NCBI GenBank assembly: GCA_015492245.1
Contig: WGFM01000001.1
Location: 1 to 53,504 of the forward strand
DNA from: Deltaproteobacteria bacterium
GTDB lineage: Bacteria > Desulfobacterota > GWC2-55-46 > DRQE01
Length of the DNA: 53,504 bases
Reading direction: 5' to 3'
The notes beneath the pieces were generated by a model. The model did no database searches. It saw nothing but the letters and a program-made list of their open reading frames with translations, and had not been told where the DNA came from. The translations under genes were made by a program, and so were the position numbers. Shown here one piece after another: positions 1 to 53,504 of the stretch (positions within the stretch are counted from its first letter, which is position 1; the number at the start of each line of letters is the position of its first letter).

Positions 1-88
1 AGGCAGGTATGGCAGTTTCTACCTGTGCTATCGATGGTGGGAATATGGATTTCTCCTCAACATAAACGCCTGGGGTCTTGAATGCCAT
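1..88 (-). CDS. Contractile tail sheath protein, N-terminus only (eCIS or phage-tail-like)
   Basis: Only the first 29 codons lie in the window; the gene continues past its left edge. The visible peptide starts MAFKTPGVYVEEKS and continues with a PPSIAQVETAIPA stretch. This is the usual opening of tail sheath proteins of contractile phages and extracellular contractile injection systems, where the N-terminal arm links neighbouring sheath subunits. The start is an ATG with the near-perfect ribosome site AAGGAGGA just upstream. It lies 14 bp after the stop of the preceding gene, so the two are probably cotranscribed. The family call rests on a short peptide plus the DUF4255 neighbour; whether this is a phage remnant or an eCIS cannot be settled here, though the DUF4255 gene favours eCIS. 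Confidence 0.8.
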   Translation of the reverse strand, partial: MAFKTPGVYVEEKSIFPPSIAQVETAIPA

Positions 89-102
89 AACATCCTCCTT
101 TG

Positions 103-1149
103 TTATTTGATTGTTAGATAGATTATGGATTTAAGCCCACTGTCATCCTTTGTCAGTCTGCGCACATCCGGGTTGGGCAATGTCTTTAAAATAATCTTTC
201 TTTCCTCTGCCGAGGGTTCCTCCACAAGTTTTATGGTTTTGTATGGCTCTTCTTTGAGCTCTATGGGAGCCTCTGAGGTAAACTCCACGAGCCTTTCCGC
301 CCCCGTGCCGGACACTGTTTTCGAAAATCTCACAGGTGCATCAACTATTTTGAGCTTTGTGGCATCAATGTTGTGAAGGCTTCCAGAGGTTCTAAGGTTT
401 ATCCTGTATGTCCAGTTTATCTCTCTTGAAGAAAATTCCGCTCTGAAGGTGTGTTCCTCTCTACCATCACCAAGTAGGCTTGAAGTAAAACGCACCACAA
501 GGAATCCAAAAGGCGTTGGCTTCAGACTGTCGGCTGTTATGAATACACTGTCCTCTTTGACTATGGCACCAGAGCTATCGTATGCCTTTATCCTGTAGAC
601 CCCTTCGGGATAACCTGTCATATCTATAGTGATTCTTTCTTCTTCAGGTTTCAATATGTTGTCAAAGACCACCCTGTCCTTTTTGTCGTATACAAAGATT
701 GTGGATGCATCAAGCCCCTCAAGGCTGTATTTGACAACCTTTCCCGAAACCCTTAGGGGCTCTGAAAGCCATCCGCTGTGGACCGTTACTGTGCCATCTG
801 CACCCACAGGTGAGGCATCACTGTTTTCGAATACAAACACGCCTGCAGGATGAACCTTCTCAAGCTCCACAGCTGTTATGTTCCAGAAGAAGGGGTTATC
901 AAGAAGAATCTTGAATACAAAGAGGGTGCCCTCTTTTACTTGCACAATGGGTTTGAGGCTACCATCTTGTTTTTTAAGCTCCCTTCCTACCTGTCCACCC
1001 ATGGAGGTCTCCTTGAAAAACAGCCTGTGGCCCTTAAGTAGCTTGCGGCACTCCTCTGTGGGTTCAAGGCGTATGCCTGAACAGACTCTGTTTGTGTAAT
1101 AGTTGTGTAAGAACTCTATTGTAAATATTGTGCCGAAGTAATAGCTCAT
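103..1149 (-). CDS. Uncharacterised protein of the contractile injection locus
   Basis: A 348-residue protein with no signal peptide, membrane segment or enzyme motif that I recognise. It starts only 9 bp after the DUF4255 gene and ends 14 bp before the sheath start, so it is the middle gene of a tight operon. The N-terminal 60 residues (MSYYFGTIFT..., then C-R-K-L-L-x-G-H-R-L-F-F) look compact. Roughly residues 90-210 read as alternating beta strands with short turns, including a GYPEGVYRIKAYD stretch typical of an Ig-like or carboxypeptidase-regulatory-like beta sandwich. The start has no clear Shine-Dalgarno site, so it may depend on translational coupling. Position between cap protein and sheath suggests a structural or assembly role, but that is inference from context only. 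Confidence 0.75.
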   Translation of the reverse strand: MSYYFGTIFTIEFLHNYYTNRVCSGIRLEPTEECRKLLKGHRLFFKETSMGGQVGRELKKQDGSLKPIVQVKEGTLFVFKILLDNPFFWNITAVELEKVHPAGVFVFENSDASPVGADGTVTVHSGWLSEPLRVSGKVVKYSLEGLDASTIFVYDKKDRVVFDNILKPEEERITIDMTGYPEGVYRIKAYDSSGAIVKEDSVFITADSLKPTPFGFLVVRFTSSLLGDGREEHTFRAEFSSREINWTYRINLRTSGSLHNIDATKLKIVDAPVRFSKTVSGTGAERLVEFTSEAPIELKEEPYKTIKLVEEPSAEERKIILKTLPNPDVRRLTKDDSGLKSIIYLTIK

Positions 1150-1158
1150 CAGTTTTTT

Positions 1159-1761
1159 TTACAATCCATCCATTCTTATCTCTTTTACGAACGGTGCGGT
1201 TGGAGCTTCTTCCACCTCTCTTATGGCAAGCATCCGTATCTTGTAGAGCACATGGGGTAGAAGTTTTGCTCCAAGGGCTCCCCAAAGATGATTCTGCTGC
1301 TCAAGGTTGAGGGTTACAAGCTCTGCTATGAGCCTGTCTATACCCGCATCAAGCCCAGGGGAGTTATGGCGTGTGAAGACAGGCTTTTGCTGGAAGAAAC
1401 CCACCACCTTTGAGATAAGCCAGAGACAGTTCTGATACCGCTCCTTCTCGCCCATGGTGGAGAAGGCACTGAAAAGCACATAGAGGTTGAGCTTTATCTC
1501 AGGGTTTATCATGTCCATAGAGTTGTCAGGATTCTTAAGATAGGGAAGCTGAGCCTTGCCTGTGGTCTCTTCTTCCACATTGACAAGGGTTATTATTATG
1601 TTATCCCGCTTGGCATCATCGTTTCTGGTTATTACAAGCTCACCCTGCTGGTCTACGATGTCAGACAGGACTGCCGTCTCTTTGTCCCTGTATCTGGGCT
1701 CCTTTCTGCCAAGAAATGTGTCGAGTTCGTCTTTTATCAGAGAAAGGGCTTCCTTAATCAT
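1159..1761 (-). CDS. DUF4255 / Pvc16-like tail terminator protein
   Basis: About 200 residues beginning MIKEALSLIKDELDTFLG, the usual DUF4255 opening. A central part (NIIITLVNVEEET, later PEIKLNLYVLFSAF) matches the strand pattern expected of the family. Known members such as Pvc16/Afp16 cap the sheath-tube end of eCIS particles in the cytoplasm. Reading can be extended upstream to a TTG at 1827, but that start has no ribosome site and adds an atypical tail, so I prefer the ATG at 1761, itself preceded only loosely by AGGAAGG. It is the first gene of the visible eCIS operon. Family assignment is by pattern recognition; the other eCIS genes (tube, baseplate, AAA+ ATPase) should lie to the left, outside this window. 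Confidence 0.85.
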   Translation of the reverse strand: MIKEALSLIKDELDTFLGRKEPRYRDKETAVLSDIVDQQGELVITRNDDAKRDNIIITLVNVEEETTGKAQLPYLKNPDNSMDMINPEIKLNLYVLFSAFSTMGEKERYQNCLWLISKVVGFFQQKPVFTRHNSPGLDAGIDRLIAELVTLNLEQQNHLWGALGAKLLPHVLYKIRMLAIREVEEAPTAPFVKEIRMDGL

Positions 1762-1915
1762 GTTAAATAACCCGGCCTTCCTGGCAAAAGGTTGGACCTC
1801 GAGGTTTTCTGTAACTGTAGACTCCAACCACAGAGCATCCTATTACGCCCTGAGCAGATACTTTTATTTAAAAATTACCTGATTGGTGAATATGGTTAAA
1901 TAAAATTTAAAATGG

Positions 1916-1944
1916 GTTTTACCATTATTTACATTGCCTGTCAA
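1916..1944 (-). promoter_or_regulatory. Candidate sigma-70 promoter for the eCIS operon
   Basis: On the minus strand TTGACA (1944-1939) is followed after 17 bp by TAAAAC (1921-1916), in an AT-rich stretch about 155 bp upstream of the DUF4255 ATG. The -35 is perfect and the -10 matches 4 of 6. It lies just outside the IS relic that starts at 1965. Confidence 0.35.
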
Positions 1945-1964
1945 GACCAAAAAGACTCTTTGCA

Positions 1965-2496
1965 GGAGTGTCTCATAAACTGTGTGTAGTTTTTCCTCAT
2001 TGTATCCTATCCTCAAAGAGGATGGCAAGCTGGCTGTAGATGGAAGTCCAGACACTTACAGGCCGGCTCCACTTCCTCATACAGACATTTTGACACACTC
2101 TCATCAGAGGGAGATACCCTCTCCACGATATTCGTGGTATACAACATCCTCCCTATCTCCACAGGATAGTCGAGATACCTCGTAAGAAAACCCCAGTTGA
2201 CCCTCCAGGACTTGACCACATGGGGATACCTCACAGACCACTTCTCCTCAAATCTGTCCTTACGGTCTTGGAAGTGTAGCCACCTCTGGAGTTGGGGTTG
2301 TCGGTTCTGTGGTGTTTGTGGTAGCCGAGAAAATCCTCGAGCTCTGCCTCGAGGGCCTCTTGAAGGGTCTTCTGAACGAACTCCTTAAGGCTGGCTCTTA
2401 CCTCCTCAGGCCTTGGGGCCTTCTTCTCCTTTACCATCTGTCCACCTCCTGTGTCTTTGAGTTGGTTTATCGTTTGCACAGTTCGGCAGACAGTCC
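1965..2496 (-). mobile_element. Non-autonomous, internally deleted IS256-family element with TIRs and target duplication
   Basis: The 20-bp ends GGAGTGTCTCATAAACTGTG (1965-1984) and CACAGTTCGGCAGACAGTCC (2477-2496) are imperfect terminal inverted repeats, with 15 of 20 positions complementary. They are flanked exactly by CTCTTTGCA (1956-1964) and CTCATTGCA (2497-2505), a 9-bp direct repeat with one mismatch, which fits the 8-9 bp target duplication known for IS256 elements. The interior carries only the two ends of an IS256 transposase gene. At 532 bp against roughly 1.3 kb for a full element, this is a deletion derivative that cannot move by itself but might be mobilised by a relative. Confidence 0.75.
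2013..2437 (-). pseudogene. IS256-family (mutator-type) transposase remnant
   Basis: The gene keeps a strong ribosome site (AGGAGGTGGACAG before ATG 2437) and a recognisable N-terminus: an ALEAELEDFLGYHKHHRT stretch, then RGGYTSKTVRTDL. Near 2234 the frame changes and the reading jumps to the C-terminal part, YPHVVKSWRVNWGFLTRYLDYP followed by IGRMLYTTNIVE and SPSDESVSK. About 240 central residues, including the DDE catalytic acids, are missing, so no active transposase can be made. The remnant fills the element bounded by the inverted repeats at 1965-2496. Confidence 0.8.
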
Positions 2497-2560
2497 CTCA
2501 TTGCAAGAGGAGAAATGTCTGTTGTTATAATTAGGTATTGTAAAAACTTCCAGTCCATCT

Positions 2561-2830
2561 TTATTTCAATATTCTTGCAAATTCTGCTACAGCTCTATAG
2601 GGGTTAAGCATGTGCTCCAATCCATCCACACAGCGAATATAGTCAAAACTTTCGTTGGGAAGATTTATTCTGGAATCCAGCTGGTGCATCAAACACTTTC
2701 CCCCGTGGTTGTTTAGAAAACCAGTCGAGAACCACCCTATGAATCCTTTTGCTTGCCTTTGGTACAACTCTGTCTTCTTTGCCAGACATAATTTGAATTT
2801 ATATATTCTCAATTCCAACCCCTGTGTCAA
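2561..2830 (-). pseudogene. SAM-dependent methyltransferase fragment
   Basis: A stretch of up to 89 codons ends with LPNESFDYIRCVDGLEHMLNP and then AVAEFARILK followed by a stop. This is the motif-IV region of class I (Methyltransf_11-type) methyltransferases, which normally continues with PGG and another 60-100 residues. The upstream SAM-binding glycine loop is absent, so both ends are missing. It sits next to the IS relic, in keeping with a decayed zone. The family is fairly clear from the motif; the original substrate cannot be told. Confidence 0.55.
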
Positions 2831-3221
2831 TCTTTAACTGTTTAACGGGAAGAGGTGGTGTAAGAAGCCTTACCACTTATTTTTGCCCTCACCCATCCCA
2901 CAGGCACGGGACATGGCTCTCTGCCCTTCTTCTTTGGCTTTCTTATCCTCTTACTCAATGGACACCTACTCTGTAGTTTCAGGGCACTGCCCGTGGGTAT
3001 GGCCCATCCTTCTTAGGACCTCCCTCACCTCTTCGATTCTATCAGTATTGTCTGAGATGATTACAGCCTCACCACACCTGGCACATGGAAGGCTGAACCT
3101 GAACCTGCGCTCTGCACCCAGCAGGCGCTCTTTTTTTGCCAGCTTACTACAGAATGTAGAACAAAAGGGTTGCCATATCTCGTCAGAGGATATATGCTAT
3201 TGAAAAGGAGAAATAGGAGAG
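2831..3221. other. Gene-poor stretch between the methyltransferase fragment and copA
   Basis: This 391-bp interval holds the Cys-rich remnant described separately and the leader of copA. On the plus strand TTGCCA (3170-3175), a 17-bp spacer and TATGCT (3193-3198) form a weak candidate promoter 24 bp before the copA start. I see no inverted repeat resembling a CueR or CsoR operator. Confidence 0.4.
2966..3196 (-). pseudogene. Cys-rich (zinc-finger-like) gene remnant without a start codon
   Basis: One minus-strand frame reads about 75 codons to a TAG at 2966-2968: WQPFCSTFCSKLAKKERLL, then FSLPCARCGEAVIISDN, then EVREVLRRMGHTHGQCPE. The paired C-x3-C and C-x2-C elements suggest a metal-binding finger. 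No ATG, GTG or TTG precedes the first Cys pair before an in-frame TAG near 3190, so the 5' end appears lost or shifted. A further readable minus-strand stretch (GREPCPVPVGWVRAKISG, about 2870-2930) in another frame may be more of the same decay. The function is unknown. Confidence 0.35.
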
Positions 3222-5708
3222 ATGGACTCAAAGAGTGAGAAGAGGGAAGTTCTGGAATCCGTGGCTCTTCCTGTTGCAGGGATGACCTGCTGGCGTTGTG
3301 CCCAGAAGCTGGAGGAGGCTCTCGAGGGTATGGCTGGTGTAGAGGAGGCCGTTGTCAACTTCAACCGCAGGGAGGCTTTTATCTCCTATGACCCCTCCAT
3401 GACATCCATCCGCCAATTCATAGATGCCATACGGAATGAGGGCTTCGAGCCCGGGGTGAGCTGTGCAACCATCGGCATAGAGGGCATACGCTGTGCCTCC
3501 TGCATAAACAAGATAGAGGAGGCTCTAAAGAGTTCTCCCGGGGTGGTGGAGGCCTCCGTAAATCCTGTTACAGGGGCTGCGCGTGTGGACTACATCCCTG
3601 AATTTGCCACCCTTGGGAAGATAGAGCGGGCGGTGGAAGACAGTGGTTACAGTGTGGTGAAAGTTCCCGAAGAGGTGCCCGAGGACAGAGAGCAGGCGGC
3701 AAGGCAACGAGAGTACGAAACCCTCATGAAAAAATTCTGGTTCAGCATCATCATTGGTATTCCAGTGATGGCACTTTCATATCCCGAATACATAGGTCTT
3801 GGAGAGCTTCTTCCAAGGGGAAGCACCTCGCTTCGCATCCTATGGGGGCTCATGGGTGTAATCACCCTCCCCATTCTTCTGTGGGCAGGCAGCCAGTTCT
3901 TCGTCGGGGCATGGAATGCCTTCAGGCATCGCTCGGCAGACATGCATACCCTCATAGCAATAGGCACCTCGTCGGCATGGATATACTCCACGGTGGCCGT
4001 TCTATTCCCAGGCATATTCCCACGGCCAGAACTGGCGGATGTGTTCTACGATGTAACGGCGATAGTCATAGCACTGGTGGACCTTGGCATGGCGCTGGAA
4101 CTCAAGGCACGAAGCCGCACCAACGAGGCGATAAAGAAGCTTATGAGTCTACAGGCACGGACCGCCAGGGTCATAAGGGATGGAGAAGAAAAGGACATAC
4201 CCGTCGAGGAGGTCCTCGTTGGGGATGTAATCATCGTCAGACCGGGCGAGAAGATTCCCGTGGACGGAGAGCTCATAGAGGGCTCTTCCGCCGTGGATGA
4301 GTCCATGGTAACGGGTGAGTCCATACCTGTTGAGAAGACAACCGGAGACGAGGTCATAGGTGCCACCATAAACAGGACCGGCACATTCAAGTTCAGGGCA
4401 TCCAAGGTTGGCAAGGACACCCTGCTCTCACAGATCATACGCATGGTTCAGGATGCCCAGGGCTCGAAGGCACCCATACAGCGGGTGGTGGATCAGGTGG
4501 CAGGATACTTCGTTCCAGCCGTCATAATAGTGGGCATACTGGCATTCATGGCGTGGTTTACCCTTGGTCCCGAGCCACAGCTGGTATATGCCGTGGTGGT
4601 CTTCGTGAGCGTTCTCATAATAGCCTGTCCATGTGCGCTTGGGCTCGCCACCCCGACGAGTCTTATGGTGGGTGTGGGCAAGGGAGCAGAAAACGGGATA
4701 CTCATAAAGAGTGGAGATGCCCTCCAGACCGCGCACAGGCTCGACACCATAGTGCTCGACAAGACAGGCACCATCACGAAGGGAAAGCCCTCTCTCACCG
4801 ATGTGATACCCCTTGGTACGGTATCGGAGGAAGACCTGCTGCGCCATGCAGCCTCCGTTGAGAGGGGTTCGGAGCATCCCCTTGGAGAGGCAATCGTAGA
4901 GGGTGCAAAGAGCAGAGGACTTGAACTCACCGAAGCAGAACAGTTCAGTGCCATCCCTGGCCACGGGGTCGAGGCACGCGTGGACGGCATAGAGGTCCTC
5001 CTTGGAAACTCAAAACTCATGCGCCAGAAAAAGATAGAGCTTGGAGCCGCAGCAGATGAGGCCGAAAGGCTGGCAGACGAGGGAAAGACCCCCATGTATG
5101 TTGCCCTGGATGGCAGCCTGGCAGGCATCGTAGCCGTTGCCGATACGGTCAAGGAAGACTCCCGTGATGCGGTAAGGGCACTCCGGAAGATCGGTCTCGA
5201 GGTGGTAATGATTACAGGAGACAACGAGCGTACCGCCCGCGCCATAGCCAGAGAGGTTGGCATAGAAAGGGTTCTGGCAGAGGTGCTGCCGGAGGACAAG
5301 GCACACCAGGTAAAGCTGCTTCAACTGGAGGGCAAGAAGGTAGCCATGGTGGGCGATGGCATAAACGATGCCCCTGCCCTTGCGCAGGCAGACATAGGGA
5401 TGGCAATAGGCACGGGCACGGATGTTGCCATAGAGGCTTCCGACATAACCCTCGTCAGGGGCAGTCTCAAGAAGGTGGTAATAGCCATAGGGCTCTCACG
5501 TGCCACCATGAGAAACATAAAGGAGAACCTCTTCGGTGCCTTCATATACAACGGGCTCGGAATCCCTGTTGCAGCAGGGCTGCTCTACCCCTTCTTCGGC
5601 GTGCTGCTCTCCCCCATCATAGCCGGAGCCGCCATGGCATTCAGCTCTGTAACGGTGGTAACGAATGCCAACCGCCTGCGCATGTGGAAACCACGGGAGG
5701 TCAGATGA
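3222..5708 (+). CDS. copA: Copper-translocating P1B-type ATPase CopA
   Basis: An 828-residue inner-membrane ATPase that exports Cu(I) from the cytoplasm. There are two N-terminal heavy-metal-associated domains, with GMTCWRC near residue 21 and GIRCASC near residue 90. Eight membrane helices follow, with the ion-binding CPC (IACPCALG, near 468), the phosphorylated Asp in DKTGTITKG (near 513), the SEHPLGEAI nucleotide-domain motif and the hinge GDGINDAPA (near 710). The C-terminal YN and MxxS signature residues of Cu(I) pumps are compatible. The start ATG has AGGAGA close upstream. Length is typical. It overlaps the cupredoxin gene by 4 bp (ATGA), so the two are translationally coupled. Specificity for copper rather than silver is inferred from the CPC motif and the neighbour. 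Confidence 0.96.
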
Positions 5709-6085
5709 TGCTTACGAAGATAATAGTAGACATTCTGGGTTTCATACTCATAGGGCTCGTTGCATGGTACTTCTGGTTCTCGAAAAAAGAGGGCAAGGCC
5801 GCAAGGGTTTCAGGTGGGGTGCAGGAGGCCCTCATAACCGTGAAGGGTGGATATACCCCCGATGTCATAATAGTCAAGGCAGGCAGGCCAGTCCGCCTGC
5901 TCTTTGAACGGCTCGAGTCATCCCCCTGCTCAGAGCGTGTCCTCTTCAAGGACTTCGACATCTCCAGGCTCCTTCCGGAAGGGGAAAGGGTTACGATAGA
6001 GTTCACACCAGAAAGGGCAGGCGAGTACGAGTTCACCTGCCAGATGGGCATGTACAGGGGCAGGCTCGTCGTAGAGAAAGGTTAG
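5705..6085 (+). CDS. Membrane-anchored cupredoxin-like protein
   Basis: About 126 residues: one N-terminal membrane helix (residues 5-24, [20 protein letters not shown]) and then a single cupredoxin-type beta sandwich facing the periplasm. Likely copper ligands are the Cys in SSPCSERV and the Cys/Met pair in CQMGMYRG near the C-terminus, the arrangement seen in cupredoxin_1/COG4633-type proteins that accompany copper ATPases. Two ATGs (5705 and 5708) share the site GGGAGGTC; the first overlaps the copA stop. Known relatives are poorly characterised. A role as copper acceptor or chaperone on the periplasmic side of CopA is inference from the operon. Confidence 0.82.
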
Positions 6086-6099
6086 ACAGGAGGTGGCCC

Positions 6100-8022
6100 G
6101 TGGCAGTAGACCCGGTATGCCACATGACCGTAAACGAGGAGCGCTCTGAGAAGGTCGAATACAGGGGCAGGGAGTACTACTTCTGTGGCAGGGGCTGTAG
6201 AGAAAGGTTCGAAAGGGCTCCCCAGAGATACACAGATAGAAAGACAACTGGCACCGGGGGGAAACGCTCGGTCGCCTACTTCTCGATGGAGATAGGGCTC
6301 GAGGCTGGCATGCCCACATACAGCGGGGGGCTCGGTGTGCTCGCAGGTGATACCATTCGTGCCGCCGCAGACCTTGGCGTTCCAATGGTGGCGGTAAGTC
6401 TTCTCTACAGGGGCGGATACTTCTACCAGAGGCTTGGTCCCGACGGGTGGCAGACCGAGGAACCGGTGCGCTGGGCAGTGGATGACTTCCTTGAGCCACA
6501 AGAAGAGCGTGCCGCAGTTACAATAGAGGGGCGCACAGTATGGCTCAGGGCATGGCGCTACGATGTCAGGGGCGTGGGAGGATATGTGGTGCCCGTCTAC
6601 TTTCTCGATACGGACCTTCCAGAGAACTCCGAACAGGACAGGACCCTAACACACTTTCTTTATGGTGGAGACCAGCGATACAGGCTCTGCCAGGAGGCGG
6701 TCCTCGGCATGGGTGGGGTGAGGATGCTTCGTGCCATGGGTTACGAAAAGATAAGGCGGTTTCACATGAACGAGGGCCACGCAGCACTTCTTACCCTTGA
6801 ACTGCTGGACGAAGAGGCGAACAGGGCCGGAAGAGCCTCCTTCAGCCGTGAGGACATCGAGGCAGTGAGGGCAAGGTGTGTCTTTACGACACACACGCCG
6901 GTTCCCGCAGGCCATGACCAGTTCCCCATGGAACTCGTGGAAAGGGTGCTCGGCTACCGTGAGGATCTGTCCCGGATGAAGGAACTCTTCTGTGTTGACT
7001 GCATGGAGCTTGTGGGCAGGAATGTGGCTCATCTCAAGGACTTCTCCGAGGTGAAGGACATCTTCGGTACCGGCGAGATGTTCAACATGACATACCTTGC
7101 CCTGAACCTGAGCAGATATGTAAATGGCGTGGCAAAGAAACATGGCGAGGTCTCAAGGCTCATGTTTGCGGGTTACACAATAGATGCCATAACAAACGGA
7201 GTGCACGCAGCCACATGGACATCAAAGCCCTTTGAGGCTCTCTACGACCGCTACATCCCGGGCTGGAGAAAGGACAACTTCAGCCTGAGATATGCACTCG
7301 GCATACCAAGAGGAGAGGTCTGGCTTGCCCACATGGAGGCCAAAAGAAGGCTCATCAACCGTGTCAACAGGGAGACCAACGCAGGCATGGATGTGGACGC
7401 CTTCACAATAGGCTTTGCCAGACGGGCCACCGCCTACAAGAGGGCAGACCTCGTATTCGATGATCCTGGAAGGCTCGAATCCATCTCGTCGAAAGCGGGT
7501 CCCCTCCAGATAGTCTTTGCTGGCAAGGCTCATCCCCATGACACAGGTGGCAAGGAGATAATAAAGCGCATCTTCGCCGTGAAGGACTCTCTCGGAGGCT
7601 CCGTGAAGGTGGCCTATCTGAGCAATTACGACCTCGAACTTGGAAGGATGATGACCTCTGGCGTGGACACATGGCTCAACACCCCGAAACCGCCGCTCGA
7701 GGCATCTGGCACGAGCGGGATGAAGGCAGCACTGAACGGCGTGCCGAGCCTGAGCATCCTCGATGGATGGTGGATCGAAGGCTGCATAGAGGGTGTTACG
7801 GGCTGGGCAATAGGCAGGAAGGTGGAAAACGAGGATGAGGACAATCGCTCGGAAGACGCAGCCTCCCTCTACGACAAGCTGGAACACACCATAATGCCCA
7901 TCTTCTATGGCGAACAGGAGAGATTCGTAAACACCATGGTTCACGCAATAGCCCTCAACGGCTCCTTCTTCAACACCCACAGGATGATGCAACAGTATGT
8001 GCTCAACGCCTATTTTCGTTGA
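6100..8022 (+). CDS. glgP: Alpha-glucan phosphorylase with N-terminal YHS metal-binding domain
   Basis: A 640-residue protein. Residues 1-45 are a YHS domain (DPVCHMTV, then [13 protein letters not shown]), a small Cys-rich module usually attached to copper ATPases. After a short linker, a complete short-type GT35 phosphorylase begins at [20 protein letters not shown]. The family signatures [10 protein letters not shown] and [10 protein letters not shown] are present, as is the pyridoxal-phosphate lysine region [14 protein letters not shown]. The enzyme releases glucose-1-phosphate from glycogen-like glucans in the cytoplasm. The start is GTG with the strong site AGGAGGT; it begins 14 bp after the cupredoxin gene and belongs to the same operon. 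Fusing a metal-binding module to a glucan phosphorylase is odd; whether metal regulates the enzyme is unknown. Confidence 0.9.
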
Positions 8023-8036
8023 AGGAGGAAGAGAAG

Positions 8037-8120
8037 ATGCACAGAGACCCTGCGTGCAACATGCCGGTCAGCAAGGAGGAAGCCCTCATACTGCTCCACC
8101 TCATACCCCGGCATCTTTGA
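8037..8120 (+). CDS. 27-residue YHS-like stub
   Basis: A short frame starts at ATG 8037 behind AAGGAGGAAGAGAAG, 14 bp after the phosphorylase stop. It encodes MHRDPACNMPVSKEEALILL and a few further residues. The opening D-P-x-C-x-M-x-V matches the start of YHS domains, including the one fused to the phosphorylase, but the second half with the C-x3-C part is missing. It could be a truncated gene or a real short metal-binding peptide; the good ribosome site argues that it is translated. Confidence 0.45.
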   Translation: MHRDPACNMPVSKEEALILLHLIPRHL

Positions 8121-8155
8121 AAACAGACTGAAGGGTGCCTTTCATCTGTTCTTTC
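8119..8155. terminator. Hairpin between convergent genes, probable bidirectional terminator
   Basis: An imperfect inverted repeat with arms GAAAACAGACTGAAGG and CCTTTCATCTGTTCTTTC around a GTG loop overlaps the stop codons of both converging genes (TGA 8118-8120 plus, TGA 8144-8142 minus). Pyrimidine-rich tails follow, but a long T-run is lacking, so termination strength is uncertain. Confidence 0.5.
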
Positions 8156-8330
8156 CGAGACAGTCATCCCGGAAGCAACAGTCCAGCTGGTCACAGTAGT
8201 CCGTTGCCGTGCCGAAACAGGGGAAGTTGCCCTCCCTTCTCTGTATCTCTCTTACAAGTTCCAGTTTTCTCTTTCTACCTGGAGTTATACCGACTGCCCT
8301 TGCCTTCTCTCTGATTTCTGCCATGGTCAT
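8142..8330 (-). CDS. Small SAP-motif protein
   Basis: A 62-residue protein: MTMAEIREKARAVGITPGRK, then KLELVREIQRREGN, a helix-turn-helix SAP-like motif. A Cys-rich tail follows (CFGTATDYCDQLDCCFRDDC). Short proteins with this layout occur in many Proteobacteria-like genomes and are usually labelled SAP domain-containing, with no known function; SAP motifs elsewhere bind nucleic acid. The start ATG 8330 has AAAGGAGAAGACA directly upstream. The same frame stays open another 155 bp upstream, but without a better start. It is the last minus-strand gene of its cluster and ends in the shared hairpin. Confidence 0.75.
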   Translation of the reverse strand: MTMAEIREKARAVGITPGRKRKLELVREIQRREGNFPCFGTATDYCDQLDCCFRDDCLGKNR

Positions 8331-8506
8331 TGTCTTCTCCTTTCCATCTCTTGCACATCCTGTTGACAATGCTCCGATCCCTGTGTGGATTCTTGGGACT
8401 TTGAGCCAATATTCTTCTCCTTTTTGAGGCAAGCCCACAGTGGTGTATCTGTCTAGTTTTAGTCTCATCCTTGTTTGGTGAACCATGTCTCTTCTTCCTT
8501 CACTAC

Positions 8507-11425
8507 TCAATTCTGTCCATCTTCCATTGCCACAAAGCGGCGGCGCATGGTGTTCTCGCAGATGGTCCTTGGGTTCATGAACTGAAGGAGGTAGTCAACA
8601 CCTCCTGCCTTCGAGCCAACCCCTGACATGGCAAACCCACCGAATGGTTGTCTTCCGACGATGGCTCCCGTTATCTTTCTGTTGATGTAGAGGTTGCCCA
8701 CGGCAAACCTTCTCCTGGCCTTCTCTATATTCTCAGGGCTTCTTGAGTATATTCCCCCTGTCAGCCCATAGGGAGTGGCATTCGCAAGCTCTATCGCCCC
8801 GTCAATATCAGCTGCCCTGAGTATTACAAGAACAGGACCGAAGATTTCCTCCTGGGCAAGTGGCGAGGAGAGGGGGTCTACATCTGTAAATACGGCTGGG
8901 CCCACATACCAGCCCTCGCCACTGGCCTCCTTTACAAGGATGGGGCTTGCCTCTTTCAATCCCAGCTCTATGTAGCCCCTGACCTTTTCCACCGCCCTTT
9001 CGTCTACGAGGGGTCCCATAAAGTTATCGGGGTCCTCTGGTGGGCCTATCCTTATGCTATCCACGGCGTCTCTCAGCCTTTCCACGAAGCCCTCCACCCT
9101 GCCCGAAAGGATGACCCTTGAGCATGCCGAGCACTTCTGGCCCTGGTATCCGAAGGCAGACTCTATAACGCCCTTCATGGCCTCATCCATATCTGCTGTC
9201 TCATCCACGATTATTGCGTTTTTGCCACCCATCTCTGCCACCACACGCTTTATACTCCTCTGGCCCGGATGGACCCTGCCGGCAGATTCAAGTATACGAA
9301 GCCCCACCTCCTTCGAGCCTGTAAAGGCTACAAAGTCCACACTGGGATGGGCCACAAGAAAGTCTCCCACCTCTTTTCCCTCTCCTGGTATGAACTGCAA
9401 TACACCGTCAGGCAATCCAGACAGCCTCAGGATTTCCGAAAGCCTCCAGCCTGTTACAGGAGAGAGGCTCGATGGCTTGAAGACGATACAGTTTCCTGTT
9501 ACAAGCCCTGCAGAGACCATCCCTGTTGCCATGGCCAGCGGAAAATTCCATGGAGAGATGACAACCCCCACCCCCCGTGGCTCGTAGAGGTAAGAGTTCT
9601 TCTCACCTGGAAGGCTCCTTACCTGTCCACCTCTGGAGAGCCCTATCATCTCTCTACCGTAGTATTCGAGATAATCTATGGCCTCTGTAACATCCCCGTC
9701 TGCCTCCTTCCATGTCTTGCCAACCTCATGGACCATGAGGGCCATGAGCTTGAACCTCTCCTCTCTCATCATCTCTGCGGCCCTGAAAAGATAAGAAGCC
9801 CTCTTCTCAGGTGTGGTCTCCTTCCACCCCATCCAGGCCCTCCTTGCCTCCTTGATGGCCCTTTCGGCATCCTCCCTTGATCCCTTTGCCACATATCCCA
9901 CAACCTCTTCGGGTCTTGCCGGGTTTGTGGAGACGATCTTCTCCTCCCTTTCTGCCGCCTCTCCACCTATGTAGAGGGGGTACTCCCTGCCGAAGCCCTT
10001 TTTTACCTCCTCAATCCCTGCTGCCATCCTCTTTCTGTTCCCTGCCTTCGAGAAGTCCATGGATGGTTCGTTCCTGAAACCCTGTTCCTCTGTCTCTGCC
10101 CTTCTCTGTGGAGCAGGCAGGGCCATGAGTTCTTCGAAGGGCACCTTTTCTACAAAGGATTTTTTGAGGAATGACTCGTTTGATGTGTTCTCAAGCAACC
10201 TCCGTATGAGGTAGCCCATACCCGGTATAAGCCCACCCAGGGGCACATAGACCCTTACCCTGTAGCCGAGCTCCTTTACGGCATCCCTTATGGGTTCTGC
10301 CATCCCGTAGAGTGTCTGGAACTCCATCGTCCCTTCTGGAACTTCCAGTTCCTCACCCATGGCCATGGCACTGCTTATACTCCTTATGTTATGGGTGGCA
10401 AAGGCAGGCCTTATGTATTCCCTGTTTTCGAGTATGAGCGCGGTGAGTTTTTCGTAATTGAGGTCTGTCTCTTCCTTCTCGACAAACACAGGCACCTGCC
10501 ATCCCATCTGTCTATTTACTGCCACCTCGTAATCCCAGTAGGCACCCTTCACAAGGCGGATGGCTATCCTCTTTCCCCTCTGCCTTGCCCACAGGATAAG
10601 CCCCTCGAGGTCCTCCCCAGAGTCCCTGAGGTATGTCTGTATGGCTATGCCTGCCTCCACATCCTCGAACTCCTCAACCATCTCCTTGAATATGGCTATG
10701 GTAATGTCCTTGTAATAGTAGTGTTCCATGTCGAAGGTTATGGAGCCCTGGTGCTCCCTCAGCATCTCGAAGATGGGTCTGAGCCTTTCCTTCGTTCTCT
10801 CTACAGAGCCCTTCCATCCCACAGGGTCAAGCTGTGAGTAGAAGGAGGACACCTTAACGGATATGTCCACCACAGGGATGGAGCCCTTGTTGTCCCTGTC
10901 AAGCAGTGGGTCTGCCTCCCATCTTCTGGTAAGGCTGTGAAGGTGCGGGATGACCTCAAGGTATCTATCCCTGTAGATGTCTGCCTCTTTTTCGCTTACC
11001 ACCGTCTCTCCGAGCAGGTCCACTGTGAAGGCAAACCCCTCTTTTCGAAGTGCGTTGAGGGTATCTTCCATCTCTTCTTTACTCTCTCCACCTATAAACT
11101 GGCGTGCGAGACTCCTTACATTCGCCCTTATGAGGGCCGAGGCCATGGTGGTAAATGGAGGAACCTGTGGGATGGTCTTTACACCCATCTTGACAAGATA
11201 TGGACCGCCAGAGAAGTACTCCTTGAGGAGCCTTACAACAAGGGTATCGTCCTTCAGGGAGGGCAATACATCGACGAAGTGGAAGAGCCTCGTCTTGAAG
11301 GCCTCATCCGCCATCGCCCATTCCATGACCTTTCCCTTCCATCTTCTCCTGTCGAAAAGCGAGGGTGTGGTGCCCCTGGAGGCATCATAGAGCCTTCTGG
11401 CTATGGATTTTATCTTCTCTTCCAT
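8507..11425 (-). CDS. putA: Bifunctional proline dehydrogenase / 1-pyrroline-5-carboxylate dehydrogenase
   Basis: 972 residues catalysing proline to glutamate in two steps. Residues about 30-430 form the FAD-dependent proline dehydrogenase barrel, with IAIRLVKGAYWDYE and YVPLGGLIPGMGYLIRRLLEN (the substrate-binding RR-L-EN region) visible. Residues about 480-960 form the NAD-dependent aldehyde dehydrogenase, with ISPWNFPLAMATG, FTGSKEVGLRI and the catalytic Cys in FGYQGQKCSACSR. There is no N-terminal ribbon-helix-helix DNA-binding domain as in enterobacterial PutA, so it should not act as its own repressor. It lies 72 bp downstream of the phospholipase-D gene on the same strand. The two-domain fusion, without extra C-terminal domains, matches short PutA forms. 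Confidence 0.94.
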   Translation of the reverse strand: MEEKIKSIARRLYDASRGTTPSLFDRRRWKGKVMEWAMADEAFKTRLFHFVDVLPSLKDDTLVVRLLKEYFSGGPYLVKMGVKTIPQVPPFTTMASALIRANVRSLARQFIGGESKEEMEDTLNALRKEGFAFTVDLLGETVVSEKEADIYRDRYLEVIPHLHSLTRRWEADPLLDRDNKGSIPVVDISVKVSSFYSQLDPVGWKGSVERTKERLRPIFEMLREHQGSITFDMEHYYYKDITIAIFKEMVEEFEDVEAGIAIQTYLRDSGEDLEGLILWARQRGKRIAIRLVKGAYWDYEVAVNRQMGWQVPVFVEKEETDLNYEKLTALILENREYIRPAFATHNIRSISSAMAMGEELEVPEGTMEFQTLYGMAEPIRDAVKELGYRVRVYVPLGGLIPGMGYLIRRLLENTSNESFLKKSFVEKVPFEELMALPAPQRRAETEEQGFRNEPSMDFSKAGNRKRMAAGIEEVKKGFGREYPLYIGGEAAEREEKIVSTNPARPEEVVGYVAKGSREDAERAIKEARRAWMGWKETTPEKRASYLFRAAEMMREERFKLMALMVHEVGKTWKEADGDVTEAIDYLEYYGREMIGLSRGGQVRSLPGEKNSYLYEPRGVGVVISPWNFPLAMATGMVSAGLVTGNCIVFKPSSLSPVTGWRLSEILRLSGLPDGVLQFIPGEGKEVGDFLVAHPSVDFVAFTGSKEVGLRILESAGRVHPGQRSIKRVVAEMGGKNAIIVDETADMDEAMKGVIESAFGYQGQKCSACSRVILSGRVEGFVERLRDAVDSIRIGPPEDPDNFMGPLVDERAVEKVRGYIELGLKEASPILVKEASGEGWYVGPAVFTDVDPLSSPLAQEEIFGPVLVILRAADIDGAIELANATPYGLTGGIYSRSPENIEKARRRFAVGNLYINRKITGAIVGRQPFGGFAMSGVGSKAGGVDYLLQFMNPRTICENTMRRRFVAMEDGQN

Positions 11426-11497
11426 ATCTCTTTTCCAAAGATAGCAGGGAAGAGTTGTTTTTTCAATCCCTATCCTGACCGTGTGAGGAGGTGGGTT

Positions 11498-12682
11498 TCA
11501 CAACCAGCGACGGGCCAGCCAGCCCACCATTTCTGTTAGCCGGCGCCCCCAGGGCCGTCCTGCCCAGGCTGAGGGAGATATTTCCTCAGATTCTGAAATA
11601 TCCTGCATGAACTGTTCCTTCAGTCTACGGCAGAGTTCTGTGTTGCATGTAACCAGGTTGAGTTCATAGTTTACGAAGAAACTTCTGTAGTCCATGTTTG
11701 AAGTACCTATGGTTGCCCATACACCGTCAACAACAGCAGTTTTGGCATGCAGTAGTCTGGGCAGGTATTCATAGATACGCACCCCTGCCCTCAGTATATT
11801 CGCGTAGGTGGCCTGGGCAGCCCACTGGACGAGCCACACATCGTTCTTTCTCGGCACAAGCAGGCGGCAGTCCACACCGCGGCGGGCTGCGTCAGCCAGT
11901 CCGAGCACGGTGTGGTGGTCTGGCACGAAATATGGTGTGGTAAGGTAAAGGAATCTGGTGGCTCGTCTGAAACTGTCCGCATAAAGGCAGTGAAGGGGAT
12001 GGCGGCATATACGGGTGTTGTTGGGAACCAGGGCGCTCACTGCTGTCCTTTCTTCAGGGAACATGTCGAGTCTACCCTCCCAGAAGGCATCGAACAGTCG
12101 GGCTGCTTCTTCTGCAAGCTTGCCATAGACGCACACATGGGTATCGCGCCAGCGTCCTTTTCCGAACACCGCAAGGGAGCTTTCACGGTGGATATTGAAC
12201 CCACCCAGGTATAGTATGTCTTCGTCGATAACGAGAATCTTTCGATGGTCTCGCCGGTTGTAGCTGAGTGGTGCACGCCAGTTCCAGCGGTGAAAGTAAC
12301 GCAGACATACGCCATGCTCACGGATATATCTTCCAAGGGCACGGGAACTCCAGAAAAGCGAGCCTGCAGCATCTATGAGTAGACGAACATCCACACCCGA
12401 GCATGCCTTCTCTGCCATGGCACGGGCGAATCTACGCCCCACCTCGTCGTCTGCAAATATGTAGCTTTCGAGCCTGATACTGTGCCTTGCCGAGTTGATG
12501 GATGCCAGCATGCTCTCATAAAGCTCGTCTCCTTCGGTAAATATTACGAATGGCTCTTCACCGGCGGCAAGGCATGGCACACAGCCACAAACCCTCTCTC
12601 CGGTTCCTCCCCCCAGGGAGTGTCCGCAGCACAACCCATTCGTATTGTCATGGCTGGGGTTGTATCCTGTCATGTTCGCCAT
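11498..12682 (-). CDS. cls: Phospholipase-D family cardiolipin synthase
   Basis: 394 residues with two HKD catalytic motifs: DHRKILVIDEDILYLGGFN (about residues 147-165) and LHAKTAVVDGVWATIGTSN (about 315-333). This is the active site of bacterial cardiolipin synthases, which join two phosphatidylglycerols or use related head groups at the inner membrane. There are no N-terminal membrane helices as in ClsA, so it resembles soluble ClsB-type enzymes. The first 35 residues are Cys/Gly-rich and unusual (GLCCGHSLGGG, then VCGCVPCL); they could bind a metal or attach to the membrane. It starts 10 bp after the thioredoxin gene and is probably cotranscribed. Substrate is inferred from the family; other PLD activities are possible. 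Confidence 0.85.
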   Translation of the reverse strand: MANMTGYNPSHDNTNGLCCGHSLGGGTGERVCGCVPCLAAGEEPFVIFTEGDELYESMLASINSARHSIRLESYIFADDEVGRRFARAMAEKACSGVDVRLLIDAAGSLFWSSRALGRYIREHGVCLRYFHRWNWRAPLSYNRRDHRKILVIDEDILYLGGFNIHRESSLAVFGKGRWRDTHVCVYGKLAEEAARLFDAFWEGRLDMFPEERTAVSALVPNNTRICRHPLHCLYADSFRRATRFLYLTTPYFVPDHHTVLGLADAARRGVDCRLLVPRKNDVWLVQWAAQATYANILRAGVRIYEYLPRLLHAKTAVVDGVWATIGTSNMDYRSFFVNYELNLVTCNTELCRRLKEQFMQDISESEEISPSAWAGRPWGRRLTEMVGWLARRWL

Positions 12683-12692
12683 ACCGACCTGC

Positions 12693-12944
12693 TCACTTCA
12701 ACTCATCGAGCCTCTTTCTCAACTGTTCCTCTGTAACGCCTCCCGTAAACTCGAGCTTGCCGTTTATCACTATACCAGGGGCACTCATGAGCATGTGCTC
12801 TGCCGATACTTCCGGGTGTTCGGTTACATCTATGACCTCCACTTCCATCTCTGGATAATCTGCCCCTATCTTTTCGAGTATCTCCTTTGCTGCCACACAA
12901 TGGGTACAGCCCGGCATGGTAAGAAGCTCAACCCTTATCATCAC
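12693..12944 (-). CDS. Small thioredoxin/glutaredoxin-fold protein
   Basis: 83 residues, MMIRVELLTMPGCTHCVAAKE onward, with the redox motif C-T-H-C at residues 13-16. The cis-proline region is APGIVIN and a GG-VTEEQL motif precedes the last helix. The size and the absence of a signal peptide match small redox proteins (NrdH/TM_1297 style) that carry electrons in the cytoplasm. Its start overlaps the end of the CcdA-like gene by 17 bp. CcdA-type transporters take electrons from cytoplasmic thioredoxin and move them across the membrane, so a donor role for this protein is likely, though inferred from gene order. Confidence 0.85.
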   Translation of the reverse strand: MMIRVELLTMPGCTHCVAAKEILEKIGADYPEMEVEVIDVTEHPEVSAEHMLMSAPGIVINGKLEFTGGVTEEQLRKRLDELK

Positions 12945-14064
12945 TTGACCTCCTTTCCCTTCTTTTTTTGAAGAGATACCACCCTATGGGGACCACTATG
13001 AGAGCTGTCATGGTCGAAAGGGCGTAGCTGGATGTCTTCCTTGCCATATCAAAGACCCCTCTACCCTCTGAGATACCGGTGGAACATTCACCGCATAGAT
13101 AATCTACTCCTTTGAACGAGCCATCTACCAGGACCTTTCTGCAGAAGCATGCCCCGCCCTCCCACATATTATCGGTAAGACAGACTTTACACGGCGGTTC
13201 TATGCAGCATTCGTACTCAGCCACCCCACCTGCCCTGGCAAAAAGCGCATCCCACCCACCGTGGAGTCCTGTGGCAAGGAGCCAGTGGTGCCCATATATG
13301 CCTATCGTGAGTATCACCGCCCCAATACCCACCAGGAACCACCCTGTGAGCTTTTCTATGGCAACCCTGCGCCTTACAATGGCCTCTGTTGCATTCACTC
13401 CCAGTATGCCGAGTATGGCGAGGAATATGAGCGGTGTAGCTCGTCCGAGGCCATGGATTGCACCAAGCACCGATGCGTTCAGGGCATCCCCTACTGTAGC
13501 GATATATGTAAGAAGTACATAGAATGCCGGGTTGGGACAGGCAACACCGGCGTTTCCAAGGAAGAGACCCATGAAAAGGGCCTTCATGTAATCCTGCCTC
13601 TCGACTATGAACCGTGGTATGCCCCTGCCGAAGGTGGGGGCAGTAAATCTTACAAGATTCAGCTCTGACAATCCAAACAGAAGCGCTGCTGCACCTGCCA
13701 CCATGTACATTATGGTTGTGGACCTGTCCATACCCAGGTATGAGCCAGCCAGGGCTATGACCACGGCATAGACGGTTATGGTAATTGTGAGGCCTGCTCC
13801 AAAGAGCAATGCCATGATGAAACCCTTCCAGTAGCCCCTGCCCATACTGAGGGGCACTATGACGAATACGAGCGGGAATGTGCACGGAAGCGTTATCATG
13901 GAGAGCCCAGCGGCGTACGACAAGGTGGAGGTCACTGTAGTGGCAGGATTCGTTGCAAGGTAGACCATTCCAAGAAGGAAGACCGTAAAGAGTATAAAGG
14001 CAAGGATGACGAGCCTTGATCTGATCTTTCTTTCACTGTCGGACAGGCCTGGCTGATTATTCAC
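12928..14064 (-). CDS. CcdA/DsbD-type thiol-disulfide membrane protein with extra Cys-rich domain
   Basis: 378 residues. A first membrane helix lies at about residues 18-40. A CcdA-like core of about six helices follows, with the characteristic Cys-Pro motifs ITLPCTFPLV (near 60) and GVACPNPAFYVL (near 172), whose cysteines relay electrons across the inner membrane. After the core comes a segment of about 80 residues with nine cysteines (CCIEPPCKVC, then ACFCRK, then CGECSTG), then a last helix and a basic KKRRERRSS tail. The topology places the Cys-rich segment on the outside if the count is right. Ordinary CcdA lacks this segment, so the protein may be a self-contained relay. The paired thioredoxin gene overlaps its end. 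Confidence 0.82.
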   Translation of the reverse strand: MNNQPGLSDSERKIRSRLVILAFILFTVFLLGMVYLATNPATTVTSTLSYAAGLSMITLPCTFPLVFVIVPLSMGRGYWKGFIMALLFGAGLTITITVYAVVIALAGSYLGMDRSTTIMYMVAGAAALLFGLSELNLVRFTAPTFGRGIPRFIVERQDYMKALFMGLFLGNAGVACPNPAFYVLLTYIATVGDALNASVLGAIHGLGRATPLIFLAILGILGVNATEAIVRRRVAIEKLTGWFLVGIGAVILTIGIYGHHWLLATGLHGGWDALFARAGGVAEYECCIEPPCKVCLTDNMWEGGACFCRKVLVDGSFKGVDYLCGECSTGISEGRGVFDMARKTSSYALSTMTALIVVPIGWYLFKKRRERRSSDDKG

Positions 14065-14110
14065 CCTTCCATCCCCCCTTTATCCCCCTTCTCTTCTGCT
14101 TTCACATCTC

Positions 14111-15274
14111 TCAACAGGGCTCTTTCCTGCACCTGCACCACACACAGGTGCAATCCTCGGTATGGCAACCTTTGTCAACGAGCCTGCTCTTGAATCTCCA
14201 GCTCGCAACAGGAAAGAGAATCCTTTTCAGAAAAGAGGGGTTGTATTGTTTTCTCAGAAATTCGACAGGTTCCCCCTCTGCAAGTTTCTTTATGAAATGA
14301 TTATAGCCCCTGTTTCCGAGTCTTTCAAAGAGGAAGCGGTTTGCAAGGGATGTTCTGTGCATACCCACCAGTTCGTCTCTCAGTAGCGATACATACAACA
14401 GGGGGGCACTGGCACCACCTTCGATGATACTCCTTGCTGCAAGCCAGCCCGAAACAAAAGCATACCTCATTCCGAAACCCCAGAGGCAATCCTGGAATCC
14501 GGCCGCTTCACCGATGTAATATCTTCCGTTCTCATATACAGGCCTGCCGAAGAAGAAGTTGCCGTAGCCACCAAACTCCACCTCGTCGGTCATCCGAAGG
14601 GCGGGAAAGACCTTCCGGAAGGTCTCTACCGTTCGTTCGAAACATTGCCTCTCTGTTCTGAACTCTCTGAACATGCAGGTTGCCATGGTTCCCTTGCCTT
14701 TGTGGACAAGGAGATAGGCATAGCCCTTTGGGGCGAGGCTATCATCGAGTATGGCTGCGGCCTTATCTTCCATGGTGGTCTTGAAAACAAGTCCCCTGGC
14801 TATTGCATCTGCTGCCCTCGGGCCTATGCCGATGATGCCACCCTTCCCGAGTCTTTCCACCCTTGTGTTGAACACAACCCTGACCCCTGCCTCTCTGGCA
14901 ATCTCCAGGAGTCTCCTGTCCAGACAGGCCGGCCCGTCCCCCCTCTCGACGAGATAGAACATGGCTCTCTTCGAGTTCACAACGGTCCTGTTCAGATTGG
15001 CATCGAACACTTCGATTTCGTTGTATGGCCTCAGGATGAAATCCCTATGGGGTTCACCGTATATTCCGAGCCTTTCGAGCAGGACGGTTACATCCTCGAT
15101 AGAGCTCCAGTTCTCAAGTCCCTGAAAGTCCCCGTGGAACCTGTGCCCCACGGTTGGGCTCGCCTCGTAGACCCTTACACCGTAACCTGCCCTGGCAAGG
15201 TTTATGGCTGCCACCAGGCCCGCAGCACCGGCGCCAACCACCTCAATCTGCTTTTCACTCTGCTGTTCCCTCAC
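14111..15274 (-). CDS. FAD-dependent oxidoreductase, geranylgeranyl-reductase-like
   Basis: About 387 residues with an N-terminal dinucleotide-binding fold (VVGAGAAGLVAAINLARAGY, then VRVYEASPTVG). Later come IGIGPRAADAIARGLVF and the family-typical IGEAAGFQDCLWGFGMRYA, close to the FAD-contact block of geranylgeranyl reductases and related flavoproteins. The C-terminus carries a Cys cluster (CHTEDCTCVWCRC) that may bind metal or iron-sulfur. I chose GTG 15274 because AGGAAGG sits six bases upstream; an upstream GTG at 15295 has no site. It follows the secreted FixH-like gene and precedes the CcdA-like gene on the same strand, which suggests a shared redox task. The substrate is unknown. Confidence 0.8.
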   Translation of the reverse strand: MREQQSEKQIEVVGAGAAGLVAAINLARAGYGVRVYEASPTVGHRFHGDFQGLENWSSIEDVTVLLERLGIYGEPHRDFILRPYNEIEVFDANLNRTVVNSKRAMFYLVERGDGPACLDRRLLEIAREAGVRVVFNTRVERLGKGGIIGIGPRAADAIARGLVFKTTMEDKAAAILDDSLAPKGYAYLLVHKGKGTMATCMFREFRTERQCFERTVETFRKVFPALRMTDEVEFGGYGNFFFGRPVYENGRYYIGEAAGFQDCLWGFGMRYAFVSGWLAARSIIEGGASAPLLYVSLLRDELVGMHRTSLANRFLFERLGNRGYNHFIKKLAEGEPVEFLRKQYNPSFLKRILFPVASWRFKSRLVDKGCHTEDCTCVWCRCRKEPC

Positions 15275-15328
15275 TGGTATCCTTCCTGTTCCCACTGCCT
15301 GTGCCGTCGTGCTGCCTTCGTCGTCAGA

Positions 15329-15727
15329 CTATTTCATCTGGTAGCTGAAATCAAACTTTATCTGTTTACCATCTATTGCCACAACGATTGCGAAGTGATA
15401 CCTTCCCTTATGGGAGGTGTCGAGTGAGTTCATGTAGGAGAACACATCTCCCATCTTCATGCCCAGAAGCTCTTTTTCGATCTTCTGTCCATCTGGCAGG
15501 GTGATGACAGCCTTTACCTTTGCCCCTCTCAGTGTTCTGCCTGTGCCCGCATCAGCAAGCAGAAGGTCAACCATGTTGGGAGAGAGCATGAGTGTTGCCT
15601 TCACACCATCCTTTACACTGCTTATCTTAGATCCCCCGTGGTGTTTCATCGTTGCCCAGGAAATGCCCGCAGCAACCATCAGTGTTAAGGCCACCGTTAA
15701 AAGACCGGCTGAAAGAGTCCTTCTCAT
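15329..15727 (-). CDS. Secreted FixH/YtkA-like protein
   Basis: 132 residues starting MRRTLSAGLLTVALTLMVAA, a clear signal peptide cut near AGISWA. The mature part begins with HHGG and is a beta sandwich of about 100 residues (VKATLMLSPNMVDLLLADAG, then VKAVITLPDGQK, then YHFAIVVAIDGKQIKFDFSYQ). This layout resembles YtkA/FixH-type periplasmic domains, some of which are linked to copper delivery. The ATG at 15727 has AAGGAG upstream; an earlier in-frame ATG has no site. It is the first gene behind the strong promoter at 15787-15815. Metal binding is not shown by any obvious motif except the His pair and scattered methionines. Confidence 0.7.
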   Translation of the reverse strand: MRRTLSAGLLTVALTLMVAAGISWATMKHHGGSKISSVKDGVKATLMLSPNMVDLLLADAGTGRTLRGAKVKAVITLPDGQKIEKELLGMKMGDVFSYMNSLDTSHKGRYHFAIVVAIDGKQIKFDFSYQMK

Positions 15728-15786
15728 AACGCATTCTCCTTTTTCTTTATTTTTGATGACCATGCCTGCTCGAGGCATCGATACAC

Positions 15787-15815
15787 ATTATATTCTACAC
15801 AGCGTAGAATGTCAA
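15787..15815 (-). promoter_or_regulatory. Perfect-consensus sigma-70 promoter with palindromic spacer
   Basis: The minus strand reads TTGACA (15815-15810), exactly 17 bp, then TATAAT (15792-15787). Positions 15792-15810, the whole spacer plus one base at each end, form the palindrome ATTCTAC-n5-GTAGAAT. A repressor or activator bound there would lie between -35 and -10. The transcript would start about 50 bp before the FixH-like gene and could cover the genes down to cls or further. Confidence 0.75.
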
Positions 15816-15958
15816 TGGGATAACACATGCTCGGGGGCAGGAGGACGCCTATTCTTCCTGTTTCAGGCTGTCCCCTTCCCTCGCCTGCCATGGTTGTGGA
15901 GTGGTTCAGGGAAGATGGGGAATCGTCCTGTCCGGTGGGGGCACAGAAGGCCGTGGTG
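15816..15958. other. Interval between nuclease stop and promoter
   Basis: About 140 bp of GC-rich sequence between the end of the nuclease gene and the -35 box at 15815. I see no gene with a ribosome site and no clear terminator. Confidence 0.4.
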
Positions 15959-17224
15959 CTATTCTATACATCTTGCCACCTTTTCCATGATAGTGTAATC
16001 ATCACCAAATTTACATATGGAGTCGCAATGCTCACACAGTTCTGAGAACAGGATATAGGATATTTTTATGTCTTCCTTTGTTACCATAGAGGGTCTTTTG
16101 AGTTGTGCTATTATTTCCTTCTCCCTCTGCTCCGGGGCAACAAGATAGAGCATCATCTTTTCCGAAGCAGGAAGAGTAAGCGCCAGATCAGTCAGGCGCA
16201 GTATGCCCGAGTATATGGATGTGCTCTTCTCCACCTCGTAGGCACACACAATCCTGCTGGTTCCCTTTTCGAACCAGATTACATCGATAAGGTCAATGGT
16301 TCTTCTCACATCCTCTTCAATATCCAGCTCAGGAAGTTTTGGCAAGGAAAGAGATGAGAAGTTTTCATTATTATAGGATCTCGACCTGTCGTTGACAGCC
16401 ACAATAACATCGTAGCCAAGAGATCTTCCGATCTTCATCAGTACATACTGTATCCTTGTGTGCATGTCCTCTTCTTCAAGCTCCGACAGGACTTCCTGGT
16501 GCCTCTTTCTCAGCAGTTTCTCCCTTTTCTTGCGCTCCTTCTCTATCACGATCTGGACATTCTCATCCACGACAATCTTCCCCACACCTATATCGAACAG
16601 CAATCCCGCTATTGCCCCCAGGTCCTTTGACAGTATATTCCTGAATTCATCATTTACCTGCAGGATCATGTCTCGCATCTCCAGGTAACTGCTCCAGGAA
16701 CCCAGCTTTTTCTTGTCTCTAAATAACAGATTGAATCCATTCACCATGGCCGTGTTGAAGGGTGGGATGATTGTCGGGTGGATGAAATACAGAATGTTCG
16801 ATACTGCCGGGCCCAATCCCTTGATGTTAGAGTGCGACAGCCTTATGATTTCATTGATAATCTGCTCTTCCCTGCCCGACCTCAGGCAGGACTCCAGGAA
16901 CTGGCCAAAGATGGTCTTGTTTCTACTATTTTCATAAATATCCGGAATCCTGAGTTTCGGCTTCCAGTAAAAGGGATGTGCTGCTCCCTCGAAAACCTGT
17001 TTCTGCTCGGTTATTGCTGTTAACACCACTTCCAGTGAGGAGCCCTTGAAATCGGCAGGAAAGATACCGTTTTTGATGTCCCTTACAACCTGTTCAACGC
17101 CCCTGCGAATGGCTCCGAAAGCCTTTAATCTTGCCTCATTGTTGATGAACCATGTGTTGTATACGCTCTCTGGATCATCCTTGTAGTCCCCTATGATGGA
17201 TAGGATTCTTTCCCGGTTAATCAT
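15959..17224 (-). CDS. Putative PD-(D/E)XK-type nuclease (orphan restriction-like protein)
   Basis: 421 residues. The N-terminal two thirds are helical and include a highly charged stretch (EKERKKREKLLRKRHQEVLS, about residues 233-252) likely to form a coiled coil. The C-terminal part has an LIDVIWF...AYEVEKSTSIYSGILRL pattern (Asp near 313, E-V-E-K near 328), matching the D-x(n)-E-x-K/E core of PD-(D/E)XK nucleases. The following strand, MMLYLVAP, fits that fold. There is no membrane segment. No DNA methyltransferase lies beside it, so a standard restriction-modification pair is not visible. It has its own promoter and an operator-like palindrome upstream. Its composition is more AT-rich than the biosynthetic genes, which suggests acquisition. 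The activity is inferred, not known. Confidence 0.6.
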   Translation of the reverse strand: MINRERILSIIGDYKDDPESVYNTWFINNEARLKAFGAIRRGVEQVVRDIKNGIFPADFKGSSLEVVLTAITEQKQVFEGAAHPFYWKPKLRIPDIYENSRNKTIFGQFLESCLRSGREEQIINEIIRLSHSNIKGLGPAVSNILYFIHPTIIPPFNTAMVNGFNLLFRDKKKLGSWSSYLEMRDMILQVNDEFRNILSKDLGAIAGLLFDIGVGKIVVDENVQIVIEKERKKREKLLRKRHQEVLSELEEEDMHTRIQYVLMKIGRSLGYDVIVAVNDRSRSYNNENFSSLSLPKLPELDIEEDVRRTIDLIDVIWFEKGTSRIVCAYEVEKSTSIYSGILRLTDLALTLPASEKMMLYLVAPEQREKEIIAQLKRPSMVTKEDIKISYILFSELCEHCDSICKFGDDYTIMEKVARCIE

Positions 17225-17255
17225 CCTGCTCAGGCCTCATCAGAGTATGCCAACT

Positions 17256-17284
17256 TTCAATGGTTTTGTATTCAAACCATTGAA
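17256..17284. repeat. Perfect 11-bp inverted repeat before the nuclease gene
   Basis: TTCAATGGTTT (17256-17266) and AAACCATTGAA (17274-17284) are perfect complements around a 7-base centre. The repeat lies 32-60 bp upstream of the nuclease ATG and just downstream of its predicted transcription start, where a bound repressor or an mRNA hairpin would control expression. Confidence 0.65.
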
Positions 17285-17303
17285 CAAAAGAACCTTTCAG
17301 GAA

Positions 17304-17332
17304 AGAATATTACAGAAGGGAAAAGATGTCAA
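17304..17332 (-). promoter_or_regulatory. Candidate promoter of the nuclease gene
   Basis: Minus strand TTGACA (17332-17327), a 17-bp spacer, then TATTCT (17309-17304). Transcription would begin near 17297, so the 11-bp inverted repeat at 17256-17284 falls in the first 45 nt of the transcript. Confidence 0.5.
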
Positions 17333-17335
17333 GGG

Positions 17336-17377
17336 CAGGGGGGCAGGGGATAAGAATTCTTACCCCTGACCCCCCTG
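17336..17377. repeat. Long GC-rich hairpin centred on an EcoRI-type palindrome
   Basis: The left arm CAGGGGGG, C, AGGGG, then TAAG pairs with CTTA, CCCCT, G, CCCCCCTG. This makes about 18 base pairs with two single-base bulges and an AATT turn. On the minus strand a short TCTTTT run comes shortly after, so it might end transcription from the three-gene cassette whose last stop is at 17624. It also abuts the nuclease -35 box. From 17378 to 17623 I see nothing gene-like. Confidence 0.6.
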
Positions 17378-17623
17378 AACATCTACCCCCAAGCACAGGT
17401 ATCCATTCGTTCTTTTCCATGGCAAGCCCATGAGGACATGCTCACAGGACAACCAGCCGCCCTATCCTGCTTCTCACCTGTCTACTCACCGTTAGTCTTT
17501 TATAACGGCAACAACAGCACGCCCGTCTGTGCGTGTATCCTTTGTCTGTCCATGGATGGAAAGTCTGCGTTGAGATGAGTATTCATGTCTCCCAGGTCAA
17601 TCGACTCTGGTAGTGAGTCCTGC

Positions 17624-18154
17624 CTATGTTGATCCGCCTCCTGTGGGTGTGCCTCCACCGCCCTCTTCCTTTTCCTTCTTGAGGTCTTCAGACATCTTGT
17701 CCATAAGGGCTTCCATATATTCCTGCAGTATGCTCGGTGGTGGAACAGGTGCCATCTTCACCCTGAGAAGGCTTGAGCCCTCCACATTGTAACTGTACTT
17801 TCTCGAGTAGGAAGCATTCACAGAGGCTGAAAATGGGCCCCAGCCCCCCTGAGCCGATACACCCACCTTTGTCTCACTTGTGGTAGCCATGGTTATGGCC
17901 ATCTTCACCTCTATGATGCTCTCCTGAAACTGATAGTAACCTGGAAAGAATCCCATGGCAAGAAGGGGAAACTCTATTGTCTTGGTGGGGTCCTTTATGC
18001 TTGGAAGTGGTATCTTGGTGTCGGCCATGAACTTGGCCACTGTGGTGCTGTTCTTGTCCAGTCTCGTCTGTGCATCTGCGATGCCAAGGGCAAGCTTGGT
18101 TACCATCTCTGGAAATGGAACATTAAGAAGTTCTTGACCTACCTGATTTGCCAT
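17624..18154 (-). CDS. Cassette protein C, remotely DUF2589-like
   Basis: 176 residues, no signal peptide or membrane helix. It opens MANQVGQELLNVPFPEM, then ALGIADAQTRLD, a beta-rich middle with IEFPLLAMGFFPGYYQF and IIEVKMAITMATT, then YSYNVEGSSLLRVKMAPVPPP, a helix (ILQEYMEALMDKMSEDLKKE) and a Gly-rich tail. The order of an AQ helix, a PLLA strand and an EVKM strand recalls DUF2589 proteins, a family without known function; that link is tentative. It is clearly paralogous to protein A (18688-19071), sharing the GIADAQ/GVADAQ, GS-L-R-VK/GTSTLKV and VPPP blocks. A very strong site AAAAGGAGGTG precedes its ATG. Confidence 0.7.
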   Translation of the reverse strand: MANQVGQELLNVPFPEMVTKLALGIADAQTRLDKNSTTVAKFMADTKIPLPSIKDPTKTIEFPLLAMGFFPGYYQFQESIIEVKMAITMATTSETKVGVSAQGGWGPFSASVNASYSRKYSYNVEGSSLLRVKMAPVPPPSILQEYMEALMDKMSEDLKKEKEEGGGGTPTGGGST

Positions 18155-18178
18155 GTTTCACCTCCTTTTAACGACTAA

Positions 18179-18673
18179 CTACTCATCTACAATCTTTATA
18201 TTTGGTGCAGGCCGCATAACGAGCCTGATGGTGCTTACGCTCTCTGGGCCTGTCTCGTCGGGCAGGAGCTGTGTTATCTGCACACCGTTCTCGAGAGACA
18301 CACCCCCTTTTATCTCTACCTCCAGAGAATCTATAACAGTGCGCACCTTGCCTTTTCTTGCCTCTTCGTTCAGTTTCTCCATGGAGCTCCTTATGTGGCC
18401 TGCAAGGTTGTCCACCTTCAGCATGGGCCTTGCCCTTCTTAGCCTTTCGAGTTCCTTTTCGAGCCTGATGTTTTTCTGCACGGCGGTTCTAAGTTCCTTC
18501 TTAAGATTGGTGTTCTCAAGGGTTTTTGTCCTGACCATCTCCTCTGCCCTGTTCAGCCTGGTTTGAACCGACTCGATTTCTCGCGCCCTCTTGTTAAGAT
18601 TGTTCTGGAGGGTCTTTATCCTGGTCTGGAGTTCCCTGACCTTTCCTCTTAAATCCACATTAAGGGGCGACAC
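18179..18673 (-). CDS. Cassette protein B, coiled-coil protein
   Basis: 164 residues. Residues 8-85 are a long, charged heptad-type coiled coil (LRGKVRELQTRIKTLQNNLN and onward to EKELERLRRAR). A small C-terminal domain of about 75 residues follows (SLEVEIKGGVSLENGVQIT, then STIRLVMRPAPNIKIVDE), rich in predicted strands. There is no signal peptide and no enzyme motif. The start is GTG behind AAGGAG with seven-base spacing, 14 bp after protein A; protein C follows after 24 bp. Lying between two paralogues suggests that the three products assemble together, with B as a spacer or oligomerisation subunit. I do not recognise the family. Confidence 0.7.
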   Translation of the reverse strand: MSPLNVDLRGKVRELQTRIKTLQNNLNKRAREIESVQTRLNRAEEMVRTKTLENTNLKKELRTAVQKNIRLEKELERLRRARPMLKVDNLAGHIRSSMEKLNEEARKGKVRTVIDSLEVEIKGGVSLENGVQITQLLPDETGPESVSTIRLVMRPAPNIKIVDE

Positions 18674-18687
18674 TTCTGTGCTCCTTG

Positions 18688-19071
18688 TTATTCTTTCTTG
18701 TCTGCCGGGGGCGGCACTGTTACAAAGTTAACCTTAAGTGTGCTTGTGCCCTCAAAGTTGTAGTTGAAAGCCCCCCTGTATTTGGCATTGAACGGGGCTA
18801 TGAAAATGCCCGCCCCCTTTCTTCCAGGCCCCTTCTCTTCGTAATAGACTGTAACCTTCATCTCCACCGTTACCTCAGGCATGTGATACCAGTTCGGGGT
18901 ATAGCCTATCTCGGCAAGCTCAGGGCTCTCTTTTGTAAGGCTCTTCAGCCGCTCAAGTGAGGCAGCATCAAGACTCCACTGGGCATCGGCCACACCCTCG
19001 CCCAGCTTCTTTATCATGTCTGCCAGCGGGTTTATGAGGATTTCCGTAAGGTCAACCTGTCTCGGCGGCAC
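18688..19071 (-). CDS. Cassette protein A, paralogue of protein C
   Basis: 127 residues from GTG 19071, chosen because AGGAGTTAGGT stands directly upstream and because this start aligns with protein C; the frame is open further upstream but the extension is AT-rich and unlike the family. Key blocks: NPLADMIKKLGEGVADAQW, LAEIGYTPNWYHMPEVTVEM, VTVYYEEKGPGRKGAG, then YNFEGTSTLKVNFVTVPPP. It shares order and residues with protein C but lacks its C-terminal helix and Gly-rich tail. It is first in the operon, behind the promoter at 19145-19172. Cytoplasmic by lack of signals. Function unknown. Confidence 0.65.
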   Translation of the reverse strand: MPPRQVDLTEILINPLADMIKKLGEGVADAQWSLDAASLERLKSLTKESPELAEIGYTPNWYHMPEVTVEMKVTVYYEEKGPGRKGAGIFIAPFNAKYRGAFNYNFEGTSTLKVNFVTVPPPADKKE

Positions 19072-19084
19072 ACCTAACTCCTGC

Positions 19085-19098
19085 TTAACATGTGTTAA
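19085..19098. promoter_or_regulatory. Operator-like palindrome in the cassette leader
   Basis: TTAACA-TG-TGTTAA is a perfect 6-bp inverted repeat with a two-base centre. It ends 14 bp upstream of the GTG of protein A and lies next to its ribosome site, so a bound protein could block translation or elongation. No regulator gene is near. Confidence 0.35.
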
Positions 19099-19144
19099 AC
19101 TCAAATTTGTTGGATTCAATATGTTTTTGACTTTACACTTAAGA

Positions 19145-19172
19145 ATTATCACACAAGAAAAGATCATGTCAA
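19145..19172 (-). promoter_or_regulatory. Promoter of the three-gene cassette
   Basis: Minus strand TTGACA (19172-19167), a 16-bp spacer, then GATAAT (19150-19145): a perfect -35 and a 5-of-6 -10. The start site would be near 19138, giving a leader of about 67 nt that contains the palindrome at 19085-19098. Confidence 0.6.
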
Positions 19173-19223
19173 GCCCTTTTTCTACAACGGGTTGAAAAAT
19201 ATTGTGTCTATATACAAAATATA

Positions 19224-19252
19224 TTGACAAATCTTCACTCTTTTCGTAAAAT
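19224..19252 (+). promoter_or_regulatory. Promoter of the SNase-like gene
   Basis: Plus strand TTGACA (19224-19229), a 17-bp spacer, TAAAAT (19247-19252), 31 bp before the ATG. It is divergent from the cassette promoter, about 50 bp away. Confidence 0.6.
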
Positions 19253-19283
19253 TTACAATAATCTCCTTGCAGAGAGGTGGCTT

Positions 19284-20171
19284 ATGGCAAGGGTCAGGAT
19301 ACTCTGGGATCCAAAGGGTTTTGAGCTCGATTCTCTTGGCAGGAAGAGGCTTCTGAGGATAACCGATGGTGATACACCCTATATCTCCCTGTCCATCCGT
19401 ATGCTGAGTATTGACACCCCTGAGGTCCACTACCCTGGCAATCAGGACCCATCGAGGCATGATGAAAGGTTCGAGGAGCTCGCCCGCTGGTTGCACGAGG
19501 GCAAGGCGCCTGTTGATGACGGGCTTGCCTCTCATCTCTACCCAAGGCTTGCCACAGGCAGGGCAGGCACCCTGCAGAAAGAGCAGGGCAAGAGGGCCAC
19601 CCAGGAGTTCCAGAGGCTTCTGGATGAGAAACTTGAGAAACCTGGTGGCAGAAGGCGCCCCATCTTCGTTCGTGCGGCAGACGAACCTTTCGACCATTAC
19701 GGCAGACTCCTTGCATACATCGCCCCCTCTTATACGAGGCAGGAGCTCGATGCCCTCGCTTACAAGGACAGGGCAACCTTCAACCTCCTCATGGTAGAGT
19801 CCGGATGGGCAGCACCCTTCCCCATCTACCCCAGTCTTCCAAAATACAGAGACCTGGTCCTGCTCCAACAGGTGGCAGAAGATGCCTTTGAGAACGAGAA
19901 AGGCGCCTGGTCCGACCCGAACACACTTGCAGGATACGAGTTCAGGATGTGCTACAGGCTATGGGAGGTTACGCGCAAACTGGTAAGGGGCAGGAGGCTC
20001 TCGTCTCAGGAGAAATATGGATGGGTAGAGCGCTACTGTGTCGACATGACAACCCTCGAGGTCTACGAACCACAGAGGTACTACATCGTCAAACCCTGTA
20101 ACAGGATATTTATCTGGCCCGAGGATGTAACCGAGGCGGTGGGTAGGTTGAACCTTCTACCTGCCACATGA
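19284..20171 (+). CDS. Staphylococcal-nuclease-like protein
   Basis: 295 residues starting at ATG 19284 behind GAGAGGTGG. The SNase (thermonuclease, OB-fold) pattern is clear: RITDGDTPYISLSIRMLSID followed by TPE near residues 30-48, with the catalytic-type Arg and Glu retained. A downstream DHYGRLLAYIAP (near 137) carries the second conserved Arg, then LLMVESGWAAPF. The region between is longer than in the 150-residue secreted enzyme, and about 80 extra C-terminal residues are unassigned. There is no signal peptide, so it should be cytoplasmic, unlike secreted thermonucleases. It has its own promoter, divergent from the cassette. Nuclease activity is likely from the retained residues but unproven. 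Confidence 0.8.
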   Translation: MARVRILWDPKGFELDSLGRKRLLRITDGDTPYISLSIRMLSIDTPEVHYPGNQDPSRHDERFEELARWLHEGKAPVDDGLASHLYPRLATGRAGTLQKEQGKRATQEFQRLLDEKLEKPGGRRRPIFVRAADEPFDHYGRLLAYIAPSYTRQELDALAYKDRATFNLLMVESGWAAPFPIYPSLPKYRDLVLLQQVAEDAFENEKGAWSDPNTLAGYEFRMCYRLWEVTRKLVRGRRLSSQEKYGWVERYCVDMTTLEVYEPQRYYIVKPCNRIFIWPEDVTEAVGRLNLLPAT

Positions 20172-20233
20172 TCAGAGTTCTTTCGAGGTTGACATGCTGC
20201 CAGAGGTGGTTGCACCAGAGCCTTTTTATCTAC

Positions 20234-20400
20234 TCACCTATCTTCACCAAGCAGTCTTTTAAGCCCTGAGAGAGGGTCCTCGCCCCCGGATGCCCCTTCC
20301 CTTCCTGCCCGTTTTCGGTTCAAAGTAATCGCAGAAGCTTGCCCTCCCTTTGTCTGCCACCGGTTCTGCAAGAGAACAGGCCCAGGGCACACGACACCCA
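20234..20400 (-). pseudogene. Possible remnant of a short Cys-containing protein
   Basis: On the minus strand, VADKGRASFCDYFEPKTGRK (about 20360-20300) can be read in one frame, and GGEDPLSGLKRLLGEDR followed by TGA (to 20234) in another. Together they resemble the tail of a small zinc-ribbon-type protein interrupted by a frameshift. No convincing start is present. This is the only gene-like content in the interval 20172-20465. Confidence 0.25.
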
Positions 20401-20408
20401 CATAATGG

Positions 20409-20436
20409 TTGACCCACGATGGTTTACCATTATAAT
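20409..20436 (+). promoter_or_regulatory. Promoter of the vanZ-like/ComEC-like/PBP1A run
   Basis: TTGACC (20409-20414), a 16-bp spacer and a perfect TATAAT (20431-20436), 29 bp before the VanZ-like ATG. The small palindrome ATGGTTTACCAT (20419-20430) ends at the -10 box and may be an operator. Confidence 0.6.
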
Positions 20437-20465
20437 CTTACTTAAAGACTCGAGGGAGCACACTG

Positions 20466-20972
20466 ATGGACAAAAGATGGCTATGGGGTGTGGCGGTTCT
20501 GTATGTGGTGGTCATATATGCAAGCCTTCCTGTTGCAAGGTATCTGGTTGAGTATATCTACCGAACCTTTGGTAGGCCCACCGTGGGTGTTCTTGTAACC
20601 ACAGGGCTTGTGGTTGTGGCAATAGTTCTTGCCATGGCAATATTGAACTCGAGGGTGAGCCTTTCTTCCAGGGCCACAGCCCTTGTGCTCCTTGCCACAG
20701 GTGGTCTGGTTTCCCTGAAAGTGGGACTTCCTGAAGAGAAGATACACTTTGTAGAGTACGGGCTTCTGGGCTATATCCTCTTCAGAGCCACCTCTACATG
20801 GGCAAGGCCTGTGGCGGCATCTTTCGTAATGGTATCTATTGTTGGCAGCCTCGATGAGGCCATCCAGTGGGCACTACCTCAGAGGGTTGGAGACCTGAAG
20901 GATATAGCCCTTAACACCCTTGGCGGAGCTATAGGTATAAATGTGGCATGGGTTTACGGTAAGGGTCGTTAG
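20466..20972 (+). CDS. VanZ-like membrane protein
   Basis: 168 residues with about four to five membrane helices (LWGVAVLYVVVIYASLPVAR first). VanZ-family landmarks are KIHFVEYGLLGYILFRA near residue 98, then GSLDEAIQWALPQRVGDLKD, where the acidic E and R-x-G-D-x-x-D residues are the family signature, followed by IALNTLGGAIG. VanZ was first noted for low-level teicoplanin resistance, but most homologues are of unknown function. The ATG has GAGGGAG upstream. Its 3' end overlaps the ComEC-like gene by 32 bp. Confidence 0.82.
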   Translation: MDKRWLWGVAVLYVVVIYASLPVARYLVEYIYRTFGRPTVGVLVTTGLVVVAIVLAMAILNSRVSLSSRATALVLLATGGLVSLKVGLPEEKIHFVEYGLLGYILFRATSTWARPVAASFVMVSIVGSLDEAIQWALPQRVGDLKDIALNTLGGAIGINVAWVYGKGR

Positions 20973-21795
20973 TCTTATTATCCTTCTGGGGCTTGTCTGC
21001 ACGAGGGCAGTCCTTGCTGTGCCCCCTTTCGAGGTTACCTTCCTCGATGTTGGCGAGGGAGATGCCATATACATCCGCACCCCACAGGGCAAGACCCTTC
21101 TTGTGGATACCGCCAACCCTGCCACTGCAGGCCGTATAGTAAAGTTTCTTCGCTCCAGGGGGGTGGAGACCATACATGCCGTCTTCATCACCCATCCACA
21201 TCCGGACCACATGGGCGGCATATTCCAGCTACTTTCAACATTCAAAGTAGAAAGGGTCTACGACAACGGCCAGCCCATAGAGGAGATGCCCCGTTGCGAC
21301 ATCTACCGCTGGTATGTAGAGAGTGTTCGCACCCTTGACCACTACAGGGCACTCCGTTCGGGCCAGACCATCATCTATGGTGATACAAAGGTAGAGGTGC
21401 TCTGGCCCCAGAGGCTCAACCCCTCAGAGTGGAACCACAACTCCCTCGTGTTGAGGTTGACACACAGGGGAAGGGTATTTCTCCTTATGGGAGATGCCCT
21501 CGCATCTACAGAGGCAGAGCTTCTCAGAAGAGAACTCTCACTCAAGGCGGATGTGCTCAAGGCAGGCCACCATGGTTCCGTGGATACCCTCTCGAAGGAA
21601 TTTCTCCAGAGGGTCTCTCCTTCATTTGTGGTCCTATCTGTCAACAGGGACAATCCCAGGGGCTACCCCGCCAGGGATGTCTTGGAAAGGCTCGACAGGG
21701 CTGGTGTAACAACGCTTGTTACCCATGAAGATGGCAACATAGGCTTTCTCGTTGACAGTAGCGGAGGGTTGAGGCTTATGGTGGGGCAGAGATGA
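20941..21795 (+). CDS. Secreted metallo-beta-lactamase-fold protein, ComEC/Rec2 C-terminal type
   Basis: 284 residues. An N-terminal signal or anchor helix (VVSLIILLGLVCTRAVLA) precedes an MBL domain. FLDVGEGDAIYIRTPQGKT is the usual ComEC-type opening; the metal site THPHPDHMGG lies near residue 80, with later ligands in LLMGDA and KAGHHGS. The ComEC membrane channel is absent, so only the nuclease-like hydrolase part exists, exported on its own. Stand-alone ComEC-type MBL proteins are common and mostly uncharacterised; extracytoplasmic nuclease or phosphodiesterase activity is possible. It overlaps the VanZ-like gene and precedes PBP1A by about 60 bp. Confidence 0.85.
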   Translation: MWHGFTVRVVSLIILLGLVCTRAVLAVPPFEVTFLDVGEGDAIYIRTPQGKTLLVDTANPATAGRIVKFLRSRGVETIHAVFITHPHPDHMGGIFQLLSTFKVERVYDNGQPIEEMPRCDIYRWYVESVRTLDHYRALRSGQTIIYGDTKVEVLWPQRLNPSEWNHNSLVLRLTHRGRVFLLMGDALASTEAELLRRELSLKADVLKAGHHGSVDTLSKEFLQRVSPSFVVLSVNRDNPRGYPARDVLERLDRAGVTTLVTHEDGNIGFLVDSSGGLRLMVGQR

Positions 21796-21854
21796 ATCCT
21801 TGTCTTCAGTTGGCTATTGCCTGCTGCCGCCAATTCTGATATTATTATGTGAAT

Positions 21855-24275
21855 ATGAAAGGGTTTATGCGGCTTGCAGGCTATCTGGCAATAGTCATCC
21901 TTGCCACTACACTAATAGTGGGTGTGGGCTTTTATGTCTACTTTACGAGGGATCTGCCTTCTGTAAGCATACTCTCCGAGTACAGGCCCAACCTTGTAAC
22001 CCGTGTATACTCAAGGGATGGAGAGGTAGTAGGCGAGTTCTACATAGAAAGGCGCATAGTGGTTCCCCTTCAGCGTATGCCACGCCACCTTGTGGATGCC
22101 TTCATAGCCGCGGAGGATGCCAAGTTCTTCGAGCACAAGGGGATAGACTATCTGAGCATACTTCGTGCCCTTTACAAGAACCTCAAGAGCGGCAGAATAG
22201 TCCAGGGTGGCAGCACCATAACCCAGCAGGTAGCCCGCAGCTTCTTCCTTTCCCCTGAGAAGACACTCTCACGAAAGGTAAAAGAGGCCATCCTTGCCCA
22301 CCGTATAGAGAGCAGGCTGACGAAGGAGGAGATACTCTTTCTCTACCTCAACCAGATATACCTTGGCAACGGTGCCTATGGGGTGCAGGCCGCAAGTGAG
22401 ATATACTTTGGCAAGGATGTAGGGGAGCTCACAGTGGCCGAGGCAGCGCTTCTTGCGGGGCTTCCAAAGGCACCGAGCCGTTATTCACCCTACACGAACC
22501 CTTCCCTTGCCCGTATGCGTCAGGAGTTCGTGATAAAGCGCATGCTCGAAGAGGGTTTCATGAACCGCAGACAGGCCGATGAGGCACTGAGGGAAAAACT
22601 CGTTCTCAAACCCCGTAGACCCCGAAACCTCTGGGTTGGCCCCTATTTTACAGAGTATGTAAGGCGCTATGTGGAGGAGAAATACGGAGATTCTCTTCTC
22701 TACAAGGGTGGGCTCAGGATATATACCACACTCGATGTAGGTCTACAGAAGATAGCCAACAGGGCTGTTGATACTGGAATGAGGGCTTATGACAAGAGGC
22801 GTGGCTTCAGGGGTGCAGAGAAGGTGCTCCTTACACGCGAGGAGATTGCCCCATTTCTCAAGAAGGTGGACGATTACATGAAAAGGCATCCCCTTGAGCC
22901 AGGTAGAACATACAAGGCACTTGTGCTGGGGGTTGATAGAAAACAGAGGGCCATTGTGGTTGCCATAGGAACATCCCACAGGGGTATCATCAGATACGAA
23001 GACCTCAGGTGGGCAAAACTTTACAACCCCACCAGTGACCCTGATGGTGGAGAGATAGTAACCAACCCTCTTCACCTGTTTCATCCAGGCGATGTTATAG
23101 AGGTGAAGGTCAAGGCTATGCCAGAAGAGGACCACATGCTTGTGGTCTGCTCTCTCGAGCAGGAACCCCTTGTGGAGGCAGCCTTTGTGGTCATGGACCC
23201 CCGGACAGGCCATGTGCTCGCCATGGTTGGGGGGTCTGATTTTTCGAAGACCCAGTTCAACCGTGCCATACAGTCGAGGAGACAGCCGGGCTCGGCCTTC
23301 AAGCCCATAATATACGCGGCAGCCCTCGACAGGGGTTTCACCCCGGCAACGGTGGTGGTTGACTCCCCGCTCGTGTTCGAAGAGGTCGAGGAAGAGGGCA
23401 AGGGGCTTGACTGGAAGCCCCGCAACTTCGAGGAGAGATTCCACGGTCCCACCACCATAAGGGAGGCCCTTGCGAAATCACGGAATGTGGTAACCGTAAA
23501 GGTGCTCAAGCGGATCGGGGTGGACTATGTGGTCTCCTATGCAAGGAGGCTTGGCATAGAGTCCACCCTTTCAAGGGACCTTTCCATAGCACTCGGCTCA
23601 TCAGGTGTCTCCCTGCTCGAGCTTGTGCGGGCATACGCAACATTTGCAAACCTTGGCAAAAGAGCCGAGCCACTCTTTGTAACCCGCATAGAGGACAGAT
23701 ACGGCAATGTGCTGGAGGAACACACCCCGCAGGCAGAATCTACCATAAGCCCCCAGACAGCCTATATAATAACCAATCTCCTGCAGGGTGTGGTTGAGAG
23801 GGGCACGGGCTGGAGGGCGAAGGCGCTCAAGAGGCCTGTGGCAGGCAAGACTGGCACAACCAACAATCTTAACGATGCCTGGTTCATAGGCTATGTGCCA
23901 GGTCTTGTTGCAGGTGTATGGGTGGGCTACGATGACGAGCGTCCTCTGGGCAAGAACGAGACAGGCTCGCGTGCCGCAGCCCCCATATGGGTTCGCTTCA
24001 TGAAAGAGGCACTGAAAGATGTGCCACCTGAAAACTTCCCCATACCCGATGGTGTGGAGTTCGTAAAGATAGACCCACAGACAGGGCTTCTTGCCACAGC
24101 ATCCACCAAAGAGCCCGTGTTCGAGGTATTCAGGGTTGGCACAGCCCCGAAGAAGTTCTCAAGCTCTGAAGGGGTGCCGGCAGATGAGGACTTCTTCCTC
24201 ATAGACACAGAGGAGGAGGAAAGGCCCCGCAGGCCTGAAAGAGAAGAGCCCTTTACCACACCGGAACTCTTCTAA
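21855..24275 (+). CDS. mrcA: Penicillin-binding protein 1A, bifunctional peptidoglycan synthase
   Basis: About 806 residues with one N-terminal membrane anchor (LAGYLAIVILATTLIVGVGF). The glycosyltransferase (GT51) domain has catalytic Glu in EDAKFFEHKGID (near 87) and the QGGSTITQQVARSFFL block. A long insert (residues 290-430) comes between the two domains, as in Gram-negative PBP1A. The transpeptidase domain has the active-site Ser in SAFKPI (near 480), SRN in KSRNVVTVK, and KTGTTNN near 665. The C-terminus is acidic. It polymerises and crosslinks peptidoglycan in the periplasm. A GTG six bases upstream is also in frame; neither has a strong ribosome site. Confidence 0.94.
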   Translation: MKGFMRLAGYLAIVILATTLIVGVGFYVYFTRDLPSVSILSEYRPNLVTRVYSRDGEVVGEFYIERRIVVPLQRMPRHLVDAFIAAEDAKFFEHKGIDYLSILRALYKNLKSGRIVQGGSTITQQVARSFFLSPEKTLSRKVKEAILAHRIESRLTKEEILFLYLNQIYLGNGAYGVQAASEIYFGKDVGELTVAEAALLAGLPKAPSRYSPYTNPSLARMRQEFVIKRMLEEGFMNRRQADEALREKLVLKPRRPRNLWVGPYFTEYVRRYVEEKYGDSLLYKGGLRIYTTLDVGLQKIANRAVDTGMRAYDKRRGFRGAEKVLLTREEIAPFLKKVDDYMKRHPLEPGRTYKALVLGVDRKQRAIVVAIGTSHRGIIRYEDLRWAKLYNPTSDPDGGEIVTNPLHLFHPGDVIEVKVKAMPEEDHMLVVCSLEQEPLVEAAFVVMDPRTGHVLAMVGGSDFSKTQFNRAIQSRRQPGSAFKPIIYAAALDRGFTPATVVVDSPLVFEEVEEEGKGLDWKPRNFEERFHGPTTIREALAKSRNVVTVKVLKRIGVDYVVSYARRLGIESTLSRDLSIALGSSGVSLLELVRAYATFANLGKRAEPLFVTRIEDRYGNVLEEHTPQAESTISPQTAYIITNLLQGVVERGTGWRAKALKRPVAGKTGTTNNLNDAWFIGYVPGLVAGVWVGYDDERPLGKNETGSRAAAPIWVRFMKEALKDVPPENFPIPDGVEFVKIDPQTGLLATASTKEPVFEVFRVGTAPKKFSSSEGVPADEDFFLIDTEEEERPRRPEREEPFTTPELF

Positions 24276-24303
24276 CCCATTGAAAGAGGGCTTTCCATGT
24301 ATA

Positions 24304-25041
24304 ATGCGATACGCCATACTCTCTGACATACACTCGAACCTCGAGGCCCTGGAGGCCGTGCTCAAAGAGGCCGACACCCTTGGTGCAGACTCTATCCTCT
24401 GCCTTGGCGACATCGTGGGATACAACGCCAACCCCAACGAGTGTGTGGAGATAATAAGAAGGCATGGCATTACAGCCATCATGGGCAACCATGACAGCCG
24501 TGTGGCAGGGCTCGAAGAGCCAACAGACTTCAACCCCATAGCACAGGAGGCGATATTCTGGACAAGAAAGACGATAAAGGATACACACCGTGAGTTTCTC
24601 TCCACCCTGCCCCACCACCACATAGAAGAAGAGGCAGGGTTCATGTGTGTCCACGGGTGGATAGACTCACCAGACAGCTACATCTTCTCAGAGCTCGAGG
24701 CGGAATACAACTTCAGGCTCATGGAGGTGGAGGCTCTGCCCCCCCTCGTCTTCTTCGGGCACACCCATGTGAGGGTTGCCTACACAAAGAAGGAGGTCTT
24801 CATAGGCTCGACCCTCTCCAACCCACTTGAGCTCGAGGAAGACACCCTCTACCTCGTAAACCCTGGCAGTGTGGGCCAGCCCCGCGATGGAGACCCCAGA
24901 AGCTCGTTCCTCATCTACGATACATCCAAGGCACAGGTGAGCTTCCACCGCGTAAGCTATGACCTGGAAAGATGTATTGAAAAGATAAAGAAGGCGGGTC
25001 TACCCGCACCCCTTTGGCAGAGGCTGCAACAGGGGTGGTAG
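24304..25041 (+). CDS. Metallophosphoesterase, calcineurin-like
   Basis: 245 residues from MRYAILSDIHSNLEALEAVL. Dinuclear metal-site motifs are in the family order: D-x-H (SDIHSN), GDIVGY, GNHDS, then CVHGW and GHTHVRVAY. This matches the YfcE/MJ0936-like group of small cytosolic phosphodiesterases, whose natural substrates are mostly unknown. ATG 24304 is chosen because the protein then begins at the family's usual point; the sequence upstream is not conserved-looking. It lies 28 bp after the PBP1A gene. The stop is inside the structured segment at 25037-25128. Confidence 0.85.
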   Translation: MRYAILSDIHSNLEALEAVLKEADTLGADSILCLGDIVGYNANPNECVEIIRRHGITAIMGNHDSRVAGLEEPTDFNPIAQEAIFWTRKTIKDTHREFLSTLPHHHIEEEAGFMCVHGWIDSPDSYIFSELEAEYNFRLMEVEALPPLVFFGHTHVRVAYTKKEVFIGSTLSNPLELEEDTLYLVNPGSVGQPRDGDPRSSFLIYDTSKAQVSFHRVSYDLERCIEKIKKAGLPAPLWQRLQQGW

Positions 25042-25128
25042 AATCTTACGGCTCAGGGTGGCCCGCCGAGCACCTACCTGGGGCATCCACAAGCTTCTTG
25101 CAACGGTGGGGTTAGTGGAGTGTGCCCC
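25037..25128. other. Nested inverted repeats between convergent genes, possible structured RNA
   Basis: Three nested or adjacent stems are visible: GGTAG (25037-25041) with CTACC (25074-25078); inside it GCTC (25051-25054) with GAGC (25068-25071); and a strong GGGGCA-TCCAC (25080-25090) with GTGGA-GTG-TGCCCC (25115-25128), which has 11 pairs and a 3-base bulge and encloses CAAG-CTT-CTTG. The last arm reaches into the end of the zinc-ribbon gene. There is no T-run on either strand. A two-way terminator or transcript-stabilising element is possible. Confidence 0.4.
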
Positions 25129-25414
25129 GCTGGCTTTCGCGAAGGGTTACTTCCTTGCCGAAGGGTTCTCTCACGAACCTGTCCCTGCAGGATTTGCAGA
25201 GTATGTAGGAATGCTTCATGTAGACATCTTCTTCCAGTGTCTGTGGGTCCATCTCTTCCATGGCCTCAAGGAGCTCGTCGATGCTGTCCTCTATGTCCTC
25301 GTCGTATTCCTCGAGATAGCCATCGAAGTCTGCGAAGCTTCTTATCTCTACCACATATTTGAGCCCTCCCGGGGGCAGCTCTCTCTCGCATATCTGGCAT
25401 CTAAGGGATGTCAT
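25112..25414 (-). CDS. Small zinc-ribbon protein
   Basis: 100 residues: MTSLRCQICERELPPGG at the start and LCKSCRDRFVREPF near the end give two C-x2-C pairs, a treble-clef or ribbon-type zinc site. Between them is a very acidic helical segment (YLEEYDEDIEDSIDELLEAM). There is no signal peptide. I know no function for such proteins; similar short acidic zinc ribbons occur in related genomes. The gene is transcribed away from ccsB and converges on the metallophosphoesterase gene. Confidence 0.7.
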   Translation of the reverse strand: MTSLRCQICERELPPGGLKYVVEIRSFADFDGYLEEYDEDIEDSIDELLEAMEEMDPQTLEEDVYMKHSYILCKSCRDRFVREPFGKEVTLRESQRGTLH

Positions 25415-25483
25415 AAAACAAAAAAAGACTCCTTCCTTTTTCTTTTTCCTTACACCTTCAAATATACATCCAAAACGGTGTGC

Positions 25484-25512
25484 TTGTCAAATCAAATACA
25501 AAATGGTATAAG
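25484..25512 (+). promoter_or_regulatory. Promoter of the ccsB-resB-mrfA operon
   Basis: TTGTCA (25484-25489), a 17-bp spacer and TATAAG (25507-25512). The ATG of ccsB is at 25521, only 8 bp beyond the -10 box, so transcription would start almost at the start codon and the mRNA would be leaderless or nearly so. No Shine-Dalgarno site is visible. Confidence 0.55.
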
Positions 25513-25520
25513 ATGTAGAT

Positions 25521-26402
25521 ATGTCTGTTGAAGAGGTGCTTTCACGGGGTGCCCATCTTCTCACCGTCGAGGTAAGGCTTCTCTGGCTGGTGGGCACTTT
25601 ATATATGGTGGCTTCTGTGGTCTCTCTTTCTGGCCTCCTGACAGGCGAGAAGGCAGGGTACAGAGCCCCCCATGCCCTTGTGGGCCTTACCCTTGTTCTG
25701 CACACAGGGGTCATCCTTTTGAGGATATTCGAGACAGGCAGGGCCCCTTTCCAGACCCTCTATGAGAGCCTCTCATGGTTCTCCTTTACATCCACCATCA
25801 CCTATCTTTTCGTTGCAAGGCGGTGGCACAGGGTGGCGTTGCCCTGCTTCTTCGTTACCCTCATAGCCTCCTGTGCCATATTCTATGCCCTCCTGGGCAG
25901 AAGCCCCGAGGCAAAGCCCCTCTCCCCACCGCTGCAGAGCTGGTGGTTCGAGTGGCATGTGGTGGTGGCATTCTCGTCCTATGCGGTGTTTGTTGTGAGC
26001 TCTGCCTTCGAGGCCACATACCTTATAGCCAGAAGACTGATGAGAAACAGAGACCACGCCCTCGGCCTTACAGTAGAGGAGCTGAGACCCTTCAGAGGGA
26101 TGGCCACAAAGCTTGTCATCTTCGGTTTTCCAATGTTAACCTTCGGTATATTCTCAGGGGCTGCATGGGCGAACGAGGCATGGGGTAGATACTGGGGATG
26201 GGACCCCAAGGAGACATGGTCGCTCATAACATGGACGGTGTTCGCCATGTATCTGCATGCCCAGAGTGTGCCACGCTGGAGGGATAATGTGGCCTCCACG
26301 CTGAATCTCCTGGGATTTCTCTGCATGATAATGACCTTTCTGGGGGTCAACTGGCTATCCAAGCTTCTGGGTATACCGAGCCTCCATGTTTACGCGGTAT
26401 GA
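25521..26402 (+). CDS. ccsB: Cytochrome c biogenesis protein CcsB/CcsA (System II haem handler)
   Basis: 293 residues, about eight membrane helices. The WWD haem-handling block WANEAWGRYWGWDPKETWSL lies near residue 220, with flanking His residues (EWHVVVAFSSYAVFV before, MYLHAQSVPRW after) that bind haem. With ResB it forms the synthase that moves haem outward and attaches it to CxxCH motifs of periplasmic apocytochromes. The gene overlaps resB by 4 bp (ATGA). Its promoter places the transcription start at or near the ATG. The presence of System II rather than Ccm fits Nitrospirota, delta-type and Gram-positive lineages. Confidence 0.94.
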   Translation: MSVEEVLSRGAHLLTVEVRLLWLVGTLYMVASVVSLSGLLTGEKAGYRAPHALVGLTLVLHTGVILLRIFETGRAPFQTLYESLSWFSFTSTITYLFVARRWHRVALPCFFVTLIASCAIFYALLGRSPEAKPLSPPLQSWWFEWHVVVAFSSYAVFVVSSAFEATYLIARRLMRNRDHALGLTVEELRPFRGMATKLVIFGFPMLTFGIFSGAAWANEAWGRYWGWDPKETWSLITWTVFAMYLHAQSVPRWRDNVASTLNLLGFLCMIMTFLGVNWLSKLLGIPSLHVYAV

Positions 26403-27793
26403 GAAAGACTGACAACATACGAGGAAGGCTATATCGCTGGTTTACATCTCTGAGGACATCGGTCTACCTCTTTGCCCTTCTCACAGTCTTCTATATTGTT
26501 GGCACCATATTCCCCCAGGGTGTGGATACCGAGAGCTACCGCCAGGCAGGCGGAAGGTTTATTGGGGCCGTGGAGCTACTGGGTCTACTCGATATATTCC
26601 ACACCCCGCTCTTCTACCTTGTGGCAATACTCCTCCTTGTTAACCTCACTGTGTGCACCTGGGAGAGGTTCCAGGGGGTAAGAAGAAGGGCATGGCGCGA
26701 AAGCCCTGATGTTGAAAGAACCTACTCATTTGCCCTGTCCTGTCAGGAAACAGAGGAGGTGCTGGAAGAGTTCATGAAGAAGAACCGCTTCAGGCCTGTG
26801 TCGAGGGATGAGGCCACCATCACCGTTGAAAAGGGTATATATTACAGGTATCTCACCCTCCTTTACCATGCAGGTATAGTGGTCTGCTTTGTGGGGTTCT
26901 TCCTTACAGGGTTTTTCGTAAAAGAGGGTCTTCTGGTACTCAAACCAGGTGAACCAGTGGCAATAGAGTCCCGGATGATGCCCGAGATAAGGGGCTGGCT
27001 TGCCAAAGAAGGCCCACCACCCTTCAGTATCCAGCTCGATGAGTTCAGAACCGAATACATACTCTCAAGAAAGCTCAATTACCCGGAGGACGGCCTCTCA
27101 CGACTTGCCATGGCCCTTGGATGGCAGGATATAACCTATACAGATGAGGAACGCTACTATCCGAAAGACTGGTTCTCGAGCCTGCGTATACTCGATGGCG
27201 GCACCACGGCCGTTGAGAAGACCATCCAGGTCAACGACCCGCTTCGATACAGAGGATATACCTTCTACCAGGTGGGTTTCGAAGAAAGACTGAAACTTAA
27301 GATGGACGATAAAGTTTTTACCGTAACCACAAACAAAAAGAAGAAAATAGATGAGCTTGATAGAACCATCATCTTTACAGGCTTCCGCAGGGGCACCCTT
27401 TTCAGGCCCGATGGCACTGTGGAAGAGCTTCATCCCTTTGTAACCATCAAGGAGCTCACAGAGGATGGCAAGAAAAGGCCTGTGGGAAGGCTTCACCTTG
27501 GAGAGAGCATCGAGATAGGTGGAAAGAGCCTCTACTTCGAGGGTTTCGAGGAGACCTCGATCCTGAGCTACCGTTACGATCCCGGGGTGTGGCTTCTCTG
27601 GTATGCCGGGTTTTCTGTGTTCGGCCTGATGGCCTTAAGGTGTCTGGGAAGATGGTATATGCTCAGGTTCAGGATAGAGAAGAAAGAGGGCAGAACACTT
27701 CTTACCGTCAGAATCCACAGCCGTGGGCTCATGGCAGATGCACAGAGGGTTTCAGGCCTTCTCAGTGCCCATCTTGAACGCTTTACAGGGTAG
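26399..27793 (+). CDS. resB: Cytochrome c biogenesis protein ResB (Ccs1)
   Basis: 464 residues with a typical ResB layout. TSVYLFALLTVFYIVGTIFP is helix 1, then FYLVAILLLVNLTVCTWERF is helix 2. A third helix lies near residue 155 (LLYHAGIVVCFVGFFLTGFF), a periplasmic domain of about 220 residues follows, and a final helix lies near 395 (VWLLWYAGFSVFGLMALRCL). The His after LLY is the probable haem-pathway ligand. It partners CcsB in haem ligation. It starts inside the ccsB stop and ends exactly where mrfA begins, which indicates one transcript. Confidence 0.93.
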   Translation: MRKTDNIRGRLYRWFTSLRTSVYLFALLTVFYIVGTIFPQGVDTESYRQAGGRFIGAVELLGLLDIFHTPLFYLVAILLLVNLTVCTWERFQGVRRRAWRESPDVERTYSFALSCQETEEVLEEFMKKNRFRPVSRDEATITVEKGIYYRYLTLLYHAGIVVCFVGFFLTGFFVKEGLLVLKPGEPVAIESRMMPEIRGWLAKEGPPPFSIQLDEFRTEYILSRKLNYPEDGLSRLAMALGWQDITYTDEERYYPKDWFSSLRILDGGTTAVEKTIQVNDPLRYRGYTFYQVGFEERLKLKMDDKVFTVTTNKKKKIDELDRTIIFTGFRRGTLFRPDGTVEELHPFVTIKELTEDGKKRPVGRLHLGESIEIGGKSLYFEGFEETSILSYRYDPGVWLLWYAGFSVFGLMALRCLGRWYMLRFRIEKKEGRTLLTVRIHSRGLMADAQRVSGLLSAHLERFTG

Positions 27794-30043
27794 ATGACAG
27801 GCGATATAGAATCTTTCATAGAGGGCATCAAGAGAAGAAAAGACATACGGGATGTGGTCTACCACAGAACTATTGAGCCCTCTCCCCCTGCCTTCTCAGA
27901 GCTTAAGGATGGTTTGGATCCCCTTCTTGTGGATATTCTTGAAAAGCAGGGTATCGAGAGGCTCTATACCCACCAGTGCGAGGCCATAGAGCTCCTGAGA
28001 AGTGGCAGGAATGTGGTGGTGATGACACCCACCGCAAGTGGCAAGACCCTCGTCTACAACATCCCTGTTGTAGAGAGCATATTGAAGGATAGTTCCACCC
28101 ATGCCCTCTATATCTTTCCCCTCAAGGGGCTCGAGCAGGACCAGCTCTCCCTTCTCGAGGGGTTTCAGGAGATGCTCTCCTTCGAGAACCTCTGTGCCAT
28201 ATACGATGGCGACACCCCTGGTTACAGGCGCAAGAAGATACGCTCAAGCCCACCCAACATAGTGCTCACAAACCCTGACATGCTGCATCTTGCGATCCTG
28301 CCCTTCCATGACCGCTGGGAGGCCTTCTTTCGTGGGCTTCGCTATGTGGTGATAGACGAGATACACACCTACCGGGGGGTCCTGGGTTCCCATATGGCTC
28401 AGATCATGAGGCGTCTACAGCGGGTATGCAGATTCTACGGCTCTTCACCCATGTTCATACACCTTTCTGCAACGATTGCCAACCCCGTAGAGCTTTCCAG
28501 AATGCTTACAGGGTTGCCATTCACACTGGTCCACAGAAGCGGTGCCCCACAGGGCAGAAGAGATTTTCTCTTCATAGACCCACCCATGGATACAAGCCCC
28601 TACACCCTTACGGTAAGGATATTCACAGAGGCCCTTAACAGAGGCCTGAGGACCATAGTATTCACGAAGACCAGGAGGGTTACAGAGCTGATATACCGCT
28701 GGCTCAGGGAGAGTGCCCCACATCTTTCAGAACATGTGAGTGCCTACAGGGCGGGCTTTCTTCCTGAAGAGAGAAGACTTGTAGAGGGTGCCCTCTTCGA
28801 TGGCACCCTCAGGGGGGTGGTTACCACCAGTGCCCTCGAGCTCGGTGTGGACATAGGGGGGCTCGATGTGTGTATACTCACAGGTTACCCTGGCACAATA
28901 AGTGCCACCTGGCAGAGAAGTGGTAGGGCGGGACGGGCCGGCAGGCCCTCACTCACGGTGCTCATGGCCCTTGAGGACGCCCTCGACAAATACTTCATGC
29001 GCCATCCCGCCGAATTCTTCGAAAAGAGTGTGGAGGCCGCTGTGCTCGACAGGGCCAACCACCCCATACTCAAGGCACATCTTCTGTGTACAGTGGCCGA
29101 AAGGCCGGTGGCCGAGGGTGAGGAGTTCCTCTCAGAGCCTGCCTCAAGGGATGTGCTCGAAGAGCTCAAGGAAGAAGGCAGGCTGTGGTATTCACGGCTT
29201 AAGAAGACCTGGAACCCGAAAAGACGCTATCCCCACAGGGATGTCTCCATAAGGGGCACGGGCAGACCCTACACCATAGTGCTTGAGGACGGAACCCTCA
29301 TAGGCGAGAGCTCTGGTGGAAGGCTTCTCAGAGAGCTGCACCCCCAGGCCGTCTACATGCACCGGGGGGTGCAGTATCTCGTGCTCAGGGTGGATGATGC
29401 ACGGGGCGAGGTCATATGCAGAGAGGCAGCCCTGGACTACTACACCACCCCGATAACAGAGGAAGACACCAGCATAATCAGCAAGGAAGAGAAGAGGGAG
29501 CTGAATTCCCTCACCATGAACCACGGCAGCCTTGCGGTTACAGAGTATCTACTTGGTTACAGGAAGAAACACATCCATACGGGAAGGCTTCTTGGTGAAT
29601 TTCCCCTTTCCATGAGGCCCGTAAGGTTTGACACAAAGGGGCTGTGGTTCACATTGGACGAGAGGATTATAGAAGAGATACTGCGGTGTGGCTACAGTGT
29701 GCCAGGGGGGCTCCATGCCATGGAGCATTCCCTTATGGCCACGCTCTCTCTTTTTGCCATGTGCGACCGGCGTGATCTTGGCGGGGTGAGCTACCCGCTC
29801 AACCCTGAGCTTGAAGAGCCTGCCATATTCATCTACGATGGCTACGAGGGTGGTGTGGGGCTTACAAAGAGGGGGTTCGAGGTGGCAGAGAGGTGGTTTG
29901 CCTTTACAAGAAGGCTTCTCGAGGACTGCCCCTGCGAGCTGGCATGTCCTGCCTGCACACAGGACCCCCAGTGTGGAAACAACAACGAGCCCCTGGACAA
30001 ACGAAGCGCCATTGTGATACTGAATGGTCTTCTCGGGGTGTAA
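27794..30043 (+). CDS. mrfA: MrfA/YprA-type superfamily 2 DNA helicase
   Basis: 749 residues. Helicase motifs: Q-type THQCEAIELL, Walker A PTASGKT (near 83), DEIH box (near 186), LSATIANP, and VDIGG plus QRSGRAGRAG in the second RecA lobe. The C-terminal MZB (DUF1998-type) domain ends with four cysteines, CPCELACPACTQDPQC, the metal site seen in MrfA. In Bacillus, MrfA with exonuclease MrfB repairs mitomycin-C damage. No mrfB is adjacent here. The ATG abuts the resB stop with no gap, so the helicase is cotranscribed with cytochrome maturation genes, which looks incidental rather than functional. Confidence 0.88.
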   Translation: MTGDIESFIEGIKRRKDIRDVVYHRTIEPSPPAFSELKDGLDPLLVDILEKQGIERLYTHQCEAIELLRSGRNVVVMTPTASGKTLVYNIPVVESILKDSSTHALYIFPLKGLEQDQLSLLEGFQEMLSFENLCAIYDGDTPGYRRKKIRSSPPNIVLTNPDMLHLAILPFHDRWEAFFRGLRYVVIDEIHTYRGVLGSHMAQIMRRLQRVCRFYGSSPMFIHLSATIANPVELSRMLTGLPFTLVHRSGAPQGRRDFLFIDPPMDTSPYTLTVRIFTEALNRGLRTIVFTKTRRVTELIYRWLRESAPHLSEHVSAYRAGFLPEERRLVEGALFDGTLRGVVTTSALELGVDIGGLDVCILTGYPGTISATWQRSGRAGRAGRPSLTVLMALEDALDKYFMRHPAEFFEKSVEAAVLDRANHPILKAHLLCTVAERPVAEGEEFLSEPASRDVLEELKEEGRLWYSRLKKTWNPKRRYPHRDVSIRGTGRPYTIVLEDGTLIGESSGGRLLRELHPQAVYMHRGVQYLVLRVDDARGEVICREAALDYYTTPITEEDTSIISKEEKRELNSLTMNHGSLAVTEYLLGYRKKHIHTGRLLGEFPLSMRPVRFDTKGLWFTLDERIIEEILRCGYSVPGGLHAMEHSLMATLSLFAMCDRRDLGGVSYPLNPELEEPAIFIYDGYEGGVGLTKRGFEVAERWFAFTRRLLEDCPCELACPACTQDPQCGNNNEPLDKRSAIVILNGLLGV

Positions 30044-30075
30044 GACAATAGGGGCTTCAGCCTACCCTGTTTTAT

Positions 30076-31194
30076 TTATGAAGTGTGGTTTTCCTCTCTC
30101 CAGGCTGGCTTATCGGAGAGGTTTTCTATCACCCTGTCTGCCATCTCCCGTGTGCCCACCTTCGTGGTGCCAGGGCTGTATATGTCAGGGGTTCGGTAGC
30201 CCTCTTCGAGGCTCTTCTCGACGGCATCCTCTACAAGCCTTGCCTCCTCATCGAACCCGAAGGAGTAGCGCAGCATCATGGCCACAGAGAGTATCATTGC
30301 AAGCGGGTTTGCCATCCCCTTGCCTGCAATATCGGGTGCACTGCCGTGTATGGGCTCGTACATGGCAGGGCCATCGCTACCCAGGCTTGCCGAGGGAAGC
30401 ATGCCTATGGAGCCTGTGAGCATCGAGACCTCATCGGATATTATATCGCCAAACATGTTGGTCGTTACTATCACATCGAACTGTCGTGGGTCTCTTATGA
30501 CCTGCATGGCGCAGTTGTCCACATACATGTGGCTCAATTCCACATCGGGATACTCCCTGGCAACCTCTGATACCACCTTTCGCCACAGCTCCGTTGCCTC
30601 GAGCACATTTGCCTTGTCCACGCTTGTAAGCTTCTTCCTTCTCTTTCGGGCCACATCGAAGGCCACCCTTGCGATACGCTCCACCTCTGCGGTTGTGTAT
30701 ACCAGTGTGTTCACACCCCTCTGGGTGCCATCTGGCAGGGTCTCCACCCCGCGGGGGGTGCCAAAGTATATGCCACCTGTGAGCTCCCTTACCACCATTA
30801 TGTCCACCCCTTCTACCACCTCCCTTTTCAGTGTGGAGGCATCTACAAGCGGGGTGTATATCCTTGCAGGCCTTAAGTTTGCAAAAAGGCGGAGTTCTTT
30901 TCTCAATGCAAGTAGAGCCCTCTCTGGCCTTATAGAATAGTCGAGCCCCTCCCACCTTGGCCCTCCCACGGCCCCGAGGAGCACCGCATCCGAGCCCCTT
31001 GCAAGCTCTAACACCTCATCCCTGAGGGGCACCCCATACCTGTCTATGGAGGCACCTCCAACCACCGCCTCTTCGAGCTCAAGGTGGAACCTTCTGGTTC
31101 TCCCCTCAAGGGCCTTTATAACCCTTGTGGCCTCTTCCATTATCTCAGGGCCTATGCCATCTCCTGGAAGCACACATATCTTGAAGTTCTTCAT
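30076..31194 (-). CDS. leuB: 3-Isopropylmalate dehydrogenase
   Basis: 372 residues. It oxidises and decarboxylates 3-isopropylmalate with NAD in leucine synthesis. Family marks: [14 protein letters not shown] at the start, the substrate arginines in [25 protein letters not shown], then [20 protein letters not shown] with the metal-binding Asp, and [16 protein letters not shown] with the NAD-binding loop. Length is normal. It is the last gene of the ilv-leu operon; its ATG overlaps the stop of the PUR-like gene by 4 bp. The 30-bp gap to the convergent mrfA gene has only a weak bulged hairpin with a TTTTATTT tail. Confidence 0.96.
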
Positions 31195-31409
31195 AGGTTC
31201 TCACCCACTATCTTCTGCAGGGTCTCCAGGAAGAGGGCAAACCCGCTGTAGGGTATGATGATGGTGCTCTTGCGGTCGTTGGATATTTCGGCTATCTGCA
31301 AAAACTTGCCTCCATGGTTCTCCTTGAAGTCCACATGGATGGTCTTGTTTTCGATGAGCAGTCTCTCTGTGGACAGGAGCTTGCTCTTGTGGTTCTCTTT
31401 TTTCATCAT
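31191..31409 (-). CDS. PUR-alpha-like single-stranded nucleic acid binding protein
   Basis: 72 residues, [20 protein letters not shown], then [21 protein letters not shown], then [20 protein letters not shown]. The strand-strand-strand-helix pattern with basic and aromatic residues is that of a single PUR repeat, as in bacterial PUR-alpha-like proteins. It begins with an ATGA overlap on leuD and ends with one on leuB, so it is firmly embedded in the leucine operon. A longer reading from 31433 overlaps leuD without a ribosome site. A regulatory role on leu mRNA can be imagined, but nothing shows it. Confidence 0.6.
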
Positions 31410-31900
31410 ACCAGTCCCTTTCTTTTTATCCATTCCATTAATCCTCCTGCGCTTATAAGTTCCTGCATGAACGGTGGTATGGGCTGGGCCCTGAAGGTCC
31501 TATCCTTTGTAATGTTGCGTATTGTGCCTGTGGAGGGGTCTACCTCGAGCACATCAGCGGTCTCGGTTACATCCACAAGCTCAGGGCATTCCAGTATGAG
31601 TAGGCCCGTGTTGAAGGCATTTCTGTAGAATATCCTTGCAAAGCTCCTGGCGATCACACAGCTTACACCACATGCCTTGATGGCAATTGGAGCATGCTCA
31701 CGGGATGAACCACAGCCGAAGTTCTTCTCCGCCACTATCATATCTCCTGCCCTTACCTTCTTTGCGAACTCAGGGTCTTCGTCTTCCATACAGTGCTGTG
31801 CAAGCTCCCGTGGGTCTGTGGTGTTGAGGTAACGGGCTGGTATTATACGGTCTGTGTCCATATCAGAGCCGAACTTCCACACCTTTCCCTTTATCTTCAT
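31406..31900 (-). CDS. leuD: 3-Isopropylmalate dehydratase small subunit
   Basis: 164 residues, beginning MKIKGKVWKFGSDMDTDRII. The swivelling-domain signature NFGCGSSREHAPIAIKACG is intact. The short form, under 170 residues, is the archaeal/LeuD2 type that pairs with the matching large subunit. Together they isomerise 2- to 3-isopropylmalate. The gene lies 28 bp after leuC and overlaps the PUR-like gene by 4 bp. Confidence 0.96.
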   Translation of the reverse strand: MKIKGKVWKFGSDMDTDRIIPARYLNTTDPRELAQHCMEDEDPEFAKKVRAGDMIVAEKNFGCGSSREHAPIAIKACGVSCVIARSFARIFYRNAFNTGLLILECPELVDVTETADVLEVDPSTGTIRNITKDRTFRAQPIPPFMQELISAGGLMEWIKRKGLV

Positions 31901-31928
31901 CTCAGGGCCTTCCTCCTTTTTTTCTTTT

Positions 31929-33191
31929 TTAATGTCTTACCACTTCGTCTGGATGTGCTATTCTGCCCCTTACAGCCGTTGCGGCTGCAACCGCAGGGTT
32001 TGCAAGGTAGACCTCGCTCTTTGGATGCCCCATCCTGCCTATGAAGTTACGGTTGGTTGTGGCAAGTGCCCTCTCGCCTTCTGCCAGTATGCCCATATGC
32101 CCGCCAAGGCAGGGGCCACAGGTAGGAGGACTTATGACAGCCCCTGCAGAAAGGAACACCCGTAGATACCCCCTCCTTAGTGCCTCCTCGTACACATGCG
32201 GTGTTGCAGGTATTACAATGAGCCTTGTGCTGGACGAAACCCTCCGGCCTCTGAGTATCCTTGCTGCAATGGCAAGGTCTTCTATCCTACCGTTGGTGCA
32301 AGAGCCTATCACCACCTGGTCTATAGGGGTACCTGCCACATCTGTTACAGGCCGTGTGTTCTCAGGCAGATGGGGCAGGGCCACAAGGGGATCTATCTTC
32401 GAGGCATCGTATTCTCTTGCCTCCACATACTCTGCATCGGCGTCACTCCTTAAAAACCTCGGCCTTCTCTGTGCACGGCCTGATACATACTCTTCTGTGG
32501 TCTCATCTGGCTCGATGAGACCTGCCTTTGCACCTGCCTCTATGGCCATGTTGCACAGGGCAAGGCGGCTGTCCACCGAAAGCCTCCTTATGGTATCGCC
32601 CGAAAACTCCATCGCCCTGTAGTTCGCACCATCAACGCCTATCTCTCCTATGGTATGCAGAATAAGATCCTTTCCACTCACCCACTTCTTAAGCCTTCCC
32701 CTGAAGACGAACTTCATGGTCTGTGGCACACGAAACCAGAGCTTGCCTGTTATCATGGCAAAGGCCAGGTCTGTTGAGCCCACCCCTGTAGCAAAGGCAC
32801 CGAGCCCTCCATAGGTGCATGTGTGGGAGTCAGCACCTACCACCACATCTCCTGACACGACAAGGCCAAGCTCTGGCAGAAGGGCATGCTCTATACCGAC
32901 ATCTCCACCCTCGAAGTAGTTTACAATACCAAACTCCCTTGCAAACTCCCGAACGAGCTTGCACTGGGTGGCACTCTTTATGTCCTTGTTCGGGGTGAAG
33001 TGGTCCATAACGAGCACCACCCTTTTGCGGTTGAAGACCTTCTTTGCCCCCACCTTCCTCAATTCGTTTATGGCAAGGGGTGCGGTTATGTCGTTTCCAA
33101 GGGCTATGTCTATCTTTGCCTCCACTATCTCGCCAGGCTCAACCTCCTTCTTTCCAGCATGGGTGGCCAGAATCTTTTCTGCTATCGTCAT
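31929..33191 (-). CDS. leuC: 3-Isopropylmalate dehydratase large subunit
   Basis: 420 residues, starting MTIAEKILATHAGKKEVEPG. Cysteine ligands of the 4Fe-4S cluster are in VIGSCTNGRIEDL and ISPPTCGPCLGGHMG; VGADSHTCTYGGLGAFATG is the aconitase-superfamily block. The length marks the shorter LeuC2/HACN type, consistent with the small LeuD. I chose ATG 33191 because AAAAGGAG precedes it immediately; the in-frame ATG at 33209, 4 bp after leuA, is an alternative whose codons contain that same site. The oxygen-sensitive cluster fits an anaerobe but does not prove one. Confidence 0.95.
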   Translation of the reverse strand: MTIAEKILATHAGKKEVEPGEIVEAKIDIALGNDITAPLAINELRKVGAKKVFNRKRVVLVMDHFTPNKDIKSATQCKLVREFAREFGIVNYFEGGDVGIEHALLPELGLVVSGDVVVGADSHTCTYGGLGAFATGVGSTDLAFAMITGKLWFRVPQTMKFVFRGRLKKWVSGKDLILHTIGEIGVDGANYRAMEFSGDTIRRLSVDSRLALCNMAIEAGAKAGLIEPDETTEEYVSGRAQRRPRFLRSDADAEYVEAREYDASKIDPLVALPHLPENTRPVTDVAGTPIDQVVIGSCTNGRIEDLAIAARILRGRRVSSSTRLIVIPATPHVYEEALRRGYLRVFLSAGAVISPPTCGPCLGGHMGILAEGERALATTNRNFIGRMGHPKSEVYLANPAVAAATAVRGRIAHPDEVVRH

Positions 33192-33213
33192 GGGTCTCCT
33201 TTTAGCCATCGCT

Positions 33214-34767
33214 CTATATGGTCCTCTCCTTTCTCTCCTTTTTTTTGTATTCCAGCCTGTTAAGGGCATTTATGTATGCCTTGGCACTCGCCACTATTAT
33301 GTCCATGTCTGCACCCTGGCCTATCACGATGTGCTCACCCTCTTTCAACCTTACACTCACCTCGCCCTGGGCATCGGTCCCACCTGTTATGGCATTTACG
33401 GAGTAGCGAAGAAGTTCACTCTTTGTCTTAGTGATGGTGGCTATGGCCTTGTAGACCGCATCCACAGGGCCATCTCCTGTGGCCTCCTCTCTTACGGTTC
33501 TTCCCTCCACTTCCATCTCCACGGTGGCCTGTGGCCTTGTATGGGTGCCACACTCCACATGGAGGTCCTTCAGCCTGAATCTCTCTTTTAGCTCGATCCT
33601 CAGGACCTCGTCCTGCACTATGGCCTCTATGTCTTCATCGAAGACCTCCTTTTTAGCGTCTGCAAGGCGCTTGAACCGCTCGAAGGCCTTGTTGAGCTCA
33701 TCCTGGGTGAGCTCATAGCCCAGCTCCCTGAGCCTCTCCCTGAAGGCATGTCTGCCAGAGTGTTTGCCCAGCACAAGCCTCGTCCTTGAGAGCCCTATGG
33801 TCTCGGGCCTTATTATCTCGTAGGTGAGTTTTTCCTTGAGGAGTCCATCCTGGTGTATGCCGGACTCGTGTGCGAAGGCGTTGTCCCCCACTATGGCCTT
33901 GTTCGGCTGGACCATCATGCCTGTAATGCCAGAGACGAGCCTGCTCGCTGGATATAGCTCCTCTGTAACCACTCCTGTCTCAAGCCCTACGAGGTCTTTC
34001 CTGGTCTTAAGTATCATCACTATCTCTTCGAGCGAGGCATTGCCTGCCCTCTCACCTATACCGTTTATGGTGCATTCCACCTGTCTTGCCCCGTTCCTTA
34101 CAGCACTCAGAGAGTTTGCCACTGCAAGTCCCAGGTCGTTATGGCAGTGCACCGATATGACTGCCCTCTCTATGTTCGGCACATTCTCCTTTATACCCTT
34201 TATGAGGCTGCCGAACTCATCGGGCAGTGCGTATCCCACCGTATCGGGTATATTCACTGTGGTGGCACCTGCCTCTATGACGGCCTCTATGACCTCGTAG
34301 AGGTATGAGGGCTCTGTCCGCGAGGCATCCATCGGGGAGAACTCCACATCCTCCACAAAACTCTTTGCAAGGCTCACCATGTCAACGGCCCTTTTGAGTG
34401 CCTCCTGCCTTGTAAGGTGGAACTGGTGTTTAAGGTGTATATCCGAGGTGGATATGAATGTATGTATACGCACCTTTGGTGCCCCTTTGAGTGCCTCCCA
34501 TGCAGCCCCTATGTCCTCTTCCTTTGCCCTCGCAAGGCTGCAGATGGTGGGCCCTTCCACCTCGTGGGCGATCCTTCGGACTGCCTCGAAGTCCCCAGGA
34601 GAGCTGAAGGCAAACCCCGCCTCTATGACATCGACCCCAAGGCGGGCAAGCTGTCTGGCAACCCTTATCTTTTCCTCCACATTCATGGAGGCCCCTGGAG
34701 ATTGCTCGCCATCACGAAGTGTTGTATCGAATATTATGACCCTGTTCTGGTCTACCTTATCGTTCAT
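33214..34767 (-). CDS. leuA: 2-Isopropylmalate synthase
   Basis: 517 residues. The TIM-barrel catalytic half has [16 protein letters not shown], with the metal and substrate Arg-Asp, and [17 protein letters not shown]. The C-terminal LeuA dimer/regulatory domain ([20 protein letters not shown], then [20 protein letters not shown]) binds leucine for feedback inhibition. The start overlaps the pssA stop (ATGA), with AGGGAAGGG upstream; the frame is open much farther upstream but that reading lies over pssA. It catalyses the committed step of leucine synthesis from 2-oxoisovalerate and acetyl-CoA. Confidence 0.96.
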
Positions 34768-35573
34768 GGCCCTTCCCTGTATTCCTTGTGTGTGCCCCCT
34801 TTCTCTTCCACCCTCTGTCTTGCCCTTATCCTTGTCTTTCTGCTGTCCCAGAGTGTGAGGACTGGCCCGGAGATTACATAAGCAAAGGTCAGAAGAAAGA
34901 GCATAAGCGGTGGCTCTGCTGCTATGAGTATAAGAAGGAATATAAGGGCCACAAGGAGGCCGAAGGGCATCCTCTTGGAAAGGTTCAGTTCCTTGAAGCT
35001 GTAGTATCTTATATTGCTTATCATAAGGAACGCCAGAAGATACACCAGTACCAGTATGGTTATATGCTTTGCCATGGCCTCCTGACCAAAGTAGTGGAAA
35101 AGGAGCACCGTGGAGGCCACAAGTGCGGCAGCTGCCGGTATTGGAAGCCCGGTGAAACGCCTGCTCTCCACAGTCGAGGCCTGCACATTGAACCTTGCGA
35201 GCCTCAAGGCCCCTGCCACAACGAACAGAAAGGCCGCAAGCCACCCGTATCTACCAAAGGGCTTCAGTGCCCATGTGTATATCAACAGTGCCGGAGCGAT
35301 GCCGAAGGAGACAAGATCAGAGAGCGAATCGTATTCCACACCGAACCTGCTCGAAGTGCCTGTAAGCCTTGCCACCCTTCCATCGAGCCCGTCGAGAAGC
35401 CCTGCAACCAGTATGGCTATGGCCGCAAGCTCGTAGTTGCCCTCTATGGAGGCAACTATGGAATAGAAACCACAGAAGAGACTTCCTGTGGTGAGAAGGT
35501 TGGGCAGAAGGTATATGCCCCTTTTTCTCCCTCCATGCCCCTTTCTTGGGCGGTTAAGCTCTCTGTCTATCAT
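34764..35573 (-). CDS. pssA: CDP-diacylglycerol-serine O-phosphatidyltransferase
   Basis: About 269 residues with seven to eight membrane helices. The CDP-alcohol phosphotransferase signature D-G-x2-G-R-x-A-R-x8-G-x3-D-x3-D appears at about 61-83 ([20 protein letters not shown]). It makes phosphatidylserine from CDP-diacylglycerol and serine, feeding the adjacent psd. The ATG overlaps the psd stop (ATGA); a second in-frame ATG 15 bp upstream lies inside psd. The length and the C-terminal basic tail fit the Bacillus-type membrane PssA, not the enterobacterial PLD-type enzyme. Confidence 0.94.
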
Positions 35574-36214
35574 CTCTCCTTCTCCCATCTTGCAAGTATA
35601 CTCTCACCGGCCCTCACCCTGTCTCCAACCCTTACGACGATGTCTGTATCTGGCGGTAGATACACATCGAGCCGTGAGCCAAACTTTATCATCCCTATCC
35701 TCTGCCCCTTCTCTATCCTGGAGCCCTCTTCTACATCGCACACTATCCTTCTTGCAACGAGGCCTGCTATCTGGCATACGGCAAAGAGCCTGCCACCTTC
35801 GGATTCCACCACAAGGGCGTTGTGCTCGTTCTCGACCGAGGCCTTATCCAGATTCGCGGATACGAAGCGGCCAGGGTTGTATACAACCCTCTTCACCCTC
35901 CCTGTGGCAGGAGCCCTGTTGACATGCACATCGAAGAGGCTCATGAATATGCTCACAAGCTGTGCCCTCCTCATGGTGAACCTTCTGTCCTCAACCTCCT
36001 CCACCTTTATGACCCTTCCGTCCGCAGGGCTCACCACACTCTCCGGGTCCTGGGGTATGGTCCTTTCAGGGTCTCTGAAGAACCACAGAACAGAGACTGC
36101 CACCCCAAGCCCCACCCAGAACAGCCACCACACCCCCAGCCCCAGCGACACAAGGGCTGGCAGAAAAGACATGGCTATGATACCGTAACCATCCTTTGCA
36201 ATGGGCAGACGCAT
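35570..36214 (-). CDS. psd: Phosphatidylserine decarboxylase proenzyme, short type
   Basis: 214 residues with two N-terminal helices, then the decarboxylase body: VVSPADGRVIKVEEV, SIFMSLFDVHVNRAPATGRV and the processing site GMIKFGSRLDVYLP, where cleavage before the Ser leaves a pyruvoyl cofactor. The short form with a K-F-G-S site is the archaeal-type/PSD-B class. It converts phosphatidylserine to phosphatidylethanolamine. It begins 6 bp after ilvC. Lying between ilvC and leuA is a conserved gene order in several delta-type and Nitrospirota genomes. Confidence 0.94.
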   Translation of the reverse strand: MRLPIAKDGYGIIAMSFLPALVSLGLGVWWLFWVGLGVAVSVLWFFRDPERTIPQDPESVVSPADGRVIKVEEVEDRRFTMRRAQLVSIFMSLFDVHVNRAPATGRVKRVVYNPGRFVSANLDKASVENEHNALVVESEGGRLFAVCQIAGLVARRIVCDVEEGSRIEKGQRIGMIKFGSRLDVYLPPDTDIVVRVGDRVRAGESILARWEKER

Positions 36215-36220
36215 GGGGTG

Positions 36221-37740
<1,520 letters not shown>

Positions 37741-37763
37741 CCCCTGAAACCTCCTTTTCTCAT

Positions 37764-39467
37764 TTAAAGAAGGACCATCTTATTGAGTGGCTCACCTGCC
37801 GGCACCATTGGATAGACATCCTCCTTCGGGTCCACCAGGAAGTCCATGAGTACAGGCCTATCCTTTATCTTCAGAGCCTCCTTTATGACCCTGTCCACAT
37901 CACCCACCTTCTCTGCCCTGAGTCCCACTCCTCCGTAGGCCTCTGCAAGTTTCACAAAGTCAGGCAGTTTACCCAGGCAGCTGTGGGAATACCTTCTGTT
38001 GAAGAAGAGTTCCTGCCACTGTCTTACCATACCGAGGAAGCGGTTGTTCAGTATGGCAACCTTTACAGGCAGTTTGTACTGCACGGCTGTTGCCATCTCC
38101 TGTATGTTCATCTGTATGGAGCCATCCCCTGCAATATCTATGACCAGTCTGTCCGGGTTTGCCACCTGTGCGCCTATTGCTGCCGGGAACCCGTAGCCCA
38201 TGGTGCCGAGCCCGCCTGAGGTAAGAAATGTCCTTGGCCTTTTGAACCTGAAGAACTGGGCTGCCCACATCTGGTTCTGACCCACCTCAGTGGTTATTAC
38301 GGCATCTCCACCTGTAAGGGCGTAGAGACGCTCCACCACATACTGGGGCTTTATGCGCCCCCTTCTGGGCTGTTTTATGTTGAGGGGATGGGTCCTCATC
38401 CAGTCCTTTATCTGCCTATGCCAGCCCTTTATCCCCCTCTTGTAGTCTGAAAGCCTCTTTCCTGTTGGTATGGCATCGAGCATCTCCTTGAGCACACTCC
38501 TCACATCTCCCACTATGGGTATGTCCACCATCACATTCTTGCTTATGGATGTCGGGTCTATATCGATATGGATTATCTTTGCAAATGGTGCGAACTCATC
38601 GAGTTTTCCTGTAACCCTGTCGTCGAACCTCGAGCCTATTGCTATGAGGCAATCTGTGTTCGTAACGGCCATGTTTGCCGTGTATGTGCCGTGCATACCG
38701 AGCATGCCCATAAACAGGGGATCATCGCCCGGGAAACCACCAAGCCCCATGAGTGTCGTTGTAACAGGTATGTTGAGTTTCTTTGCGAAGCTCTTAAGCT
38801 CTACCGAGGCATTGGCACTGATCACCCCACCACCTGCGTATACGACAGGCCTCTGGGAGTTCAGTATAAGGTTTATGGCCTTCTTTATCTGCATGCGGTG
38901 CCCCCGGTATGTGGGCTGGTAGCCGGGCAGTTCCATCTTGTCGGGCCTTACATACTCTGCCTTTGCAGTGAGCACATCCTTTGGCAGGTCCACCAGCACA
39001 GGGCCGGGCCTGCCGGTACGAGCAACATAGAATGCCTCCCTGACTATCCTTGCAAGCTCTGTTATGTCCTTGACAAGGTAGTTGTGTTTTGTGCAGGGCC
39101 TTGTAATACCCACGATGTCTGCCTCCTGGAAGGCATCGTTTCCTATGAGGGCTGTGGGCACCTGCCCTGTGAAGACCACCACAGGCACAGAGTCCATGTA
39201 CGCCGTGGCTATGCCTGTAACCGTGTTCGTTGCCCCGGGCCCACTTGTAACGAGCACCACCCCGGGTCTACCTGTGCTACGGGCATAGCCGTCTGCCATG
39301 TGGACTGCACCCTGCTCGTGGCGCACAAGGATGTGTCTCAAAGGGCCACTGAACTTGAAGAGCACATCGTATATGGGTAGCACTGCCCCACCTGGGTAGC
39401 CGAAGATGGTATCCACCCCTTCGTCTACGAGACTCTGTATGAGTATCTCTGCACCTGTCTTTTCCAT
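37764..39467 (-). CDS. ilvB: Acetolactate synthase large (catalytic) subunit
   Basis: 567 residues. Thiamine-diphosphate enzyme with the catalytic Glu in [15 protein letters not shown] (near 49), a central FAD-binding domain ([14 protein letters not shown]), and the diphosphate-binding GDG...N motif in [15 protein letters not shown], with [12 protein letters not shown] after it. It condenses pyruvate with pyruvate or 2-oxobutyrate. It starts 6 bp after ilvD. All residues expected for activity are present. Confidence 0.97.
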
Positions 39468-39473
39468 CTCTTT

Positions 39474-41126
39474 CTACCTCAAGACAGCCCCTGTATTTGC
39501 CGATGTTACGAGCCTTGCGTACCTGGAAAGCCAGCCCCTCTTTATCTTTGGCTCTGGTGGCCTCCAGCTCTCCCTTCTTCTCTCGAGCTCCCTTTTGTCC
39601 ACCTTAAGTTCTATACTTCTGCGGGGTATGTCTATCTCGATTCTATCTCCATCCTTTATGAGTGCTATGGGCCCGCCCTCCATCGCCTCTGGAGAGATGT
39701 GTCCCACGCAGGGCCCCCGTGTGCCGCCCGAGAATCTGCCATCTGTTATGAGGGCCACATCCTCCGAAAGCCCCATGCCCACTATGGTGGCGGTGGGTGC
39801 GAGCATCTCACGCATCCCTGGCCCGCCCTTTGGCCCTTCGTATCTTATGACCATGACATCGCCTTTATTTATCCTTCCAGCGGTAATGGAGCGCATGGCG
39901 GCCTCTTCAGAGTCGAACACACGGGCGGTTCCCTCAAAACGCATCATCTTCCGGCTCACACCGGATTGCTTGACCACACAGCCGAGGGGCGCAATGTTAC
40001 CGGTGAGCACAGCGATACCGCCCTCTTTGTGGTAGGGCCTCTCGGCAGGTCTTATGACCTCTTCGTCCATGTAATCCACCTCTTCCACAAGTCTTCTTAT
40101 ACTCTTGCCGCTCACCGTGGGGTTGTTCTTTATCCTCTCACCCAGCCTTTTCATGACAGCCCTTATCCCGCCTGCCCAGTGGAGGTCCTCCATGTAGTGC
40201 TCGCCCACCGGCTCTATGGATGCTATGTGCGGGGTGGTGCGGCTCAACCTGTCGAAACTTTCAAGCGGTAGCCCCAGGCCTGCCTCATTGGCTATGGCAA
40301 GCAGATGCAAGACCGTGTTGGTTGAGCCCCCCAGGGCAAGGTCCACTGTTATGGCGTTCTCGAAGGCCCTCTTTGTCATGATCTTGCGTGGGGTTACCCC
40401 TTTTCTTACAAGCTCGACTATACGCTCTCCGCTCTCGAAGGCTATCCTTCTCTTCTCACTGGTTGCAGCAGGTGCTGTGCCACAGCCCGGCAGACTCATC
40501 CCCATGGCCTCTGTAAGGGAGTTCATGGTGTTTGCAGTATAAAGCCCCTGGCAGCTACCCACACCCGGGCACGCACCGAGCTCGCAGGCCTGAAGCTCCT
40601 CTCTGTCTATCTCTCCTTTTCTGAACCTTCCCATGGCCTCGAAGGTGTTTCTTATGAACGAGAGCCTTCTTCCACGGTATCTGCCTGTCAGCATTGGCCC
40701 AGCTGTAACCACTATTGTGGGTATATCGAGCCTCGCAGCTGCCATGAGCATACCAGGGGTTATCTTATCACAGTTTGTAAGGAGCACCAGCCCATCGAGT
40801 GCATGCGCCAGGGCCACGCTCTCCACAATGTCGGCAATGAGCTCCCTCGAGGGCAGCGAATAATGCATACCCACATGCCCCATGGCTATGCCGTCGCATA
40901 TACCGGGTAACCCGAATATGAAGGGATAGCCCCCGGCCGTGTGTATGCCCTTCTCTATGAACCGCTCCAGGTCCCGCATCCCTATGTGTCCCGGGATGAG
41001 GTCCGTGAAGCTTGAGGCAACCCCTATGAAGGGTTTCTTCATCTCCGATGGGGCGATCCCCGTGGCATAGAGGAGTGCCCTGTGGGGGGTTCGCTCAAGC
41101 CCCCTCTTTATACGGGTGCTTCTCAT
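39474..41126 (-). CDS. ilvD: Dihydroxy-acid dehydratase
   Basis: 550 residues. Iron-sulfur cysteines are in [16 protein letters not shown] and [17 protein letters not shown]; the metal and substrate residues are in [19 protein letters not shown] and [20 protein letters not shown]. It dehydrates the dihydroxy acids to 2-oxo acids for isoleucine and valine. It follows the DUF465 gene by 13 bp and is the first enzyme gene of the operon. The length is typical. Confidence 0.97.
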
Positions 41127-41139
41127 ATAGAGTCCATCC

Positions 41140-41349
41140 TCAACGGTGTTTCAGCATGATGCTTTCCATCTTGTCCTTCATTGCGAGCTTAAGCTTCTTA
41201 AGCCTCTTCTTTTCCACCTCTTCTGCCGTGGTAAGGTATTTCTTCTCTTCCATCTTCTCCACCAGCCGCTCGTACTCACGATGTGCCATGTATGCCCTCC
41301 TGAACTCGGCATCCTCCCTCAGAAGCTTCTCCACCAGTTTCTCACACAT
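41140..41349 (-). CDS. DUF465 (YdcH-like) small helical protein
   Basis: 69 residues, two charged helices: [20 protein letters not shown], then [20 protein letters not shown]. The VxxLKxxKLxLKDxMxxM-type second helix is the DUF465 hallmark. No function is established for the family. ATG with AAGGGGTGA upstream. It is the first gene of the ilv-leu operon, 13 bp ahead of ilvD. Confidence 0.8.
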
Positions 41350-41471
41350 AATAGATCACCCCTTCTGTTTAAAAAAATAGAATCAATGTAATCAAGAACC
41401 TGTTTTTATTAAATAGAATATTCTTTCAGGGTGATTAATAAATCTATATTAACCAATGGGTTGCCCCTTTG
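41350..41471 (-). promoter_or_regulatory. AT-rich leader and probable promoter region of the ilv-leu operon
   Basis: This 122-bp gap between tsaB and the DUF465 gene is far more AT-rich than its surroundings. Candidate elements (TTGATT near 41395, several TATTAA-like hexamers) do not make a convincing pair. There is no room for a T-box, and no run of Leu, Ile or Val codons marks a leader peptide. No terminator for the upstream operon is clear. Confidence 0.3.
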
Positions 41472-42164
41472 TCAACGGCTGCCCCCCTCTTTTTTGATCT
41501 CTGCATGGCTTTTTCTGATATAGTTTGGCACGAGTCTGTGGGGGCTCTCCCTTATACCCTTCTGCCATGCAAGTATACCCACATTGTGTGCCCCTACATG
41601 CCAGAACCTCTCTGGCAGTGTAATCCACCTCCGCTGTCCCACATCGATGACCTTCTCGGCGGCCTCTATACCGTCGCCAAGCAGCACAACATCCTCTCTG
41701 CCACTTTCTTCCAGGAACTCTATAAAACTTTCTATCTTCACACATCTATCTTCTGTGAGTCTTTCGAGTTCTCTGCCCCTGTATCGAAAGAGTGCTGTGT
41801 AGAGCTCCTTCTGCCTTGCATCCATGAGCGGGCAGATGGTGGCCTCTGTGGGGCTGACATTCATCGCAAGGGACTCAAGGGTTGACACCCCTGCCACGGC
41901 TCTGCCCAGCGTCCATGAAAGCCCCTTCACCGTGCTTATTCCCACCCGAAGCCCTGTAAAAGAGCCTGGCCCGGTTGTAACGGCAAAGAGCTCTATCTCT
42001 GAGAGCTCCACCCTCAAGGACTCAAGGAACCTCTTTATGTTGCCCACGAGGTAGCGCGAGTGGAGGCCCACCCTGGTAGACAGCCATTCTCCCACAGTGC
42101 TGCCATCCTCCAGAAGGGCTATACTCTCTGTGCCCGAAGAGGTATCTATTGCCAGTATCTTCAC
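41472..42164 (-). CDS. tsaB: tRNA threonylcarbamoyladenosine biosynthesis protein TsaB
   Basis: 230 residues of the ASKHA fold: MKILAIDTSSGTESIALLED at the start and FAVTTGPGSFTGLRVGIS near residue 60, the two defining blocks. TsaB is the inactive paralogue that scaffolds TsaD and TsaE in making t6A37 on ANN-decoding tRNAs. It is the last gene of the rpsB-to-tsaB run, 4 bp after rseP. The C-terminal third varies, as usual. Confidence 0.93.
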   Translation of the reverse strand: MKILAIDTSSGTESIALLEDGSTVGEWLSTRVGLHSRYLVGNIKRFLESLRVELSEIELFAVTTGPGSFTGLRVGISTVKGLSWTLGRAVAGVSTLESLAMNVSPTEATICPLMDARQKELYTALFRYRGRELERLTEDRCVKIESFIEFLEESGREDVVLLGDGIEAAEKVIDVGQRRWITLPERFWHVGAHNVGILAWQKGIRESPHRLVPNYIRKSHAEIKKEGGSR

Positions 42165-42168
42165 GGCC

Positions 42169-43470
42169 TCAATTGGTAAAGATGCGCATAAGGTCGTTCC
42201 ATGTTACAAACACCATGAGGGCCAGAAGGAGTGCCATCCCTATCTGGTTTGCTATGCTCAAAAAGTGATCACTGAGGGGTTTACCCCTTATCCACTCTAT
42301 GGCAAAGAACACAAGGTAGCCTCCATCGAGCACAGGTATGGGCAGAAGGTTTATTATGCCAAGCTGGAGACTCAAAAATGCTATTATGGAGATGAGGTCT
42401 GTAAGTCCGCTTTCAGCGGCCTTGCCCGCAACCTGTGCTATCATTATGGGCCCCCCCAGGGTCTTTATGGAGTAGACCCCGGTTATAAGACCCTTGATGA
42501 TTACAAAGAGCAGCACCGTGAGCTCCCATGCCTTCACAAGGCCCATCTTTACAGACTCGAAGAACCCGTAGCTTCGTGTAACGAACTCCTCGAGCCTTGT
42601 AACCCCTATGAGGTACACATCCAGTTCCTCGTTGTATCTTGGCTTCAGCTCTACCGTAAACCTCTTCCCCTCTCTTTCCACAAGGATTGTCCTTTCCTGT
42701 GGGCTCTTCTTTACAAGCTTCTGCAGCTCTATCCAGTGGGTTACGGGCTTGCCATCCACTGCCACGATCAGGTCCCCCTCTTTGAGTCCTGCCCTGTGTG
42801 CCGGAAACCCCGGTGTCAGCCCCCCTATTACGGGCCGCATGGGCGGATAGAGACCCCCCACCCCTATGCCCTCTCTCGAAACGGTGGGGGTCAACTCGGT
42901 CGTGAACTCCCTGCCATCACGCTTAACCCGAAGGGTTACCCTCTTGTCCGGGCTCAGTGCTATGGCCTTCATCAACTCTTCCCATGTGGATATGGATCTG
43001 CCATCTACTGCCACAATCTCATCCCCTGCTCTTATGCCTGCCCTCTCTGCGGGCTCATCCTCTGCCACATAGCCCACCTGAGGCACTTTATCCACATAGG
43101 CTGGCACCTTGATGCCCATCATGAAGAGCAGAGGGAAGAGCACCATTGCGAGCACTATGTTCATGAGCGGACCACTTGCCACTATGGATGTCCTCACCCC
43201 CAGGGGCTTGTGGGTGAATGATTTTGCCCGCTCCTCTGGAGAGACCTCCTCATCGGGGGCCTCGCCCATCATCTTCACATACCCACCAAAGGGTATGAGA
43301 GATATACAGTAGTCGGTCTCACCCACCTTTATACCAATGAGCCGCGGGCCAAACCCCAAGGAGAACCGCTCGACCCCGACCCCTGAATACTTTGCCACAA
43401 GAAAGTGTCCCAGTTCGTGTATAAAGATGAGTATACCAAGAACTATTATGAATGAAACTATCGTTGTCAT
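42169..43470 (-). CDS. rseP: Site-2 intramembrane metalloprotease RseP
   Basis: 433 residues, four membrane helices. The zinc site HELGH lies at residues 18-22 in helix 1, with the third ligand in LLPIPVLDGGYLVF (near 377). Two PDZ domains lie between (VAEDEPAERAGIRAGDEIVA and LTPGFPAHRAGLKEGDLIVA). Homologues cleave anti-sigma factors and leftover signal peptides in the inner membrane. The start overlaps the dxr stop by 4 bp. No rseA or sigma factor gene is in the window. Confidence 0.94.
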   Translation of the reverse strand: MTTIVSFIIVLGILIFIHELGHFLVAKYSGVGVERFSLGFGPRLIGIKVGETDYCISLIPFGGYVKMMGEAPDEEVSPEERAKSFTHKPLGVRTSIVASGPLMNIVLAMVLFPLLFMMGIKVPAYVDKVPQVGYVAEDEPAERAGIRAGDEIVAVDGRSISTWEELMKAIALSPDKRVTLRVKRDGREFTTELTPTVSREGIGVGGLYPPMRPVIGGLTPGFPAHRAGLKEGDLIVAVDGKPVTHWIELQKLVKKSPQERTILVEREGKRFTVELKPRYNEELDVYLIGVTRLEEFVTRSYGFFESVKMGLVKAWELTVLLFVIIKGLITGVYSIKTLGGPIMIAQVAGKAAESGLTDLISIIAFLSLQLGIINLLPIPVLDGGYLVFFAIEWIRGKPLSDHFLSIANQIGMALLLALMVFVTWNDLMRIFTN

Positions 43471-44630
43471 AACCCTTTTACAACCTCCATGGCCTTCTTT
43501 CTACCCCATCTGTCCGCCTCAAGGACATCCTCAGGGGAGGCGAGCCTCCAGGGAAGATGTTCCGTGAGGGTCTTCTCTATCACAACGGGTATCTCTATAA
43601 ATTTTATCATGCCTTTAAGGAACATATCCACTGCTACTTCATCTGCTGCGTTCAGAACCGCCGGGGCACTTCCACCGAGCCGAAGGCTCTCACAGGCAAA
43701 CCGAAGGCATGGATACTTCCTTTCATCCACAGGGAAGAACTCGAGTGTGGTGTTCTCTGGGCTGTATCCTTCGACCCCTGAGGCTATCCTTTCAGGCCAG
43801 CCCAGTGCATAGGCTATGGGTATGCGCATATCGGAATGACCCATCTGTGAGAGCACAGAGCCATCGAGAAACTCCACCATGGAGTGCACCACACCCTGGG
43901 GATGTATGCACACCCCTATCTTCTCCTCTCTCATACCGAACAGCCACCTTGCCTCTATTACCTCGAACCCCTTGTTCATAAGGGTTGCAGAATCTATGGT
44001 GATGCGCCGGCCCATGTTCCATACAGGGTGTTTGAGCGCATCCTCCACGGTTACATATCTCAACTTCTTAAGTGGCATTCTGAAAAAAGGCCCGCCAGAG
44101 GCGGTAAGTATGAGCCTCTTTACAGCCCTCTTCTTCTCTCTCTTAAGGAGTTGGTGTATGGCAGAATGCTCGCTGTCCACCGGTATTATCCTTACCCCCT
44201 GTTTTCTTGCCTCCTTCATCACCAGTGGCCCGCCGACAACAAGGGTCTCCTTGTTTGCAAGGGCTATGGTTCTACCCCTTCTTATGGCCTCGAGGGTTGG
44301 CAGAAACCCCTCCATCCCGACAACACACACCAGCACCACATCCACGCCTCTTACAGATACAGCTCTTCTGAGGCCCTCTCTACCATGGCCGACCTCCGGG
44401 GCACCGGCCATGGAGGAGACCTCCCTTTTCACCTTCTCCGAAAGCCTTGCTGAAAGCACTGTTACATAGCGGGGCCTGAACTCCTCTATCTGCCTGAGGA
44501 GAAGCGAGGTGTTCTGCCCGCAACTGAGAGAGACCACCCTGAACCTTTCAGGATGCCTTCTTACCACATCCAGTGTGGCTCTACCCAGTGTGCCCGTGGA
44601 ACCCAGTATGGCTATGCCCTTCTTCCTCAT
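43467..44630 (-). CDS. dxr: 1-Deoxy-D-xylulose 5-phosphate reductoisomerase
   Basis: 387 residues from MRKKGIAILGSTGTLGRATL, the NADPH fold. LANKETLVVGG and VDSEHSAIHQLL carry the metal-binding residues, and MNKGFEVIEARWLFG the substrate loop. It commits pentose phosphate carbon to the MEP isoprenoid pathway, which supplies uppS next door. The ATG overlaps the cdsA stop (ATGA). The frame is open 150 bp further upstream but that reading lies over cdsA and is not conserved-looking. Confidence 0.96.
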   Translation of the reverse strand: MRKKGIAILGSTGTLGRATLDVVRRHPERFRVVSLSCGQNTSLLLRQIEEFRPRYVTVLSARLSEKVKREVSSMAGAPEVGHGREGLRRAVSVRGVDVVLVCVVGMEGFLPTLEAIRRGRTIALANKETLVVGGPLVMKEARKQGVRIIPVDSEHSAIHQLLKREKKRAVKRLILTASGGPFFRMPLKKLRYVTVEDALKHPVWNMGRRITIDSATLMNKGFEVIEARWLFGMREEKIGVCIHPQGVVHSMVEFLDGSVLSQMGHSDMRIPIAYALGWPERIASGVEGYSPENTTLEFFPVDERKYPCLRFACESLRLGGSAPAVLNAADEVAVDMFLKGMIKFIEIPVVIEKTLTEHLPWRLASPEDVLEADRWGRKKAMEVVKGL

Positions 44631-45454
44631 AGTCTCCAGATAATGTAATAGTAGAACACTGGCAGTGAGAACAGCATGCTGTCTATACGGTCGAGCATGC
44701 CGCCGTGGCCCGGTATTATGGAGCCAGAGTCCTTGACCCCTGCTGCCCTCTTCAGTATGGACTCGAAGAGGTCTCCACACAGTGCGACCACCCCTATGAT
44801 GAGTGCGGCCCCTCCAATCTCGTAGATGGATAGCCCTGTATCCACCACCATGTTGAATCCAAGCGCTACTACCACCCCTCCTGTAATACCCCCTATCGCC
44901 CCTTCAACCGTCTTCTTCGGGCTTATTCCTGGTGAAAGGCGGCGTGTCCCCATGAAGCGGCCTGTAATGTATGCAAATATATCGTTTGCCCATATGATGA
45001 GGAGCCCGCAGAGAAGCAGCCACCTGCCCCCGGTAAACCCTGTAAAGAGCACTATGCAGGATACCGTAACACCCACATATACTATGCCGAACACCGCCTT
45101 TGCGGCACCCATGAAGGCAGGGGTGAAGTCCCTTCTGCCGACTATGGCAACAGTGGATGCCGTCAACACCACTGCCACCATGAATAGAGGCAGCAAGCTG
45201 CCAGCATCGTAGAGAAAGATAAAAGGCGTCAGCACACCTGCTGGGAGTAACCAGGCCCTGCCTTCTGTTGAGGTAAGCCTTATGTATTCATCAAGGGCTA
45301 ATGCTATGACGACTGCCACCACAATGGCGAGCCAGAGAGGTGGAGCATAGAGGACTATGGCTATAACCAGTGGGGCCAAAAAAAACCCGCTCAGCGTCCT
45401 TTTGAGCCCCCTGCCTTGCTCTGACAAACCAGACTTTTTCAATATCCTATCCAA
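44627..45454 (-). CDS. cdsA: Phosphatidate cytidylyltransferase
   Basis: About 275 residues with around eight helices. The signature is CGDLFESILKRAAGVKDSGS, then PGHGGMLDRIDSM, near the C-terminus. It makes CDP-diacylglycerol, the substrate of pssA. The start is uncertain: TTG 45454 overlaps the uppS stop by 8 bp, and a second TTG at 45442 has GGATAGGATA upstream. Neither changes the enzyme core. Confidence 0.94.
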   Translation of the reverse strand: MDRILKKSGLSEQGRGLKRTLSGFFLAPLVIAIVLYAPPLWLAIVVAVVIALALDEYIRLTSTEGRAWLLPAGVLTPFIFLYDAGSLLPLFMVAVVLTASTVAIVGRRDFTPAFMGAAKAVFGIVYVGVTVSCIVLFTGFTGGRWLLLCGLLIIWANDIFAYITGRFMGTRRLSPGISPKKTVEGAIGGITGGVVVALGFNMVVDTGLSIYEIGGAALIIGVVALCGDLFESILKRAAGVKDSGSIIPGHGGMLDRIDSMLFSLPVFYYYIIWRL

Positions 45455-46193
45455 CTATATCGAGAGCCTGCTCACTCGTAAGCCCGAACCTGCGCTCCCT
45501 CATCTTGAAGTCCTTTATGGCGAGAAGAAGGTCCTCTTCCCCGAAGTCTGGCCAGAGGGTGTTGGTAATATACAGCTCTGTATATGCTATCTGCCAGAGT
45601 AGAAAGTTGGATACCCTCTTCTCCCCACTGGTTCTTATCAGGAGGTCAGGGTCTGGCACCCCATTGGTATAGAGTGCCTTCTCGAACAGGCTCTCGTCTA
45701 TGTCCTCTATCCCTATCTGGCCATCTTTCACGAGCTCTGCAATCCTCCTTGAGGCATCCACAAGTTCCTGCCTTCCACCATAACTTATGGCAAGCTGAAG
45801 CACCATGGCATGGTTACCACTGGTAGCCTCCTCCACCTCGTCTATGACCCTCTTTACACCTGCTGGAAGGTTATCCCTTCTTCCTATGACCCTGAGCCTT
45901 ATATGGTTGTCCATAAGGGTCTTTGCCTCTTCCCTCAGGTGTATCTCGAGAAAGGCCATGAGCATCTCCACCTCCTGGGGTGGACGATTCCAGTTCTCAA
46001 GGGAGAAGGTGTAGAGGGTAAGATACTTCACGCCCAGCCTTCTTGCCACGAGCACAATATCCTTTGCCGCCTCTATCCCTCTTCTGTGTCCCTCTATCCG
46101 TGGCAGACCCCTCTTTTCGGCCCATCTGCCGTTACCATCCATTATTATGGCTATATGAAGTGGCACCTTATCTGACATCTCTGCTCCTGCCAT
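45447..46193 (-). CDS. uppS: Undecaprenyl (isoprenyl) diphosphate synthase
   Basis: About 248 residues. LHIAIIMDGNGRWAEKRGLP, with the catalytic Asp, then GHRRGIEA, TLYTFSLENWNRPPQEVEML and the C-terminal PDLLIRTSGEKRVSNFLLWQ are diagnostic of cis-prenyltransferases. It builds the C55 carrier lipid for cell wall synthesis. Two ATGs are possible (46193 with GAAGGA, 46178 with AGGAG); both keep the core. Confidence 0.95.
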   Translation of the reverse strand: MAGAEMSDKVPLHIAIIMDGNGRWAEKRGLPRIEGHRRGIEAAKDIVLVARRLGVKYLTLYTFSLENWNRPPQEVEMLMAFLEIHLREEAKTLMDNHIRLRVIGRRDNLPAGVKRVIDEVEEATSGNHAMVLQLAISYGGRQELVDASRRIAELVKDGQIGIEDIDESLFEKALYTNGVPDPDLLIRTSGEKRVSNFLLWQIAYTELYITNTLWPDFGEEDLLLAIKDFKMRERRFGLTSEQALDIVG

Positions 46194-46206
46194 GGAGATT
46201 CCTTCT

Positions 46207-46767
46207 TCAGACCTCCATTATCTCTCTTTCCTTCGCCTCAAGAAGGTTGTTTATGCCTTCTATCTCCTCGTCTGTTATCTTCTGTATCTCCTGCTGTGCC
46301 TTCTTGAGCTCGTCCTGTGAGATGAGCTTGTCCTTCTCGAGTTTCTTCAACCTTTCGTTGGCATCTCTTCTGACATTCCTTATGGCCACCCTGCACTCTT
46401 CGGCATACTTTCGTGCCACCTTTACCAGTTCTTTTCTTCGCTCCTCTGTGAGCTGTGGTATGGATATGCGTATGACCTTTCCGTCGTTTGTGGGGGTAAT
46501 GCCCAGGTCTGAAGAGAGTATGGCCTTTTCTATTGCCCCTATCTGGGAGATGTCCCATGGCTGTATGACTATGAGCCTTGGCTCTGGTATGTTTATGGTC
46601 GCAAGCTGGTTTACCGGGGTGGATGTTCCGTAGTAGTCAACCTTTATACCCTCGAGAAGACCTGCCGATGCCCTGCCTGTACGCAGCCTCGCAAACTCAT
46701 CCTTGAGCACAGATCGTGCCTTGTCCATCCTTCTTCTCGTCTCCTGAAAGAGTTCTTTAAGTTCCAT
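46207..46767 (-). CDS. frr: Ribosome recycling factor
   Basis: 186 residues: MELKELFQETRRRMDKARSV, then LRTGRASAGLLEGIKVDYYG, then EERRKELVKVARKYAEECRV and VRRDANERLKKLEKD, the L-shaped helical bundle and beta domain of RRF. With EF-G it splits post-termination ribosomes. ATG 46767 lies 5 bp after the pyrH stop. Length is exactly typical. Confidence 0.96.
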   Translation of the reverse strand: MELKELFQETRRRMDKARSVLKDEFARLRTGRASAGLLEGIKVDYYGTSTPVNQLATINIPEPRLIVIQPWDISQIGAIEKAILSSDLGITPTNDGKVIRISIPQLTEERRKELVKVARKYAEECRVAIRNVRRDANERLKKLEKDKLISQDELKKAQQEIQKITDEEIEGINNLLEAKEREIMEV

Positions 46768-46772
46768 CTTCC

Positions 46773-47498
46773 CTACGCCTTTACAAGGGTTCCTACCTTC
46801 TCGTTCCTCAGTATCCTCAGGATGTTGCCCTTCTCTTTTATGCTGAACACTATTATGGGAAGCCTGTTGTCCATACACAGGGTTACAGCCGTTGCATCCA
46901 TCACCTTGAGGCCCATCCTCAACACATCCAGGTATGTGAGCTCGTCGTACTTCCTTGCCGAAGGCTCTTTCAGGGGGTCCTTGTCGTAGACACCATCCAC
47001 CTTGGTTGCCTTCAGTATCGCATCTGCGTGTATCTCCATGGCCCTCAAAGAGGCGGCCGTGTCCGTTGTAAAATAGGGGTTGCCCGTTCCTGCAGCGAAT
47101 ATGACCACCCTGCCTTTCTCCAGATGCCTTACCGCCCTCCTCCTTATGTAGGGCTCGCAGAGTTCCTTCATCTCTATCGCGGATATTACCCTGGTGTATA
47201 CCCCTTTTTTTTCGAGGGCATCCTGAAGGGTCAGGGCATTGAGCACGGTTGCGAGCATGCCTATGTAGTCTGCGGTGGCCCTGTCCATACCCTTTGCACT
47301 CGCCTCTATCCCCCTGAATATGTTGCCCCCACCTATGACAACCGCCACCTCAACACCCATCTGGTGTGCCTCTTTTATCTCCTGGGCCATGCCTGATATG
47401 ACATCTGCATCTATCCCATAGGGTTTGGAGCCCATAAGGGCCTCGCCCGAAAGTTTCAGTATTATCCTTCTATATCTTGGCACAGTTTCTTCTGACAA
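46773..47498 (-). CDS. pyrH: UMP kinase
   Basis: 241 residues, amino-acid-kinase fold: [53 protein letters not shown], then [20 protein letters not shown] and [12 protein letters not shown]. It phosphorylates UMP to UDP for RNA and cell wall precursors. The start is TTG with AAGGAG about ten bases upstream; no ATG fits. The gene lies 21 bp after tsf. Confidence 0.96.
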
Positions 47499-47519
47499 TT
47501 AGCCCTGCTCCTTAAGGGT

Positions 47520-48116
47520 CTATTCTTCTCCCACGCGGAAGCGTGCGAACCTTCTTACCTGTATGTTCTCGCCGAGCTTTGCGATGGTCTGTTTTACCAG
47601 CTCTTCTACGGTTATCTCAGGGTTCTTAACGAACTCCTGCTCCATAAGGCATGCCTCTTTGAAGAACTTTTCAAGCCTTCCCTCGACTATCTTCTCTATC
47701 ACATTGGCGGGCTTACCAGAGGATTCGGCCTGTTTTCTGAGTATCTCCTTCTCCGCTTCTACAACATCCTGTGGAACATCCTCCCTACTCACATACTGTG
47801 GGCTCATCGCGGCTATGTGCATGGCCACATCCTTTACCAGTGTCTGAAAATCCTCTGTCCTTGCCACAAAGTCTGTCTCGCAGTCTACCTCCAGGAGCAC
47901 CCCTATCTTTCCACCAGCGTGTATGTACGCAGAGACACGCCCCTCTTTTGTGGTCCTGCCGGCCTTCCTGTGGGCAGATGCCATGCCCTTCTCCCTCAGG
48001 TATGTTATTGCCTTCTCTATGTCTCCACTGCACTCTTTGAGTGCCTTCCTGCAATCCAGGATACCTGCCCCGGTCTTCTCTCTCAACTCCTTTACCTTCT
48101 CGACGGCTATCTCCAT
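47520..48116 (-). CDS. tsf: Elongation factor Ts
   Basis: 198 residues. The N-terminal UBA domain ([20 protein letters not shown]) is followed by the EF-Tu-contacting block [20 protein letters not shown]. Only one core subdomain follows, so this is the short form found in many bacteria outside enterics. It recycles GDP from EF-Tu. It is preceded by rpsB with a 67-bp gap. Confidence 0.96.
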
Positions 48117-48183
48117 GCTCTCCTCTTACCTCCTTGAAAGACTGCTTTTATCTGATCCCTGCCAGAAGCAGGCAGGGTATTTG

Positions 48184-48996
48184 TCATGTGGTCTGCTCCA
48201 CCTTTTCGGTGGTCTCTTCGGGTGTGCCCTCCTGGGGTTCCTCCTGGGCCGGCTCTTCGGGTTTCACCTCTTCGGGCTCTTCTTCCTTTGTCTGGGCAGC
48301 AAGGGTCTCCTCGTAGATGGTCTTGCCCTCCAGGCAGGCATCTGCCACGGCGTTTGAGAAGAGGTCTATGGCCCTTATGGCATCATCGTTGCCTGGTATC
48401 ACATAGTCCACCTCATCGGGATCACAGTTGGTATCCACTATGGCAACAACAGGTATGCCAAGTTTTCTTGCCTCCTTTATGGCGATACTCTCTTTTTTCG
48501 AGTCCACGACAAACATGACACCTGGAAGCCCACCCATGTTCCTTACCCCGCCGAAGTTCTTGTCAAGCCTCACCCTTTCCTTCTCGAGCCTTGTGAGTGC
48601 CTTCTTCGAGAGCCTTGCAGGGTTGCCCTTCTCCTTTAGCTCCTCCAGCTCCTTGAGCCTCTGTATACTCCGTCTTATGGTTGAAAAATTTGTCAACAAC
48701 CCTCCTATCCAGCGGTGGTTGACATAGTCCATGCCACAGCGTTTTGCCGCCTGCTCTATGGCGTTCTGGGCCTGTTTTTTTGTGCCCACAAAGAGTATCT
48801 TCTCACCCCTCGAAGCAACATCCCTTATGAAATCATGTGCCACCCTGAACATCCTTACCGTCTGCTGCAGGTCTATGATATATATACCGTTTCTTGCCCC
48901 GAAGATGTAGGGCTTCATCTTGGGGTTCCAGCGTCTTGTCTGGTGGCCAAAGTGGACCCCTGCCTCAAGTAGCTGTTTCATCGTAAGATAACCCAT
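48184..48996 (-). CDS. rpsB: Small ribosomal subunit protein uS2
   Basis: 270 residues, [20 protein letters not shown] onward. [44 protein letters not shown] and [20 protein letters not shown] are family blocks. The last 40 residues are an acidic Glu/Pro tail ([18 protein letters not shown]), a common variable extension. ATG 48996 has AAAAAAGGAGGTACA; an in-frame upstream codon has no site. First gene of its operon. Confidence 0.96.
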
Positions 48997-49062
48997 TGTA
49001 CCTCCTTTTTTGGTTTTTTCCTCCACCCCGGGAAGACAGAATCCCTATCTGCCAGAAAAGAG

Positions 49063-49134
49063 ACACCCCTGCCTCCCTCTAAAAAGGGGTGTGCGATATG
49101 ATATTCAAGATAATCTTTTTATCACAATAATCAA
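49063..49134 (-). promoter_or_regulatory. rpsB promoter and leader hairpin
   Basis: Minus strand TTGATT (49134-49129), 16 bp, TATCTT (49112-49107) is a fair promoter. The resulting leader of about 100 nt contains a stem ACACCCC (49063-49069) with GGGGTGT (49086-49092) around a 16-nt loop. uS2 represses its own operon through leader RNA in some bacteria; that this hairpin serves so is a guess. Confidence 0.4.
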
Positions 49135-49340
49135 ATACTTTCAAGGACAAAAAATCGCTCTACAACGCAACCCCGATGGTCTTCATCTTACCCTCTGGGG
49201 GGTACATATGAACTCCCACTGGTCGCAGGCTCTCTTTGTCCTCAAAGTGTGCATACTGGGGTGGAAAGTTCGCCCTTTTAAGGGGTTTGTCGGTGCTTCT
49301 GCTTTTGACCCCTATTTATGAGTTGCCATAAAGAGTTTTC
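49135..49340. other. Interval upstream of the rpsB promoter
   Basis: About 200 bp between the rpsB promoter and the end of the possible small ORF. I see no gene, RNA or repeat here. Confidence 0.4.
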
Positions 49341-49517
49341 TCAGATACCTCCTTGTTGCCGTAGGTCCTGGGTCTCTGGGCAGGTCTTCAAGTCTTCTGG
49401 GGCGGCTCTTTCTTCCCGGGCTTTCCTGGTAGTATCTGCGCGGGAAAGCAGTTCTGTCCCCAGGATGACCACCATAAAGAGGACCGAAAGATATGTGGAC
49501 CCACCTTCTCTGCCCAT
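49341..49517 (-). CDS. Possible 58-residue membrane peptide
   Basis: A minus-strand frame from ATG 49517 encodes MGREGGSTYLSVLFMVVILG, then TELLSRADTTRKAREERAAP and a polar end. One membrane helix (residues 8-24) is followed by a basic, charged tail, a believable small inner-membrane protein. However, the AGAGG upstream is too close to the ATG to be a good ribosome site, and I recognise no family. It lies between the lipoprotein gene and the rpsB operon, both on the same strand. Confidence 0.3.
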   Translation of the reverse strand: MGREGGSTYLSVLFMVVILGTELLSRADTTRKAREERAAPEDLKTCPETQDLRQQGGI

Positions 49518-49576
49518 CCTCTACCACTCGTTGTATGGCACTGCGTTAGGGCACAGGAGCTCGCTTCCTGACCTGA

Positions 49577-50116
49577 CTATGATAGCACGATATTAAAAAA
49601 GGCTTTCAAGATGGTGCCTCCCTGTCCGGCACCACTCGATAAAGGGTTTCCGGTGTATTGGAGGTCCTCCACCCTTTCGACAATCCAGCCCCTGTCCTCA
49701 TCCCTCACAAGGTGGTAACGCATGTTGTAGTTGATCTCTTTCAAGGGCTCCACCTCTCTGCCTGTCCTGTAGTCTATCCAGCGGTAGGACCACCGCTCCG
49801 TTGTATCCACAGTGGCCTTCTTCTCTTCTATCTTTATCTTGCCAAACTCCAGTGTGTGCAGTTCTGCCTCCATCACCTCGGATGCCTGGAGATAGGATGT
49901 TATTATAATCCTTATCCTTCTGAACTCATCTCTTCCTGTAACCTCTTTCAGTCTGTCGTAGAACTGGCTTTTATAGGCCTCTATGAGGGCATAGTTGTAC
50001 CTGGTTACAACCTTTTTGAGGAGTTCTTCTTCCGAGGGCTCCTTCTCCCAGGTAGTGCAACCTGTAAGGATTAGAGCAATGACGAAGATGGCTGCCAATC
50101 CCATTGGGATCCTCAT
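49577..50116 (-). CDS. Predicted lipoprotein
   Basis: 179 residues. MRIPMGLAAIFVIALILTGC is a lipoprotein signal with the lipobox L-T-G-C, so the mature protein starts at Cys20. The rest is soluble: an N-terminal helix (PSEEELLKKVVTRYNYALIE), then alternating strands (WSYRWIDYRTGREVEP, then MRYHLVRDEDRGWIVERVED), a layout resembling NTF2-like or lumazine-type lipoproteins. There are no catalytic residues or haem sites. The start has AAGGAG eleven bases upstream. It sits 63 bp after the beta-propeller gene and may be cotranscribed with it. Function not known. Confidence 0.7.
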   Translation of the reverse strand: MRIPMGLAAIFVIALILTGCTTWEKEPSEEELLKKVVTRYNYALIEAYKSQFYDRLKEVTGRDEFRRIRIIITSYLQASEVMEAELHTLEFGKIKIEEKKATVDTTERWSYRWIDYRTGREVEPLKEINYNMRYHLVRDEDRGWIVERVEDLQYTGNPLSSGAGQGGTILKAFFNIVLS

Positions 50117-50179
50117 GGTTCCACCGTTCTCCTTGCTGTAATAGTTGTTTTTTAGGACCTGCATCATGCCCTCATCTTT

Positions 50180-51457
50180 TCAATCCACAGCGTATAACCA
50201 CCCATCTCCATCTATTATGTATATGGTTCCATCATCTCCTATTGCAGGCGCGCTGCCATGGAGTTCAGCCCCCTCGCCTATCTTCATCTTCCAGAGGAGT
50301 ATTCCATCCTCTCCATTGAGACAGTACAGGTTGCCCTCGGTATCCACAAAGTATAGCCTTCCACTGCCATCAAGTGCAGGTGGAGAGGAAAGAAAGGGAT
50401 ATGGCACCACATATCGCCACATCTCCTTTCCGCTGGATATATGGAATGTCACAAGGGCGGATCCATTGTTTCCAGTGTTTGCATCCATATGCAGCAGGCC
50501 GTCTCTGGAGACCGCGGGGTTTGCCCAATAGGTTCTGTAGTTGCGTGTATCGTATCGCACGGATGTGAAGACAAACCCCTTCGGCGTAAGACGAGCCCTC
50601 ACACCATGTATTATGGTGGTCTCCCCTTTGGTCTTTACAGGATAGAACACCATGCCCCCATGCCCCACATGCGGCAGTGTATGGATCTGAACCTGTGCGT
50701 TGTCAAGCCTCCATAGTTGCTCTCCCTCCATGTTCATGGCAATAAGGTAGCCCTTCCCCCTTGTATCTCTGGTTAGCACATATACAATCCTCCTGTCAAT
50801 ATCCACAGAAGGGGTGGAAAAGTAGAGGTAACCCCCAAGGCTCCACCTTATCTTTCCATCTGGAGAAACAGAGACCATCTTGCCACCTGTGCCATCGAGC
50901 ATGCCCCCGACCCTTGGCCGAAAAAGTCCGATGTAGATATTACCCTCAGGGTCAACGGTTATACTGCCCGGGCCTGTTCCCCCTCTTTCTATTTCAGTCT
51001 TCCAGAGAAGCCTCCAGTCCTTTACAGAGAGGGCATGAAGGATGCCCACATCGGTATCATCTCTTGTTATCGGGGCATAAAAGTAGACCACCGATTCATC
51101 TGGTGAGAGTGCTGGCGATGTTACAGGAGACCTGTAACTGCTGGGGTATGTGAAGGTGTTTTTTATCCTTCCCTTTTCATCCACAAGATGGAGTGCATGC
51201 GTGTAGTGTCCATCCTTCATTGTGGGGTCATAGAGTCCTGTAACGCATATTCCATGTTTGCCCACAACAGGTGTCTTGATGTGGTCTGTGAGTGCCCTTA
51301 CATCCACCTTCCAGGCAATCTGTGGTTGTTTCCTTGTGGTCTTTGTTGCATGGGTCTGTCCTGTATGGAGGGCATCGTGCTGCAGCATCCCCCATCCACC
51401 GTAAGAGGGTGCGGGAAGAGAAAGGACAAGGAAGATAGCTAAAAGCTTTCGTAACAT
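50180..51457 (-). CDS. Secreted PQQ-like beta-propeller protein
   Basis: 425 residues. Signal peptide MLRKLLAIFLVLSLPAPSYG, then a WGMLQHDALHTGQT opening like that of PQQ-repeat proteins. Repeats with W at regular intervals (QIAWKVDV, WRLLWKTEIE, GSITVDPEGNIYIGL, KIRWSLGG, QLWRLDN, KEMWRYVVPYP, ILLWKMKIGE, then DDGTIYIIDGDGWLYAVD) indicate seven or eight blades. Catalytic residues of PQQ dehydrogenases are not evident, so a binding or scaffold role is more likely. It lies 16 bp after the multiheme cytochrome gene, and similar pairs occur in cytochrome-rich bacteria. A partner role in electron transfer is inferred from position only. Confidence 0.75.
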   Translation of the reverse strand: MLRKLLAIFLVLSLPAPSYGGWGMLQHDALHTGQTHATKTTRKQPQIAWKVDVRALTDHIKTPVVGKHGICVTGLYDPTMKDGHYTHALHLVDEKGRIKNTFTYPSSYRSPVTSPALSPDESVVYFYAPITRDDTDVGILHALSVKDWRLLWKTEIERGGTGPGSITVDPEGNIYIGLFRPRVGGMLDGTGGKMVSVSPDGKIRWSLGGYLYFSTPSVDIDRRIVYVLTRDTRGKGYLIAMNMEGEQLWRLDNAQVQIHTLPHVGHGGMVFYPVKTKGETTIIHGVRARLTPKGFVFTSVRYDTRNYRTYWANPAVSRDGLLHMDANTGNNGSALVTFHISSGKEMWRYVVPYPFLSSPPALDGSGRLYFVDTEGNLYCLNGEDGILLWKMKIGEGAELHGSAPAIGDDGTIYIIDGDGWLYAVD

Positions 51458-51473
51458 CTCGATAAGTCAGACC

Positions 51474-53504
51474 TTAAGGTGGAGTATAATCGTAATTGGC
51501 CCTGGTATTCGAGTTCTGGTTGTCTCCGCCATCTGCACATGCGTTGTATACCGCCGTATCGTCTGTGAGGCTACAGAGCATGTTACTCGTTGTGGTTCCA
51601 GGGGTATATCCGCGCCAGGTGGCTCCACCTATGAGTGCCCTTCCTACAACATTGCTGCCCCCTGCTGCCGAGGTATCCAGGGGTGCACCATGTATGAGCC
51701 CCAGGGCATCGTACTTTCCACCTACAGTGTCAGTTGCTATGAGCCCTCCCCCATGGCACCTCATGCACACTATACCCCTTGGTGGGTCTCCTACCGATCC
51801 AGCACTTGCGGGATCACATAGAGACCTTCTTCTTCCGGAATTCCAGTCTGCAGGATGTGGCTGCCTGGGGAAGGTGTAGAAGTAGGGTGCACCCGAGGAG
51901 GAGCGGCATACCACATCCTTGAACCCGTACACATCTGCCCTGTGGCAGTTCAGGCAGAGGTTGTTGGGATCAGCGTTCGTCGCCGCCGTGCTGTAAAGGT
52001 TGGTTGTAGCGCTTCTTCCCCGGGTTTCGTCTGTCCAGTAGATGAGGTTCGAATAGTCTATGGTGATGGTCCCACCCAGGCCATCGTTTACCGTGTATGT
52101 TATACCGGGCTGTAGTTTACGCAGTATAAAGGGTCTGCTCGAGCCATGGGGGCCCCTTGCTGTATTGCCTGTGCTACCGATGGCATCGGCCTCGTGGCAA
52201 TCCACACATGTTATGGTGGAGGTGGACCTCCATGGAGGCACGAAGTTTTCCGAAAGGTCGTTCTCCGTGCCTATGGCGAGGTCTGTCCTCGTGCCCGGGC
52301 ATGGCTGGTTGGAGGTGTAGGTGCCATCATCGGGTAACGAGAGTCCACCGGCCGTGGCACAGCTACCGGTTGCATCCACCAGTCCCCATGCATTGTTTGC
52401 CCCTGCAGGTGGCTGGTTTCTTCCACGCCCGTAGACAGGGTGCCATGCGCTGTTTACCGTGGTATCGGTTGCAAACTGGTATGCCACATCGGTCATCTTC
52501 TTGTTGGACGGCATCAGCGCACCAGCCCATGTCTTCGTGGTGGATGGTGAGATGGGCTGGTTGGTATTGGTGCCTGTTGTATCTCCCCATGCCCATGCCG
52601 AATGACATTTGGAGCACAGCTCGTGGAGATAGTTTGTGGAGCCGAGGCTCTCTATGGTGCCGGATACGGCACCTGTAGCGGCATCCACACTCACCCCCCA
52701 CACCCCGTAGTTTGCAGGCCCTATCCTTACCCCTCCAGGGTCATCCTCCACCCTGTTGGGGTTTGTGGTTCCTGCACTCCACTGGAATACGGTGCCCCTC
52801 TGGGGATTGGTGCTGCCCGAACCATACCCCTGTGCCACATGGGGATTATGACAATCTGTGCACTCTGCGTGTGCACCGACACTGAGTAGCCATCCCGAGC
52901 CAGGCAGTGCCCTGTTCGACTCGTTCTGGAGATCATGTCTGGCGTAGTAAGCAGAGCTTCTTACAGGATGCCCACTGCCCTCTGCTGCAAACAGGTAGTC
53001 CACCTGTGCCTTGATATTGGTGGTTATCGTGCCCCCGGCATTGGCAGGCCCATCGGCGTCATGGCACCTCAGGCACAGGGCCTCCTCCCTCGCTATGAGC
53101 TGACGGGGGATGACCTCTTTTGTGGTCGTAGTGGGGTCAGGGGCAACATTGTAGGTTGTGCCATCCACCGTGCCGAAGTCATAACCAGCGGCAGGGTCAG
53201 CATCCATTATTCCATGTGGTGTATGGCAGTTTATGCATTTTGTATTATCGGCTGCCGCGCGTGCCTCTCTGGGATATATGTCCCCTCCACCCGTGCCAGG
53301 CCAGACAAACCCTGTGCTTATACCATGGCTCGAGCTCTGGTAGTTCGTCCTGGCCTGATAGAACCCCCAGTATCCATAGCCGGTCTTGAAGGGCATGAGC
53401 GTCATGTTCTCGTGGCAATACCAGCACAACTCGCTCGAGTTGTCGCCGAAAAGAAGATATGGGTCTGCCACACCAGCGGTGGAATCCGGCGGGTTGTTCT
53501 CTGG
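51474..53504 (-). CDS. Multiheme c-type cytochrome, 5' end outside the window
   Basis: 676 visible residues; the frame is still open at the right edge, so the N-terminus and signal peptide are missing. Eight CxxCH haem sites are present: CWYCH, CINCH, CLRCH, CTDCH, CSKCH, CVDCH, CLNCH and CMRCH. They are spaced 40-100 residues apart, with long Gly/Thr/Asn-rich connectors (for example GRGRNQPPAGANNAWG). This wide spacing suggests a large extracellular or periplasmic electron-transfer protein of the doubled-CXXCH or OmcX-like kind rather than a compact nitrite reductase. System II genes ccsB-resB at 25521-27793 would mature it. Exact family and partner are unknown. Confidence 0.88.
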   Translation of the reverse strand, partial: PENNPPDSTAGVADPYLLFGDNSSELCWYCHENMTLMPFKTGYGYWGFYQARTNYQSSSHGISTGFVWPGTGGGDIYPREARAAADNTKCINCHTPHGIMDADPAAGYDFGTVDGTTYNVAPDPTTTTKEVIPRQLIAREEALCLRCHDADGPANAGGTITTNIKAQVDYLFAAEGSGHPVRSSAYYARHDLQNESNRALPGSGWLLSVGAHAECTDCHNPHVAQGYGSGSTNPQRGTVFQWSAGTTNPNRVEDDPGGVRIGPANYGVWGVSVDAATGAVSGTIESLGSTNYLHELCSKCHSAWAWGDTTGTNTNQPISPSTTKTWAGALMPSNKKMTDVAYQFATDTTVNSAWHPVYGRGRNQPPAGANNAWGLVDATGSCATAGGLSLPDDGTYTSNQPCPGTRTDLAIGTENDLSENFVPPWRSTSTITCVDCHEADAIGSTGNTARGPHGSSRPFILRKLQPGITYTVNDGLGGTITIDYSNLIYWTDETRGRSATTNLYSTAATNADPNNLCLNCHRADVYGFKDVVCRSSSGAPYFYTFPRQPHPADWNSGRRRSLCDPASAGSVGDPPRGIVCMRCHGGGLIATDTVGGKYDALGLIHGAPLDTSAAGGSNVVGRALIGGATWRGYTPGTTTSNMLCSLTDDTAVYNACADGGDNQNSNTRANYDYTPP

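Follow-up and report, generated by a model that had tools for sequence, protein, structure and literature searches.

Animal glycogen phosphorylases, members of the GT35 family, are regulated by Ser14 phosphorylation and by AMP, with the phosphorylation site borne on their N-terminal segment. In the adenylyl cyclase of Mycobacterium phlei, a YHS domain offers one Asp and three Cys residues proposed as metal ligands, and 1–10 µM copper stimulates the enzyme when this domain is present (PMC4626032). Here we describe a gene joining a YHS domain to a GT35 phosphorylase, located in the window, the whole 53,504-nucleotide stretch of DNA analysed. No description of a YHS-glycogen phosphorylase fusion was found in the literature searched, beyond which one may exist, and the fusions in cyanobacterial strains carry only the database name 'alpha-glucan family phosphorylase'.

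Architecture of the YHS-GT35 fusion

The fusion gene and its surroundings comprise the following features:

3222..5708, + strand: copA, a Cu-type P1B ATPase with two N-terminal HMA domains and a CPC motif (ACPCALG)
5705..6085, + strand: membrane-anchored cupredoxin (PF13473), its ATG overlapping the copA stop; a GTG at 5684 is an alternative start
6088..6093, + strand: Shine-Dalgarno-like AGGAGG upstream of the fusion gene, read directly from the sequence
6100..8022, + strand: YHS-GT35 fusion gene, a single uninterrupted frame of 640 aa with a GTG start
6106..6234, + strand: YHS domain, residues 3-45 of the fusion (Pfam PF04945), with predicted metal ligands D4, C7, C29 and C33
6235..6267, + strand: linker, residues 46-56, with partly low pLDDT and weaker constraint
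6271..8016, + strand: GT35 alpha-glucan phosphorylase domain, residues 58-639 (TIGR02094), with the PLP lysine K542 at 7723-7725
8037..8120, + strand: truncated start of a YHS-thioredoxin-reductase-like gene; the homologous gene is intact at this place in the relative G050 (L004)

The first-pass annotation had read the first 45 residues as a YHS module, and the Pfam match at residues 3-45 bears this out (57.6 bits; cut-off 30.3). A linker of ~11 residues connects it to a TIGR02094 match (NCBIfam, residues 58-639) of 563.8 bits against a cut-off of 191.7, covering model positions 1-599 of 600. The second half had been described as a full GT35 enzyme; the family assignment stands, but the domain is a short form of ~580 aa without the N- and C-terminal regions present in TIGR02094 enzymes of 850 aa. 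A separate YHS gene merely read into GT35 is ruled out by the one stop-free frame. Several genomes share the fusion and its gene order, and fusions also occur on multi-megabase contigs, which rules out an assembly chimera.

Alignment of 48 fused and unfused enzymes revealed invariant H265, N366, R442, K447, E534, T538 and K542 (fusion numbering), which alignment to rabbit glycogen phosphorylase matches to H377, N484, R569, K574, E672, T676 and K680 of that enzyme. A dead phosphorylase is ruled out by these intact catalytic residues. An AlphaFold model of the fusion built from this alignment (mean pLDDT 85.6, pTM 0.85) has a confident YHS part and low confidence at residues 48-53, and structure comparison with GT35 enzymes gives Z of about 33, placing it in the GT35 fold. 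The structural match starts at ~residue 47 of the model and at ~residues 64-74 of animal phosphorylases; in this model, the YHS domain occupies the position of their first ~65 residues. No other PF00343 phosphorylase was found in the window's genome (estimated 100% complete), which also encodes a glycogen-synthase-type GT5. The protein is a predicted glycogen/maltodextrin phosphorylase with an added, putatively metal-sensing N-terminal domain.

Gene order and a downstream remnant

The three genes copA, cupredoxin and fusion lie on the + strand, with 14 bp separating the cupredoxin from the fusion, and this order is common to the window, G019 (L022/L165) and G050 (L167). From spacing and strand we infer co-transcription, which the first-pass annotation had stated outright. 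A scan of the region for promoter- and terminator-like sites around the operon yielded counts no higher than in shuffled sequence.

Downstream of the fusion, a 27-codon frame at 8037-8120 starts MHRDPACNMPVSKEEA. Positions 8036-8088 show clear homology to the 5' end of a YHS-thioredoxin-reductase-like gene that lies downstream of the G050 fusion (score 69; shuffled sequences reached no more than 28), so the window's operon has probably lost a second YHS enzyme.

Other YHS architectures were observed in these surroundings. YHS fused to a thioredoxin-reductase-like flavoprotein (Pyr_redox_2) is present in similar neighbourhoods (L022 8882-9958, L095 435-1493 and L004 394-1497), and near GT35 genes YHS is joined either to a HisKA/HATPase histidine kinase or to a response regulator (L025 6040-6906, L028 4616-5488 and L180 14897-15547). 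With such different partners, YHS may serve more generally as a plug-in sensor of metals. Similar FAD-dependent oxidoreductases lie near the GT35/YHS region in the window (14111-15295) and in L095 (1512-2630), possibly as part of a shared gene set. The window's genome also encodes a second copper-type ATPase, with an N-terminal YHS and two HMA domains (L002, contig C12 near 157354).

Distribution and origins of the fusion

A 129-position profile spanning the junction separates fused genes (at least 164 bits) from unfused genes (at most 138 bits). Among sampled genomes, fused genes were detected in 4 of 297 from the window's phylum and in 5 of 63 from its class (window counted in both), in 13/296 Nitrospirota (the phylum of L090), 8/246 Planctomycetota (the phylum of L101) and 2/395 genomes of the phylum of L068 (Ignavibacteriales by title). 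Together with genomes reached through individual loci, such as L081 (Bacteroidetes) and L097 (Nitrospirae), the sampled ones make up 33 fused genomes of four phyla. Five cyanobacterial plasmid records, from Stanieria, Aulosira, Chroococcidiopsis and two Leptolyngbya boryana, also carry the fusion, and three of four fusion-bearing cyanobacterial plasmids were typed as conjugative. The suspicion in the first-pass annotation that related fusions may occur elsewhere is thereby confirmed, with YHS-GT35 fusions in at least five bacterial phyla, cyanobacterial plasmids included.

The main tree comprises 69 GT35 domains, with the plasmid copies placed on a separate quick tree. Fusions fall into two regions: one in which those of the window, G019, G025 and G030 lie amid mostly unfused enzymes, and a large group containing Nitrospirota, Planctomycetota, Bacteroidota and, on the quick tree, plasmid fusions. 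A single clade of all fusions is rejected (AU test, p = 2.5e-6), a result that taken alone is compatible with one early gain and many losses. Between the third Cys and the catalytic domain lie 22-25 residues in the window's group and 28-30 in the large group; L192, a planctomycetotal fusion outside the tree, has 25. Given the AU rejection and the differing linker lengths, the pairing of YHS and GT35 probably arose more than once, and both two or more fusions and one old fusion with several losses would fit the tree.

Several fused copies are interrupted or incomplete. An in-frame TAG splits the G025 gene within GT35 (L023 6352-6354), through sequencing error, pseudogenization or readthrough; broken or partial copies occur in Nitrospirota (L184 near 9818, L182 9677-10309 and L175 10439-11050), and G518 carries one whole and one partial copy ~1 kb apart.

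Conservation of the predicted metal site

The ligand set D4/C7/C29/C33 was assigned by analogy with the M. phlei cyclase (PMC4626032). The first-pass annotation had held a metal link to be unlikely if the YHS cysteines varied among fusions; they and the Asp are kept in every fusion read, comprising all 33 fused genes with N-termini read and four cyanobacterial sequences, subject to a mild bias because the profile itself was built from sequences bearing Asp and three Cys. The ligand pattern search also required these residues, yet it recovered every profile-chosen locus except L184, whose fusion, read by hand, has them too. Comparison of the window with G050 gives pN 0.15 and pS 0.74 for the YHS part and pN 0.26 and pS 0.41 for the linker; by this sequence measure, the YHS part is under purifying selection and the linker less so.

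Metal-gene neighbourhoods

Metal context, defined as P1B ATPases, cupredoxins, heavy-metal-type RND pumps or HMA proteins within 6 kb, surrounds 16/31 fused versus 7/64 unfused GT35 genes (Fisher p 5e-5, which overstates the case because the loci are related and comprise only 2-4 independent pairs, giving a kinship-corrected test no power). P1B ATPases alone lie within 6 kb of 7/31 fused and 3/64 unfused genes, and roughly one fusion in two lacks any metal gene within this distance. The first-pass annotation had asked whether fusions track with copA and had held a metal link unlikely if they were never near copper genes. The connection holds in a broader form: fusions often lie near copper or heavy-metal efflux genes, but copA itself is near a minority only. 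Around unfused GT35 copies in fusion-bearing genomes, metal-efflux genes were found in 0/11 regions, a control weakened by regions that are short or have no clear GT35 gene call (L207, L208 and L209).

The nature of the neighbours varies among lineages. Nitrospirota and Planctomycetota fusions adjoin heavy-metal-type RND pumps or P2-type ATPases, and in G345 (L081) and G794 (L186) a YHS-HMA-CopA gene and a cupredoxin lie ~5 kb or less from the fusion. The Stanieria and Chroococcidiopsis plasmid regions contain heavy-metal P-type ATPases and four-helix copper-binding proteins, with an additional multicopper oxidase in Stanieria; the Aulosira region contains cation ATPases and phytochelatin synthase, and the Leptolyngbya plasmid a cation ATPase, with a phosphoketolase adjoining the fusion. 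Unfused GT35 genes can adjoin copper ATPases as well (L066, L025 and L028), which means that the genomic link can exist without a fusion.

Further arrangements were noted in these regions. In L066 (3660-7746), a YHS-HMBD-CopA gene lies 23 bp 5' of an unfused short GT35. P2-type (Ca/Mg-like) ATPases often stand beside short GT35 genes, fused or not (L024, L030, L031, L035, L177, L183, L187, L193 and L203), and standalone YHS genes occur in fusion neighbourhoods.

A proposed copper switch and competing readings

As its likeliest role, to which we assign about an even chance, the YHS domain would, by analogy with the M. phlei cyclase, act as an N-terminal switch by which glycogen phosphorylase responds to copper. 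Binding of copper, or of some other thiophilic metal, through Asp4, Cys7, Cys29 and Cys33 would alter phosphorylase activity; since the domain sits where animal phosphorylases hold their regulatory segment, an allosteric switch is plausible. As copper rises, the CopA pump and the fusion protein would be produced jointly, and the most likely consequence of copper loading on YHS would be activated glycogen breakdown: the glucose-1-phosphate released would feed ATP production, on which P-type ATPases draw, and provide reducing power while the cell is poisoned. Least certain is the sign of the effect: activation is favoured because the gene sits with a pump and glycogen breakdown yields ATP and reducing power. 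The wider proposal, in which copper on the N-terminal YHS gates glycogen breakdown within copper resistance and the switch was gained at least twice, also on conjugative plasmids, is put forward tentatively, at somewhat less than even confidence.

That metal-loaded YHS halts glycogen breakdown, sparing reserves during poisoning, is distinctly improbable, as the gene lies with copA and is presumably copper-induced, and YHS with copper activates the M. phlei cyclase (PMC4626032); high copper nevertheless lowers glgP mRNA in Synechocystis (PMC4182526), so the sign is not to be presumed. We consider it unlikely that the YHS module has a structural or docking role, perhaps as a zinc-held fold, in which it tethers the phosphorylase to a partner such as CopA, another YHS protein or glycogen and senses no metal. 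Such a role would suit a domain found on many unrelated proteins, here also the thioredoxin-reductase-like flavoprotein, histidine kinase and response regulator; among solved structures, a phenol hydroxylase subunit is closest to it in sequence, and in a related hydroxylase the YHS domain was metal-free, with no function known for it (PMC4626032). YHS in other proteins could hold zinc or no metal, which may count against a metal switch. The docking reading accords poorly with the retention of Asp and three Cys everywhere, the recurrence of metal-efflux context, and the copper response of the sole biochemically tested YHS enzyme of such build (PMC4626032).

Were the domain instead a copper buffer or shield, protecting the enzyme or passing copper to CopA with catalysis unregulated, its location with copA and a cupredoxin and the standalone YHS genes in the same neighbourhoods would be accounted for; one site per 70-kDa enzyme would, however, be costly, and separate GT35 groups carry the fusion, making this role improbable. 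Accidental joining of a metal-island YHS gene to an adjoining GT35, persisting with no function, is highly improbable: standalone YHS and unfused GT35 genes are both found in metal islands and some fused copies are broken, but ligands are kept across phyla, the YHS part appears to be under purifying selection and there is more than one fused clade. Docking, buffering and chance fusion are each less well supported than the copper switch. The first-pass annotation had suggested a possible coupling of glycogen breakdown to metal stress through the domain; kept ligands and frequent metal context agree with this, and the coupling itself is an inference with one biochemical precedent, on a different enzyme (PMC4626032). 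The architecture is real and recurrent, and there is good indirect evidence for a metal role.

If the copper switch is true, a metal joins the known effectors of glycogen phosphorylase and energy supply becomes part of copper resistance. The recurrence of the fusion across several phyla and on metal-resistance plasmids hints at copper-dependent switching of glycogen use in some bacteria, and the fusion provides simple testable proteins, some from named cyanobacterial strains.

Comparison with known systems

Both halves of the fusion belong to known families. The M. phlei YHS adenylyl cyclase (MpAC, PMC4626032) shares with it an Asp and three Cys YHS, a short linker and a catalytic domain, and its YHS is a proposed copper sensor; MpAC is, however, a class III cyclase with a C-terminal YHS and measured copper activation, whereas the fusion is a GT35 enzyme with an N-terminal YHS, its response predicted from sequence. 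TIGR02094 phosphorylases such as that of Segatella copri (PDB 9L6I) share family, fold and catalytic residues, and the fusion is 34-38% identical to 9L6I over the aligned region; relative to these enzymes, the fusion is a short form that is missing ~100 N-terminal and ~150 C-terminal residues and has gained YHS. Animal glycogen phosphorylases, allosteric GT35 enzymes, share the catalytic fold at ~20% identity and are regulated through their N-terminal segment, in whose place the fusion has a predicted metal domain. YHS-HMA-CopA ATPases, one of which is encoded in the window's own genome (L002), share the YHS domain class and neighbourhoods, but carry YHS on a transporter, whereas the fusion carries it on a carbohydrate enzyme.

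Follow-up and report, generated by a model that had tools for sequence, protein, structure and literature searches.

The window analyzed here is a 53,504-nucleotide stretch of a Deltaproteobacteria bacterium (GenBank assembly GCA_015492245.1, contig WGFM01000001.1). Within it lies a minus-strand cassette of three genes, which we refer to as A, B, and C, together with its promoter region and two neighboring genes:

15959-17224, minus strand: type II restriction endonuclease-like protein; downstream neighbor, outside the conserved cassette
17624-18154, minus strand: protein C, 176 aa; ATG start at 18154, ribosome site AAAGGAGG
18179-18673, minus strand: protein B, 164 aa; GTG start at 18673, ribosome site AAGGAG
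18688-19071, minus strand: protein A, 127 aa; first gene of the cassette
19145-19172, minus strand: sigma-70 type promoter TTGACA-16-GATAAT, 11/12, TG preceding the -10; 73 nt upstream of A
19198-19225, no strand: AT-rich imperfect palindrome (76%), weak
19284-20171, plus strand: staphylococcal-nuclease (SNase) domain protein; divergent neighbor, outside the conserved cassette

The initial annotation had read A, B, and C as a single cassette, and this reading held: the open reading frames are real and share the minus strand, their ribosome sites are good, and the gaps between them are short (14 nt between A and B, 24 nt between B and C). The start of A was placed at GTG 19071, which has an AGGAG ribosome site at 6-nt spacing, and not at TTG 19230, the start given in the program-made list of open reading frames. 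The promoter that had been proposed is likewise present, running from 19172 to 19145, and since similar sites precede A in two related cassettes described below (11/12 in L006 and 10/12 in L007), its assignment to the cassette is supported. A divergent near-consensus promoter at 19224-19252 (plus strand) faces the SNase gene and points away from the cassette promoter. The palindrome reported earlier does exist, although it is weak, imperfect, and AT rich; given that it sits between the two divergent promoters, it may serve as an operator.

Protein A consists of an N-terminal helix with a GVADAQ..LD motif, followed by beta strands and a VPPP end. Protein B combines a long coiled coil (residues 3-81) with a C-terminal alpha/beta domain that carries a conserved ESVSTxRxxL motif. 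Consistent with the coiled coil first proposed from the sequence, AlphaFold2 models residues 3-81 of B as one 79-residue helix with pLDDT mostly above 90, whereas the C-terminal domain is modeled as strand-helix-strand-strand-strand with pLDDT of about 60-80. In the model of C, a long helix is accompanied by strands in the 73-88 and 123-137 regions and by a helix at the C terminus, yet with a mean pLDDT of 51 this model is too poor for fold claims; the alignments behind these structure predictions had 6 and 3 rows only. Fold searches with the B and C models returned no significant match, and a likeness of the B model to a contractile-injection baseplate was discarded because it was not significant (best E of 1.3, probability of 0.35).

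No library that we consulted names A, B, or C, and neither A nor C belongs to a Pfam, NCBIfam, or PHROG family. The cytoplasmic location suggested by the initial annotation is consistent with the 26 A, B, and C proteins examined, none of which has a 19-residue hydrophobic stretch of transmembrane strength. Evident export signals are absent from the cassette proteins, as are conserved Cys or His residues and any named enzyme domain.

A and C resemble each other well beyond chance, as had been noticed from shared motifs. They are 34% identical by BLASTP (E = 2e-18), a search of their own genome with either protein returns only the other, and comparison of the A family with the C family by hhalign gives a probability of 99.7 and an E value of 5e-25, with 0 of 100 column shuffles scoring as high. 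By these comparisons, A and C are true paralogues. In a phylogenetic tree, all A proteins form one clade and all C proteins another (support of 100/99), which indicates that the duplication predates the spread of these cassettes. Eight residues are invariant across A and C (Q29, L32, D33, Y74, E82, S128, P138, and P140 in C numbering), and this set, combined with the lack of conserved Cys or His, is a pattern that reads as structural and non-catalytic. The C-terminal domain of B, considered as a candidate third copy, aligned to A and C with hhalign probabilities of 3-9%.

When 84,980 species genomes were scanned with C, two relatives emerged with the same A-B-C order and unrelated flanks, one in a Spirochaetaceae MAG (L006) and one in a WOR-3/Caldifarciminota MAG (L007). 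Among 395 genomes of the host's own phylum, profile searching yielded 7 carriers, the host included, while 296 and 147 genomes from the phyla of L006 and L007 gave none beyond those already known; C was absent from all 8 genomes sampled in the same genus and family. Related cassettes beyond the window now number 9 loci, in 8 genomes and on 1 plasmid, and include Spirochaetota, Caldifarciminota, and Sphaerotilus, the last on a plasmid (pSna507_unt10 of the cultured Sphaerotilus sulfidivorans). These scans indicate that the cassette is rare, patchily distributed, and probably transferred. No relative of C turned up in viral contigs, phages, or PHROGs, and a phage origin is accordingly unsupported.

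At 10 of the 10 loci examined, 8 of which are clearly distinct, at least two adjacent A/C-type genes accompany one or two coiled-coil B genes, and the coiled-coil genes end in a C-terminal domain of the B type. Four arrangements were distinguished:

Type I, A-B-C: the window, L006, L007
Type II, C1-C2-A-B1-B2, then a GH5-like gene: L025, L076, L077 (one genus)
Type III, small-C-A-B with PASTA: L026, L027
Type IV, small-C1-C2-D-B: L024, L029

Flanking genes vary between loci except among the three species of one genus. Since A-B-C recurs between unrelated flanks in other phyla, the neighborhood survey that the initial annotation had proposed argues that the grouping is not due to chance. In type III, B of L026 is fused to three PASTA domains, and PASTA repeats in B of L027 were seen by eye. 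The D protein of type IV is weakly A-like (hhalign probability of 57), and in both type IV loci B has a weak STxR motif. A single family for the leading small proteins of types III and IV is unsupported (hhalign probability of 0.3).

Several genes next to these cassettes are worth recording. In L025, a 919-aa protein with a GH5-like domain (9086-11845) overlaps B2 at its end, with synteny preserved across three species of one genus. The type III cassette of L026 is directly preceded by a small protein gene (4289-4618), and just upstream lies a gene that combines PG_binding_1 with Peptidase_M15_4 and lacks an obvious signal peptide (3551-4270). Upstream of the L007 cassette are two unnamed proteins, one at 4178-5059 with a C-terminal motif that recalls HEPN domains and no PADLOC match, and one at 5616-6797 with neither a PADLOC nor a Pfam match.

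The three proteins have diverged at different rates. Between phyla, identity to the window is 66-79% for C (79-80% for L006 and 60-66% for L007 in the genome scan), 48-50% for A, and 31-38% for B. Within one genus, C1 and C2 have dN/dS values of 0.06-0.11 and A has values of 0.14-0.21, whereas the two B genes reach 0.12-0.19 (B1) and 0.33-0.47 (B2). C is therefore the most constrained and B the least, and the cassette genes are real genes.

The remote link to DUF2589 (PF11655) that had been suggested for the cassette proved to be real. In Pfam scans, A, B, and C fall below the gathering score of 23 bits, and their own genome is also without a match. However, hhalign aligned the C family with DUF2589 over ~134 columns at an E value of 1.6e-8 (9e-7 in a first pass), with 0 of 100 shuffles as high, pairing the GQEL helix, the AQ helix, the PLL strand, and the GGWG..SAS block. 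When a C profile was used in hmmsearch, the only non-A matches exceeding unrelated open reading frames and shuffled proteins were DUF2589 proteins (two sequences labeled as decoys in this test, in L038 and L047, are in fact DUF2589 open reading frames), and the reverse search with the DUF2589 profile retrieved C at 6e-5. Common ancestry of C and DUF2589, although remote, is thus statistically supported from both directions.

The resemblance extends to gene organization. At each of 9 DUF2589 loci examined (for example, L028, L036, L037, L046 on Vibrio tubiashii pFP31, and L048), two or three adjacent paralogues are found, as A and C are here. In addition, DUF2589 is followed in L028 and L037 by a gene called V, and A matches the N-terminal half of its product (hhalign E = 7e-7, 0 of 100 shuffles). 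Taken together, the profile and paralogue-operon evidence places the cassette inside a wider DUF2589 superfamily but outside Pfam DUF2589 as defined. The two groups also differ: a B-type coiled-coil protein, C-terminal domain included, was not recognized at the DUF2589 loci, A and C carry a PVPPP motif, and a gene of ~90 aa follows the DUF2589 pairs of L036, L046, and L048, whereas no such open reading frame lies beside the window cassette. This companion is conserved (L036, 6484-6738; L046, 6920-7195; L048, 6930-7193); the two copies tested had no Pfam match, and the L036 copy had no NCBIfam match either. On an unannotated 4-kb fecal "Bacteriophage sp." contig (L049, MT839761.1), positions 1-2440 hold a V-like gene with a DUF2589-like gene on either side. 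A full-text literature search for DUF2589 gave a single passing mention and no reported function: the gene group AF0414-AF0417 of Archaeoglobus fulgidus is reported to be up-regulated on lactate (PMC3949148).

We consider it somewhat more probable than otherwise (roughly 0.55) that the cassette is an operon, mobile and inherited as a set, which encodes a single cytoplasmic and non-enzymatic assembly, a heteromer of A and C held by B. Given that the genes have traveled together between phyla and are kin to DUF2589, one shared protein assembly is probable, and its structural nature is suggested by the invariant residues, the lack of conserved Cys or His, the absence of membrane segments, and the coiled coil. 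The competing view, that this is an ordinary local operon whose members lack a joint function and are found together only because a single DNA segment was transferred recently, draws on real signs of such transfer, since C is 79% identical between phyla yet missing from the sampled relatives of the host. It is nonetheless already largely contradicted, and we regard it as highly improbable: A and B have diverged far more and are still adjacent, deeply diverged cassettes keep the same components in other gene orders and copy numbers, and the split between A and C is older.

Two other readings concern what such a module does. PASTA repeats on B of L026 and L027 raise the idea that peptidoglycan, or the hydrolases acting on it, is bound or positioned by the assembly, which might be cargo freed by lysis or injection. 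The peptidoglycan-binding peptidase gene upstream of the L026 cassette points the same way, as do DUF2589 pairs near a lytic transglycosylase (Vibrio pFP31) and a PF11860 muramidase (Smac51 plasmid). We think this unlikely, and any action of the assembly on the cell wall is speculative. PASTA domains are normally found outside the cell, whereas the cassette proteins lack evident export signals. No such domain or neighbor occurs at the window, L006, or L007, no segment of transmembrane strength is found in the proteins examined, and the peptidoglycan links come from few loci, uncontrolled for background. Archaeoglobus fulgidus, moreover, is an archaeon and has no murein. Yet it too is reported to carry a DUF2589 gene group (PMC3949148). 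A defense role had been raised for the window cassette because two nuclease genes adjoin it, and patchy spread over plasmid and chromosome would suit a biological-conflict module in which A and C act like Trypco2 (PF19631), which in conflict systems is found together with trypsin-like peptidases (PMC7159879). The helix and three strands of Trypco2 come in a comparable order, and its Pfam model aligns below threshold with A of L007 (full domain, E = 0.051) and of L006 (partial, E = 0.13). Kinship was nevertheless rejected, since the best score, for a relative of A, was 14.3 bits against a cut-off of 24.2, the hhalign probability was 11%, and the profile failed to separate A and C from decoys. 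No trypsin-like peptidase gene was recognized at the window or the other cassettes read, whereas the Trypco2 control loci L050-L054 have one. PADLOC gave no match for A or C and weak coiled-coil matches only for B. The nucleases themselves are real (the 421-aa product of 15959-17224 is REase_II-like, with a PADLOC match at E = 1.5e-9 and no Pfam family), but neither was found beside the other cassettes read. Because they are confined to this window, a role in defense or stress is unsupported, and we hold it to be distinctly improbable.

The self-assembling complex that was first suggested for these proteins fits the anatomy of the cassette, and a physical A-B-C complex is inferred. In the non-enzymatic assembly that we favor, A and C are ancient paralogues of a DUF2589-like domain (an N-terminal helix, then beta strands) and would most likely be each other's partners. 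B contributes a coiled-coil rod, and its C-terminal alpha/beta domain would dock on the A-C unit, the rod serving to multimerize or space such units. C may bear the invariant surface and face a conserved partner, and B may act as a variable spacer; in other lineages it is longer, duplicated, or fused to three PASTA domains. An analogy, and only that, is offered by the COMMD ring with coiled-coil CCDC22/CCDC93 (the CCC complex), in which paralogues of a helix-plus-strands protein have coiled-coil partners. The COMMD entries returned by Foldseek were three non-significant hits (probability of 0.03-0.05, E of 2-4) to the poor C model, and no sequence match was found among solved structures in the PDB.

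A broader and more doubtful proposal is that a single undescribed prokaryotic assembly has two branches, the A-B-C cassettes and the DUF2589 operons. Several paralogues of one domain might build a ring, tube, or lattice in it, organized by a coiled-coil rod whose target changes between lineages, with PASTA domains directing it to the cell wall as one example. DUF2589 is present in both bacteria and archaea, and the cassette described here adds two unnamed protein groups to its superfamily and shows paralogue pairing to be a general feature there. As a small, conserved, soluble-looking set of three proteins, the cassette also provides a direct test bed for its structure and interactions.
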